Source: Methanobacteriaceae archaeon (GTDB taxonomy: Archaea; Methanobacteriota; Methanobacteria; Methanobacteriales; Methanobacteriaceae). From it: a DNA stretch of 64,000 bases. Location of the stretch: contig JAQXTL010000004.1 in assembly GCA_029219465.1 (NCBI GenBank), positions 62,001 through 126,000 on the forward strand. The letters run 5' to 3'. The notes under the pieces are model-generated. The model did not search any database. It was not told the origin of the DNA and was given only the letters and a program-made list of their open reading frames with translations. Within the stretch, counting starts at the first letter, position 1, and each line of letters opens with the position of its first letter. A program made the position numbers and the translations under genes. This document shows, piece by piece, positions 1 through 64,000 of the stretch.

Positions 1-2147
1 GATTTAGAAGCTAAATACAAATATTCATTGGTTGTGTAAGTTATACTTCCAATTTTGACTGTAGCTGGCAATTTATAATTCTTATTGATGTAAGATTTCA
101 CATTTTGAGATGCAGCAATAATCTGATTAATAGTTACTGAACTAACGACAGTTATTGTAGAAGATTCTGTATAAACACCCTGAGAGTATTTAATAACATG
201 ATTTCCACCGGATAAAACACCTAAACTCACTTTAGCTATACCATTTAAGTCAGATGTGGCTGAATATTTATTACCGTTAATGTTGAATGTAATTTTAACA
301 TTTTTAACAGGTTTTTTATTTGCATCAGTTACTTTAACAGAATATGAAACTTTACTTCCAATTGAAACATATATATTTTCACCAGTCATTTTGGTTCCTT
401 TAACAATTATATGTTTCTTAACAGTGCTAGATTTATAATAGTCATTACTTACAACTGCACTAATCGGATAATCTCCAAATGTAAGGCCTATTTTTAACTT
501 AGCTTCACCTTTTAAGTCAGTGTATTTTGTGTAGCTAACACCTTTAACTGTGAATTTAACTCCTATATTTTTGAGAGGAGTTCCAGATTTGGTTTTAACA
601 ACAACTTTGAAATAAGACCCATCCCTGTATTTCATCACTAAATCATTAGCAGATATTGTAACAGTTTGTTTTGCGATTATAACCTTATCTGAACCATAGC
701 AGTAATCAGCATAACCATTTGTTAAATAATAAAATTTAATGGAAGATGTTCCGGGTTTTAAATCAGGAATCTTCAAATATGCATTACCATATGCTGTGGT
801 TTTTACAGTGTATGTTTTTCCATTGAATACAAACTTAACATACTTATTAGCTAGTGCCTTACCATTTTTTGTAAGTTTAACTTTGAATTTTGGTCCATCT
901 TTATAAACCATATTCAATGTTGAAGATGTAAATTTTGTAGTTGGAGTTCTAACAGTTATTTTCCCAGATCCTGAAGATGCACTAAAGTGTTTATCTCCAG
1001 CGAAGGTAAAATTAATCGAATATTTTCCAATATCCATTCCAGGAATAGTTAAAGTAGCAACCCCTTTAGAATCTGTGTTAACAGTATACTCTTTATCATT
1101 AATATTGAATACAACAGTCCTGTTGCTGAGTAAAAAACCATGATTAGATTTTAAAGTTACCTTATATGAGTATTTTTTATTAGGCTCAATGTAAGTAGTG
1201 GACAAACTAGGCTTTATAGTTGTATTATCCTTTAGAGAAATGTATTCAACATCTACAGTTTCACCAGAAGCTGGATTTGATATTGAAATAATATGTTTTC
1301 CAGGATATAAATTAATAGATAAATATACAATACCTTTTTCATCTGTTGTCTTGGTGTATGTTACACTACCAATTTTAATGGAAACTTTTGTTTTTGCTAA
1401 AACATTATTATTTTTCCAGAATTTTATAGTGTGTTTAGAAACATATCCATAGCATGAAGAAGTAATATTTGGGCTAATGGATGACAATACTTTAACTTTT
1501 TTAGTGGTTGTGAGACTATTATACTTTGAACTACCTGCATATTTAACATAAATGCTATATGAACCAACAGGTAACGCTGCAGTCTTAACTGTTGCTATAC
1601 CGTTTATACTGGTAGTTGCTGTATAAGTAACACCATTAATTTTAAGAGAAACCTTTTGACTAGCTATTACTTTTCCATTAACATCCTTTAAAGTCACTCT
1701 GAAATATGTAGCAGATTTTGAGTAATGAGTATCACTCATAGTTACCTTAACAGATATTTTAGAAGAAGCACTAATCAAATTATCTGATAGAGAAACAGAT
1801 AATAAATTAGATTTTTTTGAATTATCAATTTCTATAAAATCAGAAGCATGAATATCCTCATAATTATTCTCATAACTGCTTAAATTAGAATTATCAGAAT
1901 AATTACTAAAATTCTCATGAGAATCAACCATATTATTTTGTGAGATAGAATCCCCCATAGGAACTTCTAAATTATCTCTGACAGATATTGAATCAACATC
2001 ATCTGCCATTAAATTTAAATTTTCCGTATTTGAAACATTATTTAAATCAACTGCACTAGTTGCACCTACAATAAAAAAGAACAATAGCACAAATGATACA
2101 AATAATGATTTTGTTTTAATTGAAATTTTTCCACCTCGATTTCCCAT
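1..2147 (-). CDS. Adhesin-like secreted protein, Ig-like repeats plus pseudomurein-binding repeat (3' end outside window)
   Basis: A cell-surface protein expected to sit outside the membrane in contact with the pseudomurein wall. The frame reads from ATG at 2147 without a stop to base 1, giving about 715 residues. A basic start and a hydrophobic stretch (about residues 10-30, ending near GATSA) form a signal peptide. An Asn/Ser/Asp-rich spacer follows, then about six Ig-like repeats of roughly 90-100 residues sharing the pattern 'VxFxxNGxxYTxxTDxxGxAxLxI..L..G.Y'. The last visible segment, beginning INQIIAASQNVKSYINKNYK, resembles a pseudomurein-binding repeat. The start is uncertain: the best Shine-Dalgarno-like string (GAGGTGG) lies just inside the ATG chosen here rather than before it. 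Such adhesin-like proteins are numerous in gut Methanobrevibacter. The ligand cannot be told from sequence. Confidence 0.8.
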   Translation of the reverse strand, partial: MGNRGGKISIKTKSLFVSFVLLFFFIVGATSAVDLNNVSNTENLNLMADDVDSISVRDNLEVPMGDSISQNNMVDSHENFSNYSDNSNLSSYENNYEDIHASDFIEIDNSKKSNLLSVSLSDNLISASSKISVKVTMSDTHYSKSATYFRVTLKDVNGKVIASQKVSLKINGVTYTATTSINGIATVKTAALPVGSYSIYVKYAGSSKYNSLTTTKKVKVLSSISPNITSSCYGYVSKHTIKFWKNNNVLAKTKVSIKIGSVTYTKTTDEKGIVYLSINLYPGKHIISISNPASGETVDVEYISLKDNTTIKPSLSTTYIEPNKKYSYKVTLKSNHGFLLSNRTVVFNINDKEYTVNTDSKGVATLTIPGMDIGKYSINFTFAGDKHFSASSGSGKITVRTPTTKFTSSTLNMVYKDGPKFKVKLTKNGKALANKYVKFVFNGKTYTVKTTAYGNAYLKIPDLKPGTSSIKFYYLTNGYADYCYGSDKVIIAKQTVTISANDLVMKYRDGSYFKVVVKTKSGTPLKNIGVKFTVKGVSYTKYTDLKGEAKLKIGLTFGDYPISAVVSNDYYKSSTVKKHIIVKGTKMTGENIYVSIGSKVSYSVKVTDANKKPVKNVKITFNINGNKYSATSDLNGIAKVSLGVLSGGNHVIKYSQGVYTESSTITVVSSVTINQIIAASQNVKSYINKNYKLPATVKIGSITYTTNEYLYLASK

Positions 2148-2451
2148 TACGAAAATTTTATAAATATGATTGTACTAAAATTAATATTTCATAATGAGTA
2201 TGATAAACATATAATTTCAATATTATATAAATGTTTAACTTTAAATGGCTAAAAACAGCCCTAAATTATGTAAATTATTAGAAATGGACATAAAATTAAA
2301 ATAAAAGAACAAATAGATTAAAATAAGAAAATATAAGCCAACTACGTTAAATCTATTTTAAACTTTTAACAAATTATGAACAATTAAATTAGCATTTATA
2401 CAAAAAACAAAAGTGAGAAACACTATTTATTAAAAATTAATAGATGATTTC
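2148..2451. promoter_or_regulatory. Divergent AT-rich intergenic region with adhesin promoter
   Basis: This 304-bp gap separates the adhesin start from the radical SAM gene start. On the minus strand a TATA-like ATTTATATAATA lies near 2222-2233, giving an untranslated leader of about 50 nt for the adhesin. For the plus-strand gene the sequence is too AT-rich to choose one TATA box. I see no further gene here. Confidence 0.4.
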
Positions 2452-3996
2452 ATGTTATATGAAAAAAACATATTTCAAAAAAATATAAAAAATGTTGATA
2501 TTCATATTGGACTTGCTTATCCAAATGTTTACAAAACCGCAATGTCATCATTAGGATATAATATTTTATACAATCAAATCAATGAGCTTGATGATACTTG
2601 GTGTGAACGTGTTATTTTTCCAGACACTAACTCATTAGAAGCAGGAACTCCTCTTAAATATTTTGATATTATTAGTTTTACAATCCAATTTGAAGAGGAT
2701 TATTTTAATGTATTAAATATGCTAAATAGTGCAGGAATACCTCTTAAAAGAAAAGACAGAACAGAAAATGATCCTTTGATAATTGCAGGAGGACCTTGTG
2801 CAACAGCAAATCCTATGCCTTTAGATGATTATATTGACCTTTTTGTAATTGGGGAAGGTGAGATAGTCATTAATGACATAATAAACACGTATAAAAGTGA
2901 TAAAAAGGATTTAGATAAATATTTAAAGTTGCCTGGAGTGTATATTCCTGAATTTAAAAATAAAACAAAAATAAATATCATACAAGATATGAATGATGCA
3001 TATCATATCACACAACCCATTATAAGTAAAAGTGATGATGATGAGTATCAGACAATTTTTAATAATTCCATTATGTTAAATGTCTCAAGAGGTTGTACAA
3101 GAGGATGTAGATTCTGCATGTCAGGATATCTCTACAGACCAATGAGACAGACTGATTATAAAAAATTAATTGATATAGCTATTAAAACACACAAAAATAC
3201 TCAATTAAATAAAATTACATTAATAGGTGCAGCAGTTTCAGATTATGCTGACTTAGAAAAGTTAATTACTGGTCTTGAAGATGAAGGATTTCAAATTTCA
3301 ACACCTTCACTAAGAATTGAATCCATAACAAGAAACACGTTGGAATCTCTTAAAAGAAGTGGATTAAAAACAATTACTCTTGCACCGGAATCAATTGAGA
3401 AATTAAGAAAATCAATTAACAAAGACATCCCTGAAGAAAAAATACTTAATGTGATAAAAGATGCTGTTGAACTTGATTTTAAAATCAAATTGTATTTCTT
3501 AATTGGACTTCCAGATGAAACAATGGAAGACATCAAAACACTTTGCGAATATATGAAAAAAATTGCAGATATGCACACTAGCATTAAAAATGTGAAATTT
3601 AGTGTAAATCCAATCATTCCAAAACCACACACTCCTCTTCAATGGGAAGGCTATGATTTTAAAGACATTAAGAAGAAAACTCGTTATATTACCAAAGAAA
3701 TGAAAAAATATAACATTAAGTGTGAAAGTCCTAAAAAAGGATTAATCCAATATATATTGTCTTGTGGAAATAGGGAAGTTGGTGCAATTATTGAAAAATC
3801 AATAATAAAACAGCCTACCCTAAAAGAGTGGAGAGACATAACACCACAATATGATATTGATGATGAACTTCCTTGGGACAATATTGATGTTGGTGTAACT
3901 AAAAGATTTTTAAAAATTGAAAATAAACGATTGAGAAATTTAAAACAAACCCCGTGGTGTGAAACCGGCAGATGTTACAACTGTGGATCATGTTAG
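2452..3996 (+). CDS. Radical SAM protein with B12-binding-like N-terminus (TIGR03960-like)
   Basis: An iron-sulfur enzyme using S-adenosylmethionine; substrate unknown. The radical SAM cluster motif is C215-x3-C219-x2-C222 in 'SRGCTRGCRFCMSG'. The first 200 residues ('IGLAYPNVYKTAMSSLGYN', then 'DPLIIAGGPCATANPMPL') have the layout of a cobalamin-binding-like Rossmann domain, as in the B12-binding radical SAM group. The C-terminus ends 'PWCETGRCYNCGSC', four cysteines that could hold an extra cluster. The length of 514 residues is normal for the archaeal members. No convincing Shine-Dalgarno precedes ATG 2452, so the start is less certain. The aminotransferase follows 53 bp downstream on the same strand. 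Confidence 0.75.
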   Translation: MLYEKNIFQKNIKNVDIHIGLAYPNVYKTAMSSLGYNILYNQINELDDTWCERVIFPDTNSLEAGTPLKYFDIISFTIQFEEDYFNVLNMLNSAGIPLKRKDRTENDPLIIAGGPCATANPMPLDDYIDLFVIGEGEIVINDIINTYKSDKKDLDKYLKLPGVYIPEFKNKTKINIIQDMNDAYHITQPIISKSDDDEYQTIFNNSIMLNVSRGCTRGCRFCMSGYLYRPMRQTDYKKLIDIAIKTHKNTQLNKITLIGAAVSDYADLEKLITGLEDEGFQISTPSLRIESITRNTLESLKRSGLKTITLAPESIEKLRKSINKDIPEEKILNVIKDAVELDFKIKLYFLIGLPDETMEDIKTLCEYMKKIADMHTSIKNVKFSVNPIIPKPHTPLQWEGYDFKDIKKKTRYITKEMKKYNIKCESPKKGLIQYILSCGNREVGAIIEKSIIKQPTLKEWRDITPQYDIDDELPWDNIDVGVTKRFLKIENKRLRNLKQTPWCETGRCYNCGSC

Positions 3997-4049
3997 AAAA
4001 AAATTAATTTACTATAAATAATATAATCTAAACAAAGAGAGGTATAATT

Positions 4050-5171
4050 ATGATAAATCCTGCAAGCAGATTAAATTCAATTGAATTATCATTAATAAGA
4101 AAAATGTTTGAAGTGACAAATCCTAATGCAATAAACTTAGGAATTGGAGAACCTGATTTTAATGTTCCTGAAAACATTAAAGAAGCAATGAAAAGATCAA
4201 TTGATGAAAATGATACTCATTACACTCCAAATAAAGGATATTTAGATTTAAGAGAAGAAATAACTAAAAAATTCAAAAAAGAAAATGGAATAACTACCAC
4301 ACCTGAAGATGTTATCGTTACCGTTGGTGCCAGTGAAGGATTATACATGTGTACACAGGCATTCGTTGACAAAGGTGATGAAGTATTACTTCCAAATCCT
4401 AGTTTTCTTTCTTATGAAGCTTGTGTCAATTTAGCAGGCGGAACACCAGTATCTGTTGATTGTAAAATGGAAAATGAATTTAAATTAAAAGCTGAAGATG
4501 TTCAGGAAAAAATAACTAATAAAACAAAAGCAATTATTTTAAATTCCCCATCAAACCCTACTGGTGCAGTAATGGACAAAGAAGACATAAAAGCTATTGC
4601 AGATTTATCCATAGATAAAAATTTCTTAATAATTTCCGATGAGATTTATGAAAAAATCATTTATGGTAAAAAGAACTATTCTCCAGCAAAATATAGTGAT
4701 AATGTAATTACATTAAACGGATTTTCAAAAACATATGCTATGACTGGACTTAGAATAGGATATTTAGCTACTACAAATGAAGATTATACCGAACAATTGC
4801 TTAAAATCCATCAATACAACATCGCATGTGCTAATACAACTGCACAAAGAGGAGCATACGAAGCATTAACAGGACCTCAAGACGAAGTTAAAAAAATGGT
4901 TTGTGAATTCCAAAAAAGACGTGACTTAATTGTTAGCCGTTTAAATGATATGGGATATGAAACTGTAAATGCTGAAGGAGCATTCTATGTGTTCCCAAAA
5001 ATTGAGGATGAAAACTTTGTCCAGGATGCTGCTAAAGCAGGAGTTATAACTGTTCCAGGAGTTGCATTTGGATCAAATGGTGAAAACCACGTTCGTATGT
5101 CTTATGCGAATTCCTATGAAAACATTGAAAAAGCAATGGACATTTTAGAAGAGATGATAAATAATGGATGA
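4050..5171 (+). CDS. Pyridoxal-phosphate aminotransferase, class I/II
   Basis: Transfers an amino group between an amino acid and a 2-oxo acid in the cytoplasm using PLP. The fold-type I signature is clear: 'NLGIGEPDF' near the start, 'LNSPSNPTGAV' near residue 170, 'IISDEIYE', and the PLP lysine K227 in 'NGFSKTYAMTGLRIGY', with a C-terminal Arg in 'HVRMSYA'. The length of 373 residues matches archaeal aspartate/aromatic aminotransferases. The start ATG 4050 has GAGAGGT at good spacing. It overlaps the CDF transporter gene by 8 bp, so the two are probably cotranscribed. Substrate (aspartate or another amino acid) cannot be assigned from sequence. Confidence 0.85.
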   Translation: MINPASRLNSIELSLIRKMFEVTNPNAINLGIGEPDFNVPENIKEAMKRSIDENDTHYTPNKGYLDLREEITKKFKKENGITTTPEDVIVTVGASEGLYMCTQAFVDKGDEVLLPNPSFLSYEACVNLAGGTPVSVDCKMENEFKLKAEDVQEKITNKTKAIILNSPSNPTGAVMDKEDIKAIADLSIDKNFLIISDEIYEKIIYGKKNYSPAKYSDNVITLNGFSKTYAMTGLRIGYLATTNEDYTEQLLKIHQYNIACANTTAQRGAYEALTGPQDEVKKMVCEFQKRRDLIVSRLNDMGYETVNAEGAFYVFPKIEDENFVQDAAKAGVITVPGVAFGSNGENHVRMSYANSYENIEKAMDILEEMINNG

Positions 5172-6072
5172 TTTTAGAGAAAAAGGTGGTAAAAAAGCAG
5201 CAAGAATAGGAATTATTGCTAATACATTTTTAACTATCTTAAACATTAGTGTAGGATTAATGTCTGGAAGTTATGCATTAATTTCCAAAGGAGGACACAC
5301 ATTATCCGATATTGCAACAACAATTATTGCATATATTGGATTTAAGATTGGGCAAAAACCTGCAGACCCAGAACATCCCTTTGGATACGGTCGTGCTGAA
5401 GCAATATGTGGATTAGTAATCATGTTATTTTTAACAATGGTTGCATATGAAGTAATGAGTGGAGCAGTAATAAAATTAGTAAATCACTCTACAATTACAA
5501 CACCAGATATTTACGCAGCAGGAATGGCATTTTTCGGAATATTTATCAATTATGTAATCAGTAAATACATTATTAAAATTGGAAAAGACATTAACAGTCC
5601 AGCAATTATTGCAGACGGACAACACCAAAAAACTGATATTTTCTCATCAGTTGCAATCTTAATTGGAATTATTGTATCAAACTTAGGTTTCCCTATTTTA
5701 GACCCAATTATTGGATTAGTTATTGGATTTTTCATTATAAGAACTGCATTCAAGTTAGGTAAAGAAAACATTGACCACATTATGGGAAAAGTACCTTCTG
5801 AAGAATTCATTGATGAAATCAGAGATATAGCAAATAACAGTAGTAAATATGCAGATAATGCTCATAATATTAAAGTAGACTATTTAGGATCTTATGCTAT
5901 TGTAGCATTGCATGTTGAAGTTGATGGTAATATGACTGTTGATGAATCACATAAAATTGTTCATATTATCCAAGATAACATTACAGATAAAATAGATAAT
6001 GTAAAATACGTTAATGTTCATGCATGTCCTAAAGGATTAGAATATAATCATGACCAAGAAGTAGATTTATAA
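5164..6072 (+). CDS. Cation diffusion facilitator (CDF) metal exporter
   Basis: An inner-membrane antiporter that exports divalent metal ions such as Zn, Fe or Mn in exchange for protons. Six hydrophobic segments occur within the first 210 residues. Metal-site motifs characteristic of CDF proteins are visible: 'GGHTLSDIATT' in the second membrane helix and 'DGQHQKTDIFSS' in the fifth. A cytoplasmic C-terminal domain (about 205-302) contains 'VALHVEVDGNMTVDESHKI', the usual dimerising metal-sensing fold. The length is 302 residues, normal for the family. The gene overlaps the aminotransferase end and terminates just before the oppositely oriented tRNA-Ser. Confidence 0.9.
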   Translation: MDDFREKGGKKAARIGIIANTFLTILNISVGLMSGSYALISKGGHTLSDIATTIIAYIGFKIGQKPADPEHPFGYGRAEAICGLVIMLFLTMVAYEVMSGAVIKLVNHSTITTPDIYAAGMAFFGIFINYVISKYIIKIGKDINSPAIIADGQHQKTDIFSSVAILIGIIVSNLGFPILDPIIGLVIGFFIIRTAFKLGKENIDHIMGKVPSEEFIDEIRDIANNSSKYADNAHNIKVDYLGSYAIVALHVEVDGNMTVDESHKIVHIIQDNITDKIDNVKYVNVHACPKGLEYNHDQEVDL

Positions 6073-6086
6073 TAAAAAACGAAAAA

Positions 6087-6170
6087 CGCCGGGACCGGGA
6101 TTTGAACCCGGGTGGTCATATGACCATCGGATTAGCAGTCCGACGCCGTACCAGGCTGGGCCATCCCGAC
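6087..6170 (-). tRNA. tRNA-Ser (anticodon GCU)
   Basis: The reverse strand folds as a class II tRNA of 84 nt. The acceptor stem pairs GTCGGGA with TCCCGGC (one G-T pair) followed by discriminator G, and no CCA is encoded. The anticodon loop CTGCTAA gives GCT, reading AGC and AGU. A long variable arm (TGGTCATATGACCA) is typical of serine tRNA, and the T arm contains GGTTCAAATCC. Confidence 0.95.
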
Positions 6171-6187
6171 AGTTAAAACAAAATAAG

Positions 6188-6201
6188 TATAGTTAACTAT
6201 A
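6188..6201. repeat. 14-bp perfect palindrome at the tRNA-Ser promoter
   Basis: TATAGTTAACTATA is self-complementary over all 14 bases. It lies 18 bp upstream of the tRNA-Ser 5' end. A TATA-like element (GTTTATAAG on the minus strand) sits near 6213-6221, so the predicted transcription start falls at or next to this palindrome. In such AT-rich DNA a 14-bp palindrome can arise by chance. Confidence 0.4.
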
Positions 6202-6254
6202 TGTCATAACTTACTTATAAACTTAATTATTTTTTTATAAATGGCATGTCCAGA

Positions 6255-6553
6255 AGTGGACTAATCTCAAAAATATAAGTGATCTAAAAAATTCAACTCC
6301 ACCCCGGGATTCTACAAGCATTGAATGTTAACAGTAAAGCTGCTCCCTTCCGGGCCTGACCCATTTCCATATTGAAGATGACTAATTTTTACCCTCCAGT
6401 AAAAATCTCACCACCACCAATCCTGTAGGACGAGGATTCTACGTTGTTTTTAATAGGCTTATATTCTCTTAAAAAGCCGCCTTCTAGACTTCAACTGCAC
6501 CTAAGGGGGTATGTGCTTACAGAGGACCCCTAACCCTCCAGTCTAGCCAGTAA
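6255..6553 (-). ncRNA. ffs: Signal recognition particle RNA (archaeal 7S RNA)
   Basis: The RNA core of the signal recognition particle, which binds SRP54 and SRP19 and targets nascent membrane and secreted proteins. The reverse complement of 6339-6362 contains CCGGAAGGGAGCAGC, the near-invariant asymmetric-loop and tetraloop region of helix 8. The 5' part reads GGCTAGACTGGAGGGTT and then GGTCCTCTGTAAGC, which resembles the Alu domain of Methanobacteriales 7S RNA. The 5' end fits the start predicted from the TATA box at 6571-6580. The 3' end is inferred from possible pairing of TGGCTAG with TTAGTCCA. The resulting length of about 300 nt is normal for archaea; ends are uncertain by tens of bases. 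Confidence 0.9.
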
Positions 6554-6570
6554 TAATATATGATATTAAT

Positions 6571-6580
6571 ATTATATAAA
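6571..6580 (-). promoter_or_regulatory. TATA box for SRP RNA
   Basis: The minus strand reads AACCTTTATATAATATT, a BRE-TATA arrangement. Its centre lies about 26 bp before 6550, which agrees with the 5' end deduced for the SRP RNA. Confidence 0.65.
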
Positions 6581-6676
6581 GGTTATTAAAAAAAGATTTC
6601 CAAGAAAAAAATAAATTTATAGTAACTAAAAATAAATGAGCAATATTTAAAAAAAAATAAAAATTAGTGAGTTAAA

Positions 6677-7063
6677 TTAGAATAACTCTTGAATAATATC
6701 CCCATCAGAGATAATACCAACTAATTTTCCATCTTCAACAACAGGAAGTTGATTTAAAATTCCTGAAGAAACATTGTCTTTCATTACTTTAATTGCATCT
6801 TCAAGAGTGTTTTCAGGAGAAATGGTAATTACAGGAGTTATCATGATTTTTTCAACGTTAGTACCTAATTCATATTTGTCTAAAATTAAATTATGACCAA
6901 CATCTGTTGCAGTGATAATTCCAATTAATTTATCATCTTCGACAACAGGAAGAGAACTAATTTTATTTTCCATTAATTTTTCAAATGCAAATACGACATC
7001 AACATCTGAAGTAGTAGTAACAACATCAGATGTCATAATTTCCTTAACCTTTTTACTTAACAT
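6677..7063 (-). CDS. CBS-domain pair protein
   Basis: Two CBS motifs form a Bateman module that usually binds adenine nucleotides or S-adenosylmethionine and acts as an energy or nucleotide sensor. Repeat one is 'VKEIMTSDVVTTTSD..LPVVEDDKLIGIITATDV'; repeat two is 'VEKIMITPVITISPE..LPVVEDGKLVGIISDGDI'. There is no other domain. The ATG at 7063 was chosen because AGGTG lies 6 nt before it; ATG 7066 and GTG 7072 are alternatives. It overlaps the end of pgk2 by 11 bp, so it is in the same transcript and translationally coupled to it. Which protein it controls is unknown. Confidence 0.85.
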   Translation of the reverse strand: MLSKKVKEIMTSDVVTTTSDVDVVFAFEKLMENKISSLPVVEDDKLIGIITATDVGHNLILDKYELGTNVEKIMITPVITISPENTLEDAIKVMKDNVSSGILNQLPVVEDGKLVGIISDGDIIQELF

Positions 7064-7952
7064 CATTAACACCTACAAATTCTAAGATATCATTAACCAT
7101 GAAATCAATTGTTTCATTAATTTCAACATTGTCAATTATATAAGAATCATGAATCTTTGCTTGTTCAACTAGAAAGTCCTGAGTTGTTCTTATTGAATCA
7201 AAGTTATCCATATACGTTTCAATAGACCTTTTTACCCAAGGTTGACTACATCTTGAATAAAAATGTTGCTTATGTAACTCTTCATCCTCAACTGTCAATA
7301 TTAACATAACAATATTATTGTTATCTATCAACTCTTTATTGATAAATCCAGGAACAATATGGACCCCTTCAATAATAGTACTTATCCCTTCCTTTATGGA
7401 TCTCTCAATTATTGCTTCAATTCCAACCTTAACGGCATTAACATGAGCAATGAAACCTCCAGTAATCAAATCATCATCAATAGAGTGTGATTCTATAGTC
7501 TCATAAGCATTATAACTAGATTTATGAATAATTGGACTTAATTCTTTAGACACACACTTACGCATGACTTCACGAATCATATCAGTACTTATAATATTTT
7601 TCAATCTAAGCCTATTAGCCAATTCCAGTGCCATTGAAGATGTACCAACACCAGAAGCACCACCAATCAATATAATCAGCGGTTTTTTAGAATTTCTTAT
7701 AATGCTTAAATTTTTATATTTTTCTGCAATTTTTGGATCAACGGATGTTAAATGGTCCAAAACCATATTGGATAACTCATCACGAGAAACCATAGAAACA
7801 TTATTTCTGATTAATTCCTCTTCAATTTCACTAGCCAATTCGTAAGCCATTTTAGACCCAATATATGGAACATTAAGCGATTTAGCCATAATCCCTTTCG
7901 AGAATGGTTCCACATATTCCTTACCATCAACAATAGTGTTAACCTTAATCAT
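7053..7952 (-). CDS. pgk2: 2-phosphoglycerate kinase
   Basis: Phosphorylates 2-phosphoglycerate to 2,3-bisphosphoglycerate, the first step towards cyclic 2,3-diphosphoglycerate, a solute of Methanobacteriales. The N-terminal 85 residues look like an ATP-cone domain ('EPFSKGIMAKSLN', 'DELSNMVLDHL'). A Walker A P-loop 'IGGASGVGTSS' follows near residue 97-107, then 'ISTDMIREVMRK' and 'IIEGVHIVPGFI', as in the kinase family. The ATG at 7952 sits 5 nt after GTGAT; the longer frame from 7961 begins at the GTG inside that Shine-Dalgarno. Length is 299 residues, as expected. It overlaps the CBS protein downstream. Confidence 0.85.
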   Translation of the reverse strand: MIKVNTIVDGKEYVEPFSKGIMAKSLNVPYIGSKMAYELASEIEEELIRNNVSMVSRDELSNMVLDHLTSVDPKIAEKYKNLSIIRNSKKPLIILIGGASGVGTSSMALELANRLRLKNIISTDMIREVMRKCVSKELSPIIHKSSYNAYETIESHSIDDDLITGGFIAHVNAVKVGIEAIIERSIKEGISTIIEGVHIVPGFINKELIDNNNIVMLILTVEDEELHKQHFYSRCSQPWVKRSIETYMDNFDSIRTTQDFLVEQAKIHDSYIIDNVEINETIDFMVNDILEFVGVNDVK

Positions 7953-8078
7953 TAAAATCACATTAAATATGATTAAATCTATAAAATTAATGTTAAATAA
8001 AACTTGTTATTTGAATTTCTAGAAAAAAATAAAATTCAAGTAACTAACTTAAAATAAATTAAAAATAAAAAGAGAGAA

Positions 8079-8097
8079 GATGAATAAGTTATTCATC
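8079..8097 (-). terminator. Hairpin plus U-tract at the end of the phosphoesterase operon
   Basis: GATGAATA/TATTCATC form an 8-bp perfect stem with a 3-nt loop, overlapping the stop codon of the phosphoesterase gene. On the minus strand it is followed by a pyrimidine-rich tract (TTCTCTCTTTTTATTTTTAATT), consistent with a terminator. Confidence 0.55.
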
Positions 8098-8778
8098 TAA
8101 AGAGATAATGCTTATGTCGTAATTGGAACCATCTTTAATATCTACTAAGACAGCACCATTATCTTTAAGCATTCCAGGATTTGCAACATCAGTTGTAAAT
8201 CCAATTTTACTAAGAGATTTAGCTTCATGAATATGTCCACAAAGATTGATTTCAGGTTCAAATTCATGAATAGATTTTAAAATTCCTTGACTTCCTACAT
8301 GTTCACCATTAGAAACTCTGTCAGCTTCAGTGTTAAATGGTGGAGCATGAGTAGCTAAGATTCTGACTTTAGGAACTTGATTATTGTATACATAATCGTA
8401 ATTTGCTAATAAATCATATACAGAACTGTAGATATGATCATCATCGGTTTCACCAGGAGTGTCAAATGGAGTTGGGTTAGATCCACCATAACCGAATAAG
8501 ATTGCATCACCATATGCAACAATATTATTGTGAAGACAGAATGCAACATCGTTAATTGCATTACAAATTCCATTTGGATCACAATTACCTGGAATAGCAA
8601 TTACATCTACATCATATTCATATAATTTATTAATGAAAGTTTCAACAAAATCTAAAGGTCCAAAGTCAGTAATATCACCAAGGATTAAAACTAAATCAAT
8701 ATCATTATTTTCCAAATAATCATATAACTTTGGATTTTCTTCACCGTGAACATCACTAATTGCTAAAATTTTTGTCAT
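8089..8778 (-). CDS. Calcineurin-type metallophosphoesterase
   Basis: A dinuclear-metal phosphoesterase acting on an unknown phosphate ester. Family motifs occur in order: 'AISDVHGEENP' (D-x-H), 'LILGDITDFG' (GD), 'AIPGNCDPNG' (GN), 'LATHAPPF' (H) and 'LCGHIHEAKS' (G-x-H). The ATG at 8778 has AGGTGAT at 5 nt; the frame opens further to a GTG in that site. Length is 229 residues, typical of the archaeal small YfcE/MJ0936-like group. It is the last gene of a three-gene operon with a DUF2096-like and a DUF749-like protein. Confidence 0.85.
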   Translation of the reverse strand: MTKILAISDVHGEENPKLYDYLENNDIDLVLILGDITDFGPLDFVETFINKLYEYDVDVIAIPGNCDPNGICNAINDVAFCLHNNIVAYGDAILFGYGGSNPTPFDTPGETDDDHIYSSVYDLLANYDYVYNNQVPKVRILATHAPPFNTEADRVSNGEHVGSQGILKSIHEFEPEINLCGHIHEAKSLSKIGFTTDVANPGMLKDNGAVLVDIKDGSNYDISIISLDE

Positions 8779-8783
8779 TAAAA

Positions 8784-9314
8784 TCACCTATCTTCTAAAA
8801 AGAAAGATCCCATTTCTTTTAAACCTAATTTAAGATCGTCTTGATCTCCATGCAATTGAACAGTAACATCATCATCAAATTCGATGATTAAACCATTCCA
8901 TTCTGCAATTTCCTGAACTCTTTCTTCAGCTAATGGAACTTTAAGATTAATCCTACCAGTAGTTAAACCTGGAGGAGTATTAACTAAGAACTTTGATCTG
9001 GATTTAGCAAATTCAAATACTTCTTTACCTTGCATAGCCTGTTTTAATAAATCAAGCCATGAATCAACATATTCTTCTCCTTCTTGTTCTGCAATAGTAA
9101 GGAGATTTCCTTGAATATTGTTTAAAGCCATTTCAGCTTTAGCTAAACCATTAATCAAATCTGGATGGGAAGGATCTCTTTTATATGAACTGATTGAAGA
9201 TCTGATTAATCCCATCTCTGGGTTAATTCCACTAGGTATCTCATATCCTTTTTTTGTTAAGTCTATAATAAGATGTTGAAGAACTAACCAATTTTGTTCA
9301 GAAGGTAAACTCAT
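8784..9314 (-). CDS. DUF2096-like conserved methanogen protein
   Basis: A 176-residue soluble protein of unknown function. It has no signal peptide, membrane segment or cysteine cluster. The N-terminal 100 residues are mostly helical ('NWLVLQHLIIDLTKKGYEIP'), and the C-terminal half looks like alternating strands ('GRINLKVPLAEERVQEIAEWNGLIIEFDDDVTVQLHG'). From memory it matches DUF2096, a family confined to methanogens; this should be tested with a profile search. Its ATG overlaps the stop of the upstream gene by 4 bp (ATGA), and the phosphoesterase follows after 5 bp, so the three proteins are made together. Confidence 0.6.
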   Translation of the reverse strand: MSLPSEQNWLVLQHLIIDLTKKGYEIPSGINPEMGLIRSSISSYKRDPSHPDLINGLAKAEMALNNIQGNLLTIAEQEGEEYVDSWLDLLKQAMQGKEVFEFAKSRSKFLVNTPPGLTTGRINLKVPLAEERVQEIAEWNGLIIEFDDDVTVQLHGDQDDLKLGLKEMGSFFLEDR

Positions 9315-9577
9315 AAATGGCCACCTATAATTTTTAAAGTGGTGTGATTAATTTCTGCATCTGCTTCTTTTAACTCAGCTTCAATTTCAGCTACACTGGA
9401 ATAAGAATCTAAGAATAAAACATGATGAGTAGAAGTACCAGCAATGTTTAAAATAGCCATTTCATCACTAGGTTTAAGTTCTCTTTTATCAATAGTTGCT
9501 TTAAATTGAACATAAGGTTCGTATTCTTCTGGAAGGTCTGAATATTTAAATATTCCATCTAAAGTTGCTACAAACAT
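9311..9577 (-). CDS. Small conserved archaeal protein, DUF749-like
   Basis: An 88-residue acidic protein starting 'MFVATLDGIFKYSDLPEEY'. It looks like a compact alpha/beta domain with no metal or nucleotide motif. The call to DUF749, a small methanogen family, is from recollection of the N-terminus and is not certain. AGGTGA precedes the ATG. It is the first gene of the operon with the DUF2096-like protein and the phosphoesterase; its promoter and an adjoining palindrome lie at 9622-9652. Confidence 0.55.
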   Translation of the reverse strand: MFVATLDGIFKYSDLPEEYEPYVQFKATIDKRELKPSDEMAILNIAGTSTHHVLFLDSYSSVAEIEAELKEADAEINHTTLKIIGGHL

Positions 9578-9617
9578 GTTTTTTCACCTCATTTATTAAC
9601 AGTTATTCATATCTATA

Positions 9618-9652
9618 AACTCATATATAAACATAATTACGAATTATTCGTA
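9618..9652 (-). promoter_or_regulatory. TATA box with abutting palindrome for the 9577-8089 operon
   Basis: The minus strand has TTTATATATGAG (near 9619-9630) as TATA box, about 45 bp before the first ATG. Just upstream is the inverted repeat TACGAAT-A-ATTCGTA (minus-strand reading, 9638-9652; 7-bp arms, 1-bp centre). Its place at the BRE makes it a candidate operator. No binding protein is known. Confidence 0.45.
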
Positions 9653-9768
9653 TGTCTACAAACAGAAAAATTTTAGATAAAAAAAAGTTACCATCACTGA
9701 TAACATAATATATCCAAAATGTGTTTTTAATGTCTAAAAAAAAGATAAAAGGATAAAAATCCTTATAT

Positions 9769-10656
9769 CTATTCACCTAATGCTTTTTTGATAGCAGGAG
9801 TTGCATCAATTTGTTGAGCATCGAAGGTTAATTCTTCTGCAGATAATCCCATAGCTAATCCGTATAATTGAGCTAAGTGGAATACAGGAAGTGCAAAGTC
9901 AGTTCCGTATTTTTCGTTTACTTCAACTTGACCTACGTCAAATTGCATGTGACAGAAAGGACATACGTTAACAATTGCATCTACACCAGCAGCAGTCATG
10001 TGGTCGAGTTTTTCTTTGGTGTAACTGGTAGTTACATCTTTATCTCTAGCTCTTAAACCTCCACCTGCACCACAGCACATCATTTTGTCTTTGTAGTCTA
10101 CAGATTTAGCACCAGTAATTTCTACAAGGTCATCTAAGATAGATGGGTTTTCAGCTTGATCTTCGATACCGATAGTTGCGGTAGGTTTTAAGAAGTGGCA
10201 ACCGTAGTGAACAGCAACATTTAAGTCTAAAGGTTTTTCGATGAGGGAAGCTAATTTTTCGAATCCAACGTCGTCTCTTAAAATTTGAGCGAAGTGTTTT
10301 ACGTTTACAGTACCTTTGAATTCTCTACCAATTTCAGCTAAGTTTTCGTTGATTTTAGCTTTTTTAGCTTCGTCTTCGTGTAACATGTGGTTACATTCGA
10401 ATAATGAACCGAAACATCCGTTACATTCGGTCATAATGTCTGCACCCATATCTTCAGCAATAGTTAAGTTACGAGCAGCGACAGTAGCCCAAGTTTCTTC
10501 ATCAAAAGAACCGAATACACCAGGAGCAGGACAACAAGAAGCTCCTTCCATGTCTTTTAATTCAATATCTAATGCTTCAAATAATTTTCTGGTAGCTTTT
10601 TCAACACCAGGATAACGGTTGTTCATAATACAACCTAAGAAGTATGCGATTTCCAT
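9769..10656 (-). CDS. hdrB: CoB-CoM heterodisulfide reductase subunit B
   Basis: The catalytic subunit that reduces the mixed disulfide of coenzymes M and B at two noncubane [4Fe-4S] clusters, closing the methanogenic cycle in the cytoplasmic HdrABC-MvhADG complex. Two cysteine-rich CCG-type motifs are present: 'CIMNNRYPG...GASCCPAPGVFG...TECNGCFG' and 'VHYGCHF...DKMMCCGAGGGLRARD...CPFCHMQ'. The length of 295 residues matches the family. Codon use is richer in preferred codons than in neighbouring hypotheticals, as expected for a highly expressed gene. It follows hdrC after 21 bp; hdrA is not in this window. Confidence 0.97.
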   Translation of the reverse strand: MEIAYFLGCIMNNRYPGVEKATRKLFEALDIELKDMEGASCCPAPGVFGSFDEETWATVAARNLTIAEDMGADIMTECNGCFGSLFECNHMLHEDEAKKAKINENLAEIGREFKGTVNVKHFAQILRDDVGFEKLASLIEKPLDLNVAVHYGCHFLKPTATIGIEDQAENPSILDDLVEITGAKSVDYKDKMMCCGAGGGLRARDKDVTTSYTKEKLDHMTAAGVDAIVNVCPFCHMQFDVGQVEVNEKYGTDFALPVFHLAQLYGLAMGLSAEELTFDAQQIDATPAIKKALGE

Positions 10657-10677
10657 ATTATAACTCTCCTCATAAAT

Positions 10678-11607
10678 CTATTCTTTTAATCCGCCGGTTG
10701 CTTCATCGTAACCGATTAATTCATCGAAAGCGGTAATTTTACATAATTTTTGTACTTCAGTTAATGCTTCAGGGAAAGCATGAGTTGTTGGTGGTACTTC
10801 AGGAAGACCGATTTTTGCTCTTAAAACTTTAACTTCATCGTTGATAGGTACAGCGTGACCAGTATTTAATACAAATACACCAGTCATTTTGTGAGCTTTA
10901 GCCATGTATCCTGCGTGAGCAGCAACGTTACGTGCTTTTTTGATAATTTCAACGATTTTTACGCTTCTGAGACATCTTTCTTGACAGGTGTAACAGGTAG
11001 TACACATCCATAAAGCGTCATCGGTGATAACTTCTTCTTTTAAACCTAATAAACATTTTCTGACGATTTGTCTTACTTTATAAGGAGTTCTTCTTCCAGA
11101 TGGGCATCCTCCACTACAGGTACCACATTGGAAACAGTGTTTTACAGTTTCAATTCCAGCATCAATAAACTCAGCGGTGAAATCTGGATCACGATTACTA
11201 TCATTTAATAATTCTTTATCAGTTAATAAAGTCATAGTATCTCTCTTTATATTTTTATTTGAGTTTTCTTCAACTTCCTCAACAACATCTTCAACAGTTG
11301 TTTCTTCATCTTCAACTTCTTCAACTTCTTCAGCAACTTCTTCTGCCACTTCTTCAGCAACTTCTTCTTCAACTGCTTCTTCAGTTGTTTCAGCTTCTTC
11401 TTCAGATGAATCTTCTACAATTTCGATGTCTTTTTTGAAAGTTAAATCTTTTTCACTGTCTTCCTTTACAGGAGCAACAGTTTCTTCCATTTTTGAAGAT
11501 GTAACTTCGACATCATTAGATGTGTTTGATACATCATTGTTGATGTCTGATTCTTCTTTATCCATATCTCCTTTGAACAAGGATTTAAGACGATTTATTA
11601 TAGACAT
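10678..11607 (-). CDS. hdrC: CoB-CoM heterodisulfide reductase subunit C with acidic N-terminal extension
   Basis: An electron-transfer subunit with two [4Fe-4S] clusters that passes electrons from HdrA to HdrB. The core spans the last 185 residues, with 'CFQCGTCSGGCPSGRRTP' and 'CTTCYTCQERCLRS'. Ahead of it lie about 124 extra residues: a short amphipathic start (MSIINRLKSLFKG), then Ser/Thr/Asp-rich sequence, then a Glu/Val/Ala run with tandem EEVA units. The start at 11607 has GAGGTG 8 nt before ATG. The usual core would begin at ATG 11235, which itself has AGAGAGAT 4 nt upstream. So both a 309- and a 185-residue product are possible. No frameshift joins the two parts. Confidence 0.92.
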   Translation of the reverse strand: MSIINRLKSLFKGDMDKEESDINNDVSNTSNDVEVTSSKMEETVAPVKEDSEKDLTFKKDIEIVEDSSEEEAETTEEAVEEEVAEEVAEEVAEEVEEVEDEETTVEDVVEEVEENSNKNIKRDTMTLLTDKELLNDSNRDPDFTAEFIDAGIETVKHCFQCGTCSGGCPSGRRTPYKVRQIVRKCLLGLKEEVITDDALWMCTTCYTCQERCLRSVKIVEIIKKARNVAAHAGYMAKAHKMTGVFVLNTGHAVPINDEVKVLRAKIGLPEVPPTTHAFPEALTEVQKLCKITAFDELIGYDEATGGLKE

Positions 11608-11676
11608 TAAAAACACACCTCGGATAATCATTGGACAATATTCCTCAAATCCTTATCTAATATTCTTTAGAAGACC

Positions 11677-11704
11677 ATATATAAAGGTTACTAAAATTTT
11701 TAGT
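11677..11704 (-). promoter_or_regulatory. hdrCB promoter with upstream inverted repeat
   Basis: The minus strand carries GTAACCTTTATATATGG: BRE plus TATA (11677-11685), predicting a leader near 50 nt before hdrC. An inverted repeat ACTAAAA-N-TTTTAGT (11690-11704) lies directly upstream. The string GTAACCTTT occurs again 34 bp further up (near 11717-11725), so a regulator or a second promoter is possible. Confidence 0.5.
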
Positions 11705-11793
11705 AGTGTAATCAAAAAGGTTACAGATAATGGAAAAATTTTTATAAACCTAAAGGAACAATAGTAAAATAAAAAGCAAATAGGAAAGAAATA

Positions 11794-12537
11794 ATGATAA
11801 AAAAATTCGAAATTAAATCACATGATGGACCTGGAAGAGTTGGAAAAGTTGATGATGAACTTACACCTAGAATATTTTTTAGCGATGAGTTAAAAATAGC
11901 TCCTAGTGAAGGATCAGCACATAATATTGACCGTGAAATTGCAGAGTTTAATGTAAAAGAAACATTAAGACTTGCAAAAGAAAATGTAGATAACTGCGAT
12001 ATTGCTGTAATACAAGGTTCCAAATACATTGATTTAAGAATTGAATGTTTAAAACAATTAGAAGAAATTGGATATAATGGATTTATAATAGCTAATGGTG
12101 ATGCATTATTAACCAATTCAAGAGAACTTGTTGATGTTATTGTATCTCTTAAAAAAGAAGCTAAAAAAACAAGTTATTTCATTTTCCCTTTTGCAGAATT
12201 ATCATTTATGCCAATTTTAACATATATGGGAATTGACGGATTTTTAGCAGATGCTGCAAACTATTACAGTCATTTAAATGTTTTACAAACTCCAACAAAA
12301 GCATATGACTTAAATAGCTATCCAATTTACGAAGAAATATCTCAAAAAGATTTGGAAAAAAAGAATCTTGAGAATATGGAATTTGTTATAAAAGAAATTC
12401 ATGCCCATATGAAAAACAGATCATTGAGAAATCTTGTTGAAGAACGTTCAGGAACAACTCCACAAAATATCTCAACTTTAAAAATACTCGATAAAACCCA
12501 TATGGACTATTTATTAGAGTATACACAATTATTCTAA
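11794..12537 (+). CDS. Stand-alone tRNA-guanine transglycosylase/ArcS-like domain protein
   Basis: The first residues 'KKFEIKSHDGPGRVGKVD' and the body ('IFFSDELKIAPSEG', 'VIQGSKYIDLRIECLKQLEEIGYNGFIIANGDALL', 'ELSFMPILTYMGIDGFLADAANYYS') resemble the N-terminal TGT-like barrel of archaeosine synthase ArcS, which acts on G15 of archaeal tRNA. The C-terminus 'NRSLRNLVEERSGTTPQN' also fits that group. At 247 residues it lacks the C-terminal PUA RNA-binding domain and is much shorter than ArcS or TgtA. It could be a partner subunit or a repurposed barrel. A TATA-like TTTTTATAAA lies near 11737-11746. Its stop overlaps the convergent downstream gene by 3 bases. Confidence 0.5.
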   Translation: MIKKFEIKSHDGPGRVGKVDDELTPRIFFSDELKIAPSEGSAHNIDREIAEFNVKETLRLAKENVDNCDIAVIQGSKYIDLRIECLKQLEEIGYNGFIIANGDALLTNSRELVDVIVSLKKEAKKTSYFIFPFAELSFMPILTYMGIDGFLADAANYYSHLNVLQTPTKAYDLNSYPIYEEISQKDLEKKNLENMEFVIKEIHAHMKNRSLRNLVEERSGTTPQNISTLKILDKTHMDYLLEYTQLF

Positions 12538-12950
12538 AATTTTAATGATGAAATAATATTTTTGAACTCGCGTTCGGATTCACCAGTGACGTCCAATGTT
12601 CTTAGTTCAAAAATATAAATCTCCTTATTTTCTATAAAAACATATGTATGGATGTCAAAGTTAATTTCAGGAGTATCCATATTTGCATGAACTTTAATTG
12701 CATCCTTATCAGCAATTTGAACAAAATCAGAAGATAAAATAACCCCACCATCATCAGAGATTACATCTTCCATGAATATTTTATAATCATCAAGGTTTGT
12801 AGCAGTTGGAAATGAAACTGCATTAAGTAAATTGTCCTGGCCTTTAGAAAGAGTTGCAATGCAGTCAGGGTTAGATAACACATCTGCTTTTTCAACTTCC
12901 CAGGTTACAGGATATTCGAATGTAATTTTTCCAGTGTTAAATGTTCTCAT
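12534..12950 (-). CDS. Small PsbP/DcrB-like protein of unknown function
   Basis: A 138-residue cytoplasmic protein. The opening 'GKITFEYPVTWEV' followed by alternating strands and 'IYIFELRTLDVTGESEREFKNIISSLKF' is the pattern of the PsbP-like fold seen in many archaeal proteins annotated PsbP-related. There is no signal peptide here. GAGGAAT lies just before ATG, overlapping the end of the upstream coiled-coil gene, so the two are cotranscribed and likely coupled. Function unknown. Confidence 0.6.
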   Translation of the reverse strand: MRTFNTGKITFEYPVTWEVEKADVLSNPDCIATLSKGQDNLLNAVSFPTATNLDDYKIFMEDVISDDGGVILSSDFVQIADKDAIKVHANMDTPEINFDIHTYVFIENKEIYIFELRTLDVTGESEREFKNIISSLKF

Positions 12951-12953
12951 TGA

Positions 12954-13868
12954 TTATTCCTCTTTTGGTACAATATCAATAGTTTCAAGTTCTTCTTCAT
13001 CAATAGTGTCAATGTATTTGGAAAATGGTTCTGGAAGCTTTGGCATTACTTCTTTTAATATTTCAGCAGCATCAAGTTCTAAAGCCTGACCAGAAAGTAG
13101 CTGTTCAACATCAAAGTCAAAGTTAAACGGTTTAAGCAAGTCATCAGTTGGAACTCTTAAATTAATGTTCTTTTTATTTAAAACCATCTTAAGAGTGCTT
13201 GTATTTCTAATTTGCTCATTCATGTCTTCAACAGTGCTTCTTATTTCATATGCAATAGCTTTATTTTTCTCATTTACTTCCATTTTAGATTTTTCAATGG
13301 ATTTTTCCAAATCTTCAACAAGCTGAGCATTTCTACGGTTAATATTGTCTCTTGCTTCATCAATAACAACATTAATTGCATTTAAAATAGCTTTATTTAG
13401 CTCGACATTATAAGCTAAAATCATCTTATTTTTGTAATCCAACTCTTTAAAAATAGCTACTCTTTCATCATCAATTCTTGTAATTTTTTTATTTAACTCA
13501 TGAATTTCATCTTTAGCTTTAAGGAGTTCATCTCTGTCTTGGATTTGTTGTTTAAGAGAACCAACATCATCAAAAAATGAACTTTTAAGAGTTTGAATCT
13601 GATTTTTTAATTCTTCAATCTCAGCATCTTTTGCTTCAAGTGTATGGTAAAATTCATCAAGTTTTGAATCAGAAAATTGATTGTCGAGCAAGTCTTCATA
13701 TTCACTTTGAGTTAATACTTTTACAAGATCATTATCTTCAAAAGGATCTTCTTTTTTAAGACTTACCTGTTTTTGTTTTGATTCTTTTTCAACTGTATTT
13801 CCTTGTTTATCCTTACTAGTATACTTTTTTGTATAAACTCTAACAGTTCTAAGTTCATCAGTTTCCAT
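12954..13868 (-). CDS. Coiled-coil protein of unknown function
   Basis: A 304-residue protein. The first 50 residues are basic ('VRVYTKKYTSKDKQGNTVEKESKQKQ'). A long predicted coiled coil runs from about residue 65 to 210 ('LEAKDAEIEELKNQIQTLKSS', 'KDEIHELNKKI', 'EDLEKSIEKSKMEVNEKNKAI'). The tail is acidic and proline-containing ('KYIDTIDEEELETIDIVPKEE'). No catalytic motif or membrane segment is seen. The ATG at 13868 follows GGGTG; a GTG three codons earlier is the alternative. It precedes the PsbP-like gene by 3 bp. A structural or scaffold role is possible but unsupported. Confidence 0.65.
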   Translation of the reverse strand: METDELRTVRVYTKKYTSKDKQGNTVEKESKQKQVSLKKEDPFEDNDLVKVLTQSEYEDLLDNQFSDSKLDEFYHTLEAKDAEIEELKNQIQTLKSSFFDDVGSLKQQIQDRDELLKAKDEIHELNKKITRIDDERVAIFKELDYKNKMILAYNVELNKAILNAINVVIDEARDNINRRNAQLVEDLEKSIEKSKMEVNEKNKAIAYEIRSTVEDMNEQIRNTSTLKMVLNKKNINLRVPTDDLLKPFNFDFDVEQLLSGQALELDAAEILKEVMPKLPEPFSKYIDTIDEEELETIDIVPKEE

Positions 13869-13949
13869 TTTTGACACCCACTCTATAATAATAAATAGAT
13901 TGGATTAATTTAAATAGTTAATGATAAAAAAAAGAAAAAAAGAAAAAAA

Positions 13950-14108
13950 TTAGTTTATCTTTTCTTTTTCAATCCATAATAACATTGCTTCTTCAATAGC
14001 TTTTGAATACCATCCTGTTTGAAATAACATCTTACTGGAGGCAATTTTGCGAAAATTCAAATCAACATCATTATTGACACTAATAGTAACACGTCTGTTT
14101 TGTGACAT
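13950..14108 (-). CDS. 52-residue ribbon-helix-helix DNA-binding protein
   Basis: A small gene reading MSQNRRVTISVNNDVDLNFR at the N-terminus, then an amphipathic stretch ending 'AIEEAMLLWIEKEKIN'. The pattern, a basic start, a short beta strand 'RRVTISV' and two helices, is that of ribbon-helix-helix (CopG/Arc-like) regulators, which bind DNA as dimers. No Shine-Dalgarno is present. A TATA-like element CATTTATTAA (14131-14140, minus strand) is centred about 27 bp before ATG, so the mRNA is probably leaderless. Three phased repeats stand directly upstream (14141-14170), as expected for autoregulation. No toxin partner lies next to it. Confidence 0.7.
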   Translation of the reverse strand: MSQNRRVTISVNNDVDLNFRKIASSKMLFQTGWYSKAIEEAMLLWIEKEKIN

Positions 14109-14130
14109 AAAAATAGATAGTTCTTACAAG

Positions 14131-14170
14131 TTAATAAATGTTTTAGTACAGTTTTAGGTCATTTTGGTAC
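14131..14170 (-). promoter_or_regulatory. TATA box and three phased direct repeats before the RHH gene
   Basis: Plus-strand 9-mers TTTTAGTAC (14141), TTTTAGGTC (14152) and TTTTGGTAC (14162) recur at 11- and 10-bp steps, so they face one side of the helix. They abut the TATA-like element of the RHH gene at 14131-14140. This is the expected layout of an operator for cooperative binding of small dimers. Confidence 0.55.
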
Positions 14171-14327
14171 TCAATACCATATATTGAACCAATAATCAAA
14201 TTAAATAACAACATTTAAATAAGATTAAGATATAAGTATTATACGATGTGAAAAGAATTTCATATCTTTTAACAAAACATCAATCATTTTATAATCTCAA
14301 AAAATGTTAAAATATAATTCATTTTAA

Positions 14328-14348
14328 GGAGTAGATTCAAACTACTCC
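14328..14348. repeat. Hairpin with neighbouring C-run in the dph5-RHH gap
   Basis: GGAGTAG and CTACTCC form a 7-bp perfect stem with a 7-nt loop. It is followed by CACTCCCCCCTCG and then five T on the plus strand, an unusual GC-rich patch within the 357-bp AT-rich gap 14109-14465. On the minus strand it lies downstream of dph5 and could end that transcript. It might instead belong to an unannotated small RNA. I see no gene in the rest of this gap. Confidence 0.4.
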
Positions 14349-14465
14349 ACTCCCCCCTCGTTTTTAAGAAAATAAGCAAAATTCTTTATTTTAAAAAATA
14401 TTGATATAACTAATAATACACAACGTATACAATTTTTAAAAAAAAAAGAAAAAATACCTTGAAGA

Positions 14466-15257
14466 TTAGATATCATCAAGGATTTGAGGATCAGCACCTG
14501 CAATTTCAACAAGGTATTCTGCCTCAACAATATGAAGCTTAGATGGAATCACAATACAGTGAAGTGGCCCACCAAAGTCATAGTCAATCAATTCTGAAAT
14601 TTTACCTGCTTTAACACAGACATCTTTTGAACCTACACGGGCAATACCCATAGCAAGTGTATTTTCATCAACCAAACCTTCACGTTCTAAAGAATCATGA
14701 ATATTCATTAAATATTCAAGACCCTGATTAACAGTCATATATCTGTCCTTGTGAGCCTGAATATCAAGTAAAACCAAAGTATGTAAGTCCATTTTTAAGT
14801 TTTCTTCAATAGCTTCATAAGGAGATTTTGGATAAAAATTATAATCTGGGAAAGGAATAGTAGTCACTTTACCAAATTTGTATCCCTGAAGACCAGAAAT
14901 AGCCGGTGCAGAAGATAAAATTGAGGAACCATGAATAACTTCATAATCAATTCCCAATTTAGAGCAGCGAACTAAAAAATCACTGTGAGTAGTTGCAATT
15001 AACGGGTCTCCACCAGTAATAAGGGCAACATCACTAGTTTTAGCTTCCTGAATAAATTTACTTTCCTCTTCAACTTCTCCCCTAACCAATACTTCGATTT
15101 TTTGACCAATCAACTCTTCAATTGCATCAAAACTAGAACCAAATAATCTTGAAGTGAAAAATTCAGCATAAATTTTATCAACATTCCTTAAACATTCCAA
15201 ACCTTTTAAGGATATATCTTTTTCATCAAATAATCCTAAACCCACTAAATAAAACAT
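14466..15257 (-). CDS. dph5: Diphthine synthase
   Basis: Methylates the modified histidine of translation elongation factor 2 with S-adenosylmethionine, the second step of diphthamide synthesis. The tetrapyrrole-methylase fold is evident: 'FYLVGLGLFDEKDISLKGLE' at the start, 'EFFTSRL', 'LITGGDPLIATTHSD' and the C-terminal 'LHIVEAEYLVEIAG'. The length of 263 residues is normal. No Shine-Dalgarno precedes the ATG, and a TATA-like sequence lies 20-30 bp upstream, so translation is probably leaderless. It is divergent from trm5. Confidence 0.93.
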   Translation of the reverse strand: MFYLVGLGLFDEKDISLKGLECLRNVDKIYAEFFTSRLFGSSFDAIEELIGQKIEVLVRGEVEEESKFIQEAKTSDVALITGGDPLIATTHSDFLVRCSKLGIDYEVIHGSSILSSAPAISGLQGYKFGKVTTIPFPDYNFYPKSPYEAIEENLKMDLHTLVLLDIQAHKDRYMTVNQGLEYLMNIHDSLEREGLVDENTLAMGIARVGSKDVCVKAGKISELIDYDFGGPLHCIVIPSKLHIVEAEYLVEIAGADPQILDDI

Positions 15258-15292
15258 ATATATTATATAATAATTTAAACATAAAAAACTTT
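15258..15292. promoter_or_regulatory. Very short divergent promoter region between dph5 and trm5
   Basis: Only 35 bp separate the two start codons, almost all A/T. For trm5 the TATA-like TATATTATATAATA (about 15262-15275) lies 20-30 bp before ATG 15293. For dph5 the minus-strand TTTAAATTAT (about 15270-15280) lies at a matching distance. Both messages would then start at or near their ATG. Confidence 0.5.
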
Positions 15293-16297
15293 ATGAAATG
15301 TGTAAAAGTTCCATTAAAACAATTAAATGACACCCGTATAAAATTAATGGAAAATGGTTTAATGAATATGGAATATAGAATAAAAGCCCAGGATGATTTT
15401 GGCTATATTCCTATTAATGATGATGTTGGAGAGTATGAAATTGTTGATATTGAGTTAGAACCTCTAAAAAGAGTTCCACACAATTTTGCAGAATTACTCA
15501 AAGATGAATTATCACTAGAAGAAATTGAGAATTTAAGAACCTCCTTTGATACAATCGGAGATATTGTGATTTTAGAAATTCCAAGAGATTTGCAGGACAA
15601 AAAACAAATCATTGGAGATGCTGCATTTAAATTTACAAAAAGAAGATCCATTTTTATGAAAAAAAGTGCAGTTAAAGGAACAATACGTATCCGTGATTTG
15701 GAATTCTTATCTGGAGTAGATGATTCTGTTACAATCCATAAAGAGCATGGAGCAAGATTAAAACTTGATGTTCGTGAAGTATATTTCTCACCAAGACTTG
15801 CAACAGAAAGAAAACGTGTAATGGAAAGTGTTAATGAGGGTGAAAAAATATTGGACATGTTTTGTGGAATCGGACCATTTCCTATTGTAATTGCACGTGA
15901 AAAGGATGTTGAGATTACTGCAGTTGACATCAATGAATCTGCAATTAAATATTTAGATGAAAATATTCGCCTAAACAAATTGAAAGGTCAAATCAAAACA
16001 TACTGCGGTGATGCCAGAAAAGTTAGTGATGAGTTTAAAACAAAGTATGATAGAATTATTATGAACTTACCTGGTCTTGCATATACTTTCCTTGACGTTG
16101 CAGTTAATTTAATTGAAGATAATGGAATAATTAATTATTATGAGTTTTCTAATTCATATGAACAAGGAATAAAACGCATAACTGATGCTGCAAACGAGGT
16201 TGGAAAAAAAGTAGAAATCATCAACTGCAGAAAAGTCAAATCAACATCACCTGGCGAATGGCATGTAGCTATTGATGCAAAAATAAGTGAAATTTAG
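15293..16297 (+). CDS. trm5: tRNA (guanine-N1)-methyltransferase Trm5 family
   Basis: Methylates N1 of guanosine 37, next to the anticodon, which prevents frameshifting. The C-terminal Rossmann domain shows the SAM motif 'ILDMFCGIGPFPIVIAREK', the acidic 'ITAVDINESAIKYL' and the 'IIMNLPG' catalytic region typical of Trm5. An N-terminal D1-like domain and a linker ('RIRDLEFLSGVDDSVTIHKEHGARLKLDVREVYFSPRLATER') precede it. Length is 334 residues. No ribosome binding site is seen, and the upstream spacing implies a leaderless mRNA. Confidence 0.88.
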   Translation: MKCVKVPLKQLNDTRIKLMENGLMNMEYRIKAQDDFGYIPINDDVGEYEIVDIELEPLKRVPHNFAELLKDELSLEEIENLRTSFDTIGDIVILEIPRDLQDKKQIIGDAAFKFTKRRSIFMKKSAVKGTIRIRDLEFLSGVDDSVTIHKEHGARLKLDVREVYFSPRLATERKRVMESVNEGEKILDMFCGIGPFPIVIAREKDVEITAVDINESAIKYLDENIRLNKLKGQIKTYCGDARKVSDEFKTKYDRIIMNLPGLAYTFLDVAVNLIEDNGIINYYEFSNSYEQGIKRITDAANEVGKKVEIINCRKVKSTSPGEWHVAIDAKISEI

Positions 16298-16320
16298 ATG
16301 AAAAAAACATCATCTAAATT
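16291..16320. terminator. Convergent hairpin between trm5 and a membrane protein gene
   Basis: AATTTAGATG and CATCTAAATT form a 10-bp perfect stem with a 10-nt loop. It covers the trm5 stop codon and ends 5 bp before the stop of the opposing gene, so it can serve both strands. Confidence 0.5.
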
Positions 16321-16325
16321 CTTCA

Positions 16326-16790
16326 TTAAGCCGACCAGGCAGAATATACTTCTTCTCTTATAAATTCAACATCTTCAATTAATAAAACATCTTTTTTAAA
16401 CTGAGTATCAAGTGAACGATTCTCCAATACATTACAGGAGATTATTTCCTGAAGATAAGCATCACACACTTCAAACTCGGATGGAATTTTATCTGCTTCC
16501 CATTTATCCATGATTACGATTTCATCAGAAGACATATATACGTACTTATCTGCTAATGATTCCATCCATTTTAATGTTGTTTTGTTGTATCCTTTATAAA
16601 ATGAGTTGTTTTTTATATCTTCTGTAATTTTATAAAGCTCAATAGGTCCTTCAGAAGATACATTCAATATTGTTTTATCACAGTCATCTATTGAAGTTCC
16701 ATTTAACTCATGAGCACCAATTAATGAAATGGAAAAAATAACTAAAACAGATAACATTATGCCCAAAATAAATATTAAATCCCAATCCAT
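16326..16790 (-). CDS. Membrane-anchored protein of unknown function
   Basis: A 154-residue protein with one hydrophobic segment at about residues 4-28 ('LIFILGIMLSVLVIFSISLIG'), either an uncleaved anchor or a signal sequence. The remaining 125 residues are hydrophilic with three cysteines (DDC, EVCDAY, SCNVLE), so it is probably outside the membrane. ATG 16790 follows GGTGAT; the reading frame is open four codons further to a TTG. It is a single gene. I do not recognise a family. Confidence 0.6.
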   Translation of the reverse strand: MDWDLIFILGIMLSVLVIFSISLIGAHELNGTSIDDCDKTILNVSSEGPIELYKITEDIKNNSFYKGYNKTTLKWMESLADKYVYMSSDEIVIMDKWEADKIPSEFEVCDAYLQEIISCNVLENRSLDTQFKKDVLLIEDVEFIREEVYSAWSA

Positions 16791-16869
16791 CTTAATCACC
16801 AAGATATATGTTATTATGGACTAACTATTATAAAAATACATTTAAAAAAAAAAGTAATAGAATTATTGA

Positions 16870-17799
16870 TTAAATTGGGTCAATAATTCCTTTTTCAGTA
16901 ATAATACCAGTAATTAATTCTTTTGGAGTTATATCAAAAGCAGGGTTAATTACATCAGTTCCTTCAGGACAGATTCTAGCCCCACCATAATATCTGACTT
17001 CATCACCATCTCTTTCTTCGATGACTGTGTCAAATATTGAAATTTCATTATCGAAAGTTGAATATGGAGCAGCTACGTAAAATGGAATATTATGATGTTT
17101 AGCAGCAAGTGCAACCATAAATGAACCTACTTTATTTACAACACCACCACGTGCAATTCTGTCTGCACCTATAACGACTTTATCGATTTTACCCTGAGAC
17201 ATTAAAAATCCGGATGCTACATCAGGAATTAATTTAACTGGAATGTTTTCCTGTTGCATTTCCCAGACACTTAAGCTTGCACCTTGTCCACGAGGACGGG
17301 TTTCATCACAAATTACATTAATATTCTTTCCCTGTTCGTGAGCAGCTCTGATTACACCAAGTGCAGTTCCATAATCTACACAAGCAAGAGCACCAGCATT
17401 ACAGTGAGTTAAAATAGTGTCTCCTTCATCAATTACTTCAGCACCAAATTTTCCAATAGCTCTATTTGTTGCCATGTCTTCTTCATACATTTTTAATGCT
17501 TCACCAAGAGCATCACTGCTGTTTAATACTCTATCAACTGCCCAGAATAAATTAACTGCAGTTGGTCTTGCAGCTTTAATTTCAACAGCTGCTTTGTTTA
17601 AATCAACACCCTCAATATCTGCAAGTGCCATTCCAAAAGCTGCTGAAACTCCAATAGCTGGAGCACCACGAACAATCATATCTCTAATTGCTACAATAAC
17701 ATCCTGATAATTTTCACAATAAACATAAGTCAATTCATCAGGAAGTTTTGTTTGATCAATAAGCTTTAATTTATTATCTTCCCATTCAAGTGTTTTCAT
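16870..17799 (-). CDS. mtnA: S-methyl-5-thioribose-1-phosphate isomerase (MtnA family)
   Basis: Isomerises a 1-phospho-aldose to a ketose phosphate, by family name methylthioribose 1-phosphate in methionine salvage. Motifs of the eIF2B-related fold are present: 'IVRGAPAIGVSAAFGMA', 'LTHCNAGALACVDYGTALGVIR', 'ICDETRPRGQGASL' and 'VIGADRIARGGVVNKVGS'. The cysteine in HCNAGALA and the aspartate in GADRIA are the family's catalytic pair. The length is 309 residues. A related archaeal role is ribose 1,5-bisphosphate isomerisation; the short 'RGAPAIG' form here fits MtnA better. It is a lone gene with an inverted repeat around its promoter. Confidence 0.82.
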   Translation of the reverse strand: MKTLEWEDNKLKLIDQTKLPDELTYVYCENYQDVIVAIRDMIVRGAPAIGVSAAFGMALADIEGVDLNKAAVEIKAARPTAVNLFWAVDRVLNSSDALGEALKMYEEDMATNRAIGKFGAEVIDEGDTILTHCNAGALACVDYGTALGVIRAAHEQGKNINVICDETRPRGQGASLSVWEMQQENIPVKLIPDVASGFLMSQGKIDKVVIGADRIARGGVVNKVGSFMVALAAKHHNIPFYVAAPYSTFDNEISIFDTVIEERDGDEVRYYGGARICPEGTDVINPAFDITPKELITGIITEKGIIDPI

Positions 17800-17840
17800 A
17801 TTAACACCTTATTTTAAAAAAAGTCTAAATTAAAAAGAAA

Positions 17841-17890
17841 GCATAATTATATAGTTAGTTTCTAATTTATTAATTGTTTAATAATTATGC
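17841..17890 (-). promoter_or_regulatory. Inverted repeat enclosing the mtnA promoter
   Basis: GCATAATTAT (17841-17850) and ATAATTATGC (17881-17890) are exact 10-bp inverted copies, with one more A-T pair outside. On the minus strand CTATATAATTATGC contains the likely TATA box, about 50 bp before the mtnA ATG. The arms are 40 bp apart centre to centre, near four helical turns. A second, looser pair (AAAAATGGATTT near 17905, AAATCCATTTTT near 17996) lies further towards ppaC. Confidence 0.45.
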
Positions 17891-18026
17891 TCTTTTTAAT
17901 ATCCAAAAATGGATTTGATTAGAAATGTATTATATAATACACTAAATATTATTTTTTAATGTAATCATATATAAATTTTATAAAAAATCCATCAAAAATC
18001 CATTTTTTTCATGAAAATAAAAAAAA

Positions 18027-18947
18027 TTATGCATTTTCAGTCATGATTGGAACAACTTGTTTTTTACGTGAAACAACGCCTTCAAGTAAAACCATGTTAT
18101 CCACTAATTCAACACCATATGCTTTTTCAACTAATTTTGCATCTTTTCCAAGAGCAATAACTTGTGAGTTACTGTTAACAATATCAGTAATCAAGAGCAT
18201 GAATAAGTCTAATCCTTCATCATCAATGATTTTATTCATACCTGCTTCCAATTCATCTTTCATTTCTAAGACATCAGGAATACTAGCAGTGTTTACTTGA
18301 TTAACAATAGATTTAACATCTTTAAAGTCAATTTGTTTTGCATCTAATGCTAAGATTTCTTCAATTGAAAAACTGCTTAAATCAGTTCCAGCTTTGAGCA
18401 TTTCTAAACCATATTCTTCTGCATCGATTTCTGCAATTTCTGCGAGTTTTTCAACTGCTTTTACATCATCCTCAGTAGTGGTTGGAGATTTTAAAAGTAA
18501 AGTATCGGAAATAATGGCAGATACCATTAATGTTGCCATTTCTTTTGTAATTTCAACACCATTTTCTTCATATAATTTGCATAAAATAGTTTCAGTACAA
18601 CCAACAGGTTCAAATCTTAAGAATAATGGGTAAGAAGTTTCTAAAGCTAATTTGTGGTGGTCAACAACTTTTAAGATGTTTGCATTTTCTAAATTTTCAA
18701 CAGATTCAGCAGGAGAGTTGTGATCTACTAAAATAACATTAGCACCATCTTCAACACTTTCCAAAAGTTCTGGTGCATCAATTCCCAAGTAATCTAAAAT
18801 AAATTCAGTTTCTTTATTGATATTTCCTAATCTGTATGCTTGAGCTTCACTGTTGCCTAATTCTTTTTCTAAGTTAGCCATTACTAAACTTGAAGTAATT
18901 GAATCACTATCCGGACTTTTGTGTCCAAAAACAAATGTTTTAACCAT
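18027..18947 (-). CDS. ppaC: Manganese-dependent inorganic pyrophosphatase
   Basis: Hydrolyses pyrophosphate to two phosphates, pulling biosynthetic reactions forward. Family II (DHH) motifs are clear: 'FGHKSPDSDSITSSL', 'NVILVDHNSPAES', 'ILKVVDHHKL' and, near the C-terminus, 'SRKKQVVPIM', the SRKKQ substrate site of this family. The length of 306 residues is standard. The ATG at 18947 follows GGGGAAAGAT; a TTG at 18962 within that region is unlikely to be the start. No extra CBS domains are present. Confidence 0.95.
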   Translation of the reverse strand: MVKTFVFGHKSPDSDSITSSLVMANLEKELGNSEAQAYRLGNINKETEFILDYLGIDAPELLESVEDGANVILVDHNSPAESVENLENANILKVVDHHKLALETSYPLFLRFEPVGCTETILCKLYEENGVEITKEMATLMVSAIISDTLLLKSPTTTEDDVKAVEKLAEIAEIDAEEYGLEMLKAGTDLSSFSIEEILALDAKQIDFKDVKSIVNQVNTASIPDVLEMKDELEAGMNKIIDDEGLDLFMLLITDIVNSNSQVIALGKDAKLVEKAYGVELVDNMVLLEGVVSRKKQVVPIMTENA

Positions 18948-19064
18948 ATTATCTTTCCCCAATAATTAATAAAATAAAAATTATATCAGTTAATAATATT
19001 TCTTGTTCATCCATATTTAATATTACTATAAAATATGAAAAAAATAATAAAATAAAAAAAGTAT

Positions 19065-19931
19065 TTAGTAATGACTTTGTGGAGTCATTCCTAAATGATG
19101 GTCTTCGCTTTTCTTACCAGGAATACCATATGCATCTGCTCTACATTGAGTACATGCTCTAAATACAGGAATAATTTCTTCAACTTCTTCTCTGACTTTT
19201 TCCATCATTGAACAGTCAGGTCTTTGTAAGTCTTTCATTTTTCCTAATGGAATTAATGGTAAGACGTTCATTAAGTTAGCACCACGTTTTTCAACTTCAC
19301 GTGCAATCTCAACGATGTGTTCATCATTAACTGTAGGTATTAATACAGAGTTAACTTTAACAACTAAACCATTAGCAGCTGCTTTTTCAACACCTTCTAA
19401 TTGATTTTTGATTAAAATTTCTACAGCTTCACGACCTTTGTAGACTTTTCCTTCGTATTTGATAAATGAATAAATTTTTTCTGCAATTTCAGGATCAATT
19501 GCATTTATTGTTACGGTAACAGAGTTTACTCCAAGCTCAGCAAGTCTGTCTGCGTATTTTGGAAGTAAAAGTCCGTTAGTACTCATACATTTTATCAAAT
19601 CAGGTTGTTCTTTTGCTAATTTTTCAAAGAATTCAAATGTTTCTTCGTTAGCAAGTGAATCACCAGGTCCTGCTACTCCAACAACAGCAATTGGACCATC
19701 TGCGGTAACATCATTAATATGAGTAATTGCATCATCAGGATTCATGATACAACTTGTTACACCAGGCCTATCTTCTTCATTGTTGATGTCTCTTGTACAG
19801 AAGTTACAAAAGATATTACATTTTGGTGCAACAGGCACGTGTGCTCTTCCTACTTTATCGTGCATTTTTTCATTGAAACAAGGGTGTGCTCTTGTAATGT
19901 GTGCAAATCTTGAACCTTTATGTTCTTTCAT
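19065..19931 (-). CDS. nifB: NifB-type radical SAM protein (L-cluster synthase)
   Basis: NifB fuses two [4Fe-4S] clusters and inserts a carbide from S-adenosylmethionine to make the [8Fe-9S-C] L-cluster. The protein has 'HPCFNEKMH' (16-24), the SAM motif C38-x3-C42-x2-C45 in 'PKCNIFCNFCTRD', 'GVAGPGDSLAN', and C-terminal 'FRACTQCRADAYGIPG' cysteines. At 288 residues it lacks the NifX-like domain, as in other methanogens. The ATG at 19931 has GGAGGATGTGAT upstream. No nifHDK is in this window. It lies 59 bp downstream of mmp17 on the same strand, at the end of a run of methanogenesis marker genes. Confidence 0.9.
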   Translation of the reverse strand: MKEHKGSRFAHITRAHPCFNEKMHDKVGRAHVPVAPKCNIFCNFCTRDINNEEDRPGVTSCIMNPDDAITHINDVTADGPIAVVGVAGPGDSLANEETFEFFEKLAKEQPDLIKCMSTNGLLLPKYADRLAELGVNSVTVTINAIDPEIAEKIYSFIKYEGKVYKGREAVEILIKNQLEGVEKAAANGLVVKVNSVLIPTVNDEHIVEIAREVEKRGANLMNVLPLIPLGKMKDLQRPDCSMMEKVREEVEEIIPVFRACTQCRADAYGIPGKKSEDHHLGMTPQSHY

Positions 19932-19990
19932 AATCACATCCTCCTTAAAATATAACCATTGTTATGGTACAGTCGAGTATATAAACTTTT

Positions 19991-20551
19991 CTACATGCCT
20001 TTGTTAAGTTCACCAATATACTCATGTGCTTTCTCAATCCAAGCATCCATAATTAACTCATCAGTAGCAACAACAGCTATAATATCTTCAGTGGACAAAT
20101 CCTTAATGATTTTGAATCCTTCAGGTAAAATCCTGAATATTGCGTCGTAGATACGTCTTTGTAAGTTTGAATGAGGGTCATCAACTACAAGAGTGTTTAA
20201 ATCTGTGTGATCTCCACTAATTTCAAGTTGGTATCTATTTGGCTGATAGATTTCATCTCTTGAAAACCTTTTCCATAACTCTTTGAGAATATTTGGAAGG
20301 TAGTTTTCGTTATCTACCAAGATAGTTGTAACATCTTTTTGTTTGTTGTACATTAAATTAGCAACATCTTCAAATAGAATAACACTTGAGGTTTTCCTCA
20401 TTTTAATAGCTAAAACAAATACAGGGTCATCAGGATTAACATAAGCTTTTAAATCCTCAACAGAAGAACCAAGCACCAAATCCTGGAAAATCTGTTTAAT
20501 GATGATTTCATAAACTTCTGCTCCCTTTTTGTCATAACATTCAACTAACAT
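19991..20551 (-). CDS. mmp17: Methanogenesis marker protein 17
   Basis: A methanogen-specific protein. Homologues have been purified as part of the ATP-driven complex that reductively activates methyl-coenzyme M reductase, together with McrC, Mmp3, Mmp7 and component A2. Family features seen here are 'MLVECYDKKGAEVYEIIIKQIFQDLVLG', 'FVLAIKMRKTSSVILFEDVANL' and 'DPHSNLQRRIYDAIFRILPEGFK'. A single cysteine lies at residue 5. At 186 residues the length is normal. It lies between mmp15 and nifB. The identification is from recollection of the family and its gene neighbourhood. Confidence 0.82.
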   Translation of the reverse strand: MLVECYDKKGAEVYEIIIKQIFQDLVLGSSVEDLKAYVNPDDPVFVLAIKMRKTSSVILFEDVANLMYNKQKDVTTILVDNENYLPNILKELWKRFSRDEIYQPNRYQLEISGDHTDLNTLVVDDPHSNLQRRIYDAIFRILPEGFKIIKDLSTEDIIAVVATDELIMDAWIEKAHEYIGELNKGM

Positions 20552-20576
20552 CAAATCAACCCATTATTTAAATTAT

Positions 20577-21815
20577 TTATTTGTCTTGTCTGTGTCCCAT
20601 TCCAGATACTAAAAGAGCGCATCCTACAGCACCGATATGTTGAGAGTATTCAGGTACAATAACTTCAATTCCACCTAAAGTTTCACTTACAGCTTCAACA
20701 AGTCCGGAAATTAAACTTGTTCCACCTACTTGGATTAAAGGTTCACGGATGTCAATTTCTTGAAGTTGTTGTTCATAAACTTGTTCAGCTACAGAGTGAC
20801 ATGCTGCTGCAGCAACATCTGCTTTTGAACCACCAGCTGCTAATGTAGTAACAAGGTCTTGAATACCAAATACAATACAGTATGAGTTCAAGATAGCGTT
20901 TCTCCAGTCTCCTTGTACCGCAAGAGGACCTAATTCAGTAATATCAACATCTAACCTACGGGAAGTCATATCCAAGAATCTTCCGGATGCTCCTGCACAG
21001 ATACCACCCATGGTAAAGTTATCAGGAATACCATTGTTTACGGTAATTACCTTGTTATCCATACCACCAATATCTAATACAGTAGCTTCGCCTTTTTGAC
21101 GGTCAGCCAAGTATACTGCACCTTTTGCGTTAACAGACAATTCTTCCTGAACAAGTTCTGCACCGAATTTTTCACCCATTGTGAATCTACCATAACCAGT
21201 AGTTCCAAGACCGTCAATATCTTTCCAGTCATATCCTGTGCCCTCAAATGCTTCAGCAGCTGCAATTTTTGCAGATTCAATGATATCTTTGGTAGAAGTC
21301 CAACCAGTTCCGATAACTTCATTGTTTTCCATAAGAACTGCTTTTGTAGTTGTTGAACCTGAATCTAAACCAAGAGTAAGTCCTTCTTGTTTTTCACGAG
21401 CAAGAATGTTTCTACGAGTAACAGTAGTAGTTAATGCTTCCATACGGATGAACAATTCATCAGCTTTTGTTCTTTCAGTAAATGAATAGGTAACTACAGG
21501 AATACGTGTGTTGTTTTGAATAAATCTTCTTACTTCATTTCTAACTAATGCTGCTTCTGCACATCTAAAACAGGTTGCAATAAATACTGCATCAGGTTTA
21601 CATCTTCCTTCAACAATAGCCATTGCTCTTGCAATCATTAATTTTAAACTTGAACTTTGAGCTGAAAATCCGAATTTTTCATAGGATTCATCAATGTAAT
21701 CTAAATCAATTTCTGGAAGAATAATTTCAGAACCAAATTTGTTTGCTGCTTTTTCAATTTCCTTTTGAATTCCACTATATTCTGTTCCACATGAAACTAA
21801 AGCAATTTTTACCAT
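20577..21815 (-). CDS. mmp15: Methanogenesis marker protein 15 (BadF/BcrA-type ATPase)
   Basis: An ASKHA-fold ATPase related to activators of 2-hydroxyacyl-CoA dehydratase, which couple ATP hydrolysis to low-potential electron transfer. An N-terminal domain of about 145 residues ('[20 protein letters not shown]') precedes the ATPase, whose motifs are '[20 protein letters not shown]', 'GTTGYGRF', '[12 protein letters not shown]' and '[13 protein letters not shown]' with the cluster-type cysteine, then '[14 protein letters not shown]'. The length is 412 residues. The TIGR marker 15 family is restricted to methanogens, and its exact role is unproven. It is sandwiched between mmp5 (3 bp) and mmp17 (25 bp). 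Confidence 0.88.
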
Positions 21816-21818
21816 TAT

Positions 21819-22274
21819 TTATTCCTCCTCAGTAGTTTTATCAAGGGAATCAATAAACTCGTTAATTGAATTCACCATAACATAAGTTTCATCTTGATTA
21901 TCAGGGTATTTTAATTCTAAAACTGGAATACCTTTGTTTCTAAGTAAAAATATTGATAATTCGTTAGTTCTTGCACAACCAACACAACCGAAACCATATG
22001 GAGCACCGTCAACAACAATAGCTGCTTCAGCTTCGTCTATGAGTGGTCCAATAATAGACATTCTTCCACGTACACCAGAAGGCACTTCAATAGCTGCGTA
22101 TTTAAGTCCTATAAGTGGGTCTTCTTCGGTAATATTCATTGGTGGAGAATCAATTTCCGGGTCTTTAATTTTTTGTCTAATTTGTTTTTGAAGAACTAAA
22201 GGAGTGTGACCTTTTCTTTCAATTAAGTCTGCTAAAATTAATGAATTTGGAGGATATACAGCGATTTTAACCAT
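21819..22274 (-). CDS. mmp5: Methanogenesis marker protein 5
   Basis: A 151-residue protein of unknown molecular role found only in methanogens. It begins '[25 protein letters not shown]' and has a conserved cysteine pair in '[16 protein letters not shown]', which could bind a cluster or metal. It is the third gene of the run mmp3-mmp6-mmp5-mmp15-mmp17, 8 bp after mmp6 and 3 bp before mmp15. The name rests on the family sequence and on this conserved order. Confidence 0.82.
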
Positions 22275-22282
22275 AATTTCAC

Positions 22283-22735
22283 CTATTCTTTTTTATCTAA
22301 ACATTCATCTAATATTTTTTTAAATTCGTCAACAGCAAGTGGTTTTTTCTCTTCGATTTCAACTTCTTTAGGATTTTCTAAAGCTTCTGAGACAAAACCA
22401 AGTATTTGAAATTCTTTTTCCATTTGATGGAAACCTTCTCTTGGACCAAACCTATGACCTCTGCATCTTCTAGGGTCTCCAGGTGCAAATCCTCTTTCTT
22501 TTGTGAAAATGTGATTTGGATCAAGTTTTCTAATCTCTTCAATAGCTTTGTAGACATCTTCACTTTTTCCACTAATCATTGATCCATAACAGGTATTTTT
22601 AATTGTGAGTGGTAAATCAAGCATGTGAAACTCATTTACAACTTGTTGTTCGCTTACATGAGCTCCAGGACCGATAAAAATCATACGAGTAATTACGTCA
22701 GGATCCCAGTCTTCACTACCTAACTCAGGACTCAT
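22283..22735 (-). CDS. mmp6: Methanogenesis marker protein 6
   Basis: A 150-residue methanogen-specific protein: '[41 protein letters not shown]' in the N-terminal half and '[29 protein letters not shown]' in the middle. Two cysteines (NTCYG, RRCRG) and several histidines are present. The last 35 residues are charged and may be flexible. Two ATG codons are possible, 22753 and 22735; I chose the one overlapping the mmp3 stop, although no clear Shine-Dalgarno decides. Molecular function is unknown. Confidence 0.8.
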
Positions 22736-24272
22736 TGTTAGATTCTGCAACATAAACTACAACTCCTTCTTTTAGTTTTTCAAGATGATCATAATCTGAT
22801 GTGATATCACCAATTATATTTGTTGATTCAAAGTTTTCTGCAGTAGGTCCGAATTCTACGTTATCTTCAAATCTAACACCGATTAAACCAACACTTTTAG
22901 ATGCCATGTTGGTAATTCCGATTTGACCTCTGATAACTTTGTCAACAGGATTGTTTTCAGGAATTAAACCTTTAGCAGCTTTTTTGTCTCCTTCAAATAT
23001 TACAATATGCATTCCAGGAACAGCAAAGTGGATTTTGATTTGACCCACAGGATTTTCCAAAAGTCCAGATAATAACTTGAAGTATCTTACAGACCTTGGT
23101 GCATTATCTACAAATTTAATTGTACATAAGTCTTCTTTCTTAATAGCTTTAGTTGTAACTTTTCCTTCTTTTAAAATGTCAATTGTATGTTTAGGAGTCT
23201 GCTCGACAATTACTGCATCATCATCTTCAAGTCCATCGATTATATGTTCAACACCAGCTTCACTTAAGATATTTTTAACTTCAGCCTGGGTTTTATTTAA
23301 TAACATTAATCTTTCTTGTTCAGATTTAACAGTGACAAATTCTCCTTCTTTTGCAATGTCAATAAGTTCCATACCATTTACTATATGTCCAACAGTAGTA
23401 TGGTTTGGAGACAATACTCTATTTTCACGGTAAATGAAAAGTTTTCCAACACCTACACCATCATTTCTAATAGTGAGTGTACCTCTATTTCTTTTTGTGA
23501 TGTGTTCTTTTGGTTTTTCAAGACCTGCAAGTTCATAAAAACCTAAGAATGATTCACTGTCGTATGAAACTTTAATTTTACCATCTTTAACAAGTGCAAA
23601 TAAATGTTCCACACAAATTGGAGATTCCTCATCAAATTCAAATGAGATATAAGTGTACAATTCATTATTTTCTTCTAAAACAGTATTTAAGTCAGAAATT
23701 GCCGCACTATCAGTGGTTACACTTCTTTCAATAATAGGTTCGATACCTGTAATTACATCATCCTCAGTTAAATTGTCCAAAGTCTTTTTACCACCAATGA
23801 CATGAGCGAAAATACCTTTGTTGTGCTCAGGTACACTGTAGACATTGGTTGTATTTTCTTTAAGCAATATTAAATGAGTAGATTCATTACTAAAACCTGA
23901 TAAACTTAAAACAACATCTCCCTCATAATATTTATGTTCATCTGAAGTAGGTTCAAGATCAGTTACAACAGGACCAATAGCAACTTCAGTTGTAGTGGAC
24001 CATCTAATACTTAAATCAACAAATTCATCATATTGATTCTTCCATAAATCAACAAGAGGTTTTGCTTCTTCAGATTCGTCTAATTGGATAACAATGAACC
24101 CTTTAGTAGTTTTAATTTTATATTTACTAATATTTTTTTCAAGTTCTTTTTTACCTTTAATTAGACAGACAATACTACCAGGAGTATATGGAGCATTAGT
24201 TTCTTCAATTACATCTTGAATTGTAGAACCTTCTGCTACATTAAATTCTTCACCATTAATTTTAATTAACAT
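22725..24272 (-). CDS. mmp3: Methanogenesis marker protein 3
   Basis: The largest protein of this marker set, 515 residues, and first in the operon. Homologues occur in the purified MCR activation complex with McrC, Mmp7, Mmp17 and A2. The N-terminus is ubiquitin-like ('[29 protein letters not shown]'). Two later segments have the look of cyclophilin-like barrels ('[25 protein letters not shown]', '[20 protein letters not shown]'). Cysteines at 'GSIVCLIKG', 'ESPICVEHL' and 'KEDLCTIKF' are candidate cluster ligands. GGGAGAT lies 3 nt before ATG 24272. The promoter is shared divergently with the secreted nuclease gene. Confidence 0.87.
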
Positions 24273-24400
24273 ATAATCTCCCAATTAAAAATTTCAATAA
24301 TAGTTTATATTTATAATCTTTTTATATATTAAATTTATTTGACAACACCAAAATTATATTAACACATAATGATAACAATATCTTAAAGGAGGAAAAATAA

Positions 24401-25141
24401 ATGGAGATAAAAAGGAAGCATATTTTTTCTTTAATGATAATTTTGATTATTGCAGTTTCCACCATTTCCATGGCAAACGCTTATGTCGGAACAGGATTTT
24501 CACATGATATTCCGTCTTCAAAATATGATGGTCTTTCCGCATCAGATATTTTAAATAGCTTCAATAATACTGAATGTCATGTTGAAGAAAGTGCAATATG
24601 TACCAAAGTTGTTGATGGGGACACAATATACTTGGATAATGGTAAAAAAATACGTTTTGTTGGAGTAAATACTCCTGAAAGAGGTGTTGAAGGTTATATT
24701 ACATCAAAAAACTTTGTTCAGAAGTTATGTCTAAACAAAGAGGTTGGAATTGACATTGATGATTCAAAACACAATGACAAATATGGCAGAACATTAGCTG
24801 TTGTTATTGTTGATGGTAAAAATCTCAATGAAATGCTTTTAAAAGAAGGCCTTGCCGAAATTATGTATATGCCACCTAGTGAGTTTAATCCATACAACTG
24901 GGGAACTGGAGACACTCATGTAGATACAACACACAGCTCTTCTCAAAGTGCACCTACAAGTGCACAGTCAACAAGTTCATCTGACGCTGCAAAATACATC
25001 GGCAATGCTAACTCTGGAAAATTCCACGTTCAGGATTGTACTGCAGCTAAAAAAATGTCTGAAGCAAATAAAGTATTTTTTGAAAGCAGAGACGATGCAA
25101 CTAATCAAGGATACACACCATGTAAAATGTGCAATCCTTAA
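24401..25141 (+). CDS. Secreted thermonuclease-family nuclease with C-terminal zinc-binding-like module
   Basis: A signal peptide (residues 1-27, ending SMANA) directs export. The staphylococcal-nuclease domain (about 65-170) keeps its catalytic residues: 'VVDGDTIYLD' (calcium Asp), 'IRFVGVNTPERG' (Arg and Glu) and 'DKYGRTLAVV' (Arg). A Ser/Thr/Gln linker (about 180-200) leads to a last module 'YIGNANSGKFHVQDCTAAKKM...GYTPCKMCNP', which resembles the Ada-type zinc-binding domain often attached to such nucleases. AAGGAGG precedes ATG 24401. The likely role is degradation of extracellular DNA or RNA. Its stop overlaps the convergent gene by four bases. Confidence 0.87.
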   Translation: MEIKRKHIFSLMIILIIAVSTISMANAYVGTGFSHDIPSSKYDGLSASDILNSFNNTECHVEESAICTKVVDGDTIYLDNGKKIRFVGVNTPERGVEGYITSKNFVQKLCLNKEVGIDIDDSKHNDKYGRTLAVVIVDGKNLNEMLLKEGLAEIMYMPPSEFNPYNWGTGDTHVDTTHSSSQSAPTSAQSTSSSDAAKYIGNANSGKFHVQDCTAAKKMSEANKVFFESRDDATNQGYTPCKMCNP

Positions 25142-25677
25142 CTTTTTTTCTTTTTTAATATTGATTTTTGATTCAAATCCAAATCACTGCTTAAAATCAT
25201 GATAAATAGCACTTCAATGGAAGCTATTAATGCCACCATACAAATAAAGTATAACACATTGCCTGATGAGAATAAAAGCATTAAAAATGGAAGTAATACA
25301 AGCACTAATCCAGCTAACTTGTTTAAATAGGTATGGTGCATTGCAAACTTATTAAATTTTACAAATCCGATAAGAATTGAGCTTATTCTAATTATAAAAA
25401 TAACTGCAATAAATAATAAAATTCCATAGTCAATATTTAAAACTGGCCATAAAACAAAAAGGAATGCTAAGAAAAATATAACATCTGCAATTGAATCTAA
25501 TTTAGAGCCAAAAACAGTTTCATTTTCACAAATTCTTGCAATATATCCGTCAAGAATATCGCTTAGGCCACATAAAATAAAAATTATAAAAAATGAAACA
25601 GACAATGGCTTTGAAAACAAAAGTAAAAAGGATAGAAAAATCCTTGAAACTGAAATATAATTAGCCAAATGTCTCAT
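25138..25677 (-). CDS. CDP-alcohol phosphatidyltransferase family membrane enzyme
   Basis: Transfers the lipid phosphate of a CDP-activated lipid, here most likely CDP-archaeol, to a polar alcohol in the membrane. The signature D-G-x2-A-R-x8-G-x3-D-x3-D is complete in 'LDGYIARICENETVFGSKLD' plus 'SIAD'. About five to six hydrophobic segments follow one another in 179 residues. The acceptor (serine, inositol phosphate or glycerol phosphate) cannot be told. It ends over the nuclease gene and begins 6 bp after mmp2, so it may be transcribed with nob1-DUF2117-mmp2. Confidence 0.85.
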   Translation of the reverse strand: MRHLANYISVSRIFLSFLLLFSKPLSVSFFIIFILCGLSDILDGYIARICENETVFGSKLDSIADVIFFLAFLFVLWPVLNIDYGILLFIAVIFIIRISSILIGFVKFNKFAMHHTYLNKLAGLVLVLLPFLMLLFSSGNVLYFICMVALIASIEVLFIMILSSDLDLNQKSILKKKKS

Positions 25678-25683
25678 AGATAA

Positions 25684-26658
25684 TCATCTAAAAATAAATA
25701 CTGGATTTTCTTCTTGGTTGAAAACTTCAGCCTGTTCATCTTTATAGTTTAAAAACAAACTGTTTGAATCAGTTACTTCACCAACAACTGCTGCTTCAAT
25801 TGAATAATCGGCCAAGTATTCTTTGATGAATTCACATTTATCTTCAGATGCAGTAAAAACAAATCCAGAACCAGGATATGATCTAAGCCAGTCAGCCCAG
25901 CTTAAAGTTTCGTTTCTTGGAATGTCTTCTAAATTAACAACAGCTCCTTTTTTAGAGGTTTCAAGAAGCATTTCTAATGTTCCTAAAATTCCAGGATTTG
26001 AAATGTCTTTTCCGGATTTGATGTAATCATGTTCTGCAAGATATTGAACTGCAGTAATTTGGTCCCTTACAATTTGTGCATCTTTGTCATAGGTAGTGTC
26101 CCAGTTTAAGTTAAACATTTCATGAGGTTTGCCGTCCAAATCAATTGCTACAATTACTTTATCTCCAACTTCTGCTCCAAAACTTGTTATAATTTTATCT
26201 TTTTGAGCAATTCCAACAATAGCTACACCTAATGAGTCAACTTCACCGTCAGGATGTAAATGACCTCCAACCATCGGAACTCCAAATTTTAAACATCCAT
26301 CCTTGATTCCTTTTAATAAATCTTCATAAATATCATCATTGCTAATAGACATTATGTTAACCATAGCTAACGGTTTTCCACCCATTGCTGCAATATCATT
26401 TACATTTACTAAAACAGAACAGTATCCTGCCCAGTAGGGATTTACATTCATGATATCTCCCCAAATACCATCAGCAGCAATAAGCATTACCTGATTATTT
26501 CCAATATCTATAGCTGAAGCATCATCACCAATATCAATAACAACATCACCAGAAACGTTATATGACTCTTCTAAAAGAGAAATTACATTATTGATTGAAC
26601 TTTTACGAGATACTCCTTTAAATTCTTGAATTTCTTTAACAAGGTTTTTAAAATCCAA
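25684..26658 (-). CDS. mmp2: Methanogenesis marker protein 2 (AIR synthase-related)
   Basis: A PurM/ThiL/SelD-type ATP-binding protein found in methanogens; substrate unknown. PurM-fold motifs are seen in order: '[15 protein letters not shown]' (nucleotide-binding DDA), '[14 protein letters not shown]', '[12 protein letters not shown]' and '[15 protein letters not shown]', with '[16 protein letters not shown]' in the second domain. The length of 324 residues fits. It follows the DUF2117 gene by 14 bp in a four-gene run. Assigned on family resemblance; I am confident of the fold and moderately so of the marker number. Confidence 0.82.
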
Positions 26659-26672
26659 AGATTACACTTCCT

Positions 26673-27788
26673 TTAATTAATATAATTAATTTTATATTTG
26701 CAATTAATATCTTTTATTATTTCAATTATTTTATCGCGAACTTCACCAATATCAGAATAGTCCAAAGATTGCTTGGAGCCGTCAAACATTATTCTTTTAA
26801 TATTTTGACCAACAATATCATCAAAACCACTTTCAACCTCAAAGATGATAGAATTTTTAACCTTAAATCCATCTTCCACAACCTTGTCCAAATCTCCATC
26901 AGTTATACCAATTATAGGTATATCAAATCTGTATAGAATATCAGAAGAAATCAAAGTAGTGTCATCACCAACAGTAATAACCACAGATGAATCTCTAAAC
27001 TGATAGACATCTTCACCAGCATGGTCTAAAAATGTAATTTTAAAATCTTCAGACTTATCTGATGAAATAACGCGAGGATTAACTTTTGCATGTCTTAAAA
27101 GTCCAGTTTTTATAATAGCTGATTCAAGGTCAACTTCGCCCAATTTTTCAAGACCGTGCTGTTTAAGCTCACCACCAACAATATCTACAATATGATTATC
27201 CTTAGCAATTAATGTAAGCTTATCTGAGTTTGTTTTACCTATAACAACACTGTTAACCATTATGTTTTCACCAGGACTTACTCCATGAACAATTCTTTGA
27301 TTAACACTAGCATCATCCTGTTTTATATGTTTTTCATATACTTCCTCAGGACTTACAACTGACAAATTAAGTTTTTTGGAAAGCTCATCAACAATTTCCA
27401 AATCATTGTTCCATGGTATAATACTACCATCAGCCTCACCAGGCCTTTCGATTTGAATAACTGGAATATTATTATCAGCAATTTTATCTGCATAATGATT
27501 ATAAACTTTATATCCAAAAACCTGTCCTGTAACATCAGATTTTCCATAGTTAAGTAAGAAAATCAAATCAACATTATCATCATAAAAGATTTTTAAAGAA
27601 TCACTTGGAACTAGTTTGCGAGTAATATCAATAACATCTTCCAAACTTGCATCAATAACAGCAGTACGGCCCATTGTACCACCAAGTCTTACTGAAACAT
27701 CCCCATAATTTTTAATTAAGTTGATTAACTTTATAGCATACCCAGAATCAATAATATTTGGACCATGAACAACAATACCTATTTTCAT
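26673..27788 (-). CDS. DUF2117 conserved methanogen protein
   Basis: A 371-residue cytoplasmic protein. The N-terminus 'MKIGIVVHGPNIIDSGYAIKLINLIKNYGDVSVRLGGTMGRTAV' is the hallmark I associate with DUF2117. Later segments 'VNSVVIGKTNSDKLTLIAKDNHIVDIVGGELKQHG' and 'SSVVITVGDDTTLISSDILYRFDIPIIGITDGDLD' suggest two alpha/beta domains, the second with a nucleotide-binding feel. Function unknown. Its ATG overlaps the nob1 stop by 4 bp, and mmp2 follows. Confidence 0.7.
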   Translation of the reverse strand: MKIGIVVHGPNIIDSGYAIKLINLIKNYGDVSVRLGGTMGRTAVIDASLEDVIDITRKLVPSDSLKIFYDDNVDLIFLLNYGKSDVTGQVFGYKVYNHYADKIADNNIPVIQIERPGEADGSIIPWNNDLEIVDELSKKLNLSVVSPEEVYEKHIKQDDASVNQRIVHGVSPGENIMVNSVVIGKTNSDKLTLIAKDNHIVDIVGGELKQHGLEKLGEVDLESAIIKTGLLRHAKVNPRVISSDKSEDFKITFLDHAGEDVYQFRDSSVVITVGDDTTLISSDILYRFDIPIIGITDGDLDKVVEDGFKVKNSIIFEVESGFDDIVGQNIKRIMFDGSKQSLDYSDIGEVRDKIIEIIKDINCKYKINYIN

Positions 27789-28291
27789 TTGTTCACCTTA
27801 ATTCTTTTTTTATAGATTTTTGATCCACAAATTTCACAGTCATCAAAAGGATAATCATCACCATATTCCTTTTTACAGCCTTCACAAACCTTTTTCCAGT
27901 TGTAAATTCCTTTAATACCCTGTGTCATAACACCAGAATAAGGAATATTCATTATTTTTAAGGTATTTTGAATGGAATAATCATCACTGATAAGTTTAAC
28001 ACTGCGCCCTTCTTTTTGAAGCGTATATGCAAGCGCAATCAATTTTTTATCCGGAAATGATAACCTTAAAATATCACCAGATTCAGATATAATTTTATTA
28101 ACACAATTTATATACTCATCTGGCACATCTTGTATAGTTAATTTACACTCATCAATAGCCATGTCTAGTGCAAGTCTAGATTGAAAATCCTTAATTTCAG
28201 CAGTGATTTCAGGAATGGTAAAATTGTTGTTTGTATTTAATTTAAAACCATTGATAAAAGCAGAAGCATCTAATATATAACAAATTTCCAT
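27785..28291 (-). CDS. nob1: rRNA maturation endonuclease Nob1
   Basis: Cleaves the 3' end of pre-16S rRNA at the last step of small-subunit maturation. A PIN domain (1-125) has the acidic residues 'YILDASAFI', 'TAEIKDF' and 'LISDDYSIQN'. It is followed by a zinc ribbon 'CEGCKKEYGDDYPFDDCEICG' (shown here with C-x2-C ... C-x2-C spacing) and a basic tail. The length of 168 residues matches archaeal Nob1. It is first in the run nob1-DUF2117-mmp2-CDP-alcohol transferase. Confidence 0.88.
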   Translation of the reverse strand: MEICYILDASAFINGFKLNTNNNFTIPEITAEIKDFQSRLALDMAIDECKLTIQDVPDEYINCVNKIISESGDILRLSFPDKKLIALAYTLQKEGRSVKLISDDYSIQNTLKIMNIPYSGVMTQGIKGIYNWKKVCEGCKKEYGDDYPFDDCEICGSKIYKKRIKVNK

Positions 28292-28384
28292 GTAATTATA
28301 TTAAATTTTATGAATTAATAAAGGTTAGTGATTGAAAATAAACTTGAAAATTAAGAATAAATCTTTAAAGCAATATTAAATCAT

Positions 28385-28438
28385 TTGGAAGAGTTTTGGG
28401 ATAAATTTGGGATAGAATTGGAAAAATCTATTTAAATT
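28385..28438 (+). promoter_or_regulatory. Four 11-bp-phased direct repeats next to the TATA box of a regulator operon
   Basis: TTGGAAGA, TTGGGATA, TTGGGATA and TTGGAAAA start at 28385, 28396, 28407 and 28418, exactly 11 bp apart each time. A TATA-like CTATTTAAATTT (28428-28439) follows at once, with ATG 28486 about 50 bp further. Repeats spaced by one helical turn beside the BRE suggest a regulator array on one DNA face, either autoregulation or activation. Confidence 0.6.
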
Positions 28439-28485
28439 TCAATTGAAAAATTTGATACTATCCAAAAAATTGGAGGAAAATAAAA

Positions 28486-29277
28486 ATGAATATTCAAAAT
28501 GAAATTAATACTGATATCAAATTTCTTGCAAAATCAGAAATTCGATTGAAAATATTAAGTGAACTACAAAATAGCCCAAATAGCGTCCATGAACTTGTTA
28601 AAAAGACAAAAATAACTTATAGTTCTGTTTCAAGCAATATATCAAAGTTGGAGCAGAATAACTACATAAAAAAGATAAAATCTAAGTATTATCTAAATCC
28701 AATGACTGAAATATATTTTACAACACTTATGGATTTTAAAAAAAGTGTTGAAGTCATAAACGATTATACTGAATTTTGGGATAAACACGATTTGGATCAA
28801 ATAAACATTGATTCATTGAAAAATATCACAGACTTGAAAGATTCAAAATTGATTGAAACAACACCACTCGACATCTACAAAACCCACAACACCATCAAAG
28901 ACCAAATAACCAATTCAACCTCACTAAAAGCTGTATTTCCATACCTTCACCCAGAATATCCGAAATTAATTGAAAATATTCTAAAAGAAAATGGAAATAT
29001 TGAATTGATAATACCTAAATCAATTTATAATGCTATTACATCAAGCATTAATTCAAAAATAAAACAGCAAGCATCAGCACAGGAAAGATTAACAATATAT
29101 CCTGTTGATGAGGATTTAAAAGTATATTTAACAATATGTGATGAATCAATTAGTTTTGGATTATTTAAAAATGACAAAAGCTTTGATCAAAACAGGATTC
29201 TTATTTGCAATAGCGATAAATCAAAAAACTGGGCTGGAGAACTATTTAAAAATATTAAGCATGATGTGATAAAATGA
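28486..29277 (+). CDS. Winged-helix regulator with FilR1/DUF1724-like domain (copy 1)
   Basis: A DNA-binding regulator of 263 residues. The N-terminal winged helix (about 15-75) reads 'SEIRLKILSELQNSPNSVHEL' then 'TKITYSSVSSNISKLEQNNYIKK'. The rest contains 'EFWDKHDLDQINIDSLKNI', the W-x2-HDL motif I associate with the FilR1/DUF1724 regulatory domain, and ends 'SDKSKNWAGELFKNI'. GGAGG lies 9 nt before ATG. It overlaps the next regulator by 4 bp. Ligand and targets are unknown. Confidence 0.82.
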   Translation: MNIQNEINTDIKFLAKSEIRLKILSELQNSPNSVHELVKKTKITYSSVSSNISKLEQNNYIKKIKSKYYLNPMTEIYFTTLMDFKKSVEVINDYTEFWDKHDLDQINIDSLKNITDLKDSKLIETTPLDIYKTHNTIKDQITNSTSLKAVFPYLHPEYPKLIENILKENGNIELIIPKSIYNAITSSINSKIKQQASAQERLTIYPVDEDLKVYLTICDESISFGLFKNDKSFDQNRILICNSDKSKNWAGELFKNIKHDVIK

Positions 29278-30092
29278 CCAATATTAAAACCAAAAAAGAA
29301 CTAAATGACGAATATCAAAATGTGAAATACATTTTAACCTCTGGAATGAGAACCAAACTGCTATTATCACTTTATGAACATTCCAAGAAACTTGAAGAAA
29401 TAAGAAATGACTTGAAAAAACCATCAGCAACCATATTACATGGACTTAAAGAGCTGGAAAATAAGAATTTAATTAGAAAAATTCAAAAAAACTATGAATT
29501 AACATCAAACGGATATATTCTTACTACAAATATGATAAAGTTAATTGAAAACTGGAATTCAATAAATAAAAATAAGCAGTTCTGGAATAACCATGATTTG
29601 TCAGATATTCCTGAAGAAATGTTAAAAGACATCTATTTATTAAAAAACGCAGAATATGAAACTTCAACAACCAGTGATTTATCAAATGCATTTAATCAAT
29701 ACATAAATCATCTATCAAACTCAAAAGAAGTAAAAATTATTCTTCCAATTTACTCAGAAAATCATTTTAGACATATTTTAGATTTTTTAAATGATGATAA
29801 GTTATCTAAATTAGAGTTAATTGTTGGTAAAAAGATTCAAGAATCCATCGAGCAAAATGATGATTTGAAAAAATCATTACTTGGAAATGAAAAGGTATGT
29901 GTAAAATGCATCGAAAAAGATTTGAAATTATTTTTAAGTAGCTGTGACAATTTTATGTCCCTTACACTATTTTTAAAAGATGGACATTATGATGATTCAC
30001 AGATATTAATTGGAAAAGATGAAAATGCCAGAAAATGGGCTTCAAGTTTAATTCAATATATTTTAGACAAAAATGGAGTTGATCATAGTTAA
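29274..30092 (+). CDS. Winged-helix regulator with FilR1/DUF1724-like domain (copy 2)
   Basis: A paralogue of the preceding protein, 272 residues, same domain order. The winged helix is 'SGMRTKLLLSLYEHSKKLEEI' plus 'KKPSATILHGLKELENKNLIRK'. The effector domain has 'KQFWNNHDLSDIPEEMLKDI' and ends 'DENARKWASSLIQYIL'. Divergence between the copies is high, so the duplication is not recent. It overlaps both neighbours (4 bp before, 20 bp after), implying translation in a fixed ratio and possibly hetero-oligomers. Confidence 0.82.
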   Translation: MTNIKTKKELNDEYQNVKYILTSGMRTKLLLSLYEHSKKLEEIRNDLKKPSATILHGLKELENKNLIRKIQKNYELTSNGYILTTNMIKLIENWNSINKNKQFWNNHDLSDIPEEMLKDIYLLKNAEYETSTTSDLSNAFNQYINHLSNSKEVKIILPIYSENHFRHILDFLNDDKLSKLELIVGKKIQESIEQNDDLKKSLLGNEKVCVKCIEKDLKLFLSSCDNFMSLTLFLKDGHYDDSQILIGKDENARKWASSLIQYILDKNGVDHS

Positions 30093-30429
30093 TACAGAAG
30101 TACTTTTAAAACTAAGCGAAATCAAAAACAAAGAACTTTCAACATTACTGATTGGAAGAAAAGGTGGGATAACTACAATCAAAATAACAGACATGATTTT
30201 ACATAAACCCAGTAATGCAAATCAATTATCAAAAATACTCGACTTAGACTATAAAACAATAACATACCACCTAAATCTGATGATAGAACATAACTATGTC
30301 GAAAAAGAAAAAGTCACACATAGCTATGTATACTATCCTAGCAAAAAATTATATAATTGCATAGAAGAATATAGTTTAATAAAGAATTTTCTTAAACTAA
30401 CTATGAAAGGTATGAAAAATGAAAAGTAA
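30073..30429 (+). CDS. ArsR-type winged-helix regulator lacking an effector domain
   Basis: A 118-residue protein that is almost only a winged helix: 'GGITTIKITDMILHKPSNANQLSKILDLDYKTITYHLNLMIEHNYVEKEKVTHSYVYYPSKKLYN'. The 'Y.TITYHL' recognition helix and beta-hairpin wing are ArsR-like. The start is uncertain: ATG 30073 is used, but a GGAG just after it could serve a slightly later start. It is third of three overlapping regulators and overlaps moaB by 11 bp. Confidence 0.75.
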   Translation: MELIIVNTEVLLKLSEIKNKELSTLLIGRKGGITTIKITDMILHKPSNANQLSKILDLDYKTITYHLNLMIEHNYVEKEKVTHSYVYYPSKKLYNCIEEYSLIKNFLKLTMKGMKNEK

Positions 30430-30925
30430 AACAGCAAGTGAACATCAAAAAATGTCTTCAAAAGACATTACTTGTGGAATAATTACTCTAAGTGACAGTA
30501 GAAAATCAAAAAAAGCAGATTTGTCCGGACAGTACATGGCTGAGGAAATTGAAGCTAGATATACTTTAAAATCCAGAAGCTTAATTCCAGATGAAAAAGA
30601 AGACTTGATTAATTCTATTGAAGATATGATTGCTGATAATACTGACGTTATTTTAACAACTGGAGGAACAGGGCTTGACCCTCGTGACATCACAGTTGAA
30701 ACAGTAGAATCCCTTTTTGAAAAAAAACTTGATGGCTTTGGGGAAATGTTTAGAAAAAAATCTTATGATGAAATTGGTGCTGCAGCACTTCTTTCAAGAG
30801 CAACAGCTGGAATTTACAAAAAAACAATTATTTTTTCCATGCCTGGCTCTCCGAATGCAGTTAAAACTGCATTTAGCATAATTATTGATGAACTTCCCCA
30901 TTTTGTCCATCATGTAAAAAAATGA
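30419..30925 (+). CDS. moaB: Molybdenum cofactor biosynthesis protein MoaB
   Basis: Adenylylates molybdopterin (or the tungsten form) before metal insertion; the cofactor serves formylmethanofuran dehydrogenase and formate dehydrogenase. The MogA/MoaB fold is recognised by 'CGIITLSDSRKSKKADLSGQYM', 'DVILTTGGTGLDPRDITVETV' and 'IIFSMPGSPNAVKTAF'. The length is 168 residues. It is the last gene of the regulator operon, overlapping the ArsR-type gene, which hints that the regulators deal with molybdate, tungstate or their enzymes. Confidence 0.92.
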   Translation: MKSKTASEHQKMSSKDITCGIITLSDSRKSKKADLSGQYMAEEIEARYTLKSRSLIPDEKEDLINSIEDMIADNTDVILTTGGTGLDPRDITVETVESLFEKKLDGFGEMFRKKSYDEIGAAALLSRATAGIYKKTIIFSMPGSPNAVKTAFSIIIDELPHFVHHVKK

Positions 30926-30945
30926 TGAAATTTAATTTCATCATT
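30921..30945. terminator. Convergent bidirectional terminator between moaB and pyrE
   Basis: AATGATGAAAT and ATTTCATCATT pair over 11 perfect base pairs around a 3-nt loop. The moaB stop lies in the first arm, the pyrE stop 12 bp beyond, and T-rich or A-rich tracts flank it on both strands. Confidence 0.6.
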
Positions 30946-30956
30946 AATTATTTATT

Positions 30957-31481
30957 TTAAAAAAAATCTTTAACACTGATTAAAGGTTCTAATGTAATAC
31001 CTTCTTTTTCAAATGTTTCAATAGCTCCTTCTTCACGGTCCACTACAACAAAAGCTCTTTTTACATTACCACCATTATCATTAATAGCACGAATAGCTTT
31101 TAGAAGTGATCCACCAGTAGTTGAAACATCCTCTACAACAATAACATTGTCTCCTTCATTTAATTCGCCTTCAATAAGTTTGGAAGTACCATAACCTTTC
31201 TTTTCTTTACGAATCATTAATAAAGGAAGTTTGGATTCAAGAGAAACAGCAGTAGCTATTGGAACTGCACCTAATGCTGGACCTGCAACCTTATCAATAT
31301 CATCTAAATCAATTTTTTGTGTAATTAATTTTGAGATTGTAGAAAGAATTTCAGGTTCAGTAATAGCTTTTTTCATGTTGATATAATAATTACTCTTTTT
31401 TCCAGAAGATAATGTGAAATCACCTTCAAGAAATACACCGTTTTCTTTTAATAAGTCAATTAAATATTCTTTAGAAGTCAT
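30957..31481 (-). CDS. pyrE: Orotate phosphoribosyltransferase
   Basis: Makes orotidine 5'-monophosphate from orotate and PRPP in pyrimidine synthesis. The PRPP-binding motif is '[20 protein letters not shown]' with the acidic pair, and the N-terminal '[22 protein letters not shown]' is typical. '[20 protein letters not shown]' and the catalytic loop '[16 protein letters not shown]' complete it. The length of 174 residues is normal. A PRC-barrel gene ends 5 bp upstream on the same strand. Confidence 0.93.
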
Positions 31482-31486
31482 ATGAA

Positions 31487-31720
31487 TCAGAAAATGTCAT
31501 CTTCGCCTTTGAGTAAAACTTTATCTCCCATTGCTTTTACCAATTCAATAGGAACAATGTTTTCACTAGATTTAATTTGTTCTGAAAATCCTGTTTTTTT
31601 AATTACCAAATCAGTAATTTCAAAAGTATCTTTATCAAAAATTACATCTGAAACTTTACCTATGATTTGAATTTCAGAATCGAGAACTTCTTTACCAAAT
31701 ACTTCGTCTTTAATTCTCAT
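31487..31720 (-). CDS. PRC-barrel domain protein
   Basis: A 77-residue single-domain PRC barrel: '[40 protein letters not shown]' with the usual 'G.V.D..FD..T..I..L.V'. Stand-alone archaeal PRC barrels are common and of unknown function; some are linked to RNA metabolism or cell division. AAGGTG precedes the ATG at 31720; the frame opens to a GTG inside that site. It is cotranscribed with pyrE. A second PRC-barrel protein is encoded at 50956. Confidence 0.82.
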
Positions 31721-31847
31721 AAAAAACACCTTATTAGTAACTATTAAATTTTCAATTTAAATATATTTCTAATATTTGGAAAAATAACATGCTAAAAAGT
31801 ATTTATCATAATCAATATAATAACAATATTGATTTAAAGGTGAACTT

Positions 31848-33374
31848 ATGCAGGAAAAAACATTCACTGTAACTGAAATTAATAATTACATCAATAAAAA
31901 ATTGAAGATGGATCCTAAATTGAAAAATATTTATGTAAAAGGTGAAATTTCCAATTACAAATCATATCCCCGTGGACATGACTATTTTACACTAAAAGAT
32001 GAAAAAACCCAAATTTCAGCAGTGATGTATAAACTCAATAAAAAGAGATTTCTTAAATTCAAACCTGAAAATGGAATGAAAGTAATTATTAAAGGAAAAA
32101 TTGAAGTTTATCCTCAAAATGGTAATTATCAGTTATATGCAACAACAATGACTGAAGATGGAGTTGGAGATTTACATATTGCATATGAACAATTAAGAAA
32201 AAAGCTTGAAAAAGAAGGAGTATTTGACAAATCCCACAAAAAAGAAATTCCAAAATATCCAAAACGAATTGGAGTTGTAACTGCAAAAACAGGTGCTGCA
32301 ATCAAGGACATTATCACAACAATCAAAAGAAGATATCCAATTTGTGAAATCTATATTTTTTCAACACTTGTTCAAGGTCAAGACGCACCAAATCAAATAA
32401 CCTCCCAAATAAAACGTGCACAAAATTATGATTTGGATACACTTATTGTAGGTAGAGGTGGAGGAAGTTTTGAGGATTTAAATGCATTTAATGATGAAAA
32501 TGTTGTACGTGAAATTTATAACTCAAAAATACCTGTAATTAGTGCTGTTGGACATGAAACTGACTTTACACTAGTTGATTTTGTTTCAGATAAAAGGGCT
32601 CCAACACCAACTGCAGCAGCAGAACTTGCTGTTCCAAAACTTAGTGAAATCCAGTATAAAGTTGATCAGCTTGCATATACGGTTAACAACAATGTTAAAA
32701 ATAGATTAAAACAACATAAATCCAAATTAAATCATATTGTGGAAAAACAAATCTTTAAAAACCCAGAATCAATTTATCAAATAAAACAAATGCATTTGGA
32801 TAATCTGATTAGTAAGCTTGATTACTCATCAAAATCAATTATTTCAAAAAATAAAACAAAGCTATTGGAATTAGAGCATTCTGTGATTTTTAAAAACCCA
32901 CAAACATTATACGAATCAAAACATATTAGACTTGACCAGTTAACCAATAAATTGAACTATGTTTCAAGACAATTATTATCAGATAACAAAAACAGGTTAG
33001 AAAGAGTTGAAAACTCACCAATATTCAAAAACCCTCAATCAATGTATCAAACAAAAGAAATAAAACTGGATAACATTGTAAATAAATTAAACTACACATC
33101 AAAAGAGATAATTTCAAAAAATAAGAATAAATTAAGTCAATTGGAAAATAGTCCTGTTTTAAGAAATCCTAAAATGATAATCAAATCAAAAGAAGAGCAG
33201 TATTCAAAAAATATTGCTAAACTAGAAATTTTAAATCCACTTTTAACATTAAAAAGAGGATATACAGTTACAAGAGTTAATGATAAAGTAATTTCCTCAT
33301 CAAAAGATGTGAAAAGTGGTGACGAATTAGATATTGAATTTAAAGATGGAAAAATTAATACAAAGGTGATATGA
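31848..33374 (+). CDS. xseA: Exonuclease VII large subunit with three 45-residue repeats
   Basis: Degrades single-stranded DNA from either end to short oligonucleotides, with the small subunit XseB. The N-terminal OB-fold ('FTVTEINNYINKKLKMDPKLKNIYVKGEIS') and the catalytic core ('RIGVVTAKTGAAIKDIITTIKRR', 'VGRGGGSFEDLNAFND', 'VISAVGHETDFTLVDFVSDKRAPTPTAAAEL') are standard. The helical C-terminal part holds three tandem repeats, residues 302-346, 347-391 and 392-436, each starting IFKNP. It ends with 'LLTLKRGYTVTR'. The gene is typical of bacteria and rare in archaea, so it was probably acquired. AAAGGTG precedes ATG; xseB overlaps the end. Confidence 0.93.
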   Translation: MQEKTFTVTEINNYINKKLKMDPKLKNIYVKGEISNYKSYPRGHDYFTLKDEKTQISAVMYKLNKKRFLKFKPENGMKVIIKGKIEVYPQNGNYQLYATTMTEDGVGDLHIAYEQLRKKLEKEGVFDKSHKKEIPKYPKRIGVVTAKTGAAIKDIITTIKRRYPICEIYIFSTLVQGQDAPNQITSQIKRAQNYDLDTLIVGRGGGSFEDLNAFNDENVVREIYNSKIPVISAVGHETDFTLVDFVSDKRAPTPTAAAELAVPKLSEIQYKVDQLAYTVNNNVKNRLKQHKSKLNHIVEKQIFKNPESIYQIKQMHLDNLISKLDYSSKSIISKNKTKLLELEHSVIFKNPQTLYESKHIRLDQLTNKLNYVSRQLLSDNKNRLERVENSPIFKNPQSMYQTKEIKLDNIVNKLNYTSKEIISKNKNKLSQLENSPVLRNPKMIIKSKEEQYSKNIAKLEILNPLLTLKRGYTVTRVNDKVISSSKDVKSGDELDIEFKDGKINTKVI

Positions 33375-33592
33375 TGGAAAATTTAAGTTTTGAAGAAAGT
33401 TTAGAAAAATTAGAAGAAATCGTTAACAAATTAGAAAATGGGGACGTTCCATTAGATGATGCAATTGAAGAATTCAACAATGCAATGCAATTAGTTAATG
33501 TATGTAATAAGAAATTAAGTGCTGCAGAAGAATCCATTGCAAAAATTGTAAAAGAAAACGGAGAAATTGTAAACTTTGAAATTAACGAATAA
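33371..33592 (+). CDS. xseB: Exonuclease VII small subunit
   Basis: A 73-residue helical hairpin that binds along the helical region of XseA. The family pattern is 'LSFEESLEKLEEIVNKLENGDVPLDDAIEEFNNAMQLV' followed by 'CNKKLSAAEESIAKI'. GGTGAT lies just before two adjacent ATG codons (33371 and 33374); either could start. Overlap with the xseA stop implies coupled translation. Its 3' end overlaps the convergent cbiZ gene by 11 bp. Confidence 0.93.
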   Translation: MMENLSFEESLEKLEEIVNKLENGDVPLDDAIEEFNNAMQLVNVCNKKLSAAEESIAKIVKENGEIVNFEINE

Positions 33593-34598
33593 AATAGTTA
33601 ATCCAGTAATTTAATAATTCCTTTATTGGATAACTATTACAATTTTCATCCACTATTTTTTTAGCAAGACCGAATGCTTCTTTTTTGTTAATCAAACCAC
33701 AGTCAACTTCATCAAATAAGTTTAAAACAGAAGTTGCAATAGCTACATTTTCAGGTTTTTTCATATCTTTTTGTAATTTACTTATGAATTGAAACTTGTC
33801 ATAGTCTAAATCATTATAAAAATCATTAATATCCAGACTATAGCGATTTAACCTGACAAGAACATTAGCCTGTGATTTATTTGTAATCCACACCTGTTTA
33901 CCAATAGCTTTTGTTACTGATTCAATTACTGCTTTTGCAATAAGCTCACCCATTTTTGAGTGCTTTCCTGCGTTTGTTATAACATCGTCTGAATCAGTAT
34001 TTGAAAAAATACATAAACCATCAGTTCCAGTTCCTGTTGCATAACCATTAGAGTATTGTGATGGTATTTTTAAGTTGTTCATAGCTACTGTTTTTGCTTC
34101 AGTTGCACACATAAATGCTTCTACAAGAGTAGATTTTGATAAATTAACATTGGTTAGCAATATTGTATTGATAGTTCCAAAATGAAATTCACCATTTTCC
34201 TGCCAGTATGATGCTGGATCACCTGCTTTTGAAGAATTTGTCCTAACTCCTGCAGTTGATATAGCTGTGACTTCAACATTCTTATATTTTTTTGATACAA
34301 TACTCAAATTATTCATTTCAGCTAACGTAATTAGTCCAGTTGAAAAATTTGAATCAATATCCATTAACTTACATTCATTTATTAGATAGTCACAAACATC
34401 ATGGTTTTCAAGATAATCTATTCTATCCTGAGACAGATGTTGGTTAAAAACAGATTTGTACAAATCACAAGTTCCCCCATTAAGCTGTGAGGAAGATATT
34501 CCATTGCGATTATGTTTAAAAGTAACTAAAACAGTATCTTTTAAATAAAAGACCTTATCATCAATAGATGTTTTAAAAATAAGTCTATTTGAATACAT
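33582..34598 (-). CDS. cbiZ: Adenosylcobinamide amidohydrolase
   Basis: Cleaves the aminopropanol arm from adenosylcobinamide to give adenosylcobyric acid, letting the cell reuse incomplete corrinoids from outside. Family motifs are 'EVTAISTAGVRTNSSKAGDPASY', 'GTINTILLTNVNLSKSTLVEAFMCATEAKTVAMNNL' and 'YATGTGTDGLCIFS'. The core covers about residues 1-235, and the remaining 100 residues are an extra helical tail. The length is 338 residues. It stands alone, convergent with xseB. Salvage suits a gut archaeon that must share corrinoids with bacteria. Confidence 0.88.
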   Translation of the reverse strand: MYSNRLIFKTSIDDKVFYLKDTVLVTFKHNRNGISSSQLNGGTCDLYKSVFNQHLSQDRIDYLENHDVCDYLINECKLMDIDSNFSTGLITLAEMNNLSIVSKKYKNVEVTAISTAGVRTNSSKAGDPASYWQENGEFHFGTINTILLTNVNLSKSTLVEAFMCATEAKTVAMNNLKIPSQYSNGYATGTGTDGLCIFSNTDSDDVITNAGKHSKMGELIAKAVIESVTKAIGKQVWITNKSQANVLVRLNRYSLDINDFYNDLDYDKFQFISKLQKDMKKPENVAIATSVLNLFDEVDCGLINKKEAFGLAKKIVDENCNSYPIKELLNYWINYFIR

Positions 34599-34643
34599 AA
34601 AAAAAATAAAAAAAGAAAAGAAATTATAAAAATTTCTTTAAAC

Positions 34644-36254
34644 TTACATCATTGGAGGCATTCCGCCCATTGCGGAAGGGTCCATACCCATGTCTTCTGG
34701 GCCTTTAGTAGATGCAATTACGTCATCGATTCTTAAAATCATTTCAGCTGCTTCAGATGCAGATTGGATAGCTTGTTTTTTGACACGTTTAGGTTCAATT
34801 ACACCAGCTTCTTTCATATCTGATACTTCACCAGTGAATACATCTAATCCCATGTAGAAGGAATCTTCTTGAGCAGCTCTTAAGTCTACTAAAGAGTCGA
34901 TGCTGTCTAAACCTGCGTTTTCAGCTAAGGTTTTAGGTACAACTTCTAAAGCTTCTGCAAATGCGTTGATAGCTAATTGTTCTCTTCCAGAGATAGATTC
35001 TGCGTAATCTTTGAGTTTTTTAGCCATTGCGATTTCTGGAGCTCCTCCACCAGCAACAACTTTGTCGTCTTCTACGGTAGCAGCAACTACACCAATTGCG
35101 TCTTCGATAGCTCTTACGATTTCGTCAACGATGTGTTTGGTACTTCCTCTTACGAATAAGGTTACGGATTTAGCACTGCTGCATTCTTCTACAAAGATCA
35201 TTTCTTCGCCAGAAACTTTTCTTTCTTCAACGATACCAGCTTTACCTAAGTCATCAGCGGTTAAGTCATCTAAGTTGGTGATAACGTTAGCGCCAGTAGC
35301 TTTGGATAATTTTTCGATATCAGATTTTTTAACTCTTCTTACAGCTAAAATACCTGCTTTGGATAAGTAGTGTTGTGCTAAGTCGTCAATACCTTTTTGT
35401 GCGAATAAAACATTTGCACCAGCATCAGCGATTTGGTCAACCATATCTTTAACCATTTTTTCTTCTTGTTCAATGAATGCTTGCATTTGAGCAGGGTCAG
35501 TGATTCTGATTTCAGCGTCAACTTCAGTTTCTTTAACTTCTAAAGGAGCGTTGACTAATGCGATTTTAGCATCTTTGATTTCGCCAGGCATACCAGGGTG
35601 TACTCTTTCTTTGTCTACAATTACACCTTCAACTAAGCTGGATTCTTCAACAACAGCTCCATCTTTTTTCTCGATTTTAATGTTGTCGATGTCAACTTCG
35701 TCACCGTCAGCAACAGCTTCTACAGCACTTACGATTAATTTTGCTAATGGTTCACGTGCAGCTTCAGTTCCTTTACCAGTCATAGCAGTCATAGCTACTT
35801 TCATTAAGGTTTCAGAGTCAACGTCATCAATTGCGATTTCATCTAAGATAGCTTGTGCTTTTTCAGCAGCTTTTCTGTATCCCATAGCAATGATAGTTGG
35901 ATGAATGTCTGAATCGAGTAAAGTTTCGGATTTTTTTAATAATTCTCCAGCAATGATAACTGCAGTAGTAGTTCCGTCTCCAACTTCGTCTTCTTGGGTT
36001 TTTGCTACTTCTACGAGCATTTTTGCTGCAGGGTGTTCAATATCCATTTCTTTTAAGATGGTAACACCATCGTTGGTTACAACAATATCTCCAAGTCCGT
36101 CAACTAACATTTTGTCCATTCCTTTTGGACCTAATGTGGTTCTTACAGTTTCAGCTAATACTTTACCAGCTAAAATGTTATTTCTTTGTGCATCTCTACC
36201 GACAGACCTGTTAGTACCTTCAGGTAAAATAAAAATTGGTTGTCCTTGTGCCAT
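34644..36254 (-). CDS. thsA: Thermosome (group II chaperonin) subunit
   Basis: Forms the ATP-driven double-ring folding chamber of the archaeal cytosol. Typical motifs are '[33 protein letters not shown]', '[18 protein letters not shown]', '[16 protein letters not shown]' and a flexible Gly/Met-rich tail ending 'MGGMPPMM'. The length of 536 residues is normal. AAAAGGTGAT precedes the ATG. The 200-bp upstream region holds TATA-like AAGTATTTATATAACC (minus strand, near 36372) and AAAGGTTTATTC (near 36337). Codon use suggests high expression. Confidence 0.96.
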
Positions 36255-36456
36255 TAATAATCACCTTTTAGTTTTTTAAATAAATTATTAGATCAGTTTA
36301 AAAATCAACAAGAAAAAATGAGTTATAGTGTTGAATAAACCTTTCTACATATATACTGAGTTTAAGGTTATATAAATACTTTATGGTATAAAATAAATTA
36401 AGGTAAGAAAAAGATTTACAAGTTAAAATTAATAAAAAAAGTATGAAAAAGTAGAA

Positions 36457-37614
36457 TTATCTACTTTGTTTTTTCTCAAATCTGAATGGAGGAGTAGTTT
36501 CTTGAGTTTCATAAGCTTCTTGTTCTTCTTGAAGCTCATTGAAGAAAGCATTGATTTCCTCTAATCTTTTGATTTTACCTTCTTTTTTAGACAATTCATT
36601 TTGAAGTCTCATGTAATCTTCACGAGGAACCATCTGTTCTTTAAGGTATTTAAGCTCACTATCCCTGGATGTGATTTCACTTTGTAATTGGTTTTTAAGA
36701 TTCAAGTAATCTTCTTTAGGAATTGATCTTTCTCTTAAGTATTCCAATTCACTGTTACGAGCAGAAAGCTCATTTTCAAATCTTGTTTGAATTGCAACAT
36801 ATTCATCTTTAGGAACAGTGTTTTCTTTTAAATTGTTAATTTGATTATCTAAGCTTTTAATCTCAACGCTGAATTTGGATTGAAGCTCATCATAAACTTT
36901 TTTAGGAATAGATTCTTTTTTCAAGTTAGTTATTTCACTATCCATTGCACTAATTTCGGATTCAAATTTGGATTGAAGGGAAACATATTCGTCTTTAGGA
37001 ATATACTGTTGTTTTAAATCATTTAACTCTTCTATTTTTCTGTTGATTTCGTCATCTTTTATGAGAATCTCTTTGTCTTTGAGCTCTAACTGTTTTTCAA
37101 GCTCCATAATTTGGGTTTGAGATTCAACATTATTTTCAAGTTTAATGACTTTAATTTTATATTCATCAATAGTTCTTGATAGAGAGTTAATAGTAGCATC
37201 TTTCTCAGCAATGCTTTTGAAAGAATCAGTCAATCTTTCATTTACTTCAGCTAATTCTTTTTTCTTGTAGTCCATTAACTGTTCTGCAAAATATTCTTTA
37301 ATTTCTTCAAGAGAATTGTTGACGTAATCTAACTCATAGATTCTGTCTTCCTGGTTTTTAATAAGAATATCTTTTTCTTCAATTTGTTTTTTCAAAAGAT
37401 TGATTTCATCTTCTGCTTTGAATTTAATAACAGATACTTCTTTTTCCTTATCAATAATGTCTTTTTCCAATTCTTTAATTCTGTGTGGAGTGTTATCCTT
37501 TGCCCTTTCCACTTCAAACTCAGTTATATCATATTTTAACTGATTGATTTCTAATAGACAAGAACGAATTAAAGATTGTAAAGTACTTTTTTCTACATCC
37601 ATTCCTAATTCCAT
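36457..37614 (-). CDS. Long coiled-coil protein with four 31-residue repeats
   Basis: A 385-residue protein that is nearly all charged helix, with no membrane segment or enzyme motif. Residues 205-328 comprise four exact-length 31-residue units, each opening [IV]PK(D/E/K)xY and running 'LQSKFESEI...LDxQIxNLK', with a fifth, partial unit at 329. The helical region before it (40-200) has heptad-like patterning. The C-terminus is 'PPFRFEKKQSR'. It is a lone gene downstream of nothing on its strand and 200 bp from thsA. Possibly a cytoskeletal or envelope-linked scaffold; not recognised. Confidence 0.65.
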   Translation of the reverse strand: MELGMDVEKSTLQSLIRSCLLEINQLKYDITEFEVERAKDNTPHRIKELEKDIIDKEKEVSVIKFKAEDEINLLKKQIEEKDILIKNQEDRIYELDYVNNSLEEIKEYFAEQLMDYKKKELAEVNERLTDSFKSIAEKDATINSLSRTIDEYKIKVIKLENNVESQTQIMELEKQLELKDKEILIKDDEINRKIEELNDLKQQYIPKDEYVSLQSKFESEISAMDSEITNLKKESIPKKVYDELQSKFSVEIKSLDNQINNLKENTVPKDEYVAIQTRFENELSARNSELEYLRERSIPKEDYLNLKNQLQSEITSRDSELKYLKEQMVPREDYMRLQNELSKKEGKIKRLEEINAFFNELQEEQEAYETQETTPPFRFEKKQSR

Positions 37615-37844
37615 TTTATCCCTTAGTTTAAACTTTATCCTAATATCGGCTTCAAATCATTAACCCTTTACTAATTTGAGAATTCCGATATATAGTACAA
37701 TATAATTCCCTAACATAAATTATAAATTTTATACTATTTAAATTAAACCCTTAAATTAACTTAAAAATCAAAATAAAACCTATGGGAAAATTAAAAGGGA
37801 AAATAGAAAATTTAAAAAAAAATAAATAAGAAAAAGTGATAAAA

Positions 37845-38894
37845 TTAAAGTATTTTATCATTAATTAATTCTGCATTCAATATGGATGCTCCAGCAGCAC
37901 CACGGATGGTATTATGTCCAACAAGAACATATTTGAAACTGTTATCAAATGCTTGGTCTTTTCTTAATCTACCAACAGTAACAGCCATACCATTACCTGC
38001 ATTTCTATCCATACGAGGTTGTGGTCTGTTGTCTTCTTCTTTGACAATTACTGGGTTTTCAGGAGCAGAGAATAAATTTAATTTTTGAGGCAATGCTTTG
38101 AAGTTTGCCATTTTGTCTTTAACATCAGCAATGTCAAAGTCATCATCCAACTCTACGAAAACTGCTTCTGTATGACCATCAATAACAGGTACTCTGTGAC
38201 ATGATGCGCTTAATTTGAAATCAGCATTGGATACAGTATTACCATCATATGAACCTAACAAATGAAGGGTTTCGCTTTCCATCTTTTCTTCTTCGTTTCC
38301 AATGTAAGGAACAAGGTTGTCGACAATAGCCATAGATGGAACACCATTGTATCCTGCACCAGATACTGCCTGCATAGTTGATACTCTGATTGATTTTACA
38401 TTGAAGTTATCAACAATAGGTTTTAATGTTAAAGTTAATGCAATAGTGGAACAGTTTGGATTGGTTACAATAAATCCGTCCCAGTCATTTTCTTTTTGTT
38501 GAGCATCAATCATATCTAAGTATTCAGGATTGACTTCAGGAATTACCAATGGAATGTTTTTCTTCATCCGGTGTGCACTAGCATTACTTGCAACAACATA
38601 ATCTTTAGCAAAGTCTTTTTCAACTTTTGCTGCAAATTCGGTTGGAAGAGATGAAAATACAATATCTACATCATTATCCATAGCTTCAGGATTAGTTTCA
38701 CAAACTACAATGTCTTTTACAGATTCAGGCATTTCACTGTCTAAATACCAAGTGGTAGCATCTTCGTATCTTTTTCCAGCAGAACGGGAAGAAGCTGCCA
38801 ATGCAGTAATTTCAAAGTCAGGGTGATTTTCCAAAAGTTGAATGAACCTTTGACCTACCATCCCAGTTGCACCGAGTACACCTACGTTTACCAT
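37845..38894 (-). CDS. asd: Aspartate-semialdehyde dehydrogenase
   Basis: Reduces aspartyl phosphate to aspartate semialdehyde, the branch point to lysine, threonine and methionine. It has 'VGVLGATGMVGQRFIQLLENHP' (NADP site), the catalytic cysteine in 'TNPNCSTIALTLTLKP', 'MQAVSGAGYNGVPS' and the catalytic histidine in 'SASCHRVPVIDGHTEAVFVEL'. The length of 349 residues and these motifs fit the archaeal/fungal branch. The ATG at 38894 follows AGGTGA; the GTG at 38903 lies within that site. Last gene of the ask-dapA-dapB-asd operon. Confidence 0.95.
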   Translation of the reverse strand: MVNVGVLGATGMVGQRFIQLLENHPDFEITALAASSRSAGKRYEDATTWYLDSEMPESVKDIVVCETNPEAMDNDVDIVFSSLPTEFAAKVEKDFAKDYVVASNASAHRMKKNIPLVIPEVNPEYLDMIDAQQKENDWDGFIVTNPNCSTIALTLTLKPIVDNFNVKSIRVSTMQAVSGAGYNGVPSMAIVDNLVPYIGNEEEKMESETLHLLGSYDGNTVSNADFKLSASCHRVPVIDGHTEAVFVELDDDFDIADVKDKMANFKALPQKLNLFSAPENPVIVKEEDNRPQPRMDRNAGNGMAVTVGRLRKDQAFDNSFKYVLVGHNTIRGAAGASILNAELINDKIL

Positions 38895-38903
38895 AAAATT
38901 CAC

Positions 38904-39725
38904 CTATTCTAAACCTAAAACATCGTTCATACTACTTACTACACCTTTTTGTGCATCAGGAACGTATCTAATAGCTCTGATTACACCTGCAATAAATACT
39001 TCTCTAGTATGAGCTTGGTGTTTTACTTCAATTCTTTCACCATCACCGACAAACATTACAGTGTGGTCTCCAACAATATCTCCACCACGAACAGCGTGAA
39101 CACCTATTTCTTCAGGAGTTCTTTTACCAACCATTCCTTTTCTTCCAAATACCCCAACTTCTTCAGGATCTCTTTCGAGTGCATCTGCAATTACTTCAAA
39201 TGCAGTCATAGCAGTTCCGGAAGGAGAGTCTTTTTTCTGGTTGTGGTGTGCTTCAATAATTTCAATATCAAAATCATATAATAAAGGAGCTAATTTTTTT
39301 AATGTGTTGAAAAATACATTTACTCCAATGGACATGTTAGATGAAATAACTGCTCCAACTTTGTTTTCTTCTACGTTTTTAATGTTTGAAGCCATTTGTT
39401 CATCAGTAAAACCAGTAGTACCAACAACAACGTTTACTCCACATGCAGTAGCTGTTTTAATTGTTTCTACAGCTGCATGAGCGATAGTGAAGTCAACTAA
39501 TACATCTGCACCAGATTCTTTTAAGGTTTCTTCTAATTTTTCTGATCCAACGATTTTAACACCAAGTTCTCCAATACCTGCTTGAATACCAGCATCATTA
39601 CCTGCAAGAGGAGTATTAGGTATCTCAATAGCTGCTACTACTTCCATGTCTTCTTGTTCTGTTATTTTTTTAATAATACCGGAGCCCATTCTTCCAGCAG
39701 CTCCAGTTACTGCTACTTTAATCAT
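38904..39725 (-). CDS. dapB: 4-hydroxy-tetrahydrodipicolinate reductase
   Basis: Reduces the dapA product with NAD(P)H on the way to lysine. Motifs: 'VAVTGAAGRMGSGIIKKI' (dinucleotide site), 'VVGTTGFTDEQ', 'IEAHHNQKKDSPSGTAM' (catalytic His and Lys) and 'VHAVRGGDIVGDHTVMFVGDGERIEVKHQAHTREVF'. The length of 273 residues is standard. It is 12 bp after dapA and ends immediately before the asd frame. Confidence 0.96.
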   Translation of the reverse strand: MIKVAVTGAAGRMGSGIIKKITEQEDMEVVAAIEIPNTPLAGNDAGIQAGIGELGVKIVGSEKLEETLKESGADVLVDFTIAHAAVETIKTATACGVNVVVGTTGFTDEQMASNIKNVEENKVGAVISSNMSIGVNVFFNTLKKLAPLLYDFDIEIIEAHHNQKKDSPSGTAMTAFEVIADALERDPEEVGVFGRKGMVGKRTPEEIGVHAVRGGDIVGDHTVMFVGDGERIEVKHQAHTREVFIAGVIRAIRYVPDAQKGVVSSMNDVLGLE

Positions 39726-39737
39726 AATATTACCAAC

Positions 39738-40631
39738 TTAAATTAAATTAGAATCTTTTAATGCTTTTTTAAGAATTTCTAAAGTATCATCATTCATATC
39801 ACATAATGGTTCTCTTAAAGGTCCGGAAGGAAGGCCCATTAAGTTCATTGCGGTTTTTACAGGCACAGGATTAGTTTCTACGAAAAGTGCTCTTATTAAG
39901 TCTAACATTTCATAGTGAAGTTCCAATGCTCTTGTATAATCATCATTTAATATGCTGTCAACCATTAAAACCATTCTTTTTGCATCAATATTTGCAGATG
40001 CACTGATTACACCGGTTCCTCCAACAGCCATAATAGGTAATGTCAATGAATCTTCACCGGAGAGAATATTGAAGTCATCTTCTAAGCCTTCGCGGGAAAG
40101 TGCTTTGTAAATATCAGATATTTTATCTACACTACCACTTGCTTCTTTAATAGCATCAATACCATCGATTTTAGCTAATTCGACAGCAGTTTCTACGCTA
40201 ATATCGCATCCAGTACGTGACGGAACATTATAAGCAATGATTGGAAGATCGCAAGCTTCTGCAATAGAACCATAATGCTTTACTAAAGCATGTTGTTGTG
40301 GTTTATTGTAGTATGGAGTAATTAATAAAGCTGCATCAGCACCAGCATCATAAGCAAATTTGGTAAGAGATAATGCTTCTGATGTTGAGTTACTTCCAGT
40401 TCCAGCAATGGTTTCAACTCTACCATCAACTTCATCTACTAAAACATCAATAACCTTGTGATGTTCTTCATGATCCATTGTAGCGGATTCACCAGTAGTT
40501 CCTGCACCAACTAAACCATTTACACCTTGATCAATCAAATAATTAATATTGGATCTGAAACCTTCTTCATCAAAAGTCCCTTCTTTTGTAAATGGAGTGA
40601 CCATAGCAACATATGTTCCTTCAAAATTCAT
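39738..40631 (-). CDS. dapA: 4-hydroxy-tetrahydrodipicolinate synthase
   Basis: Condenses pyruvate with aspartate semialdehyde. The TIM-barrel aldolase motifs are '[18 protein letters not shown]', '[19 protein letters not shown]', '[19 protein letters not shown]', '[14 protein letters not shown]' and the Schiff-base lysine in '[13 protein letters not shown]'. The length of 297 residues is normal. Its ATG overlaps the aspartokinase stop by 4 bp. Confidence 0.96.
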
Positions 40632-41848
40632 TCTAAAACCTCTGTAATTAATTTATGTGCTTTTTCACCATCTTCCCAGTCAACAAACAATACAACAGCA
40701 GTTTGTGAGGAAGTGATTTCTAGAATATTAATATTATTTTTCCTGAGTGGTTCTGTAATATCAGATATAATACCTGGAGTTTCAATAATATCTGGACTGA
40801 CAAAAGTTATCATTGCAGTATCTCTTCCAAGAGATAAAGAACTTAAGACGTCAGTTTCAATAACTAATTGATGTAATAAAAGATATGCTTTATTGGAGTC
40901 AGCTTTGTTTACAAATACTGTAATTGAATTTTGACCAGCAGACATACCTAAAATGTTAATACCATCATTAGCAAGAGCTGTGGTTAATTTAGCCATTAAA
41001 CCTACTTTTTTAAGCATGGCTTCTCCAACAATAGCGATAAGTGAAATAGGATCTTTATAAAGGGTGACACATTTTAGCATTTCTCCTTCAAAAGGTCCTA
41101 AAATTGAAGTACCCTTTGAAGTTAAGTCCCCATTAGCGAAATTGATAATTTTAGCGCTGATTAATGGGTCTTTATATTTTAATGCATGAGGATGTAAGAC
41201 CTGTGCTCCATGAGTAGCTAAATCTCTTAATTCCTCAACAGAAATTGCATCTAAAAGTTCAGCACCTTCTATTTTGTTAGGGTCAGTTGACATTACACCA
41301 TCAACATCAGTAACAATTATAACTTCATTTGCATCTAAGCAGTGTCCCATTAAAAATGCTGTAACATCACTTCCACCTCTTCCTAAGGTGGTGATTTCAC
41401 CAGCAGGTCCTTTTCCTAAAAATCCACAAATAACTGGAATAACACCCTGATTTACAAGTTCTTTAATACCTTCAGCATTTTTATTAGTTGCATTTAAATC
41501 TATTTTAGCTTCTAAAGAGTTAGAATCAGTTATAATTGGCCATAATTCATTATATGGATCAATGAATTCAGACTTCACACCTAAAGATTCAATAGTTGCT
41601 GAGAATAATCTAGCACTAGTTAATTCACCCATAGCCATGATTTCTGCCTTTTGCTTGTTAGTTAAACTAGAACCAATAGCATCATTAGATAATCCAATGA
41701 GCTCATCAGTAGTCTTGTTAACAGCAGAAACTACAACTACTACCTGACTGCCTTTCATATACTCATTTACAACGGACTGCGCCGCTTTTTTAATTCTGGA
41801 ACCATCTCCAACCGATGTTCCTCCAAATTTTACTACCATTAAATCCAT
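40628..41848 (-). CDS. ask: Aspartate kinase
   Basis: Phosphorylates aspartate, the committed step of the aspartate family. The kinase domain has '[19 protein letters not shown]', '[18 protein letters not shown]' and '[13 protein letters not shown]'. Two ACT domains follow from about residue 265 ('[42 protein letters not shown]'), so feedback inhibition by lysine or threonine is likely. The ATG at 41848 follows AGGTGAACTTA. First gene of the operon; on the minus strand ATATATATGAATA near 41905 is its TATA region. Confidence 0.95.
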
Positions 41849-42054
41849 TAAGTTCACCTATTTCTTAAAAATTCATTGAAATCTTGTTAGTCAATTAAAC
41901 AAAATATTCATATATATTTTTATCTGACCATATTAATAAACTTTATAAAAACCGTCAAATAAGACTTTAAAAGTTAAATATCAATATACTAAAAAAAGTT
42001 TAAAATTAAAAATAATTAAATAAAAAAAGAGTAATAGAAAATATGAAAAAAAGC

Positions 42055-42252
42055 TTATTCTCTGGTTTGTTCTAACCTTACAAGCCTAGTTACATATCCT
42101 GCAATTTTATTTCTTAAATGTTTAGTACTTACTGTAGAGTATTCTTGTACTAATTTTTTGTTTTGTTCAAAATCAGTAGTAAAAACACCTTTGTGAGTTT
42201 CAATAAGTTCTTTTGCTAAACGTTTAACAAATGAAGTTCTAATATTTCCCAT
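42055..42252 (-). CDS. rps17e: 30S ribosomal protein S17e
   Basis: A small-subunit ribosomal protein shared by archaea and eukaryotes, 65 residues here. The sequence '[38 protein letters not shown]' followed by '[18 protein letters not shown]' is diagnostic. ATG 42252 has GGAGG at 7 nt. It overlaps the end of the chorismate mutase gene by 14 bp, which puts a ribosomal protein behind aromatic amino acid genes. Confidence 0.93.
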
Positions 42253-42580
42253 CAACATTCCTCCTTATAATTTCATTTTGCGCATTTTTATTTAAAATAG
42301 TCAACATATCTACTATTTGATTAATAATATCAACATCAAGACCTTTTTCTTCAGCCAAACCTCTAACTTTTGTATGGACAACCTTTTCTCTAGATTCATC
42401 AAAGATTGGCATTTCCAAATATTCTTTGCAACTAGCTATGTCCCTAGCAAAAGCGGTTCTCTGAGAGATTAAATCAAATATTTGATTATCGATTTCATCA
42501 ATAGATTTCCTTGACTTAGTTAGAAGTTCTTCGGCTTCTTTCTTATCATTAAAAGATTTAATTTCATAACTCCCATTCAA
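42239..42580 (-). CDS. aroQ: Chorismate mutase (AroQ type)
   Basis: Converts chorismate to prephenate for phenylalanine and tyrosine. The all-helical AroQ pattern is '[46 protein letters not shown]' with the two active-site arginines and the lysine. I start it at TTG 42580, which has GGTGAT 4 nt upstream, giving 113 residues. A longer frame to 42631 adds only an Ile-rich string from AT-rich DNA ahead of that ribosome binding site. It lies about 100 bp after aroK. Confidence 0.88.
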
Positions 42581-42679
42581 AAAAATCACCAAATTGATAA
42601 TAATGATAATAATATAATTTATTATTATCATAGTATATAAACTATATGATTAAACCATGAAAATAGTCATCTATAAATA

Positions 42680-43549
42680 TTATTTTAATATATTACAGCC
42701 CACATTATCAACTTTGGTTTCAATTACTCTACCTTCGTATTTATCCCATACAGATTTAATATCATCAATTGAATCATCACTGGCAACAGCAACAAAAGAA
42801 GAACCTGTTCCAGATAACCCTGAAGCAATAGCTCCTGCTTCAAGAGCATCAATAGCTATTGATGAGTTAAATCCTAAAGTTGCAGAGTAAATTAATCCAT
42901 TTAAATTCAATGCTTTGAAATAATCCTTGTTTTTAGCAAAATCAAAAGCAGTTTCAACCAATGGTGCAAGTAATTTCATTCTATCAGGATTTGAATCACC
43001 AGATTTTGAATAGAAATTAGGCATATATACCAATACAGGATAATCATCCATTTTTTCTTTAATAATAAACTCTCTGTTTTTATTGTCTGTTACAACAACA
43101 CCTCCAAAGTATGAAGCTGTTGCATCATCAAATGAACCTGTAATTGTAACTCCGGCTTCCAGAGAGGCATCAATCGCCATATTAATTATCTGCATATCAT
43201 CAAGAGGTTTTAAGTCAAATTCCTCCGATACAATTGATGAGACTGCTTTAACAATTGCATTGGATGAAGCACTGCTGCTTGATAATCCTGAAGCCATTGG
43301 TAAGTTTGATTCTGTTTTTAAATCAACGCCAAAATCAACACTACCAATATCATAGTGATTGAAAACCTTTTGAACACATAATTGCATTAGTCCAACATCA
43401 GCACCAACATCATTTGCGCAAGAAATACCTTCACTTGTTGTTTTTGCCCTGCATTTTATATCTAAACCAATACCGAATGCAGAACCAAAACCAGTTGCAA
43501 TAGCATTGATTATTGTTGCAGAACCAGGTGATCTAACTGTTTGTTTCAT
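42680..43549 (-). CDS. aroK: Shikimate kinase, archaeal GHMP type
   Basis: Phosphorylates shikimate; archaea use a GHMP-superfamily enzyme unrelated to bacterial AroK. GHMP motifs: 'RSPGSATIINAIATGFGSAFGIGLDIK' and 'LPMASGLSSSSASSNAIVKAV' (ATP loop), plus 'ASGLSGTGSSFVAVAS' near the C-terminus. The length of 289 residues is normal. GAGGTT precedes the ATG, which overlaps the stop of the glycosyltransferase gene by 4 bp. Confidence 0.93.
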   Translation of the reverse strand: MKQTVRSPGSATIINAIATGFGSAFGIGLDIKCRAKTTSEGISCANDVGADVGLMQLCVQKVFNHYDIGSVDFGVDLKTESNLPMASGLSSSSASSNAIVKAVSSIVSEEFDLKPLDDMQIINMAIDASLEAGVTITGSFDDATASYFGGVVVTDNKNREFIIKEKMDDYPVLVYMPNFYSKSGDSNPDRMKLLAPLVETAFDFAKNKDYFKALNLNGLIYSATLGFNSSIAIDALEAGAIASGLSGTGSSFVAVASDDSIDDIKSVWDKYEGRVIETKVDNVGCNILK

Positions 43550-44631
43550 TTTTTAACCTCATCATATGGAATTTCCACTTCAGAAAAGTCCATTGCTCTA
43601 GCACGTGCATTAAGTGCCAATGAAGATCTTAACTCCTCATCATCAATAACAGTATCAATTGCTTTAGCTATTGAAGCCACTTTATTTGGATCTACAAGTA
43701 AACCAACATTTTCGTTGATAATTTCAGTAATTCCACCTACATTACTTCCAATAACTGGTTTTCCACATGCTAATGCTTCAATTAAAACCAAACCGAAACT
43801 TTCTGAAAATGATGGTAAAATCAAAACATCACAGCTTGGAATAATATCTGCAACATCATTTCTAGAACCTGTAAATATTACATCATGAATATTTTCATCT
43901 TCAACTTTCTTTTTTAATTTCTTGAATAGTGGTCCATCTCCAACAACTACCAAATAATAGTCGCTTTTGGATACTTTTTTAGCTTCCAAAAGAGAATCTA
44001 CATTTTTCCTTTTGATTAAATTACCTACAAAAAGAACAATTGGTTTGTCTTCAAGATTATTGTCCTTTTTAAAGGTTGAATTTGTTTTAGATGAAAATTT
44101 ATTAACATCAACGGAATTCCAGGAGAGTTTGGTTTTATCTGAAATTCCTTTAACTCCAGTTGCAATGATTTCATGTTTTAGTGCATTACTAACAACAAAA
44201 ACACCATCAGCATCATTTAATACCTTTTTAACTGGTGATCTCATAACTGGCTGTTTTTTATATAATTCAAACATGTCAGAACCATGTGCAGTAACATATG
44301 TTTTAATTCCATGTTTTTTTCCAACTTCAACTGCAGCTGCACCTGCTGGGAATAAATAATGTCCATGAATAATATCAATGTCTTCTTTTTCTATAAGCTC
44401 TTCTAATGCCTTTTTTGCATTCATTTTAAACATTAAACCTCTAACACCAGGAATATTAAGTCCTTTGGTTCCAATAACATGAATTCCATCAATATCCTCA
44501 ATATCTTTATGAGGATAAGTAATCACATAGACTTCATGACCCTCTTCAACCAATTTTTTTGATAAACTGTGAATATGAACGCCCACACCCCCAACATGAG
44601 GTGGAAACTGGCCTACCATAGCTATTTTCAT
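43546..44631 (-). CDS. Glycosyltransferase family 4
   Basis: Transfers a sugar from an activated donor, probably for a cell-surface glycan. GT-B fold features: 'MVGQFPPHVGGVGVHIHSLSKKL', 'DIIHGHYLFPAGAAAVEVG', 'VLFVGNLIKRKNVDSLLEA' and the nucleotide-sugar site 'LPSFSESFGLVLIEALACGKPVIGSNVGGITEII'. The length is 361 residues and there is no membrane segment. It heads a run with aroK, aroQ and rps17e, an association without an obvious functional reason. Donor and acceptor are unknown. Confidence 0.88.
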   Translation of the reverse strand: MKIAMVGQFPPHVGGVGVHIHSLSKKLVEEGHEVYVITYPHKDIEDIDGIHVIGTKGLNIPGVRGLMFKMNAKKALEELIEKEDIDIIHGHYLFPAGAAAVEVGKKHGIKTYVTAHGSDMFELYKKQPVMRSPVKKVLNDADGVFVVSNALKHEIIATGVKGISDKTKLSWNSVDVNKFSSKTNSTFKKDNNLEDKPIVLFVGNLIKRKNVDSLLEAKKVSKSDYYLVVVGDGPLFKKLKKKVEDENIHDVIFTGSRNDVADIIPSCDVLILPSFSESFGLVLIEALACGKPVIGSNVGGITEIINENVGLLVDPNKVASIAKAIDTVIDDEELRSSLALNARARAMDFSEVEIPYDEVKK

Positions 44632-44763
44632 AAAAATAAAACTCCATTAATTAGTAATTAATATTATATAATGATATTATCACTTAAATAAATATCATCA
44701 AAGATTAAATTTAAAAATTTAAAAAAAATAAAAATAGATGTTGTATTAACAACAATACAACAA

Positions 44764-44952
44764 TTAATCCATTTCTTCAAGTTCTTTTTGCAAATCTGCA
44801 ATTTGTATTTCCTTAAAAAACCTTTTGAATTTTCCAGTTTCAATAAGGAAAGCTGAAACTTCAAGAGCATCACGATAAGTATACTCTGAATTCTTAATAA
44901 CATTCTTTTTATATTCATCCATATAGGATGAAGTATTATTTTTATTTACCAT
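44764..44952 (-). CDS. Small charged protein of unknown function
   Basis: A 62-residue frame starting MVNKNNTSSYMDEYKKNVIK and ending 'KRFFKEIQIADLQKELEEMD'. Helical and highly charged, with coding-like composition. The ATG at 44952 is preferred over a TTG four codons upstream. A TATA-like AATTATATATGAT lies near 45003-45015 on the minus strand. No family recognised; it may be real, but this rests on composition only. Confidence 0.45.
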   Translation of the reverse strand: MVNKNNTSSYMDEYKKNVIKNSEYTYRDALEVSAFLIETGKFKRFFKEIQIADLQKELEEMD

Positions 44953-45043
44953 AGTTAATACCAACTAAATTAATAATTAATCTAATATCCCTATTAATTT
45001 AATCATATATAATTTTTTGGTATTCCAAAATAATACTTAAATA

Positions 45044-46216
45044 TTAATCAGATAATGGGAATCTTATTTTGAAGTGCATTCCATTATCACTATAAACTTC
45101 ATAAGACCCATTAAGTTGACTTACCAATGAACGAATGATAACCCATCCCAATCCAGTGGATTTTTCAGGATCAAAATTACTAGCCAAACCAGTACCATTA
45201 TCAAAGTAATGGAATTCAGCATAATCATCCTTACGAGTAACAGTTAACCCAATATTTTTAGAATAATCCTTACTAAAGCCTGCAAATGCATATTTTAATG
45301 TATTAATGACCAGTTCATTTATGATTAATGTCAACGGTACAAGTTCATCATTTGACAATTTGAAATCATCATAACATATGAATTTTAAATTAAAGCTTTC
45401 ATAGTCATGTTTATAGAAACTTTCAGAAGCTTTTGCAAACTTGTCAAAGTATTCTGAAATATTCATTTCCTTAAAGTTACTTATTTTATACAGGTTTTCA
45501 TGGAAAACAACAAATGATGAAATTCTCTTTTTAGTTACATTAAGAATTTCTTCATAATCATCAGAGAACTTTTCTTCCAAGGATATGAATCTAAGTAAAA
45601 GATTAAGGTTGTTTTTGATTCTGTGGTGAGAATCTTTCATAAGAATTGTTTTTTCTTCATTTGCCTTAATCAAAGATTCACGCATCAAATACTCTTCAGT
45701 TATATCTCTTGCATAACAGCTTTTTTGAACAAGTTCACCTTTACTGTTGTGAACGTTCTTTATATTAATTAAAAGATACTTTATCTTTCCATTTTCAGTA
45801 GTGATTTCAATTTCATGATTTCCAAGTAATTCATTAGGACCTAACCTATTCACCTTACTCATAATCAGTTCAACAGTTTCATCATCACATGCATCCATTA
45901 CAATATTATTATATTCATCATCATCACGAGGTTCCCTTTCAAGAATATCATAAATACTAGAAGACCAATAATATCTGCCCTCATTATCAACATACTGAAC
46001 AGAAAACTTATTTGAATTTTCAACATCATTTAGAGTATCATGAAGTATTTTTAATTCCTCGTTTTGATCTAGGATTTTTTGCTTTATTCTTACATCTTCA
46101 GTAACATCTTTAATGCCTGCAACCCATAGGTTTCTATCACCCACAACTAATCGCTGATAGATTACCCTTAATTTTTGAATATGCCTGTTTGAGGATTTAT
46201 GTATTCCATAATTCAT
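45044..46216 (-). CDS. PAS-containing sensor histidine kinase, N-terminus truncated
   Basis: A cytoplasmic two-component kinase of 390 residues. The first 45 residues ('LRVIYQRLVVGDRNLWVAGIKDVTEDVRIKQ') are just the last strands of a PAS fold whose front is missing. A complete PAS domain follows (about 70-178, ending 'SCYARDITEEYLMRE'), then a HisKA_2-type site 'LMKDSHHRIKNNLNLLLRFISLEE' (His about 197-198) and an ATPase domain with 'LIINELVINTLKYAF', 'DNGTGLAS' and 'STGLGWVIIRSLV'. No Shine-Dalgarno precedes ATG 46216. A strong one lies upstream in another frame (46197-46274). No response regulator is adjacent. Confidence 0.82.
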   Translation of the reverse strand: MNYGIHKSSNRHIQKLRVIYQRLVVGDRNLWVAGIKDVTEDVRIKQKILDQNEELKILHDTLNDVENSNKFSVQYVDNEGRYYWSSSIYDILEREPRDDDEYNNIVMDACDDETVELIMSKVNRLGPNELLGNHEIEITTENGKIKYLLINIKNVHNSKGELVQKSCYARDITEEYLMRESLIKANEEKTILMKDSHHRIKNNLNLLLRFISLEEKFSDDYEEILNVTKKRISSFVVFHENLYKISNFKEMNISEYFDKFAKASESFYKHDYESFNLKFICYDDFKLSNDELVPLTLIINELVINTLKYAFAGFSKDYSKNIGLTVTRKDDYAEFHYFDNGTGLASNFDPEKSTGLGWVIIRSLVSQLNGSYEVYSDNGMHFKIRFPLSD

Positions 46217-46274
46217 CAATATTTCTAATCATTAATGAAGAACATTCTTTATAAAAGCAGATATCAAAACTCAA
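46197..46274 (-). other. 25-codon frame with strong ribosome binding site overlapping the kinase start
   Basis: The minus strand has GGGAGGAGAT followed by TTG at 46274, then MSFDICFYKECSSLMIRNID and a stop at 46197, 17 bp inside the kinase frame. It is the best translation signal before the kinase. Either it is the remnant of the original N-terminus cut off by deletion and frameshift, or a leader peptide coupled to the kinase start. Confidence 0.45.
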
Positions 46275-46422
46275 ATTATCTCCTCCCAATCTAATTTAAT
46301 CATTTATAATTATGTTTAGTATAATTAATAAACATTGCATATACACAAAATAAATGATTATAATAACAAAGAAAAAATGAATATTTTAAAAATAAAATAA
46401 AAAATAGGATTTAAAAAAAGTA

Positions 46423-47040
46423 TTATTCACCTTGAGGAAGGCTCTGCATAAGAATGAAAAACTGTTCAGCATCGCCAGTTGAGAAATAATTAAACCAAGC
46501 CTCAAGAGTTTCAGTTTTGAAAACACCAAGTTTTTCAATTATTTGTTTTGCCCATAAAAGACTTGCAGTTGGTGCTGCAGTAATCAAGTTACCATCACAA
46601 ACTGAAGGTTCATCAACATAGAAATCTTTTCCTTTGTATGTTGGACAAAACATTTCAAGAAATCCTTCACCATTACTTGTATGAGGCCTGTTGTCTAAAA
46701 TTCCTGCATGAGCAAGAGCAACTGTTGCACCGCAGATTGCACATACACTACCTTCACAAGAAATCAGTTCATAAGCAGTATTTATAATTTCCAAGTGTTC
46801 AGGTTCACTCCACACATCACTACCTGGAAGTAAAAGAACAGAATTCTCATCAATTACACAATCAGGAACAATTGTTAAACCACCCATTGATTTAACAGCT
46901 TCTTTTGAAATACCTACTGTTTTAAATGATACTTCAGGAGCATCTTTTTTAAAAAATCTTTTTGAATTAAGCTCAGTAGTAATATGTCCAACTTCCCAGT
47001 CTGCCATAGTATCCATTACATAAAGATAAACATTAAACAT
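46423..47040 (-). CDS. DJ-1/PfpI family protein
   Basis: A class I glutamine-amidotransferase-like protein of 205 residues; members act as proteases, chaperones or glyoxalase-like enzymes. The fold shows 'VYLYVMDTMADWEVGHITTEL' at the start and 'LLLPGSDVW' before the nucleophile elbow 'GSVCAICGATVALAHAG', where the second cysteine is the expected nucleophile, followed by a histidine in the helix. Its ATG overlaps the cbiD stop by one base, so both are cotranscribed. Substrate unknown. Confidence 0.82.
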   Translation of the reverse strand: MFNVYLYVMDTMADWEVGHITTELNSKRFFKKDAPEVSFKTVGISKEAVKSMGGLTIVPDCVIDENSVLLLPGSDVWSEPEHLEIINTAYELISCEGSVCAICGATVALAHAGILDNRPHTSNGEGFLEMFCPTYKGKDFYVDEPSVCDGNLITAAPTASLLWAKQIIEKLGVFKTETLEAWFNYFSTGDAEQFFILMQSLPQGE

Positions 47041-48122
47041 TATTTTTCCATTTCCATATTGTCATTTAAGTAATTTCCTTGCATATCAACCAAAATAACA
47101 TCTAAATCCAATTCAAAACGTTGCATACATCTGTCTTTAATTGCCTGGGCGATACTGTTTGATACTTCAACTGAAACTTCAAGTTCGTCTAAAATAGACA
47201 TCATATCATCAGTTGTTTTTGAATCAAATAACATTTGAAGATGCTTTATATCAACACCACATAATGCTGCATGAGCAACCATTATTTCACGTCTTCCATC
47301 TGCAACAGCATGTTTAGTATCAAAAATGCCCCCTGCAACTTTGATTACTTTTCCCATATGGCCAAAGAATGTGAATTCTTTAATTCCTCTTTTTGCTGCT
47401 TCTTCAAACATAAATCCTACAAAATTACCTGTTTGAATAATCTGTTCTTTTTTAACATTTAATTTATTTAATGCTAATTTTTCACCAATGTTTCCTGGAA
47501 CAAAAACCAGATTATCAATATTTGAAGCTATTGCAACATCAATCTGTTTTACTATTGAATTTTTATATGCATCACTTGACATTGATCTTGCTATTCCCGT
47601 AGTTCCCAAAATTGAAATTCCATCAATAATGCCTAATTTTGGATTCATGGTTTTTTTAGCTATATTTTTGCCTTCAGGAATAGAAATAGTAACCTTAGCA
47701 ACTTTACCCTCAGGAATTTTACTAGACAGGTTTTTAATAATCATCTGTCTAGGAATTGGATTAATTGCATAATCTCCAACAGGTATTTGAAGACCTGGTT
47801 TTGTAATTAAACCAACACCTTCTCCTCCAGTTATGATTACATTAGATGTTTCATCAGTTTTATCAAATAATTCAACTGTAGAAACAATATCCAAACCTAC
47901 AGTAACATCAGGATCATTATATGGATTTTTATGAGCCACAGCACATGCACTTTCATCAGAAATTGACTCACATTTATCAATTAGAATATCAAGAGTATTT
48001 TTTGGAGTTTCAACTTCAACACATGCAATATCTGAAGTTCCTAAAATTGTATCCAATGCGGCAAGAGAGCATGCAGTTGCAATTGTTCCTGTTGTTATGC
48101 CAGTATAATTATCATTTGTCAT
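47040..48122 (-). CDS. cbiD: Cobalt-precorrin-5B (C1)-methyltransferase
   Basis: Methylates C-1 of the corrin ring in the anaerobic cobalamin pathway with S-adenosylmethionine. Family features are 'GITTGTIATACSLAAL', 'AVAHKNPYNDPDVTVGLDIVSTVEL', 'VIITGGEGVGLITKPGLQIPVGDYAINPIPRQMI' and 'GILGTTGIARSMSSDAY'-like sequence ('DGISILGTTGIARSMSSDA'). The length of 360 residues is normal. Corrinoid is needed for the Mtr methyltransferase. Other cbi genes are elsewhere; a DJ-1-like gene follows directly. Confidence 0.93.
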   Translation of the reverse strand: MTNDNYTGITTGTIATACSLAALDTILGTSDIACVEVETPKNTLDILIDKCESISDESACAVAHKNPYNDPDVTVGLDIVSTVELFDKTDETSNVIITGGEGVGLITKPGLQIPVGDYAINPIPRQMIIKNLSSKIPEGKVAKVTISIPEGKNIAKKTMNPKLGIIDGISILGTTGIARSMSSDAYKNSIVKQIDVAIASNIDNLVFVPGNIGEKLALNKLNVKKEQIIQTGNFVGFMFEEAAKRGIKEFTFFGHMGKVIKVAGGIFDTKHAVADGRREIMVAHAALCGVDIKHLQMLFDSKTTDDMMSILDELEVSVEVSNSIAQAIKDRCMQRFELDLDVILVDMQGNYLNDNMEMEK

Positions 48123-48157
48123 TTTGATTAAAAAAAAGAATAAAAAAAGAGAGAAAT

Positions 48158-48421
48158 CTATAACATAGATTCTAATTTTTCAATAAGTTCAGATTCCATA
48201 GGTGCGCCGATAAAAGCAACTTCACCATCAATTACAACAGTAGGTACTGCCATGATTTGATAATCCATAGCTCTTTGTCTGTTTTCTTCACTTTCATCGA
48301 TTTTAATGGATTCTACATCAATAGCGTCACCTAATTTGTCTTTTGCACTTTGAGCAGCTTCAATAGCTGCTGGGCAGTGAGGGCAAGAATTAGTTGAAAA
48401 TACTTCTACTTTAATTACCAT
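48158..48421 (-). CDS. Small thioredoxin/glutaredoxin-like protein
   Basis: A dithiol redox protein of 87 residues. The active site is CPHC in 'VFSTNSCPHCPAAIEAAQ', with the cis-proline in 'IMAVPTVVIDGEVAFIGAP', as in the small thioredoxins of methanogens. GGAG lies 8 nt before the ATG at 48421. The frame runs 25 codons further upstream but that part is intergenic in character. It probably reduces disulfides of cytoplasmic enzymes. The cbiD gene lies upstream on neither transcript; it starts 36 bp before the trx stop region on the same strand side. Confidence 0.85.
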   Translation of the reverse strand: MVIKVEVFSTNSCPHCPAAIEAAQSAKDKLGDAIDVESIKIDESEENRQRAMDYQIMAVPTVVIDGEVAFIGAPMESELIEKLESML

Positions 48422-48551
48422 AATAAATTCTCCAATATAATCTATAGTCATTCTAACATTAATAATTAGTAATATATAATTGTTACCAATTTTCAATAGA
48501 TTTCACATGCTCTCTACAAATGTTTAATATAAATAAAAAAAATAGAAATAA

Positions 48552-50630
48552 ATGATTAAAATGGAAAATTTAGATACTGATATTAAAAAAATAATTAATG
48601 GCGCATATCCATACATTGAAGACTTCAATCCTGCACAAAAAGCAGTGATTGAATCAGGATATTTAGAGGACAAATCAAACTACATAGTTTCAATACCTAC
48701 TGCAAGTGGTAAGACTGTTTTAGGAGTATTACCTGCTTTAAAAACCATATTAGATGGTGGAAAAGCAGTTTATGCAGCACCACTTCTTTCAATTCAAAAT
48801 GAAAAGGTAAAAGAATTCAAAGCATTTGAAGAATATGGAATCAATGTAGGAAAACATCCATCTAGCGCAGATTTATCAGTTATGGTTTTCGAGTCATTTG
48901 ACGCACTTACTAGATTTTCCTGGAATGTATTGCGCGATGTAGATACTTTAATTATTGATGAATTCCATATGATTGGAGAATATTCAAGAGGACCAACACT
49001 TGAAGCAGCTATTACAAGAGCTAAAATAATAAATCCAAGTATGAGAATCATTGCACTTTCTGCTACTCTAAAAAATATTGGAGAAATCGAAGGTTGGCTT
49101 GAAGGAACCTGTATAGAGCATGATTACAGACCAGTACCATTGCACAAGGAAGTATTGGATTGTGAAATGTTTAATACAAAAAACAAAAACGATGTAATCG
49201 TTAAAGTTGTTGAAAAAGCAATGGCTGAAGAAACACAGGCATTAGCATTTGTTTCAACCAGAAGATTTACAGAAAGCCTAGCTACATATGTTGCTAAAAA
49301 GATCAACAAGAAACTTTCAAAAGAACAAAAAGAAAGATTTAAAGAAGTTTCTGAAAAATTATTGGACGTTCCTAAAAAGAAAGGATCTCTTCCAACAACT
49401 ACCTGTTTAAAATTGGCAGAATCTGTTGAAAAAGGTGTTGCATTCCACCACGCAGGTCTTTTCAATGAACAAAAAGAAATTATTGAAGATGAATTTAGAA
49501 ATGGTAACATCTTAATGATTACTGCAACACCAAGTTTAATGTATGGTGTTAATTTGCCTTCAAAAACTGTTGTAATCAGAGACCACACCCGTTGGACAAG
49601 CAATGGACCTCAGCCAATACCTGTTTTTGATTATGAACAGATGTCTGGAAGAGCAGGTAGACCACAGTATGATGATGTAGGTTATTCATATTTAATTGCT
49701 AAATCTATGGATGAGTCTCAAAACCTTGAAGAATATTACATTGAAGGTGAAATCGAACAAACTAATTCTAAATTAGTTGACAACAAAGATGCAATCTACA
49801 AACAGATTATTGCACAAATTGCTTCATCACTTTCAAAAAATCTTGATGAACTTACTGACTTTTTTGGAAAAACACTCTACGGATATCAGATGAGCAACAA
49901 TCCGTCAATGGCATTTTTTGCAGCAGACAGCTTAGCATATGAACTTGAAACTGCATTAAGCTTCCTTCTTCAAAACGGAATTATAAGAGCAACTCCAGAA
50001 GGACTTAAAACTACTGATTTTGGTAACTTAATTGCTAAATCCAATTATGCAGTTGAAACTGCTGTTAAAATCAAGGAATATGTATCAGATATGAAGGAAA
50101 TTAATGTTGAAGAGTTTATTTATGCATTATCTGAAACTCCTGATTTACCATTGATTAGCTTTAAAGGCAGAAAATCAAAAGATCCAGTTCATGAAAAATT
50201 ATCTGAATGCGGACTGTTTGCAGTAGATATTGGAAATCCTGAAGCTACAACCGTTTCTTTAATTGAATGGATTGATGAGAGAAACGAATATGAAATTGAA
50301 AACAAATACAATGTATACTCTGCTTCAACCAGAAGATCAGCATACGAGGCATCACGTCTTGTTAAATTTGCAAAAAATACCTGTGAAGTTTTAGGTGATT
50401 ATTCTAACTTAAAAGAATTCGATATTTTATCTGCAAGATTATACTATGGAGTTAAAGAAGATATTATTCCATTAGTAATCGGAGTCAAAAGACTTGGAAG
50501 AAAAAGAGCTAGAAATCTTGTAAATATATTTGGAAATGATTTAAGTAATATTTCTGAAAATGAGTTGCAAAAAGTTGACGGAATTGGTCCTAAACTTGCA
50601 CAAAAAATAAGTATGTTTACAAAAAATTAA
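48552..50630 (+). CDS. hel308: Hel308-type DNA helicase
   Basis: A superfamily 2 Ski2-like 3'-5' helicase acting on stalled replication forks. Motifs: 'SIPTASGKTVLG' (Walker A, K54), 'TLIIDEFHMIGE' (DEFH rather than the more usual DEIH), 'IIALSATLKN', 'ALAFVSTRR', 'VAFHHAGLFNEQKEIIEDEFR' and 'YEQMSGRAGRPQYDD'. A winged helix and ratchet domain follow, ending in a helix-hairpin-helix region 'VIGVKRLGRKRARNLVNIFG' and 'KVDGIGPKLAQKI'. The length of 692 residues fits Hel308 of Methanobacteria. ATG 48552 or 48561 could start. Confidence 0.88.
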   Translation: MIKMENLDTDIKKIINGAYPYIEDFNPAQKAVIESGYLEDKSNYIVSIPTASGKTVLGVLPALKTILDGGKAVYAAPLLSIQNEKVKEFKAFEEYGINVGKHPSSADLSVMVFESFDALTRFSWNVLRDVDTLIIDEFHMIGEYSRGPTLEAAITRAKIINPSMRIIALSATLKNIGEIEGWLEGTCIEHDYRPVPLHKEVLDCEMFNTKNKNDVIVKVVEKAMAEETQALAFVSTRRFTESLATYVAKKINKKLSKEQKERFKEVSEKLLDVPKKKGSLPTTTCLKLAESVEKGVAFHHAGLFNEQKEIIEDEFRNGNILMITATPSLMYGVNLPSKTVVIRDHTRWTSNGPQPIPVFDYEQMSGRAGRPQYDDVGYSYLIAKSMDESQNLEEYYIEGEIEQTNSKLVDNKDAIYKQIIAQIASSLSKNLDELTDFFGKTLYGYQMSNNPSMAFFAADSLAYELETALSFLLQNGIIRATPEGLKTTDFGNLIAKSNYAVETAVKIKEYVSDMKEINVEEFIYALSETPDLPLISFKGRKSKDPVHEKLSECGLFAVDIGNPEATTVSLIEWIDERNEYEIENKYNVYSASTRRSAYEASRLVKFAKNTCEVLGDYSNLKEFDILSARLYYGVKEDIIPLVIGVKRLGRKRARNLVNIFGNDLSNISENELQKVDGIGPKLAQKISMFTKN

Positions 50631-50640
50631 AATGATGGAG

Positions 50641-50937
50641 TTAACCTCCACCATTACCAGCATCACTGGACAATTCAAGTTCTTCGAAGCTTGCAGCTTG
50701 TTCTTTTAGATCATCAACATCTAATTCTTTTCCAGCGCCCCAAGAACTTTTTTTAATGTCTTTTTCATCCAATAATTCTGTATGATTTGACAAATACCAT
50801 AAGCCAGTTTTGTCTATTCTGACCCAACCGACATCATCAATTGTCTTTTTATCAACAACTTGGCCAATGGTTCCAGTGTCAACATATCTGACATGTTCAT
50901 TTAAGGAAATTTCAATTCCTCTTGCGTCTAAAACCAT
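50641..50937 (-). CDS. DUF2098-like protein
   Basis: A 98-residue protein: a compact barrel-like domain 'ISLNEHVRYVDTGTIGQVVDKKTIDDVGWVRIDKTGLWYLSNHTELL' and an acidic, Gly-ending tail. It matches my recollection of DUF2098, found in methanogens. Function unknown. It lies 18 bp after the PRC-barrel gene on the same strand, so a two-gene transcript is likely. Confidence 0.68.
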   Translation of the reverse strand: MVLDARGIEISLNEHVRYVDTGTIGQVVDKKTIDDVGWVRIDKTGLWYLSNHTELLDEKDIKKSSWGAGKELDVDDLKEQAASFEELELSSDAGNGGG

Positions 50938-50955
50938 TTTAAAACCCTATGATAC

Positions 50956-51240
50956 CTATTCATCGTCGATTTCAACTTCAACAGTTTCAGCATCGACTTC
51001 TTCAACTTCTTCTTTTGGAATCTCTTTGTTTAAGATAACGTAAGCACCAATAGTTGCAATGTCATCAAAACTGATAACAAGTTCATCTTTGGAGAAGAGG
51101 TTTTTTTGTAAGGTTAAAGTAATTTCGTCCATTTTACCAGTAGCTGGGTCAAATTCGACGTTACTTACTTTTCCGACTTCATATGCATTTTTATCTAAAA
51201 CAATAGTTCCTAAAAAATCTTTGATTTGCATAGTTATCAC
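50956..51240 (-). CDS. PRC-barrel domain protein with acidic tail
   Basis: A 94-residue protein with one PRC barrel, 'IKDFLGTIVLDKNAYEVGKVSNVEFDPATGKMDEITLTLQ', then 'FDDIATIGAYVILNK' and a Glu/Val-rich acidic tail ('EEVEEVDAETVEVEIDDE'). The start may be at the second methionine (51231), since GGTGATAACT lies directly before it. It is paired with the DUF2098-like gene. A related single-domain protein is at 31487. Confidence 0.82.
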   Translation of the reverse strand: MITMQIKDFLGTIVLDKNAYEVGKVSNVEFDPATGKMDEITLTLQKNLFSKDELVISFDDIATIGAYVILNKEIPKEEVEEVDAETVEVEIDDE

Positions 51241-51329
51241 CCATATTTTTATGTTTAAGTATTAAAGCATTATAATATTTAAATATAACCATATCAATAA
51301 ATTTAAATATTAAATGTCGAGGTAAAATA

Positions 51330-52994
51330 ATGGAAAAAGCATGCCGAATTATAATCAATGATATTATTAATGGCAAAATATCCACAAGACGCGATCTTGA
51401 AGTTGAAAAAAGACAACTTTGCCGTGATTTAAAATTATCAAGATTCATGAGTAATGCTGACATTTTGGAATTTGCAAAGCCTGAAGAAAAGGAAATTGTC
51501 TCAGGAATTCTTAAAAAAAAGCCAACAAGAACAATGTCAGGTGTTGCGATTGTTGCTGTGATGTGTCATCCGCACAAATGCCCTCATGGAAGATGTTTCT
51601 ACTGTCCTGAAAGTGATATTGCACCTCCAAGTTATACTGGTGAAGAGCCTGCTGCACTTAGAGGAAGAATGTATGAATTCCATCCATATATTCAATGTTT
51701 CAACAGATTAAAACAACTAAAAAAGATTGGCCACCCAATAGACAAAGTTGAATTAATTATTATGGGAGGAACATTCCCTTCAAGAGATTTATGCTATCAG
51801 GAATGGTTTGTATCACAATGTCTCAAAGCAATGACTGATTTTGGTTTAATAATTGAAAATAAACCAACAAACTATGAATATAATCTTGATTATGATGAGA
51901 TAAGATCCTTTGAAGAAGGTGTTTTAAAAACATACTCTCCTAATGACTATGTTTTAATAGATGATGTTCAAAAGGCTAATGAAAATTCAAAGGTAAGATG
52001 TGTTGGAATGACCTTTGAAACACGCCCAGATTACTGTAAAAAAGACCATATCAACAGAATGCTTGATTTTGGTGTTACACGTGTTGAACTTGGCGTTCAG
52101 ACATTATCCGATGAGTTATATACTAAAATAAAAAGAGGACACAAAATAGCTGACGTTATTGAGTCCAATCAGCTTTTAAGAGATTCTGCAATTAAAGTAG
52201 CAATGCATATGATGCCAGGATTATTTGCAGATGAAAAACAGGACTTGAAAATGTTTAAACAGTTATTTAGTGATGAAAACTTCAAGCCAGACATGCTAAA
52301 AATCTACCCATGTCTTGTTACTAAAGGAAGCGAACTTTATGATTTATGGGAAAATGGCGAGTATGCACCATATACTGACGAAGAAGCTGTTGAACTCATA
52401 GTTAAAATCAAAAAGATTCTTCCAAAATGGGTTAGAACCATGCGTATTCAAAGAGATATTCCATCCACATTAATTGAAGCAGGAGTTAAAAAATCCAATT
52501 TAGGAGAGCTTGTATACAACAGACTCGATGAAGAACACATTAACTGTCAGTGTATACGCTGCCGTGAGATTGGACACAAAAAAACAACTCAGGCATACGG
52601 ATTGGAAGACTTTGAGCTATTTAATGAAAGTTACACCGCATGTGGTGGAGTAGAAAACTTCCTTTCTATTGAAGATTACAATGAAGAAAGTATTGCAGGA
52701 TTTTTAAGATTACGTTTCCCATCCAAAAATCATTTTAGAGAAGAAATTAGTGATAAAACAGCACTTGTTCGTGAATTGCATGTTTATGGAAATATGATCC
52801 AGATTGGAAATAAAAATCCAAAAATCGGTCAGCACACCGGATTTGGAGAAAGACTTCTTATTGAAGCTGAGAATTTAGCTATTGACAATGGAAAAGAAGA
52901 AATTGCAATCATAAGTGGAATTGGAAGTAGAAATTACTACCGTAAATTTGGCTATGAAAAAGTTGGTCCATATATGGTTAAAAAAATCATTTAA
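51330..52994 (+). CDS. elp3: tRNA uridine(34) acetyltransferase Elp3
   Basis: Builds the carboxymethyl group at C5 of wobble uridine from acetyl-CoA by radical chemistry. The radical SAM motif is C84-x4-C89-x2-C92 in '[14 protein letters not shown]'. Central signatures are '[12 protein letters not shown]', '[11 protein letters not shown]' and '[14 protein letters not shown]'. The GNAT acetyltransferase domain occupies about 440-554 with '[16 protein letters not shown]'. The length of 554 residues is typical for archaea, where Elp3 works alone. Confidence 0.95.
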
Positions 52995-53051
52995 ATACAA
53001 ATATTTAAATATAATGTTCGTATATATACTAACTAATTGTAGGGTGATATT

Positions 53052-53774
53052 ATGGCATACAATATAAAAAATTCAAAAGAATTAGCAAGCTTAATAAATT
53101 ACACTAATTTAAACAACATAATTACTGAAAGTGAAATGAAGGAATTTCTTAACAAAGCAAAAGAAATGAACTTCAATTCTGTTGTTGTTTCACCTACTTA
53201 TGTTAGCTTAGCAAAAGAAATCCTCGAAGGCACTGATATAAAAGTTGGAAGTGTAATCGGATTCCCGTTAGGTTTTGAAGACACAGAAAGTAAAATTGCA
53301 TCAGCTAAATCATTAAACGAAAAAGGCGTAGATGAATTTGAAGTTGTTCTTAACATAAGCTATCTGAAGGATGAAAAATATGACCTTCTTGAAAATGAAA
53401 TCAGACAAATAAAAGAAGTCATTGGAGATAAAATTTTAAAAGTTGTAATTGAAACAAAAGCATTAGAAGACTATGAAAAGGCAAATGCTGCAAAAGTAGC
53501 TGAAAATTCTGGAGCAGATTATGTAAAAACTGCAACAGGATTTGTATCTCCAAATCATATCTTCGAAAACGTTAATGACATAAACATTATCCAAAAATAT
53601 GCTCCTAAAATTAAAATTGAAATCTTTGGCGGAATTACAAACTACAAATTCGCTAACCAAATCTTAACTGGTGGAGCAGACATTATTGGCAGTGATCAAG
53701 GATACGAAATTGTCAAAAGATACAAAGATTTAAGAGAAAACACCCAAGTAACACCAAAACCTATTACTTTATAG
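53052..53774 (+). CDS. deoC: DeoC-family aldolase with substituted proton-relay residues
   Basis: Family members cleave 2-deoxyribose 5-phosphate to glyceraldehyde 3-phosphate and acetaldehyde. The barrel motifs are 'YTNLNNIITESEM', 'KVGSVIGFPLGFEDTESKI', 'LKVVIETKALED' and the Schiff-base lysine K159 in 'GADYVKTATGF'. By alignment to the E. coli enzyme by eye, D102 corresponds to E97 ('DEFEVVLN') and the relay lysine K201 to E190 ('KIEIFGGIT'). So the aldolase fold is present but the classic relay is not, and the true substrate may differ. The length is 240 residues. TAGGGTGAT precedes the ATG. Confidence 0.8.
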   Translation: MAYNIKNSKELASLINYTNLNNIITESEMKEFLNKAKEMNFNSVVVSPTYVSLAKEILEGTDIKVGSVIGFPLGFEDTESKIASAKSLNEKGVDEFEVVLNISYLKDEKYDLLENEIRQIKEVIGDKILKVVIETKALEDYEKANAAKVAENSGADYVKTATGFVSPNHIFENVNDINIIQKYAPKIKIEIFGGITNYKFANQILTGGADIIGSDQGYEIVKRYKDLRENTQVTPKPITL

Positions 53775-53918
53775 GTTTAAAAAAAACCATCACCTTTTTT
53801 TAATATTTACCATAACTTATTTTTTAAAATAGCCTATTAAAACGAAATTATTTAAAAAAAATAGCTATTAAGTAATCTATAAAATGAAAATGTCTAAAAA
53901 AATAGTTATAAAAAGTAA

Positions 53919-53991
53919 TGCCATGGGCCGGACTTGAACCAGCGACATCTAGATCTTCAGTCTAGCGTTCTCCCATCTGAACTACCATGGC
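53919..53991 (-). tRNA. tRNA-Phe (anticodon GAA)
   Basis: Reverse strand of 73 nt: acceptor GCCATGG pairs with CCATGGC, discriminator A, no encoded CCA. The anticodon stem is CTAGA/TCTAG with loop CTGAAGA (GAA). The T arm is GCTGG-TTCAAGT-CCGGC. A T-rich tail (TTACTTTTTATAACTATTTTTTT) follows as terminator. Confidence 0.95.
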
Positions 53992-53994
53992 ATA

Positions 53995-54066
53995 TGGACC
54001 GAACGAGATTCGAACTCGTGATCTCCTCCACGTCAAAGAGGAATCATACCCCTAGACCACCGGTCC
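53995..54066 (-). tRNA. tRNA-Val (anticodon GAC)
   Basis: Reverse strand of 72 nt: acceptor GGACCGG pairs with TCGGTCC (one G-T), discriminator A, no encoded CCA. The anticodon stem CCTCT/GGAGG encloses TTGACGT (GAC). The T arm contains GAGTTCGAATC. Only 3 bases separate it from tRNA-Phe, so both come from one transcript. A TATA box CATTTATATATTG (minus strand, about 54098-54110) lies upstream. Confidence 0.95.
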
Positions 54067-54221
54067 TACACACATCATACTATACTCTGTTAAAAGCAAT
54101 ATATAAATGTTTTGCTTTTTGTAGGACAAGTAGTAAAAATTTTAAAAATAAAAAAAATTGACCAGAAAAATGGCCAATAGATTTTATTAAAAAAGCTCAT
54201 TAAAAATAACAATTAGTAAAT

Positions 54222-54422
54222 CTATTTGATTGCTAATTTGATATCTTCAGCTTTTACAGTTTTTCTACCAGCGTGGCGTGCGAAATTTACAGCTTTTTGT
54301 GCAATTTCGTTACCTTTTTCTTCTAATGCTTCAGCTAATGCAATTTTTGCATCATCACTAATTCTTTGTGCGCCAGCATTTTTTAAGATACGACCGACTG
54401 GTGCGATTGGTAATTCACTCAT
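54222..54422 (-). CDS. Archaeal histone
   Basis: A 66-residue histone-fold protein that wraps DNA. '[45 protein letters not shown]' with '[17 protein letters not shown]' is the HMf-type sequence, consisting of the fold alone without tails. The ATG at 54422 has GGAGGTG at 5 nt; a longer frame to 54452 reads through this site. It is a lone gene; highly expressed from the look of the promoter. Confidence 0.95.
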
Positions 54423-54456
54423 AATGACACCTCCAATTAAAAGATAGTACACAATA

Positions 54457-54554
54457 CTATATAAAGGTATCGGTAATAATGCTTATTTATCGGCTAAATT
54501 ATAACTTATCACCTATTAGAATAGACTTTTAAATTTAGGAAATAATTATCGGTA
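54457..54554 (-). promoter_or_regulatory. Histone promoter with three TATCGG motifs
   Basis: The minus strand has BRE-TATA CCTTTATATAGT (TATA 54457-54465), giving a leader of about 13 nt. The plus-strand hexamer TATCGG recurs at 54468, 54488 and 54547; the first two are 20 bp apart and the first overlaps the BRE. CpG is scarce in this DNA, so the recurrence is notable. Confidence 0.45.
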
Positions 54555-54615
54555 CTATAAAAAAAATAAGGAAAAAATTAACACTAATATAAAAAATAAG
54601 ATAAATAAAAAAATT

Positions 54616-55893
54616 TTAATTTATCAATTCACTTCTAAGATAAGTGGCAGTTGCCTGAGTTATTTTCACATCGACAAAAGATCCTAACTCAGCTTCATCA
54701 ACAATAACTGGAATATATGAGTCGGTTTTTGCTATAAATCCACCTTTGGAACCTTTTTCAATAACTAAAACTTTTTGGCAAGAACCAACTAATTCTTTAT
54801 TTTCATCTTCAGTTATTTGTGATTTAATCTCAGATAATAATTTTGATCTTTTTTTCATAACTGCATGAGGGATTTCCTTAAGTGATGAAGAAATTGCACC
54901 TTCCCTGTGCTGATATTTTGACAAGTGAATCAAACTAGGTTTTATTTCTTCAAGAAGTTTGACTGTTGCATCAAAATCATCATCATCTTCTGTTGGATAT
55001 CCTACAATAATATCAACAGCCAAAGTCAAATCTGGAATCTCAGTTTTGAATTTTGATACAATATCAAGGTACTGTTCAACAGTGTGACCTCTTCTCATGT
55101 CAGATAAAACTTTGTCACTTCCACTTTGAATAGGTAAATGAATGAAATTATATACCTTAGGATGTTTCATTGCATCAATTATCTCATCAACATCATTTAA
55201 AATGTTTTTAGGATGCATCATTCCAACACGAACTCTAAAGTCACCATCTAAATTAGCCACTTCTTTGATTAAATCAGATAGTTTTTCTCCACTGTCACGG
55301 CCAAATGCTGCAGTATCCTGAGCAGTGAGTTGAATTTCACAAGCACCATTTTCAATAGCTCTTTTAGCTTCAGCCTTAATATCTTCAATAGGATAACTAT
55401 TTAAAGGTCCACGAGCAAAACGAGTACAACAGAAAGTGCATGCACCTAAACAGCCTTCACAGATTTGAATAATATGAATTAAACTGTCATCCATTACTTT
55501 AGGAACATTGACTTTGGACTCTTTTGAAAATCCAACTTCACGAACAACATCTCCACAGTAAGTTGCTTCAACAACATCAAATGATTTGTTTAACTGATGA
55601 GGTCCAATCCATGAAGCTTCAGGAGCAACTTTATTAAGCTTTTCTGGATCAATTTCAACCATACATCCACCGACAATAATCTTTTTGTCAGGAAAATCTT
55701 TTTGAAGCTTTTGAATTCTGTATGTGACCTTGTTTTCAGTAGGAAGTTTAACATAACAGGTATTTACAATAACTACATCTGCCTCTTCAATTGAATCGAC
55801 AAGATCAATACCGTTTTCTTTTAAGTTTCCTGCAATAATCTGACCATCGGCCTTGTTGAATGTGCAGCCATAAGATTCAATATAAACTTTCAT
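54616..55893 (-). CDS. tRNA t6A37 methylthiotransferase (MtaB/e-MtaB type)
   Basis: Adds a methylthio group to N6-threonylcarbamoyladenosine at position 37 of tRNA. Three domains are visible: the UPF0004 domain with cysteines C10, C46 and C77; the radical SAM core with C148-x3-C152-x2-C155 in 'CEGCLGACTFCCTRFARGP'; and a C-terminal TRAM-like domain (about 365-425). The length of 425 residues fits the archaeal and eukaryotic CDKAL1-like group. The zinc-finger gene at 55906 lies 12 bp upstream on the same strand. Confidence 0.92.
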   Translation of the reverse strand: MKVYIESYGCTFNKADGQIIAGNLKENGIDLVDSIEEADVVIVNTCYVKLPTENKVTYRIQKLQKDFPDKKIIVGGCMVEIDPEKLNKVAPEASWIGPHQLNKSFDVVEATYCGDVVREVGFSKESKVNVPKVMDDSLIHIIQICEGCLGACTFCCTRFARGPLNSYPIEDIKAEAKRAIENGACEIQLTAQDTAAFGRDSGEKLSDLIKEVANLDGDFRVRVGMMHPKNILNDVDEIIDAMKHPKVYNFIHLPIQSGSDKVLSDMRRGHTVEQYLDIVSKFKTEIPDLTLAVDIIVGYPTEDDDDFDATVKLLEEIKPSLIHLSKYQHREGAISSSLKEIPHAVMKKRSKLLSEIKSQITEDENKELVGSCQKVLVIEKGSKGGFIAKTDSYIPVIVDEAELGSFVDVKITQATATYLRSELIN

Positions 55894-55905
55894 TTTACTT
55901 CCACA

Positions 55906-56538
55906 CTAGGATGATTTTTTGGTTTTCTTGAAAATATCTTTAGTCAAGTCATAATCAAAGTTGTTGAATCTGACAGGTTTAGAGTATACTCTTTTAATAA
56001 CTCCTGCTTTTGCAAAACCAGAGGTTAATTTTCTGTCTTTGGTTTTGATAACGTGAACTTTAACAATATGTTTGTCAATTTTTACAACATCACCAGGAGC
56101 AATTTCAAAGTCCCTATCCAAATCAATTTTATATGAATCAACTTCACCATGTAAATCTACTGAAAATCCGATACGAGCAGGAATTTCTGTTGAATTAGCC
56201 CAGATAGTATTAATGTCAGCGATTTTTGATTTGTTGACTCTTTTATCTCCAACTTCAATACTGGTTACTTCAACCTGACCAAATTCAGAAAGCAACACAT
56301 CTCCGCTTTTCAATTCGTCACCAGGTAACAAATCGATAGTGGTTTTGTGGGATTTGCCCTGTTCTGAGATGATTAATCTGTAGGTTTCAGGTTTTATGTT
56401 TGCTGAAAACATATCTCTAAAGACATGACTACATTCTTCACATCTTAATAAATATTCTTCTATGAGTTTTTTCTTGGATGATTTTTGTTTTGAATTTAAA
56501 ATTTCAATTTCATCAGAACCACAAATTGGACATTCCAT
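55906..56538 (-). CDS. HVO_0476-family zinc-finger protein
   Basis: A 210-residue protein with an N-terminal zinc ribbon 'MECPICGSDEIEI...LLRCEECSHVF' (two CxxC pairs). After that come strand-rich segments 'GDVLLSEFGQVEVTSIEVGDKRVNKSKI' and 'ARIGFSVDLHGEVDSYKIDLDRDFEIAPGDVVKI', which look like small barrels. This order fits the archaeal HVO_0476 zinc-finger family; function unknown, possibly nucleic-acid related. It is placed between the aconitase-type small subunit and the methylthiotransferase, with 11-12 bp gaps, so one transcript. Confidence 0.75.
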   Translation of the reverse strand: MECPICGSDEIEILNSKQKSSKKKLIEEYLLRCEECSHVFRDMFSANIKPETYRLIISEQGKSHKTTIDLLPGDELKSGDVLLSEFGQVEVTSIEVGDKRVNKSKIADINTIWANSTEIPARIGFSVDLHGEVDSYKIDLDRDFEIAPGDVVKIDKHIVKVHVIKTKDRKLTSGFAKAGVIKRVYSKPVRFNNFDYDLTKDIFKKTKKSS

Positions 56539-56549
56539 TGTTACACCCC

Positions 56550-57035
56550 TTATTCAGATTCCTTCATATGGTGATTTACTAATCCACCGTCTTCTAAAAT
56601 ACTTAACATGAAATCTTTGAATGGTTCAAAGGTTTCACTTTCTCCAGTTGTTTCATTAATTATTGTACCTTCAGACAAGTCAATGCTTATAACATCCCCG
56701 TCTTTAGCTTCAATATCACTAATAATTACAGGTAAACCTATATTAATTGAATTTCTATAGAAAATTCTTGCAAATGATTTTGCAATGATTGCACTTACAC
56801 CTGCTGCTTGAATAGCTACTGGTGCTTGTTCTCTTGATGAACCGCAACCAAAATTTTCATCAGCTACTATAATATCTCCTTGTTGAACATTCTTTGTGAA
56901 ATCTGGCCTTTCTCCTTCCAATACATGTTCAGCCAAATCTTTTGGATTGAATGTTCTTAAATATCTTCCAGGAATAATAATATCAGTATCGATATTTTCC
57001 CCGAAAGTCCATGTTTTTCCTTTAATAATATCCAT
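56550..57035 (-). CDS. hacB: Aconitase-family small subunit, homoaconitase type by its specificity loop
   Basis: Small subunit of a hydro-lyase. The swivel domain motifs are 'WTFGENIDTDIIIPGRYLRT' and 'DENFGCGSSREQAPVAIQAAG'. In Methanocaldococcus jannaschii, Arg and Thr of the YLRT loop mark the homoaconitase small subunit of coenzyme B synthesis, while isopropylmalate isomerase has different residues there. Here the loop is YLRT at 25-28. The ATG at 57035 follows GTGAT and gives 161 residues; the frame is open to 57167, but that part is AT-rich intergenic sequence. LeuD for leucine synthesis remains an alternative. The large subunit is not in this window. Confidence 0.8.
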   Translation of the reverse strand: MDIIKGKTWTFGENIDTDIIIPGRYLRTFNPKDLAEHVLEGERPDFTKNVQQGDIIVADENFGCGSSREQAPVAIQAAGVSAIIAKSFARIFYRNSINIGLPVIISDIEAKDGDVISIDLSEGTIINETTGESETFEPFKDFMLSILEDGGLVNHHMKESE

Positions 57036-57123
57036 AAATATCACGTAAAATTGAATTAAAAAAATAAGTACTTGGGAATTTACCCAAATACAAAATAAGT
57101 TAAGGCGATTGAAAAAAATTAAA

Positions 57124-58629
57124 TTATTCTTCTTTTTTAAAAGGTTTTGCGAATTCTTGCTCAACACTTTGACGATACATTGAATTCATAGTACAGAATG
57201 GGATAATTCTACCATCTGGAGTTGCATAATGGATAACACATTTTTTAACTCTGTCTTCATCAAAGTTAAACGGATCCATAAAGTGCATACATGAAATAAG
57301 CATTGCATCTTTAGAAAAGTCTCCTAATGCACTGTAAGATCTTTTAGTGAACACATTTAACAAAATCTTTTTAATATCTAAGTGTTCAGGAGTTTTGGAA
57401 GTGTGGATTAATTTTGGAATATTTTTAGTAACACTTGCAATAACTTTCTTACGTGCTCCGAATTTACCTTCGCATAACTTATCAGCATATTCATTTAATT
57501 TAACAAATAATCCATCAACATCAATGAAATCTGTAATTGGGATTAAGTTATCTTTTCCAGGTCCTTCTGTTTTTTCTCTAAATACATAGGTACCTACACC
57601 ACAGTGTTGGTGGCAGTTTAAGTTAACTTTAGGATTTTCTTCGCCGTCAAGAGCAGAAATGAATCTTGCAACTGGTTCAACAGCTGACGGAGGATAGAAA
57701 TCATTAGCTTTAACCTGACCGTTGGTTTGTTCTTCAATAATACCAACAAAGTCGGGAATTGTAATTCTTTGAGCTTCCACTTGATCAGCAGGAGTTCTTC
57801 CTGAAAATGACACAGGCTGGAAGTTAACACCATAAATAATGTCATTGTTGTCAAATGCAAACTTGATAATTTCACCGATTTGGTGGTCATTGATTCCTTT
57901 AATTAATGTAGGAACAAGAACAACACCTAAACCTGCTTTTCTACAGTTTTCAATAGCTTCCAATTTGAAAGGAAGTAAATCTCTTCCTCTGTTGTTGATA
58001 TATGGTTCAGGAGTTACGCCATCAAAAGCAAGATATACTGTGTTTAACCCTGCTGCTTTTAATTCTTTAGCCAAGTTTTCTCTTTTAGCTAATCTAATAC
58101 CGTTAGTAGCTATTTGAACGTGAGTAAAACCTTCTTCTTTTGCCATTTCAACAAGTTCAACTAAATCCTTTCTAACTGTTGGTTCTCCACCAGCATATTG
58201 AATAGCAGGAGTTGGATTAGGTTTTAAGTTTCTTAAGTTTTTAAGCATTTGTCTTATTTCATCTTGAGTAGGTTCGTATAAATATCCTGCAACAGCCGCA
58301 TTTGCAAAACAAACAGGACATCTTAAATTACATCTGTTAGTTACATCAATTAAACCTAAAACAGTTGAAGTTTCATGTTTTGAGCATAATCCGCAGTTAC
58401 TAGGACAGCTAGCATTATCTTCCACACATGGATTTTCAACAGAACTGTTTGAAGGAATGTAATTATTAGCCCTATTATAAAACTCATCGTCACCCCAGTA
58501 AGTGTTAATAAACTCACCATGCTCATCACAGGTTTTTTTGATGAATACTTTGCCATCTTCATCATAAACTTCAGCACTAACAGGTTTACCACACTCTGGG
58601 CATAAACTTTTAGTATCTTTAATTTTCAA
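57124..58629 (-). CDS. tes: Tetraether lipid synthase (radical SAM)
   Basis: Joins the phytanyl tails of two archaeol lipids to make membrane-spanning tetraethers. The radical SAM motif is C100-x3-C104-x2-C107 in 'VTNRCNLRCPVCFANA'. N-terminal cysteines (10, 13, 34 and 68, 75, 79, 82) are the extra metal and cluster ligands of the MJ0619-type protein. 'IQYAGGEPTVRKDL' and the late cysteine motifs 'LNCHQHCGVGTYVF' and 'IPFCTMNSMYRQ' agree. I start it at TTG 58629, 4 nt after AAGGTGAT, giving 501 residues. It is divergent from carS. Confidence 0.85.
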   Translation of the reverse strand: MKIKDTKSLCPECGKPVSAEVYDEDGKVFIKKTCDEHGEFINTYWGDDEFYNRANNYIPSNSSVENPCVEDNASCPSNCGLCSKHETSTVLGLIDVTNRCNLRCPVCFANAAVAGYLYEPTQDEIRQMLKNLRNLKPNPTPAIQYAGGEPTVRKDLVELVEMAKEEGFTHVQIATNGIRLAKRENLAKELKAAGLNTVYLAFDGVTPEPYINNRGRDLLPFKLEAIENCRKAGLGVVLVPTLIKGINDHQIGEIIKFAFDNNDIIYGVNFQPVSFSGRTPADQVEAQRITIPDFVGIIEEQTNGQVKANDFYPPSAVEPVARFISALDGEENPKVNLNCHQHCGVGTYVFREKTEGPGKDNLIPITDFIDVDGLFVKLNEYADKLCEGKFGARKKVIASVTKNIPKLIHTSKTPEHLDIKKILLNVFTKRSYSALGDFSKDAMLISCMHFMDPFNFDEDRVKKCVIHYATPDGRIIPFCTMNSMYRQSVEQEFAKPFKKEE

Positions 58630-58638
58630 TAAAATCAC

Positions 58639-58759
58639 CTTAATATAATAATCTTATAAATTAATAAGTTAGACTATTATTATATTTAAATGATTGTAAT
58701 ATTTAAACTTAATTAATATATAGTAGTATTAACAAAAGATAAAATTGGAGACAATATAA
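58639..58759. promoter_or_regulatory. Divergent promoter region of tes and carS
   Basis: A 121-bp AT-rich gap between the ribosome binding sites of two membrane-lipid genes. TATA-like sequences occur on both strands (TTAAACTTAATTAATATATAG region for carS near 58705-58725; ATTTAAATATAAT on the minus strand near 58679-58692 for tes). The two genes may be co-regulated. Confidence 0.4.
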
Positions 58760-59326
58760 ATGACAATTAATATTCAAATATTGGCAATGACTTGTATTGC
58801 AATACTTTATTTTATACTTCCAGCATATTTCTCAAATGGTGCAGGATTAGTATTTGGTGGTGGAACACCAGTAGATTTTGGAAAATCCGATAAAAACGGT
58901 AACAGATGGATTGGAGATGGCGTAACCTGGAGAGGTTTAATCGCAGGAACAATCATTGGAACAATAACAGGTATTTTACAAGGATTTTTAGCTCCATACG
59001 TAATTGCAAATTTTGGACAATTTATTACAACACCAATCATAACTGACATTCAAAGTGGAATATTAATTGGATTTTTATTAGGTTTTGGAGCATTATTTGG
59101 TGATGCAATAGGCAGTTTCTTAAAAAGAAGAGCAAATATTGAACGTGGAAATTCTGCTCCAGTTTTAGATCAACTAGATTTCATAGTCGTTGCATTAATC
59201 TTAGTTTCATTAGTTGTAAAAATAGACTTAATGTTTATCATAACCACATGTATACTAACTTTAATTATGCATTTATTAGCAAATACCTGTGCATATTTAC
59301 TTGGTATAAAAGATGTATGGTACTAA
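58760..59326 (+). CDS. carS: CDP-2,3-bis-O-geranylgeranyl-glycerol synthase
   Basis: Activates unsaturated archaeol ether lipid with CTP, providing the donor for polar head groups. It is an integral membrane protein with about five hydrophobic segments and the family signature 'TPVDFGKSDKNGNRWIGDGVTWRGL', followed by 'GALFGDAIGSFLKRRANIERGNSAPVLDQLDF', the cytidylyltransferase-like active region. The length of 188 residues is normal. Its product feeds enzymes such as the CDP-alcohol transferase at 25138. Confidence 0.93.
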   Translation: MTINIQILAMTCIAILYFILPAYFSNGAGLVFGGGTPVDFGKSDKNGNRWIGDGVTWRGLIAGTIIGTITGILQGFLAPYVIANFGQFITTPIITDIQSGILIGFLLGFGALFGDAIGSFLKRRANIERGNSAPVLDQLDFIVVALILVSLVVKIDLMFIITTCILTLIMHLLANTCAYLLGIKDVWY

Positions 59327-59341
59327 TTTTTAAAAAAAGAG

Positions 59342-59366
59342 ATTAAAAGAAGTAAATTCTTTTAAT
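59342..59366. terminator. Convergent hairpin between carS and mfnF
   Basis: ATTAAAAGAA and TTCTTTTAAT form a 10-bp perfect stem with a 5-nt loop. It lies after the carS stop and overlaps the mfnF stop, so it may serve both strands. Confidence 0.5.
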
Positions 59367-60384
59367 TTAAATATTTATTCATCATTACAGCTGTTCCAAC
59401 AGCAGGTGCAACAACACATTCTTCATCAGTTAAAATATCTCCCATTGATTTGACATTTAAACCTAAGGATTCTGCTGCTTTTTTATCTAAAATATCTTTT
59501 CCAAGACCAGTTGTAACAATTAAATCTAATTCTTGAGTTTCAACAACCTGTTTTAAACCATCAGCAATCTGTTCAACCTGTTTTTTATGAATGTATTTTG
59601 ACATCTCAACAATATCATCCATACTCAACATTTCCAAATCAGCACAGATTACACGTGCAATTCTCTTAGCACAGTCTGTTTTTGATTTACCTTCTCCGTC
59701 AAAGGTATCGCACACATAGTCATCTTGTGTGATTAAATCCAATACAGTGTAGACATCTGCAGTTTGTGCAAATAATTCACTAGCTACACGATATTCTTTT
59801 CCGTTTAATTCAACTTTATCAAGAAAACTAGCAAGATTGGTTCTTAAAGTACCAGTATATACCAATTCACCGGTTGCAGATCTGTCAAAGTCAGATTTAC
59901 CAATTGCACATTCTTTTCCATCTTTAATTGGAATAATATCAGTAGTTGTACTTCCAGTATCAATGAAAATACAGTTATCAGAAATTAAGGTAGCAATTTG
60001 AGCTGTTGCAATCCAATTAGCAGCAGCTGCTTTTAGAGGTGTTTTTGTGATTTCTTCTAAAGACAACATTCCGTCAATACCCACATAAGCTATTGGGCAG
60101 TCAAATGTGTCTTCACATTTTTTAACAACATCTAAAACTCCGTCTTTTTTGGTATCATATGCATCAACAAGTTCTGCAGTCATTGAAATACCTACAGCAT
60201 CAATTTCTGAAATTGGACAGATTTTTTCAATTAACTCAACTAAAACATCTGATAAGTCATCGTTGTTACTCCACATTGGAAGATAAGCAAAATCAACTTC
60301 AATGTTTTTAATTTCTCCACCATCAAAGTCAATAACTGCTAAATCAGTGTTTGCACCACCTATATCAAATCCTGCTATTTTCAT
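59362..60384 (-). CDS. mfnF: Methanofuran biosynthesis protein MfnF (ASKHA fold)
   Basis: Couples the aminomethylfuran phosphate unit to glutamyl-tyramine, making the core of methanofuran, the first C1 carrier of methanogenesis. The protein belongs to the hydantoinase/oxoprolinase-like family once called the H4MPT-linked C1 unknown: 'IAGFDIGGANTDLAVID', 'VGISMTAELVDAY', 'NCIFIDTGSTTTDIIPIKDG' and 'IVTTGLGKDIL'. The length is 340 residues. The next gene upstream is mfnD, 2 bp away, which supports the assignment. Confidence 0.87.
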   Translation of the reverse strand: MKIAGFDIGGANTDLAVIDFDGGEIKNIEVDFAYLPMWSNNDDLSDVLVELIEKICPISEIDAVGISMTAELVDAYDTKKDGVLDVVKKCEDTFDCPIAYVGIDGMLSLEEITKTPLKAAAANWIATAQIATLISDNCIFIDTGSTTTDIIPIKDGKECAIGKSDFDRSATGELVYTGTLRTNLASFLDKVELNGKEYRVASELFAQTADVYTVLDLITQDDYVCDTFDGEGKSKTDCAKRIARVICADLEMLSMDDIVEMSKYIHKKQVEQIADGLKQVVETQELDLIVTTGLGKDILDKKAAESLGLNVKSMGDILTDEECVVAPAVGTAVMMNKYLN

Positions 60385-60386
60385 AA

Positions 60387-61475
60387 TTACATTCTCCTAA
60401 TTTCTAATGAGTCACCAGATTTCTTAAATTCAACTTCACCATCTAAAGAAATCTCTAAATCATCAATACTCATATTATTATCAATTAAATCAATTATTGT
60501 TTTACCAATGTTAAAATTAGCTATTTTATTCAAACCAACATAAGGTGTTGTGAATCTGGAGTTGATTTCTAAAAGATAAACTGAGTAAATGTCCTTTTCA
60601 TCACTGTTTATTAATAAGTCAACACCAACGAAACCTTTCATACCCTCAACAGATTCAACAGCTTTTTTAGCTATTTCAAATGCTTCCTGTTTAAATTCAC
60701 TTTCGAAAGGCAACATTCCTCCAAGATAAGTTCCTTTATCATTTTTTAATTGAACATATTGTTTGTTTAAGCTTATTGGAACTGCATTGGTACCGTCTGA
60801 GATTAAACTAACACTTATATCTGTTCCTTCAATAAATTCCTGAACAATAACTCTTGAACCTGGTTTGAAAATCTTATCTAAATCCAAAGTTAAATCTTCA
60901 ATTTTTTCAATAACAACTATGTCTTCACAGTCAACACCACTTAACGGTTTTATGATTAATTTAAGTGGAGTGAGTGGATCTTCAGCCTGCCATTTTTCAT
61001 GCAAGTTTTCAATTGCTCTTTTCCAGTATCCTTTTGGATCTATTTTAAATTTAAATGACCTAGGTTGAGGAATGTCACTTGGAAGAGCTTCGTATGTTTC
61101 ATATTTATCAGATGCAACTAAACAAGCCTCGGAAGATGAATTATATATTTTTACATCATTTTCTTCAAGGATTTTAGTAATCTTGTAGAGATTGTTATCA
61201 TTTTCCGCAGAAATGAAAATAGCTTTGTTGAAGTTTCCTGCATTGTCTTTAAGCCATGATACTACATCCTGATTAATTGAAATAGCATTAACGTTATCAT
61301 AGCCCTCTGCAATATTTTTGTAAGATTCATTGATTACTAAACTGACATCAAATTCTTTTAAATCATCTAAAAGAGAGATAATTAATGCTTCTGCTTCTGA
61401 TATTATGCATTTGTCATTTTCACCAGATGCAGTGAAATATTCAAATACTAAAATAGAATTATTCTCTTTTGTCAT
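60387..61475 (-). CDS. mfnD: Tyramine-L-glutamate ligase MfnD (ATP-grasp)
   Basis: Joins glutamate to tyramine with ATP in methanofuran synthesis. ATP-grasp features: '[13 protein letters not shown]' at the start, '[21 protein letters not shown]', '[17 protein letters not shown]' and the metal-binding '[21 protein letters not shown]'. The length of 362 residues includes a C-terminal tail of about 25 residues. It overlaps the end of wecB by 17 bp and is followed by mfnF, so methanofuran genes are coupled to a sugar-nucleotide gene. Confidence 0.87.
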
Positions 61476-62781
61476 AAGTAAACACCATACCGTTTAAATT
61501 AAGGTCATCTGCCGGAAATACCATTTTTTCACCATCATAAACCATGTGAACAAGTGCATTTTCATTTTCTTCAAATTCACTAACTGAAATGTCTTCAGAC
61601 ATTGTCATCATTTTTCTTGAAAATGAATCCATAATATGTTCAGGAGATTCAATATTTAATAGTCCTTTTGAATAATAATCTTCTATTGCATCAACAGTCA
61701 ATTTTGCAGATTCCCCTTGACCATACGGATTAACAGCATTTCTCATTTTGTTTGCAAACTCTTCATCATCCAAGATTTTGCGAGCATTTTCTAAAATTGC
61801 ATCCTTATCAGATCCAACGAGAATATTTCCACCTGCAGTTACTGTTTCAGGCCTTTCAGTGTTGTATCTTAAGGTTAAAGCAGGAACATCCAATGTTATT
61901 GCTTCTTCTTGAAGACCACCAGAATCTGTTAAGATTAATGTTGAAACAGAAGTTAAGTAAAGGAAATCCAAGTATCCTAACGGTTTTATAATGTGAACAT
62001 GCTCTAAATTGTTTAATTCTTCAAACAATCCGAATTTTTCCAAAGTGTTTTTAGTTCTTGGATGAATAGGGAAAATAATGTTCATGTCATCCAATTGCTT
62101 TAAAGCATCAATAATATTGACTACTCTTTCTTTAACATCAACATTTTCCGCTCTGTGCATTGTTAAAGTTAAAATATTATCCATTTCATCAATATTCAAT
62201 TCTTTAAGGGACTGTTCACTAATTCCTTTTTCTTTAGCCAATTCCAAATGTCTAAAACATGCATCAACAACAGTGTTTCCTGTTACAAACAAGTTTTTTC
62301 TTGAAACTCCTTCAGCTAAAAGATTAATTGCAGATTCAACAGTTGGTACAAAATACATTAAAGAAGATACGTCAGCTACACGACGATTTACCTCTTCAGG
62401 CATAGTCATATCAAAAGACCTAAGTCCCGCTTCAACATGACCTATTGGAATATGTAATTTAGACGCTACAAGTGCACCTGCTAAAACTGCATTGGTGTCA
62501 CCCTGAACTAATACAATATCTGGTTTTTCCTCAAGAAGAACTTCCTCAATACGCTGCATCATCAAACCAGTTTGTTTACCGTGTGTTCCGGAACCAACAT
62601 GAATATTATAATCTGGAGTTCTGATATCCAAGTCTTTAAAGAAGTTATCAGACATTTCCGCATCATAATGCTGACCTGTGTGTAAAACAATTTGATCAAT
62701 ATCTCTTTTTGAGATTTCATCAATGATAGGAGCCATTTTAATAATCTCAGGCCTGGTTCCTAAAATAGTTGCTATTTTCAT
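61459..62781 (-). CDS. wecB: UDP-N-acetylglucosamine 2-epimerase with C-terminal extension
   Basis: Interconverts UDP-GlcNAc and UDP-ManNAc for surface glycans, possibly including pseudomurein-linked sugars. Epimerase motifs: '[18 protein letters not shown]', '[17 protein letters not shown]', '[24 protein letters not shown]', '[10 protein letters not shown]' and '[30 protein letters not shown]'. The core ends near residue 375. About 65 further residues form an acidic strand-rich extension ('[31 protein letters not shown]') not needed for the fold. First gene of the wecB-mfnD-mfnF run. Confidence 0.92.
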
Positions 62782-62865
62782 AATTATTAATTTATGTCAT
62801 TAATACTTAAAAAATTTTTTAATTTTTAGGCAAATATAAAATTTAAAAAAAAGATTGGATAAAAT

Positions 62866-63738
62866 TTATTCATCCAAATTATGTAACTCATTTAAGCTTT
62901 TTATCATGGATTCTCTTACAGCATATCTTTTTTGTAAATCAGATAAAGAATCAACTAAATCACGCTTAAATCTCTCACATGCATAGTCATCATATCTGAA
63001 TTTGATTCCATCATATTGAATATCCATTAAAATCAAATAATCAGCTTCCATGACTTTGATATTTGCTCTTGGCTCGCCTTCAGCAGGATTTAATAGCTTT
63101 TCTACTTCATCCAAACTCATTTTATCGGTTGCAACATCTACAAATACCCTCATCATTTTTCTTACCATATTCCATAAAAATGATTCTCCATAAATATCAA
63201 CAAAAATTGGAGATAATGTATCGTGAAGATTTGGGAATTCTTTTTTGTGATAATCAGTTAAATCCGCTTTTGTGATTTTTATATCTTCAATAGTTCTTGT
63301 AGTGGTTTTTTGGAATCTTTTAGTGAAGTTAGTGAAATTGTGTGTTCCTTTAAAGACTTCTGCGCATTGTTTTAACTTATCAATATCCAAATCCTGGAAG
63401 AGAACATATCGGTATTGCCTCATTTGAGCATACCTTGGTTTAAATGCATATCTAACAGGAGCGCTTGCAAGAATTTGAATATCATCAGGAAGAGAATTAT
63501 TAATTTCATTTATTCTAACGTCTTTTTCTGACTGAAAACTGATTACATTACCTAAACTGTGAACACCAGCATCAGTTCTGCCAGCTATTCTAAATCTGGA
63601 CTTTTTTAAATCATCTATGTAATTTAGTTTACGTAAATGGTAAATCAATTCTTCTTCAACAGTCCTTAAATCCGGCTGGCGTTGAAAACCGTGAAAATTA
63701 GTTCCAATATATCCTATTTTTAGTGCTGTTCTTTTCAT
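62866..63738 (-). CDS. truA: tRNA pseudouridine(38-40) synthase TruA
   Basis: Isomerises uridines 38-40 in the anticodon arm of tRNAs. The catalytic motif is 'RIAGRTDAGVHSLGNVISF' with the nucleophilic aspartate. Other features: 'KIGYIGTNFHGFQRQPDLRTVEEEL', 'RQYRYVLF', 'FTKRFQKTTTRTI' and 'IYGESFLWNMVRKMM'. The length of 290 residues is normal. It is a lone gene. Confidence 0.94.
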   Translation of the reverse strand: MKRTALKIGYIGTNFHGFQRQPDLRTVEEELIYHLRKLNYIDDLKKSRFRIAGRTDAGVHSLGNVISFQSEKDVRINEINNSLPDDIQILASAPVRYAFKPRYAQMRQYRYVLFQDLDIDKLKQCAEVFKGTHNFTNFTKRFQKTTTRTIEDIKITKADLTDYHKKEFPNLHDTLSPIFVDIYGESFLWNMVRKMMRVFVDVATDKMSLDEVEKLLNPAEGEPRANIKVMEADYLILMDIQYDGIKFRYDDYACERFKRDLVDSLSDLQKRYAVRESMIKSLNELHNLDE

Positions 63739-63784
63739 TAATATAATATTTTATAATCAAATAAAATAAATTTTTAGGAAAAAA

Positions 63785-64000
63785 TTAAGCTTTATTAATT
63801 TTGATAAGTTTTTTGACAAGATAGTTTGCCCAAAGCATTGTAATATTATTTGAAATTATTTCACCCAATACAATTCCCATCCATGCTCCCCAGACACCAT
63901 ATCCAAGAACAACACCAAATAATACTGCAAAAAGTATTGTAAAACCTGTTTCTCTCATAATTGTTTGAAACATTGCAGTAATTCCTTTTCCAACTCCCTG
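63785..64000 (-). CDS. MATE-type multidrug efflux protein, C-terminal part (5' end outside window)
   Basis: The frame continues beyond base 64000. The visible 71 residues begin 'QGVGKGITAMFQTIMRETGF' and contain two hydrophobic segments ('FAVLFGVVLGYGVWGAWMGIVLGEII', 'ITMLWANYLVKKL'), the pattern of the last helices of MATE family Na+ or H+ coupled exporters. The identity rests on this short segment only. Confidence 0.65.
   Translation of the reverse strand, partial: QGVGKGITAMFQTIMRETGFTILFAVLFGVVLGYGVWGAWMGIVLGEIISNNITMLWANYLVKKLIKINKA

Follow-up and report, generated by a model that had tools for sequence, protein, structure and literature searches.

A conserved in-frame N-terminal extension, two candidate translation starts, and a predicted leader kink-turn at hdrC of Methanobacteriales

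The window analyzed here is a 64,000-nucleotide stretch of a Methanobacteriaceae genome in which hdrC, on the minus strand, encodes a core of 185 codons (positions 10678 to 11235) that harbors two [4Fe-4S] motifs and matches chain c of PDB 8rvu. The identity of the product is supported by a score of 232.6 bits to TIGR03290 (CoB-CoM heterodisulfide reductase subunit C; curated cut-off, 160 bits) over the two-cluster core, residues 155 to 298 of the complete frame, and by the adjoining hdrB gene (9769 to 10656, minus strand; TIGR03288 at 483.9 bits, cut-off 345), which lies directly 3' of hdrC in the order hdrCB. The core ATG at 11235, which is preceded by AGAGAGAT, is in frame with the ATG at 11607, representing the conserved outer start of a stop-free minus-strand frame of 309 codons (11607 to 10678). 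The long in-frame extension ahead of the 185-residue core that had been noted in a preliminary description of this DNA was, in this manner, borne out. In the source genome, it comprises 124 amino acids (14.0 kDa; pI 4.05) with 46 Asp/Glu versus 12 Lys/Arg residues, and its Glu/Val/Ala stretch is a tandem array. An earlier in-frame ATG at 11631, at which the originally noted span ended, was considered as a start and rejected as not conserved because it is replaced or followed by a stop in relatives (L013, L031, and L087). Genes encoding DUF2096 and DUF749 proteins (8784 to 9577, minus strand) are located downstream of hdrCB. The divergent neighbor (11794 to 12537, plus strand) resembles the N-terminal part of the archaeosine synthase ArcS/TgtA, scoring 64 bits to NF040592, far below the cut-off of that family, and a similar frame adjoins hdrC in two lineages that lack the extension (L118 and L082).

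At the threshold used, hdrC was found in 58 of 67 Methanobrevibacter genomes, among them every one of the 37 good-quality genomes, and the majority of these matches span all 309 residues; the core-only matches that were checked proved to be contig ends (L119 and L120) or an extension-less lineage (L118). The extension is the rule across the order (151 genomes, 19 genera, and 3 families), with a layout common to the three families in which an amphipathic start is followed by a cysteine-free, usually acidic linker and then by the core. The earlier statement that HdrC of related species is approximately 185 residues long holds for the deposited protein, but the genes encode the extension order-wide. 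Extension-less genes were found in Methanosphaera (L094 to L098) and in genomes G061 (L118) and G072 (L082), with the extension being kept in one Methanosphaera genome (L117) and in G073, the sister of G072. The tree requires three changes for this distribution, which we read as three losses. A proposed link between loss of the extension and loss of CO2 reduction was unsupported, and no simple metabolic correlate was apparent, since Methanosphaera, although mostly without the long form, still has FwdA. In the nearest genome outside the order, the HdrC frame has 188 residues, and the Methanothermococcus and Methanospirillum HdrC chains in the PDB (184 to 191 amino acids) are without the extension. 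One metagenome-assembled genome (G023) carries two different hdrC genes (L013 and L070), both with the extension, which possibly derive from mixed strains.

Among 80 relatives, the 11,185 extension codons contain no in-frame stop, whereas the two remaining frames contain 512 and 2,201, which argues that the upstream frame is more than chance. The 80 extensions have 51 distinct lengths, ranging from 71 to 194 amino acids, every one of which maintains the frame. The pN/pS ratio was 0.45 for the first 15 residues, 0.93 for the linker, and 0.25 for the core, a pattern which indicates that the start of the extension is under purifying selection and that the linker retains only its frame and character. 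An upstream frame that was unconserved and free of purifying selection had been named beforehand as the observation that would count against two HdrC forms; the frame was instead found to be conserved and its first 15 residues selected. A spurious frame is ruled out by its occurrence throughout the order, by the pN/pS values, and by the lack of in-frame stops.

An amphipathic helix at the N terminus of long HdrC, MSIINRLKSLFKGDM, is specified by the first 15 codons (11563 to 11607, minus strand) and is conserved in 80 orthologues with the consensus M-S-[IV]-[ILF]-x-R-L-K-x-[LM]-[FL]-x-G. The amphipathic character suspected previously was confirmed for residues 2 to 13, with a hydrophobic moment of 0.66 (orthologue median, 0.63) and a D factor of 1.62 (above 0.68 in 96% of orthologues), and AF2 places a helix at residues 3 to 11 with a pLDDT of about 65, a moderate value which is silent on membranes. 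AF2 further predicts disorder for residues 13 to 129, and the acidic, cysteine-free, and fast-evolving linker (11236 to 11562, minus strand) has a pLDDT of about 33. None of the 80 extensions contains a cysteine, and their net charge has a median of -28.5 and a range of -77 to +11, a few being near neutral or positive. An SG[TIK]K-type motif (SGTKTS/T-like) was observed in 29 of 81 otherwise unconserved linkers, e.g., those of L080 and L008. A search with residues 1 to 124 alone reported no Pfam or NCBIfam family, such regions seldom scoring in profile searches. A degenerate pattern of the start matched 11 sites in the source genome, which, besides hdrC, are only short frames out of context.

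The profile of the helix plausibly fits membrane-targeting or lipid-binding helices. As in archaeal SepF, the membrane anchor of FtsZ in Methanobrevibacter smithii, an amphipathic, net-positive N-terminal helix is followed by a flexible linker and a folded core, and in the source genome the first residues of the two proteins are alike (MSFIDTLKRSLG in SepF, which begins MSFIDTLKRSLGYEDVEG, versus MSIINRLKSLFKG in long HdrC). The linker and core of the two proteins are, however, non-homologous, and it is only for SepF that membrane binding has been demonstrated, the N-terminal helix of the M. smithii protein being known to bind vesicles (PMC8178401). The likeness to the acidic A domain of FtsY that had been drawn previously stands as a matter of layout, given that this domain, which is also present in FtsY of the source genome, combines a helical start with a long acidic low-complexity region; it does not extend to any shown sequence homology.

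Each of the two starts is associated with a Shine-Dalgarno (SD) site that is unique in the window. The outer site, AGGTGTG (11614 to 11620, minus strand), is conserved order-wide, with a mean SD-anti-SD duplex energy of -8.4 kcal/mol (-7.7 kcal/mol for the hdrB reference). The inner site, GAGAGAT (11239 to 11245, minus strand), lies within the coding frame; Methanothermobacter has AGGAGTGAT here and Methanobrevibacter either GAGAGAT or GGAGAT. Its mean energy is -4.5 kcal/mol, with a median of about -3.4 kcal/mol over all loci. Overall, the inner duplex energy did not differ significantly from that of synonymous shuffles (P = 0.08), since this energy model scores the Methanobrevibacter site as weak, and the informative test is that at the codon level. 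The third base of codon -4 is G in 58 of 65 Lys/Glu codons, as compared with a fraction of roughly 0 to 0.2 elsewhere in the linker close to the core, and each of the seven exceptions reads AAA-GGA, in which the same G-rich motif is displaced by one base. On the tree, from which the AAA-GGA cases were left out, 59 of 59 Lys/Glu codons at this position end in G (background, 9 to 13%), with at least 13 changes between Lys and Glu and no third-base change. Synonymous change, at about 0.48 in the linker, drops to about 0.2 immediately ahead of the core. Taken as sequence evidence, these data point to nucleotide-level selection holding the inner SD, such that the core ATG represents a further start in the same frame, served by a conserved ribosome-binding site of its own. 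In the extension-less lineages, HdrC begins at this inner site, which in Methanosphaera is a strong GGAGTGA. Both starts, therefore, look to be used, and the two HdrC forms envisaged in the preliminary description gain support from the conserved frame, the selected first residues, and the nucleotide-level selection on the internal SD; it is considered probable that both products occur in the cell.

The solved HdrABC-MvhAGD complexes (8rvu and 8rvv of Methanothermobacter, 5odc, and 7bkb) contain the same core protein, with deposited HdrC chains of 183 to 191 amino acids, to which the genes of Methanobacteriales add 71 to 194 residues. The core of locus L102, which we take to be that of M. marburgensis on the basis of the exact sequence match, is identical to the deposited 185-residue chain of 8rvu, although its gene carries both starts, the outer of which gives a protein of 317 amino acids (35.4 kDa versus 20.5 kDa for the short form). 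It is, thus, the short form that the deposited complexes contain. Methanothermobacter Hdr is isolated as part of the soluble fraction; this would be compatible with a tethered form of minor abundance but does not demonstrate one.

With regard to transcription, the TATA box TTTATATA (11678 to 11685, minus strand) is the only conserved promoter for both starts; it occurs with at most one mismatch in 80 of 81 loci at a median of 77 nucleotides upstream of the long ATG, and a similar box precedes the core ATG in only 4 of 81 loci, without a conserved equivalent at that position. One transcript should, therefore, carry both starts. An inverted repeat, GGTTACAC ... TAGTAACC in relatives, flanks the hdrC promoter (about 11675 to 11720) and is conserved from Methanobrevibacter to Methanothermobacter; it is possible that it represents an operator or a promoter shared with the divergent gene.

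Directly before the outer SD, where the mRNA is predicted to begin (we infer the hdrC transcription start from sequence), lies a putative kink-turn, GGAUUU-GA-GGA-AUAUUG-UCC-AAU-GA-UUAUCC (11622 to 11652, minus strand), which the preliminary description had not anticipated. The frame GA-GG..CC-NNN-GA, with facing tandem G-A pairs on both strands, is present in 64 of 81 loci, in the general form GGAYNU-GA-GG...CC-NNU-GA-NNNUCC or a near variant starting from about -45, its 3' GA lying 22 to 23 nucleotides upstream of the outer ATG and its end adjoining the SD. The three-nucleotide bulge is mostly NRU, being TAT, AAT, GAT, or TGT in 54 of 59 distinct elements. Of 236 NC-helix pairs over the elements, 218 were kept, as against 207.4 in shuffled controls (standard deviation, 1.3; maximum of 2,000 shuffles, 212), and this helix covaries through two-sided GC/AT and TA/CG changes, whereas the C helix (68 of 102 pairs, equal to the shuffled maximum) has weaker support. 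The element accordingly combines the standard kink-turn features of facing GA pairs, a three-nucleotide bulge, and covarying helices. A strict pattern matched in 31 of 41 Methanobrevibacter genomes, once each and at the hdrC leader, and the reversed control gave a single match in all 41. The element was parsed directly, RNAalifold on MAFFT alignments having failed to detect it because the loop is variable in length, and no Rfam family was found in the hdrC leader (snoZ103 at 14 bits, far below the cut-off of 44). The strict form is absent from 17 of 81 loci that keep the extension and is thus not obligatory; the lineages with only the short form lack both the kink-turn and the outer SD.

The l7ae leaders of the source genome, another Methanobrevibacter, M. 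marburgensis, and a Methanosphaera read GA-UGGY-loop-RCCA-GAU-GA-SD and so share with hdrC the order of GA, stem-loop, GAU/NRU bulge, GA, and neighboring SD. In archaea, such leaders allow L7Ae to repress the translation of its own mRNA by masking the ribosome site (PMC5539422 and PMC6298567). The hdrC element differs in that it precedes a metabolic gene and the first of two starts, and it is a putative L7Ae target. From its U-U pair at 3b-3n, we infer a class that is expected to fold only with protein. By analogy, L7Ae is somewhat favored as the ligand of this kink-turn and as a repressor of the outer start.

It is, therefore, proposed that a single hdrCB mRNA would give rise to two HdrC proteins, the inner start producing the 185-residue soluble subunit of the solved complexes and the outer start a 309-residue form, of which the helix at residues 2 to 13 most likely binds the membrane surface reversibly. 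The disordered linker would serve as a flexible leash that keeps some of the HdrABC-Mvh close to the membrane. The leader kink-turn most likely adjusts how much of the long form is made; binding of L7Ae would block the adjacent outer SD and leave the inner start open, thereby lowering the ratio of the long to the short form. Tethering of some HdrABC-Mvh is considered the likeliest function of the extension because of the helix profile, the likeness to SepF and FtsY, and the vesicle binding of M. smithii SepF, though its probability as such is judged to be about even; the complete model, in which one mRNA yields two forms, the longer being tethered and its level tuned by L7Ae, is given a similarly balanced chance.

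Production of the short form alone, with the upstream frame serving as an untranslated leader, would agree with the 185-residue deposited protein, but this reading is already contradicted by the stop-free extension codons of 80 genomes, by length differences that occur only in frame, by purifying selection on the first 15 residues, and by the strong conserved SD, and it is regarded as very improbable. The opposite possibility, that only the long form is translated and the 185-residue protein is a product of proteolysis, draws on the ease with which a disordered arm is cut and on the stronger outer SD. It is considered improbable, as it would leave unexplained both the retention of the third-base G at codon -4 through repeated Lys/Glu changes and the twofold drop in synonymous change immediately ahead of the core, and three lineages use the inner start alone. 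A comparably low probability is assigned to the leader element acting as DNA, as the operator of a transcription regulator, in place of a kink-turn in the RNA: its GGAT...ATCC inverted repeat does lie close to the predicted transcription start, but the arms are separated by a spacing that depends on the length of the loop, two-sided changes occur in the helices while the GA/GA and NRU bulge persist, the distance to the start codon is locked, and the l7ae leaders share the order of parts.

As regards the role of the extension, both forms may be made and the long one may dock a soluble basic or metal-protein partner, such as methyl-CoM reductase, MvhB, Fwd, or ribosomes, in place of the membrane. 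Such a partner, the basic version of which was also raised in the preliminary description, is a fair rival to membrane tethering, although we consider it unlikely. The usually strong acidity of the linker and the recurrence of the SG[TIK]K-type motif are in keeping with a docking arm, and the helix could equally fit a hydrophobic groove; a linker that is nearly unconstrained and a charge that ranges from strongly negative to positive would be odd for a specific surface, however, and the helix, which alone is conserved, has a profile that fits lipid-binding helices.

An open-license literature search returned no description of the HdrC extension, the two starts, or the hdrC kink-turn. Dual-start isoforms, amphipathic anchors, and kink-turn leaders are each known in kind; within the reach of this search, what is new is that they occur together on a core enzyme of methanogenesis. 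Hydrogenotrophic methanogens, which dominate methane formation in the rumen and the human gut and among which the Methanobacteriales include gut and rumen species, have HdrABC-MvhAGD as their central energy-coupling complex, and this complex is regarded as soluble and as having a fixed composition. A tail-bearing HdrC, absent from the deposited structures, would reopen reports of partly membrane-associated methanogenesis enzymes, for which the extension would supply a specific and removable anchor. In Methanothermobacter, 50 to 70% of methyl-CoM reductase was located near the membrane under nickel limitation by immunogold labeling (PMC3596918), and tethering of HdrABC-Mvh would, by analogy, be consistent with this movement. 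The mRNAs reported so far to be controlled by L7Ae are its own, that of nop5-fibrillarin, and a few others (PMC5539422), and a kink-turn leader before a metabolic gene would extend such control past these. We tentatively suggest, as a rather speculative possibility, that L7Ae, being a protein of both the ribosome and C/D RNPs, senses ribosome building and sets the membrane-tethered fraction of HdrC via the kink-turn. If this is true, part of the electron-bifurcating Hdr-Mvh would reside at the membrane in methanogens in which it was thought to be soluble only, and growth rate would be coupled to the site of the last step of methanogenesis.
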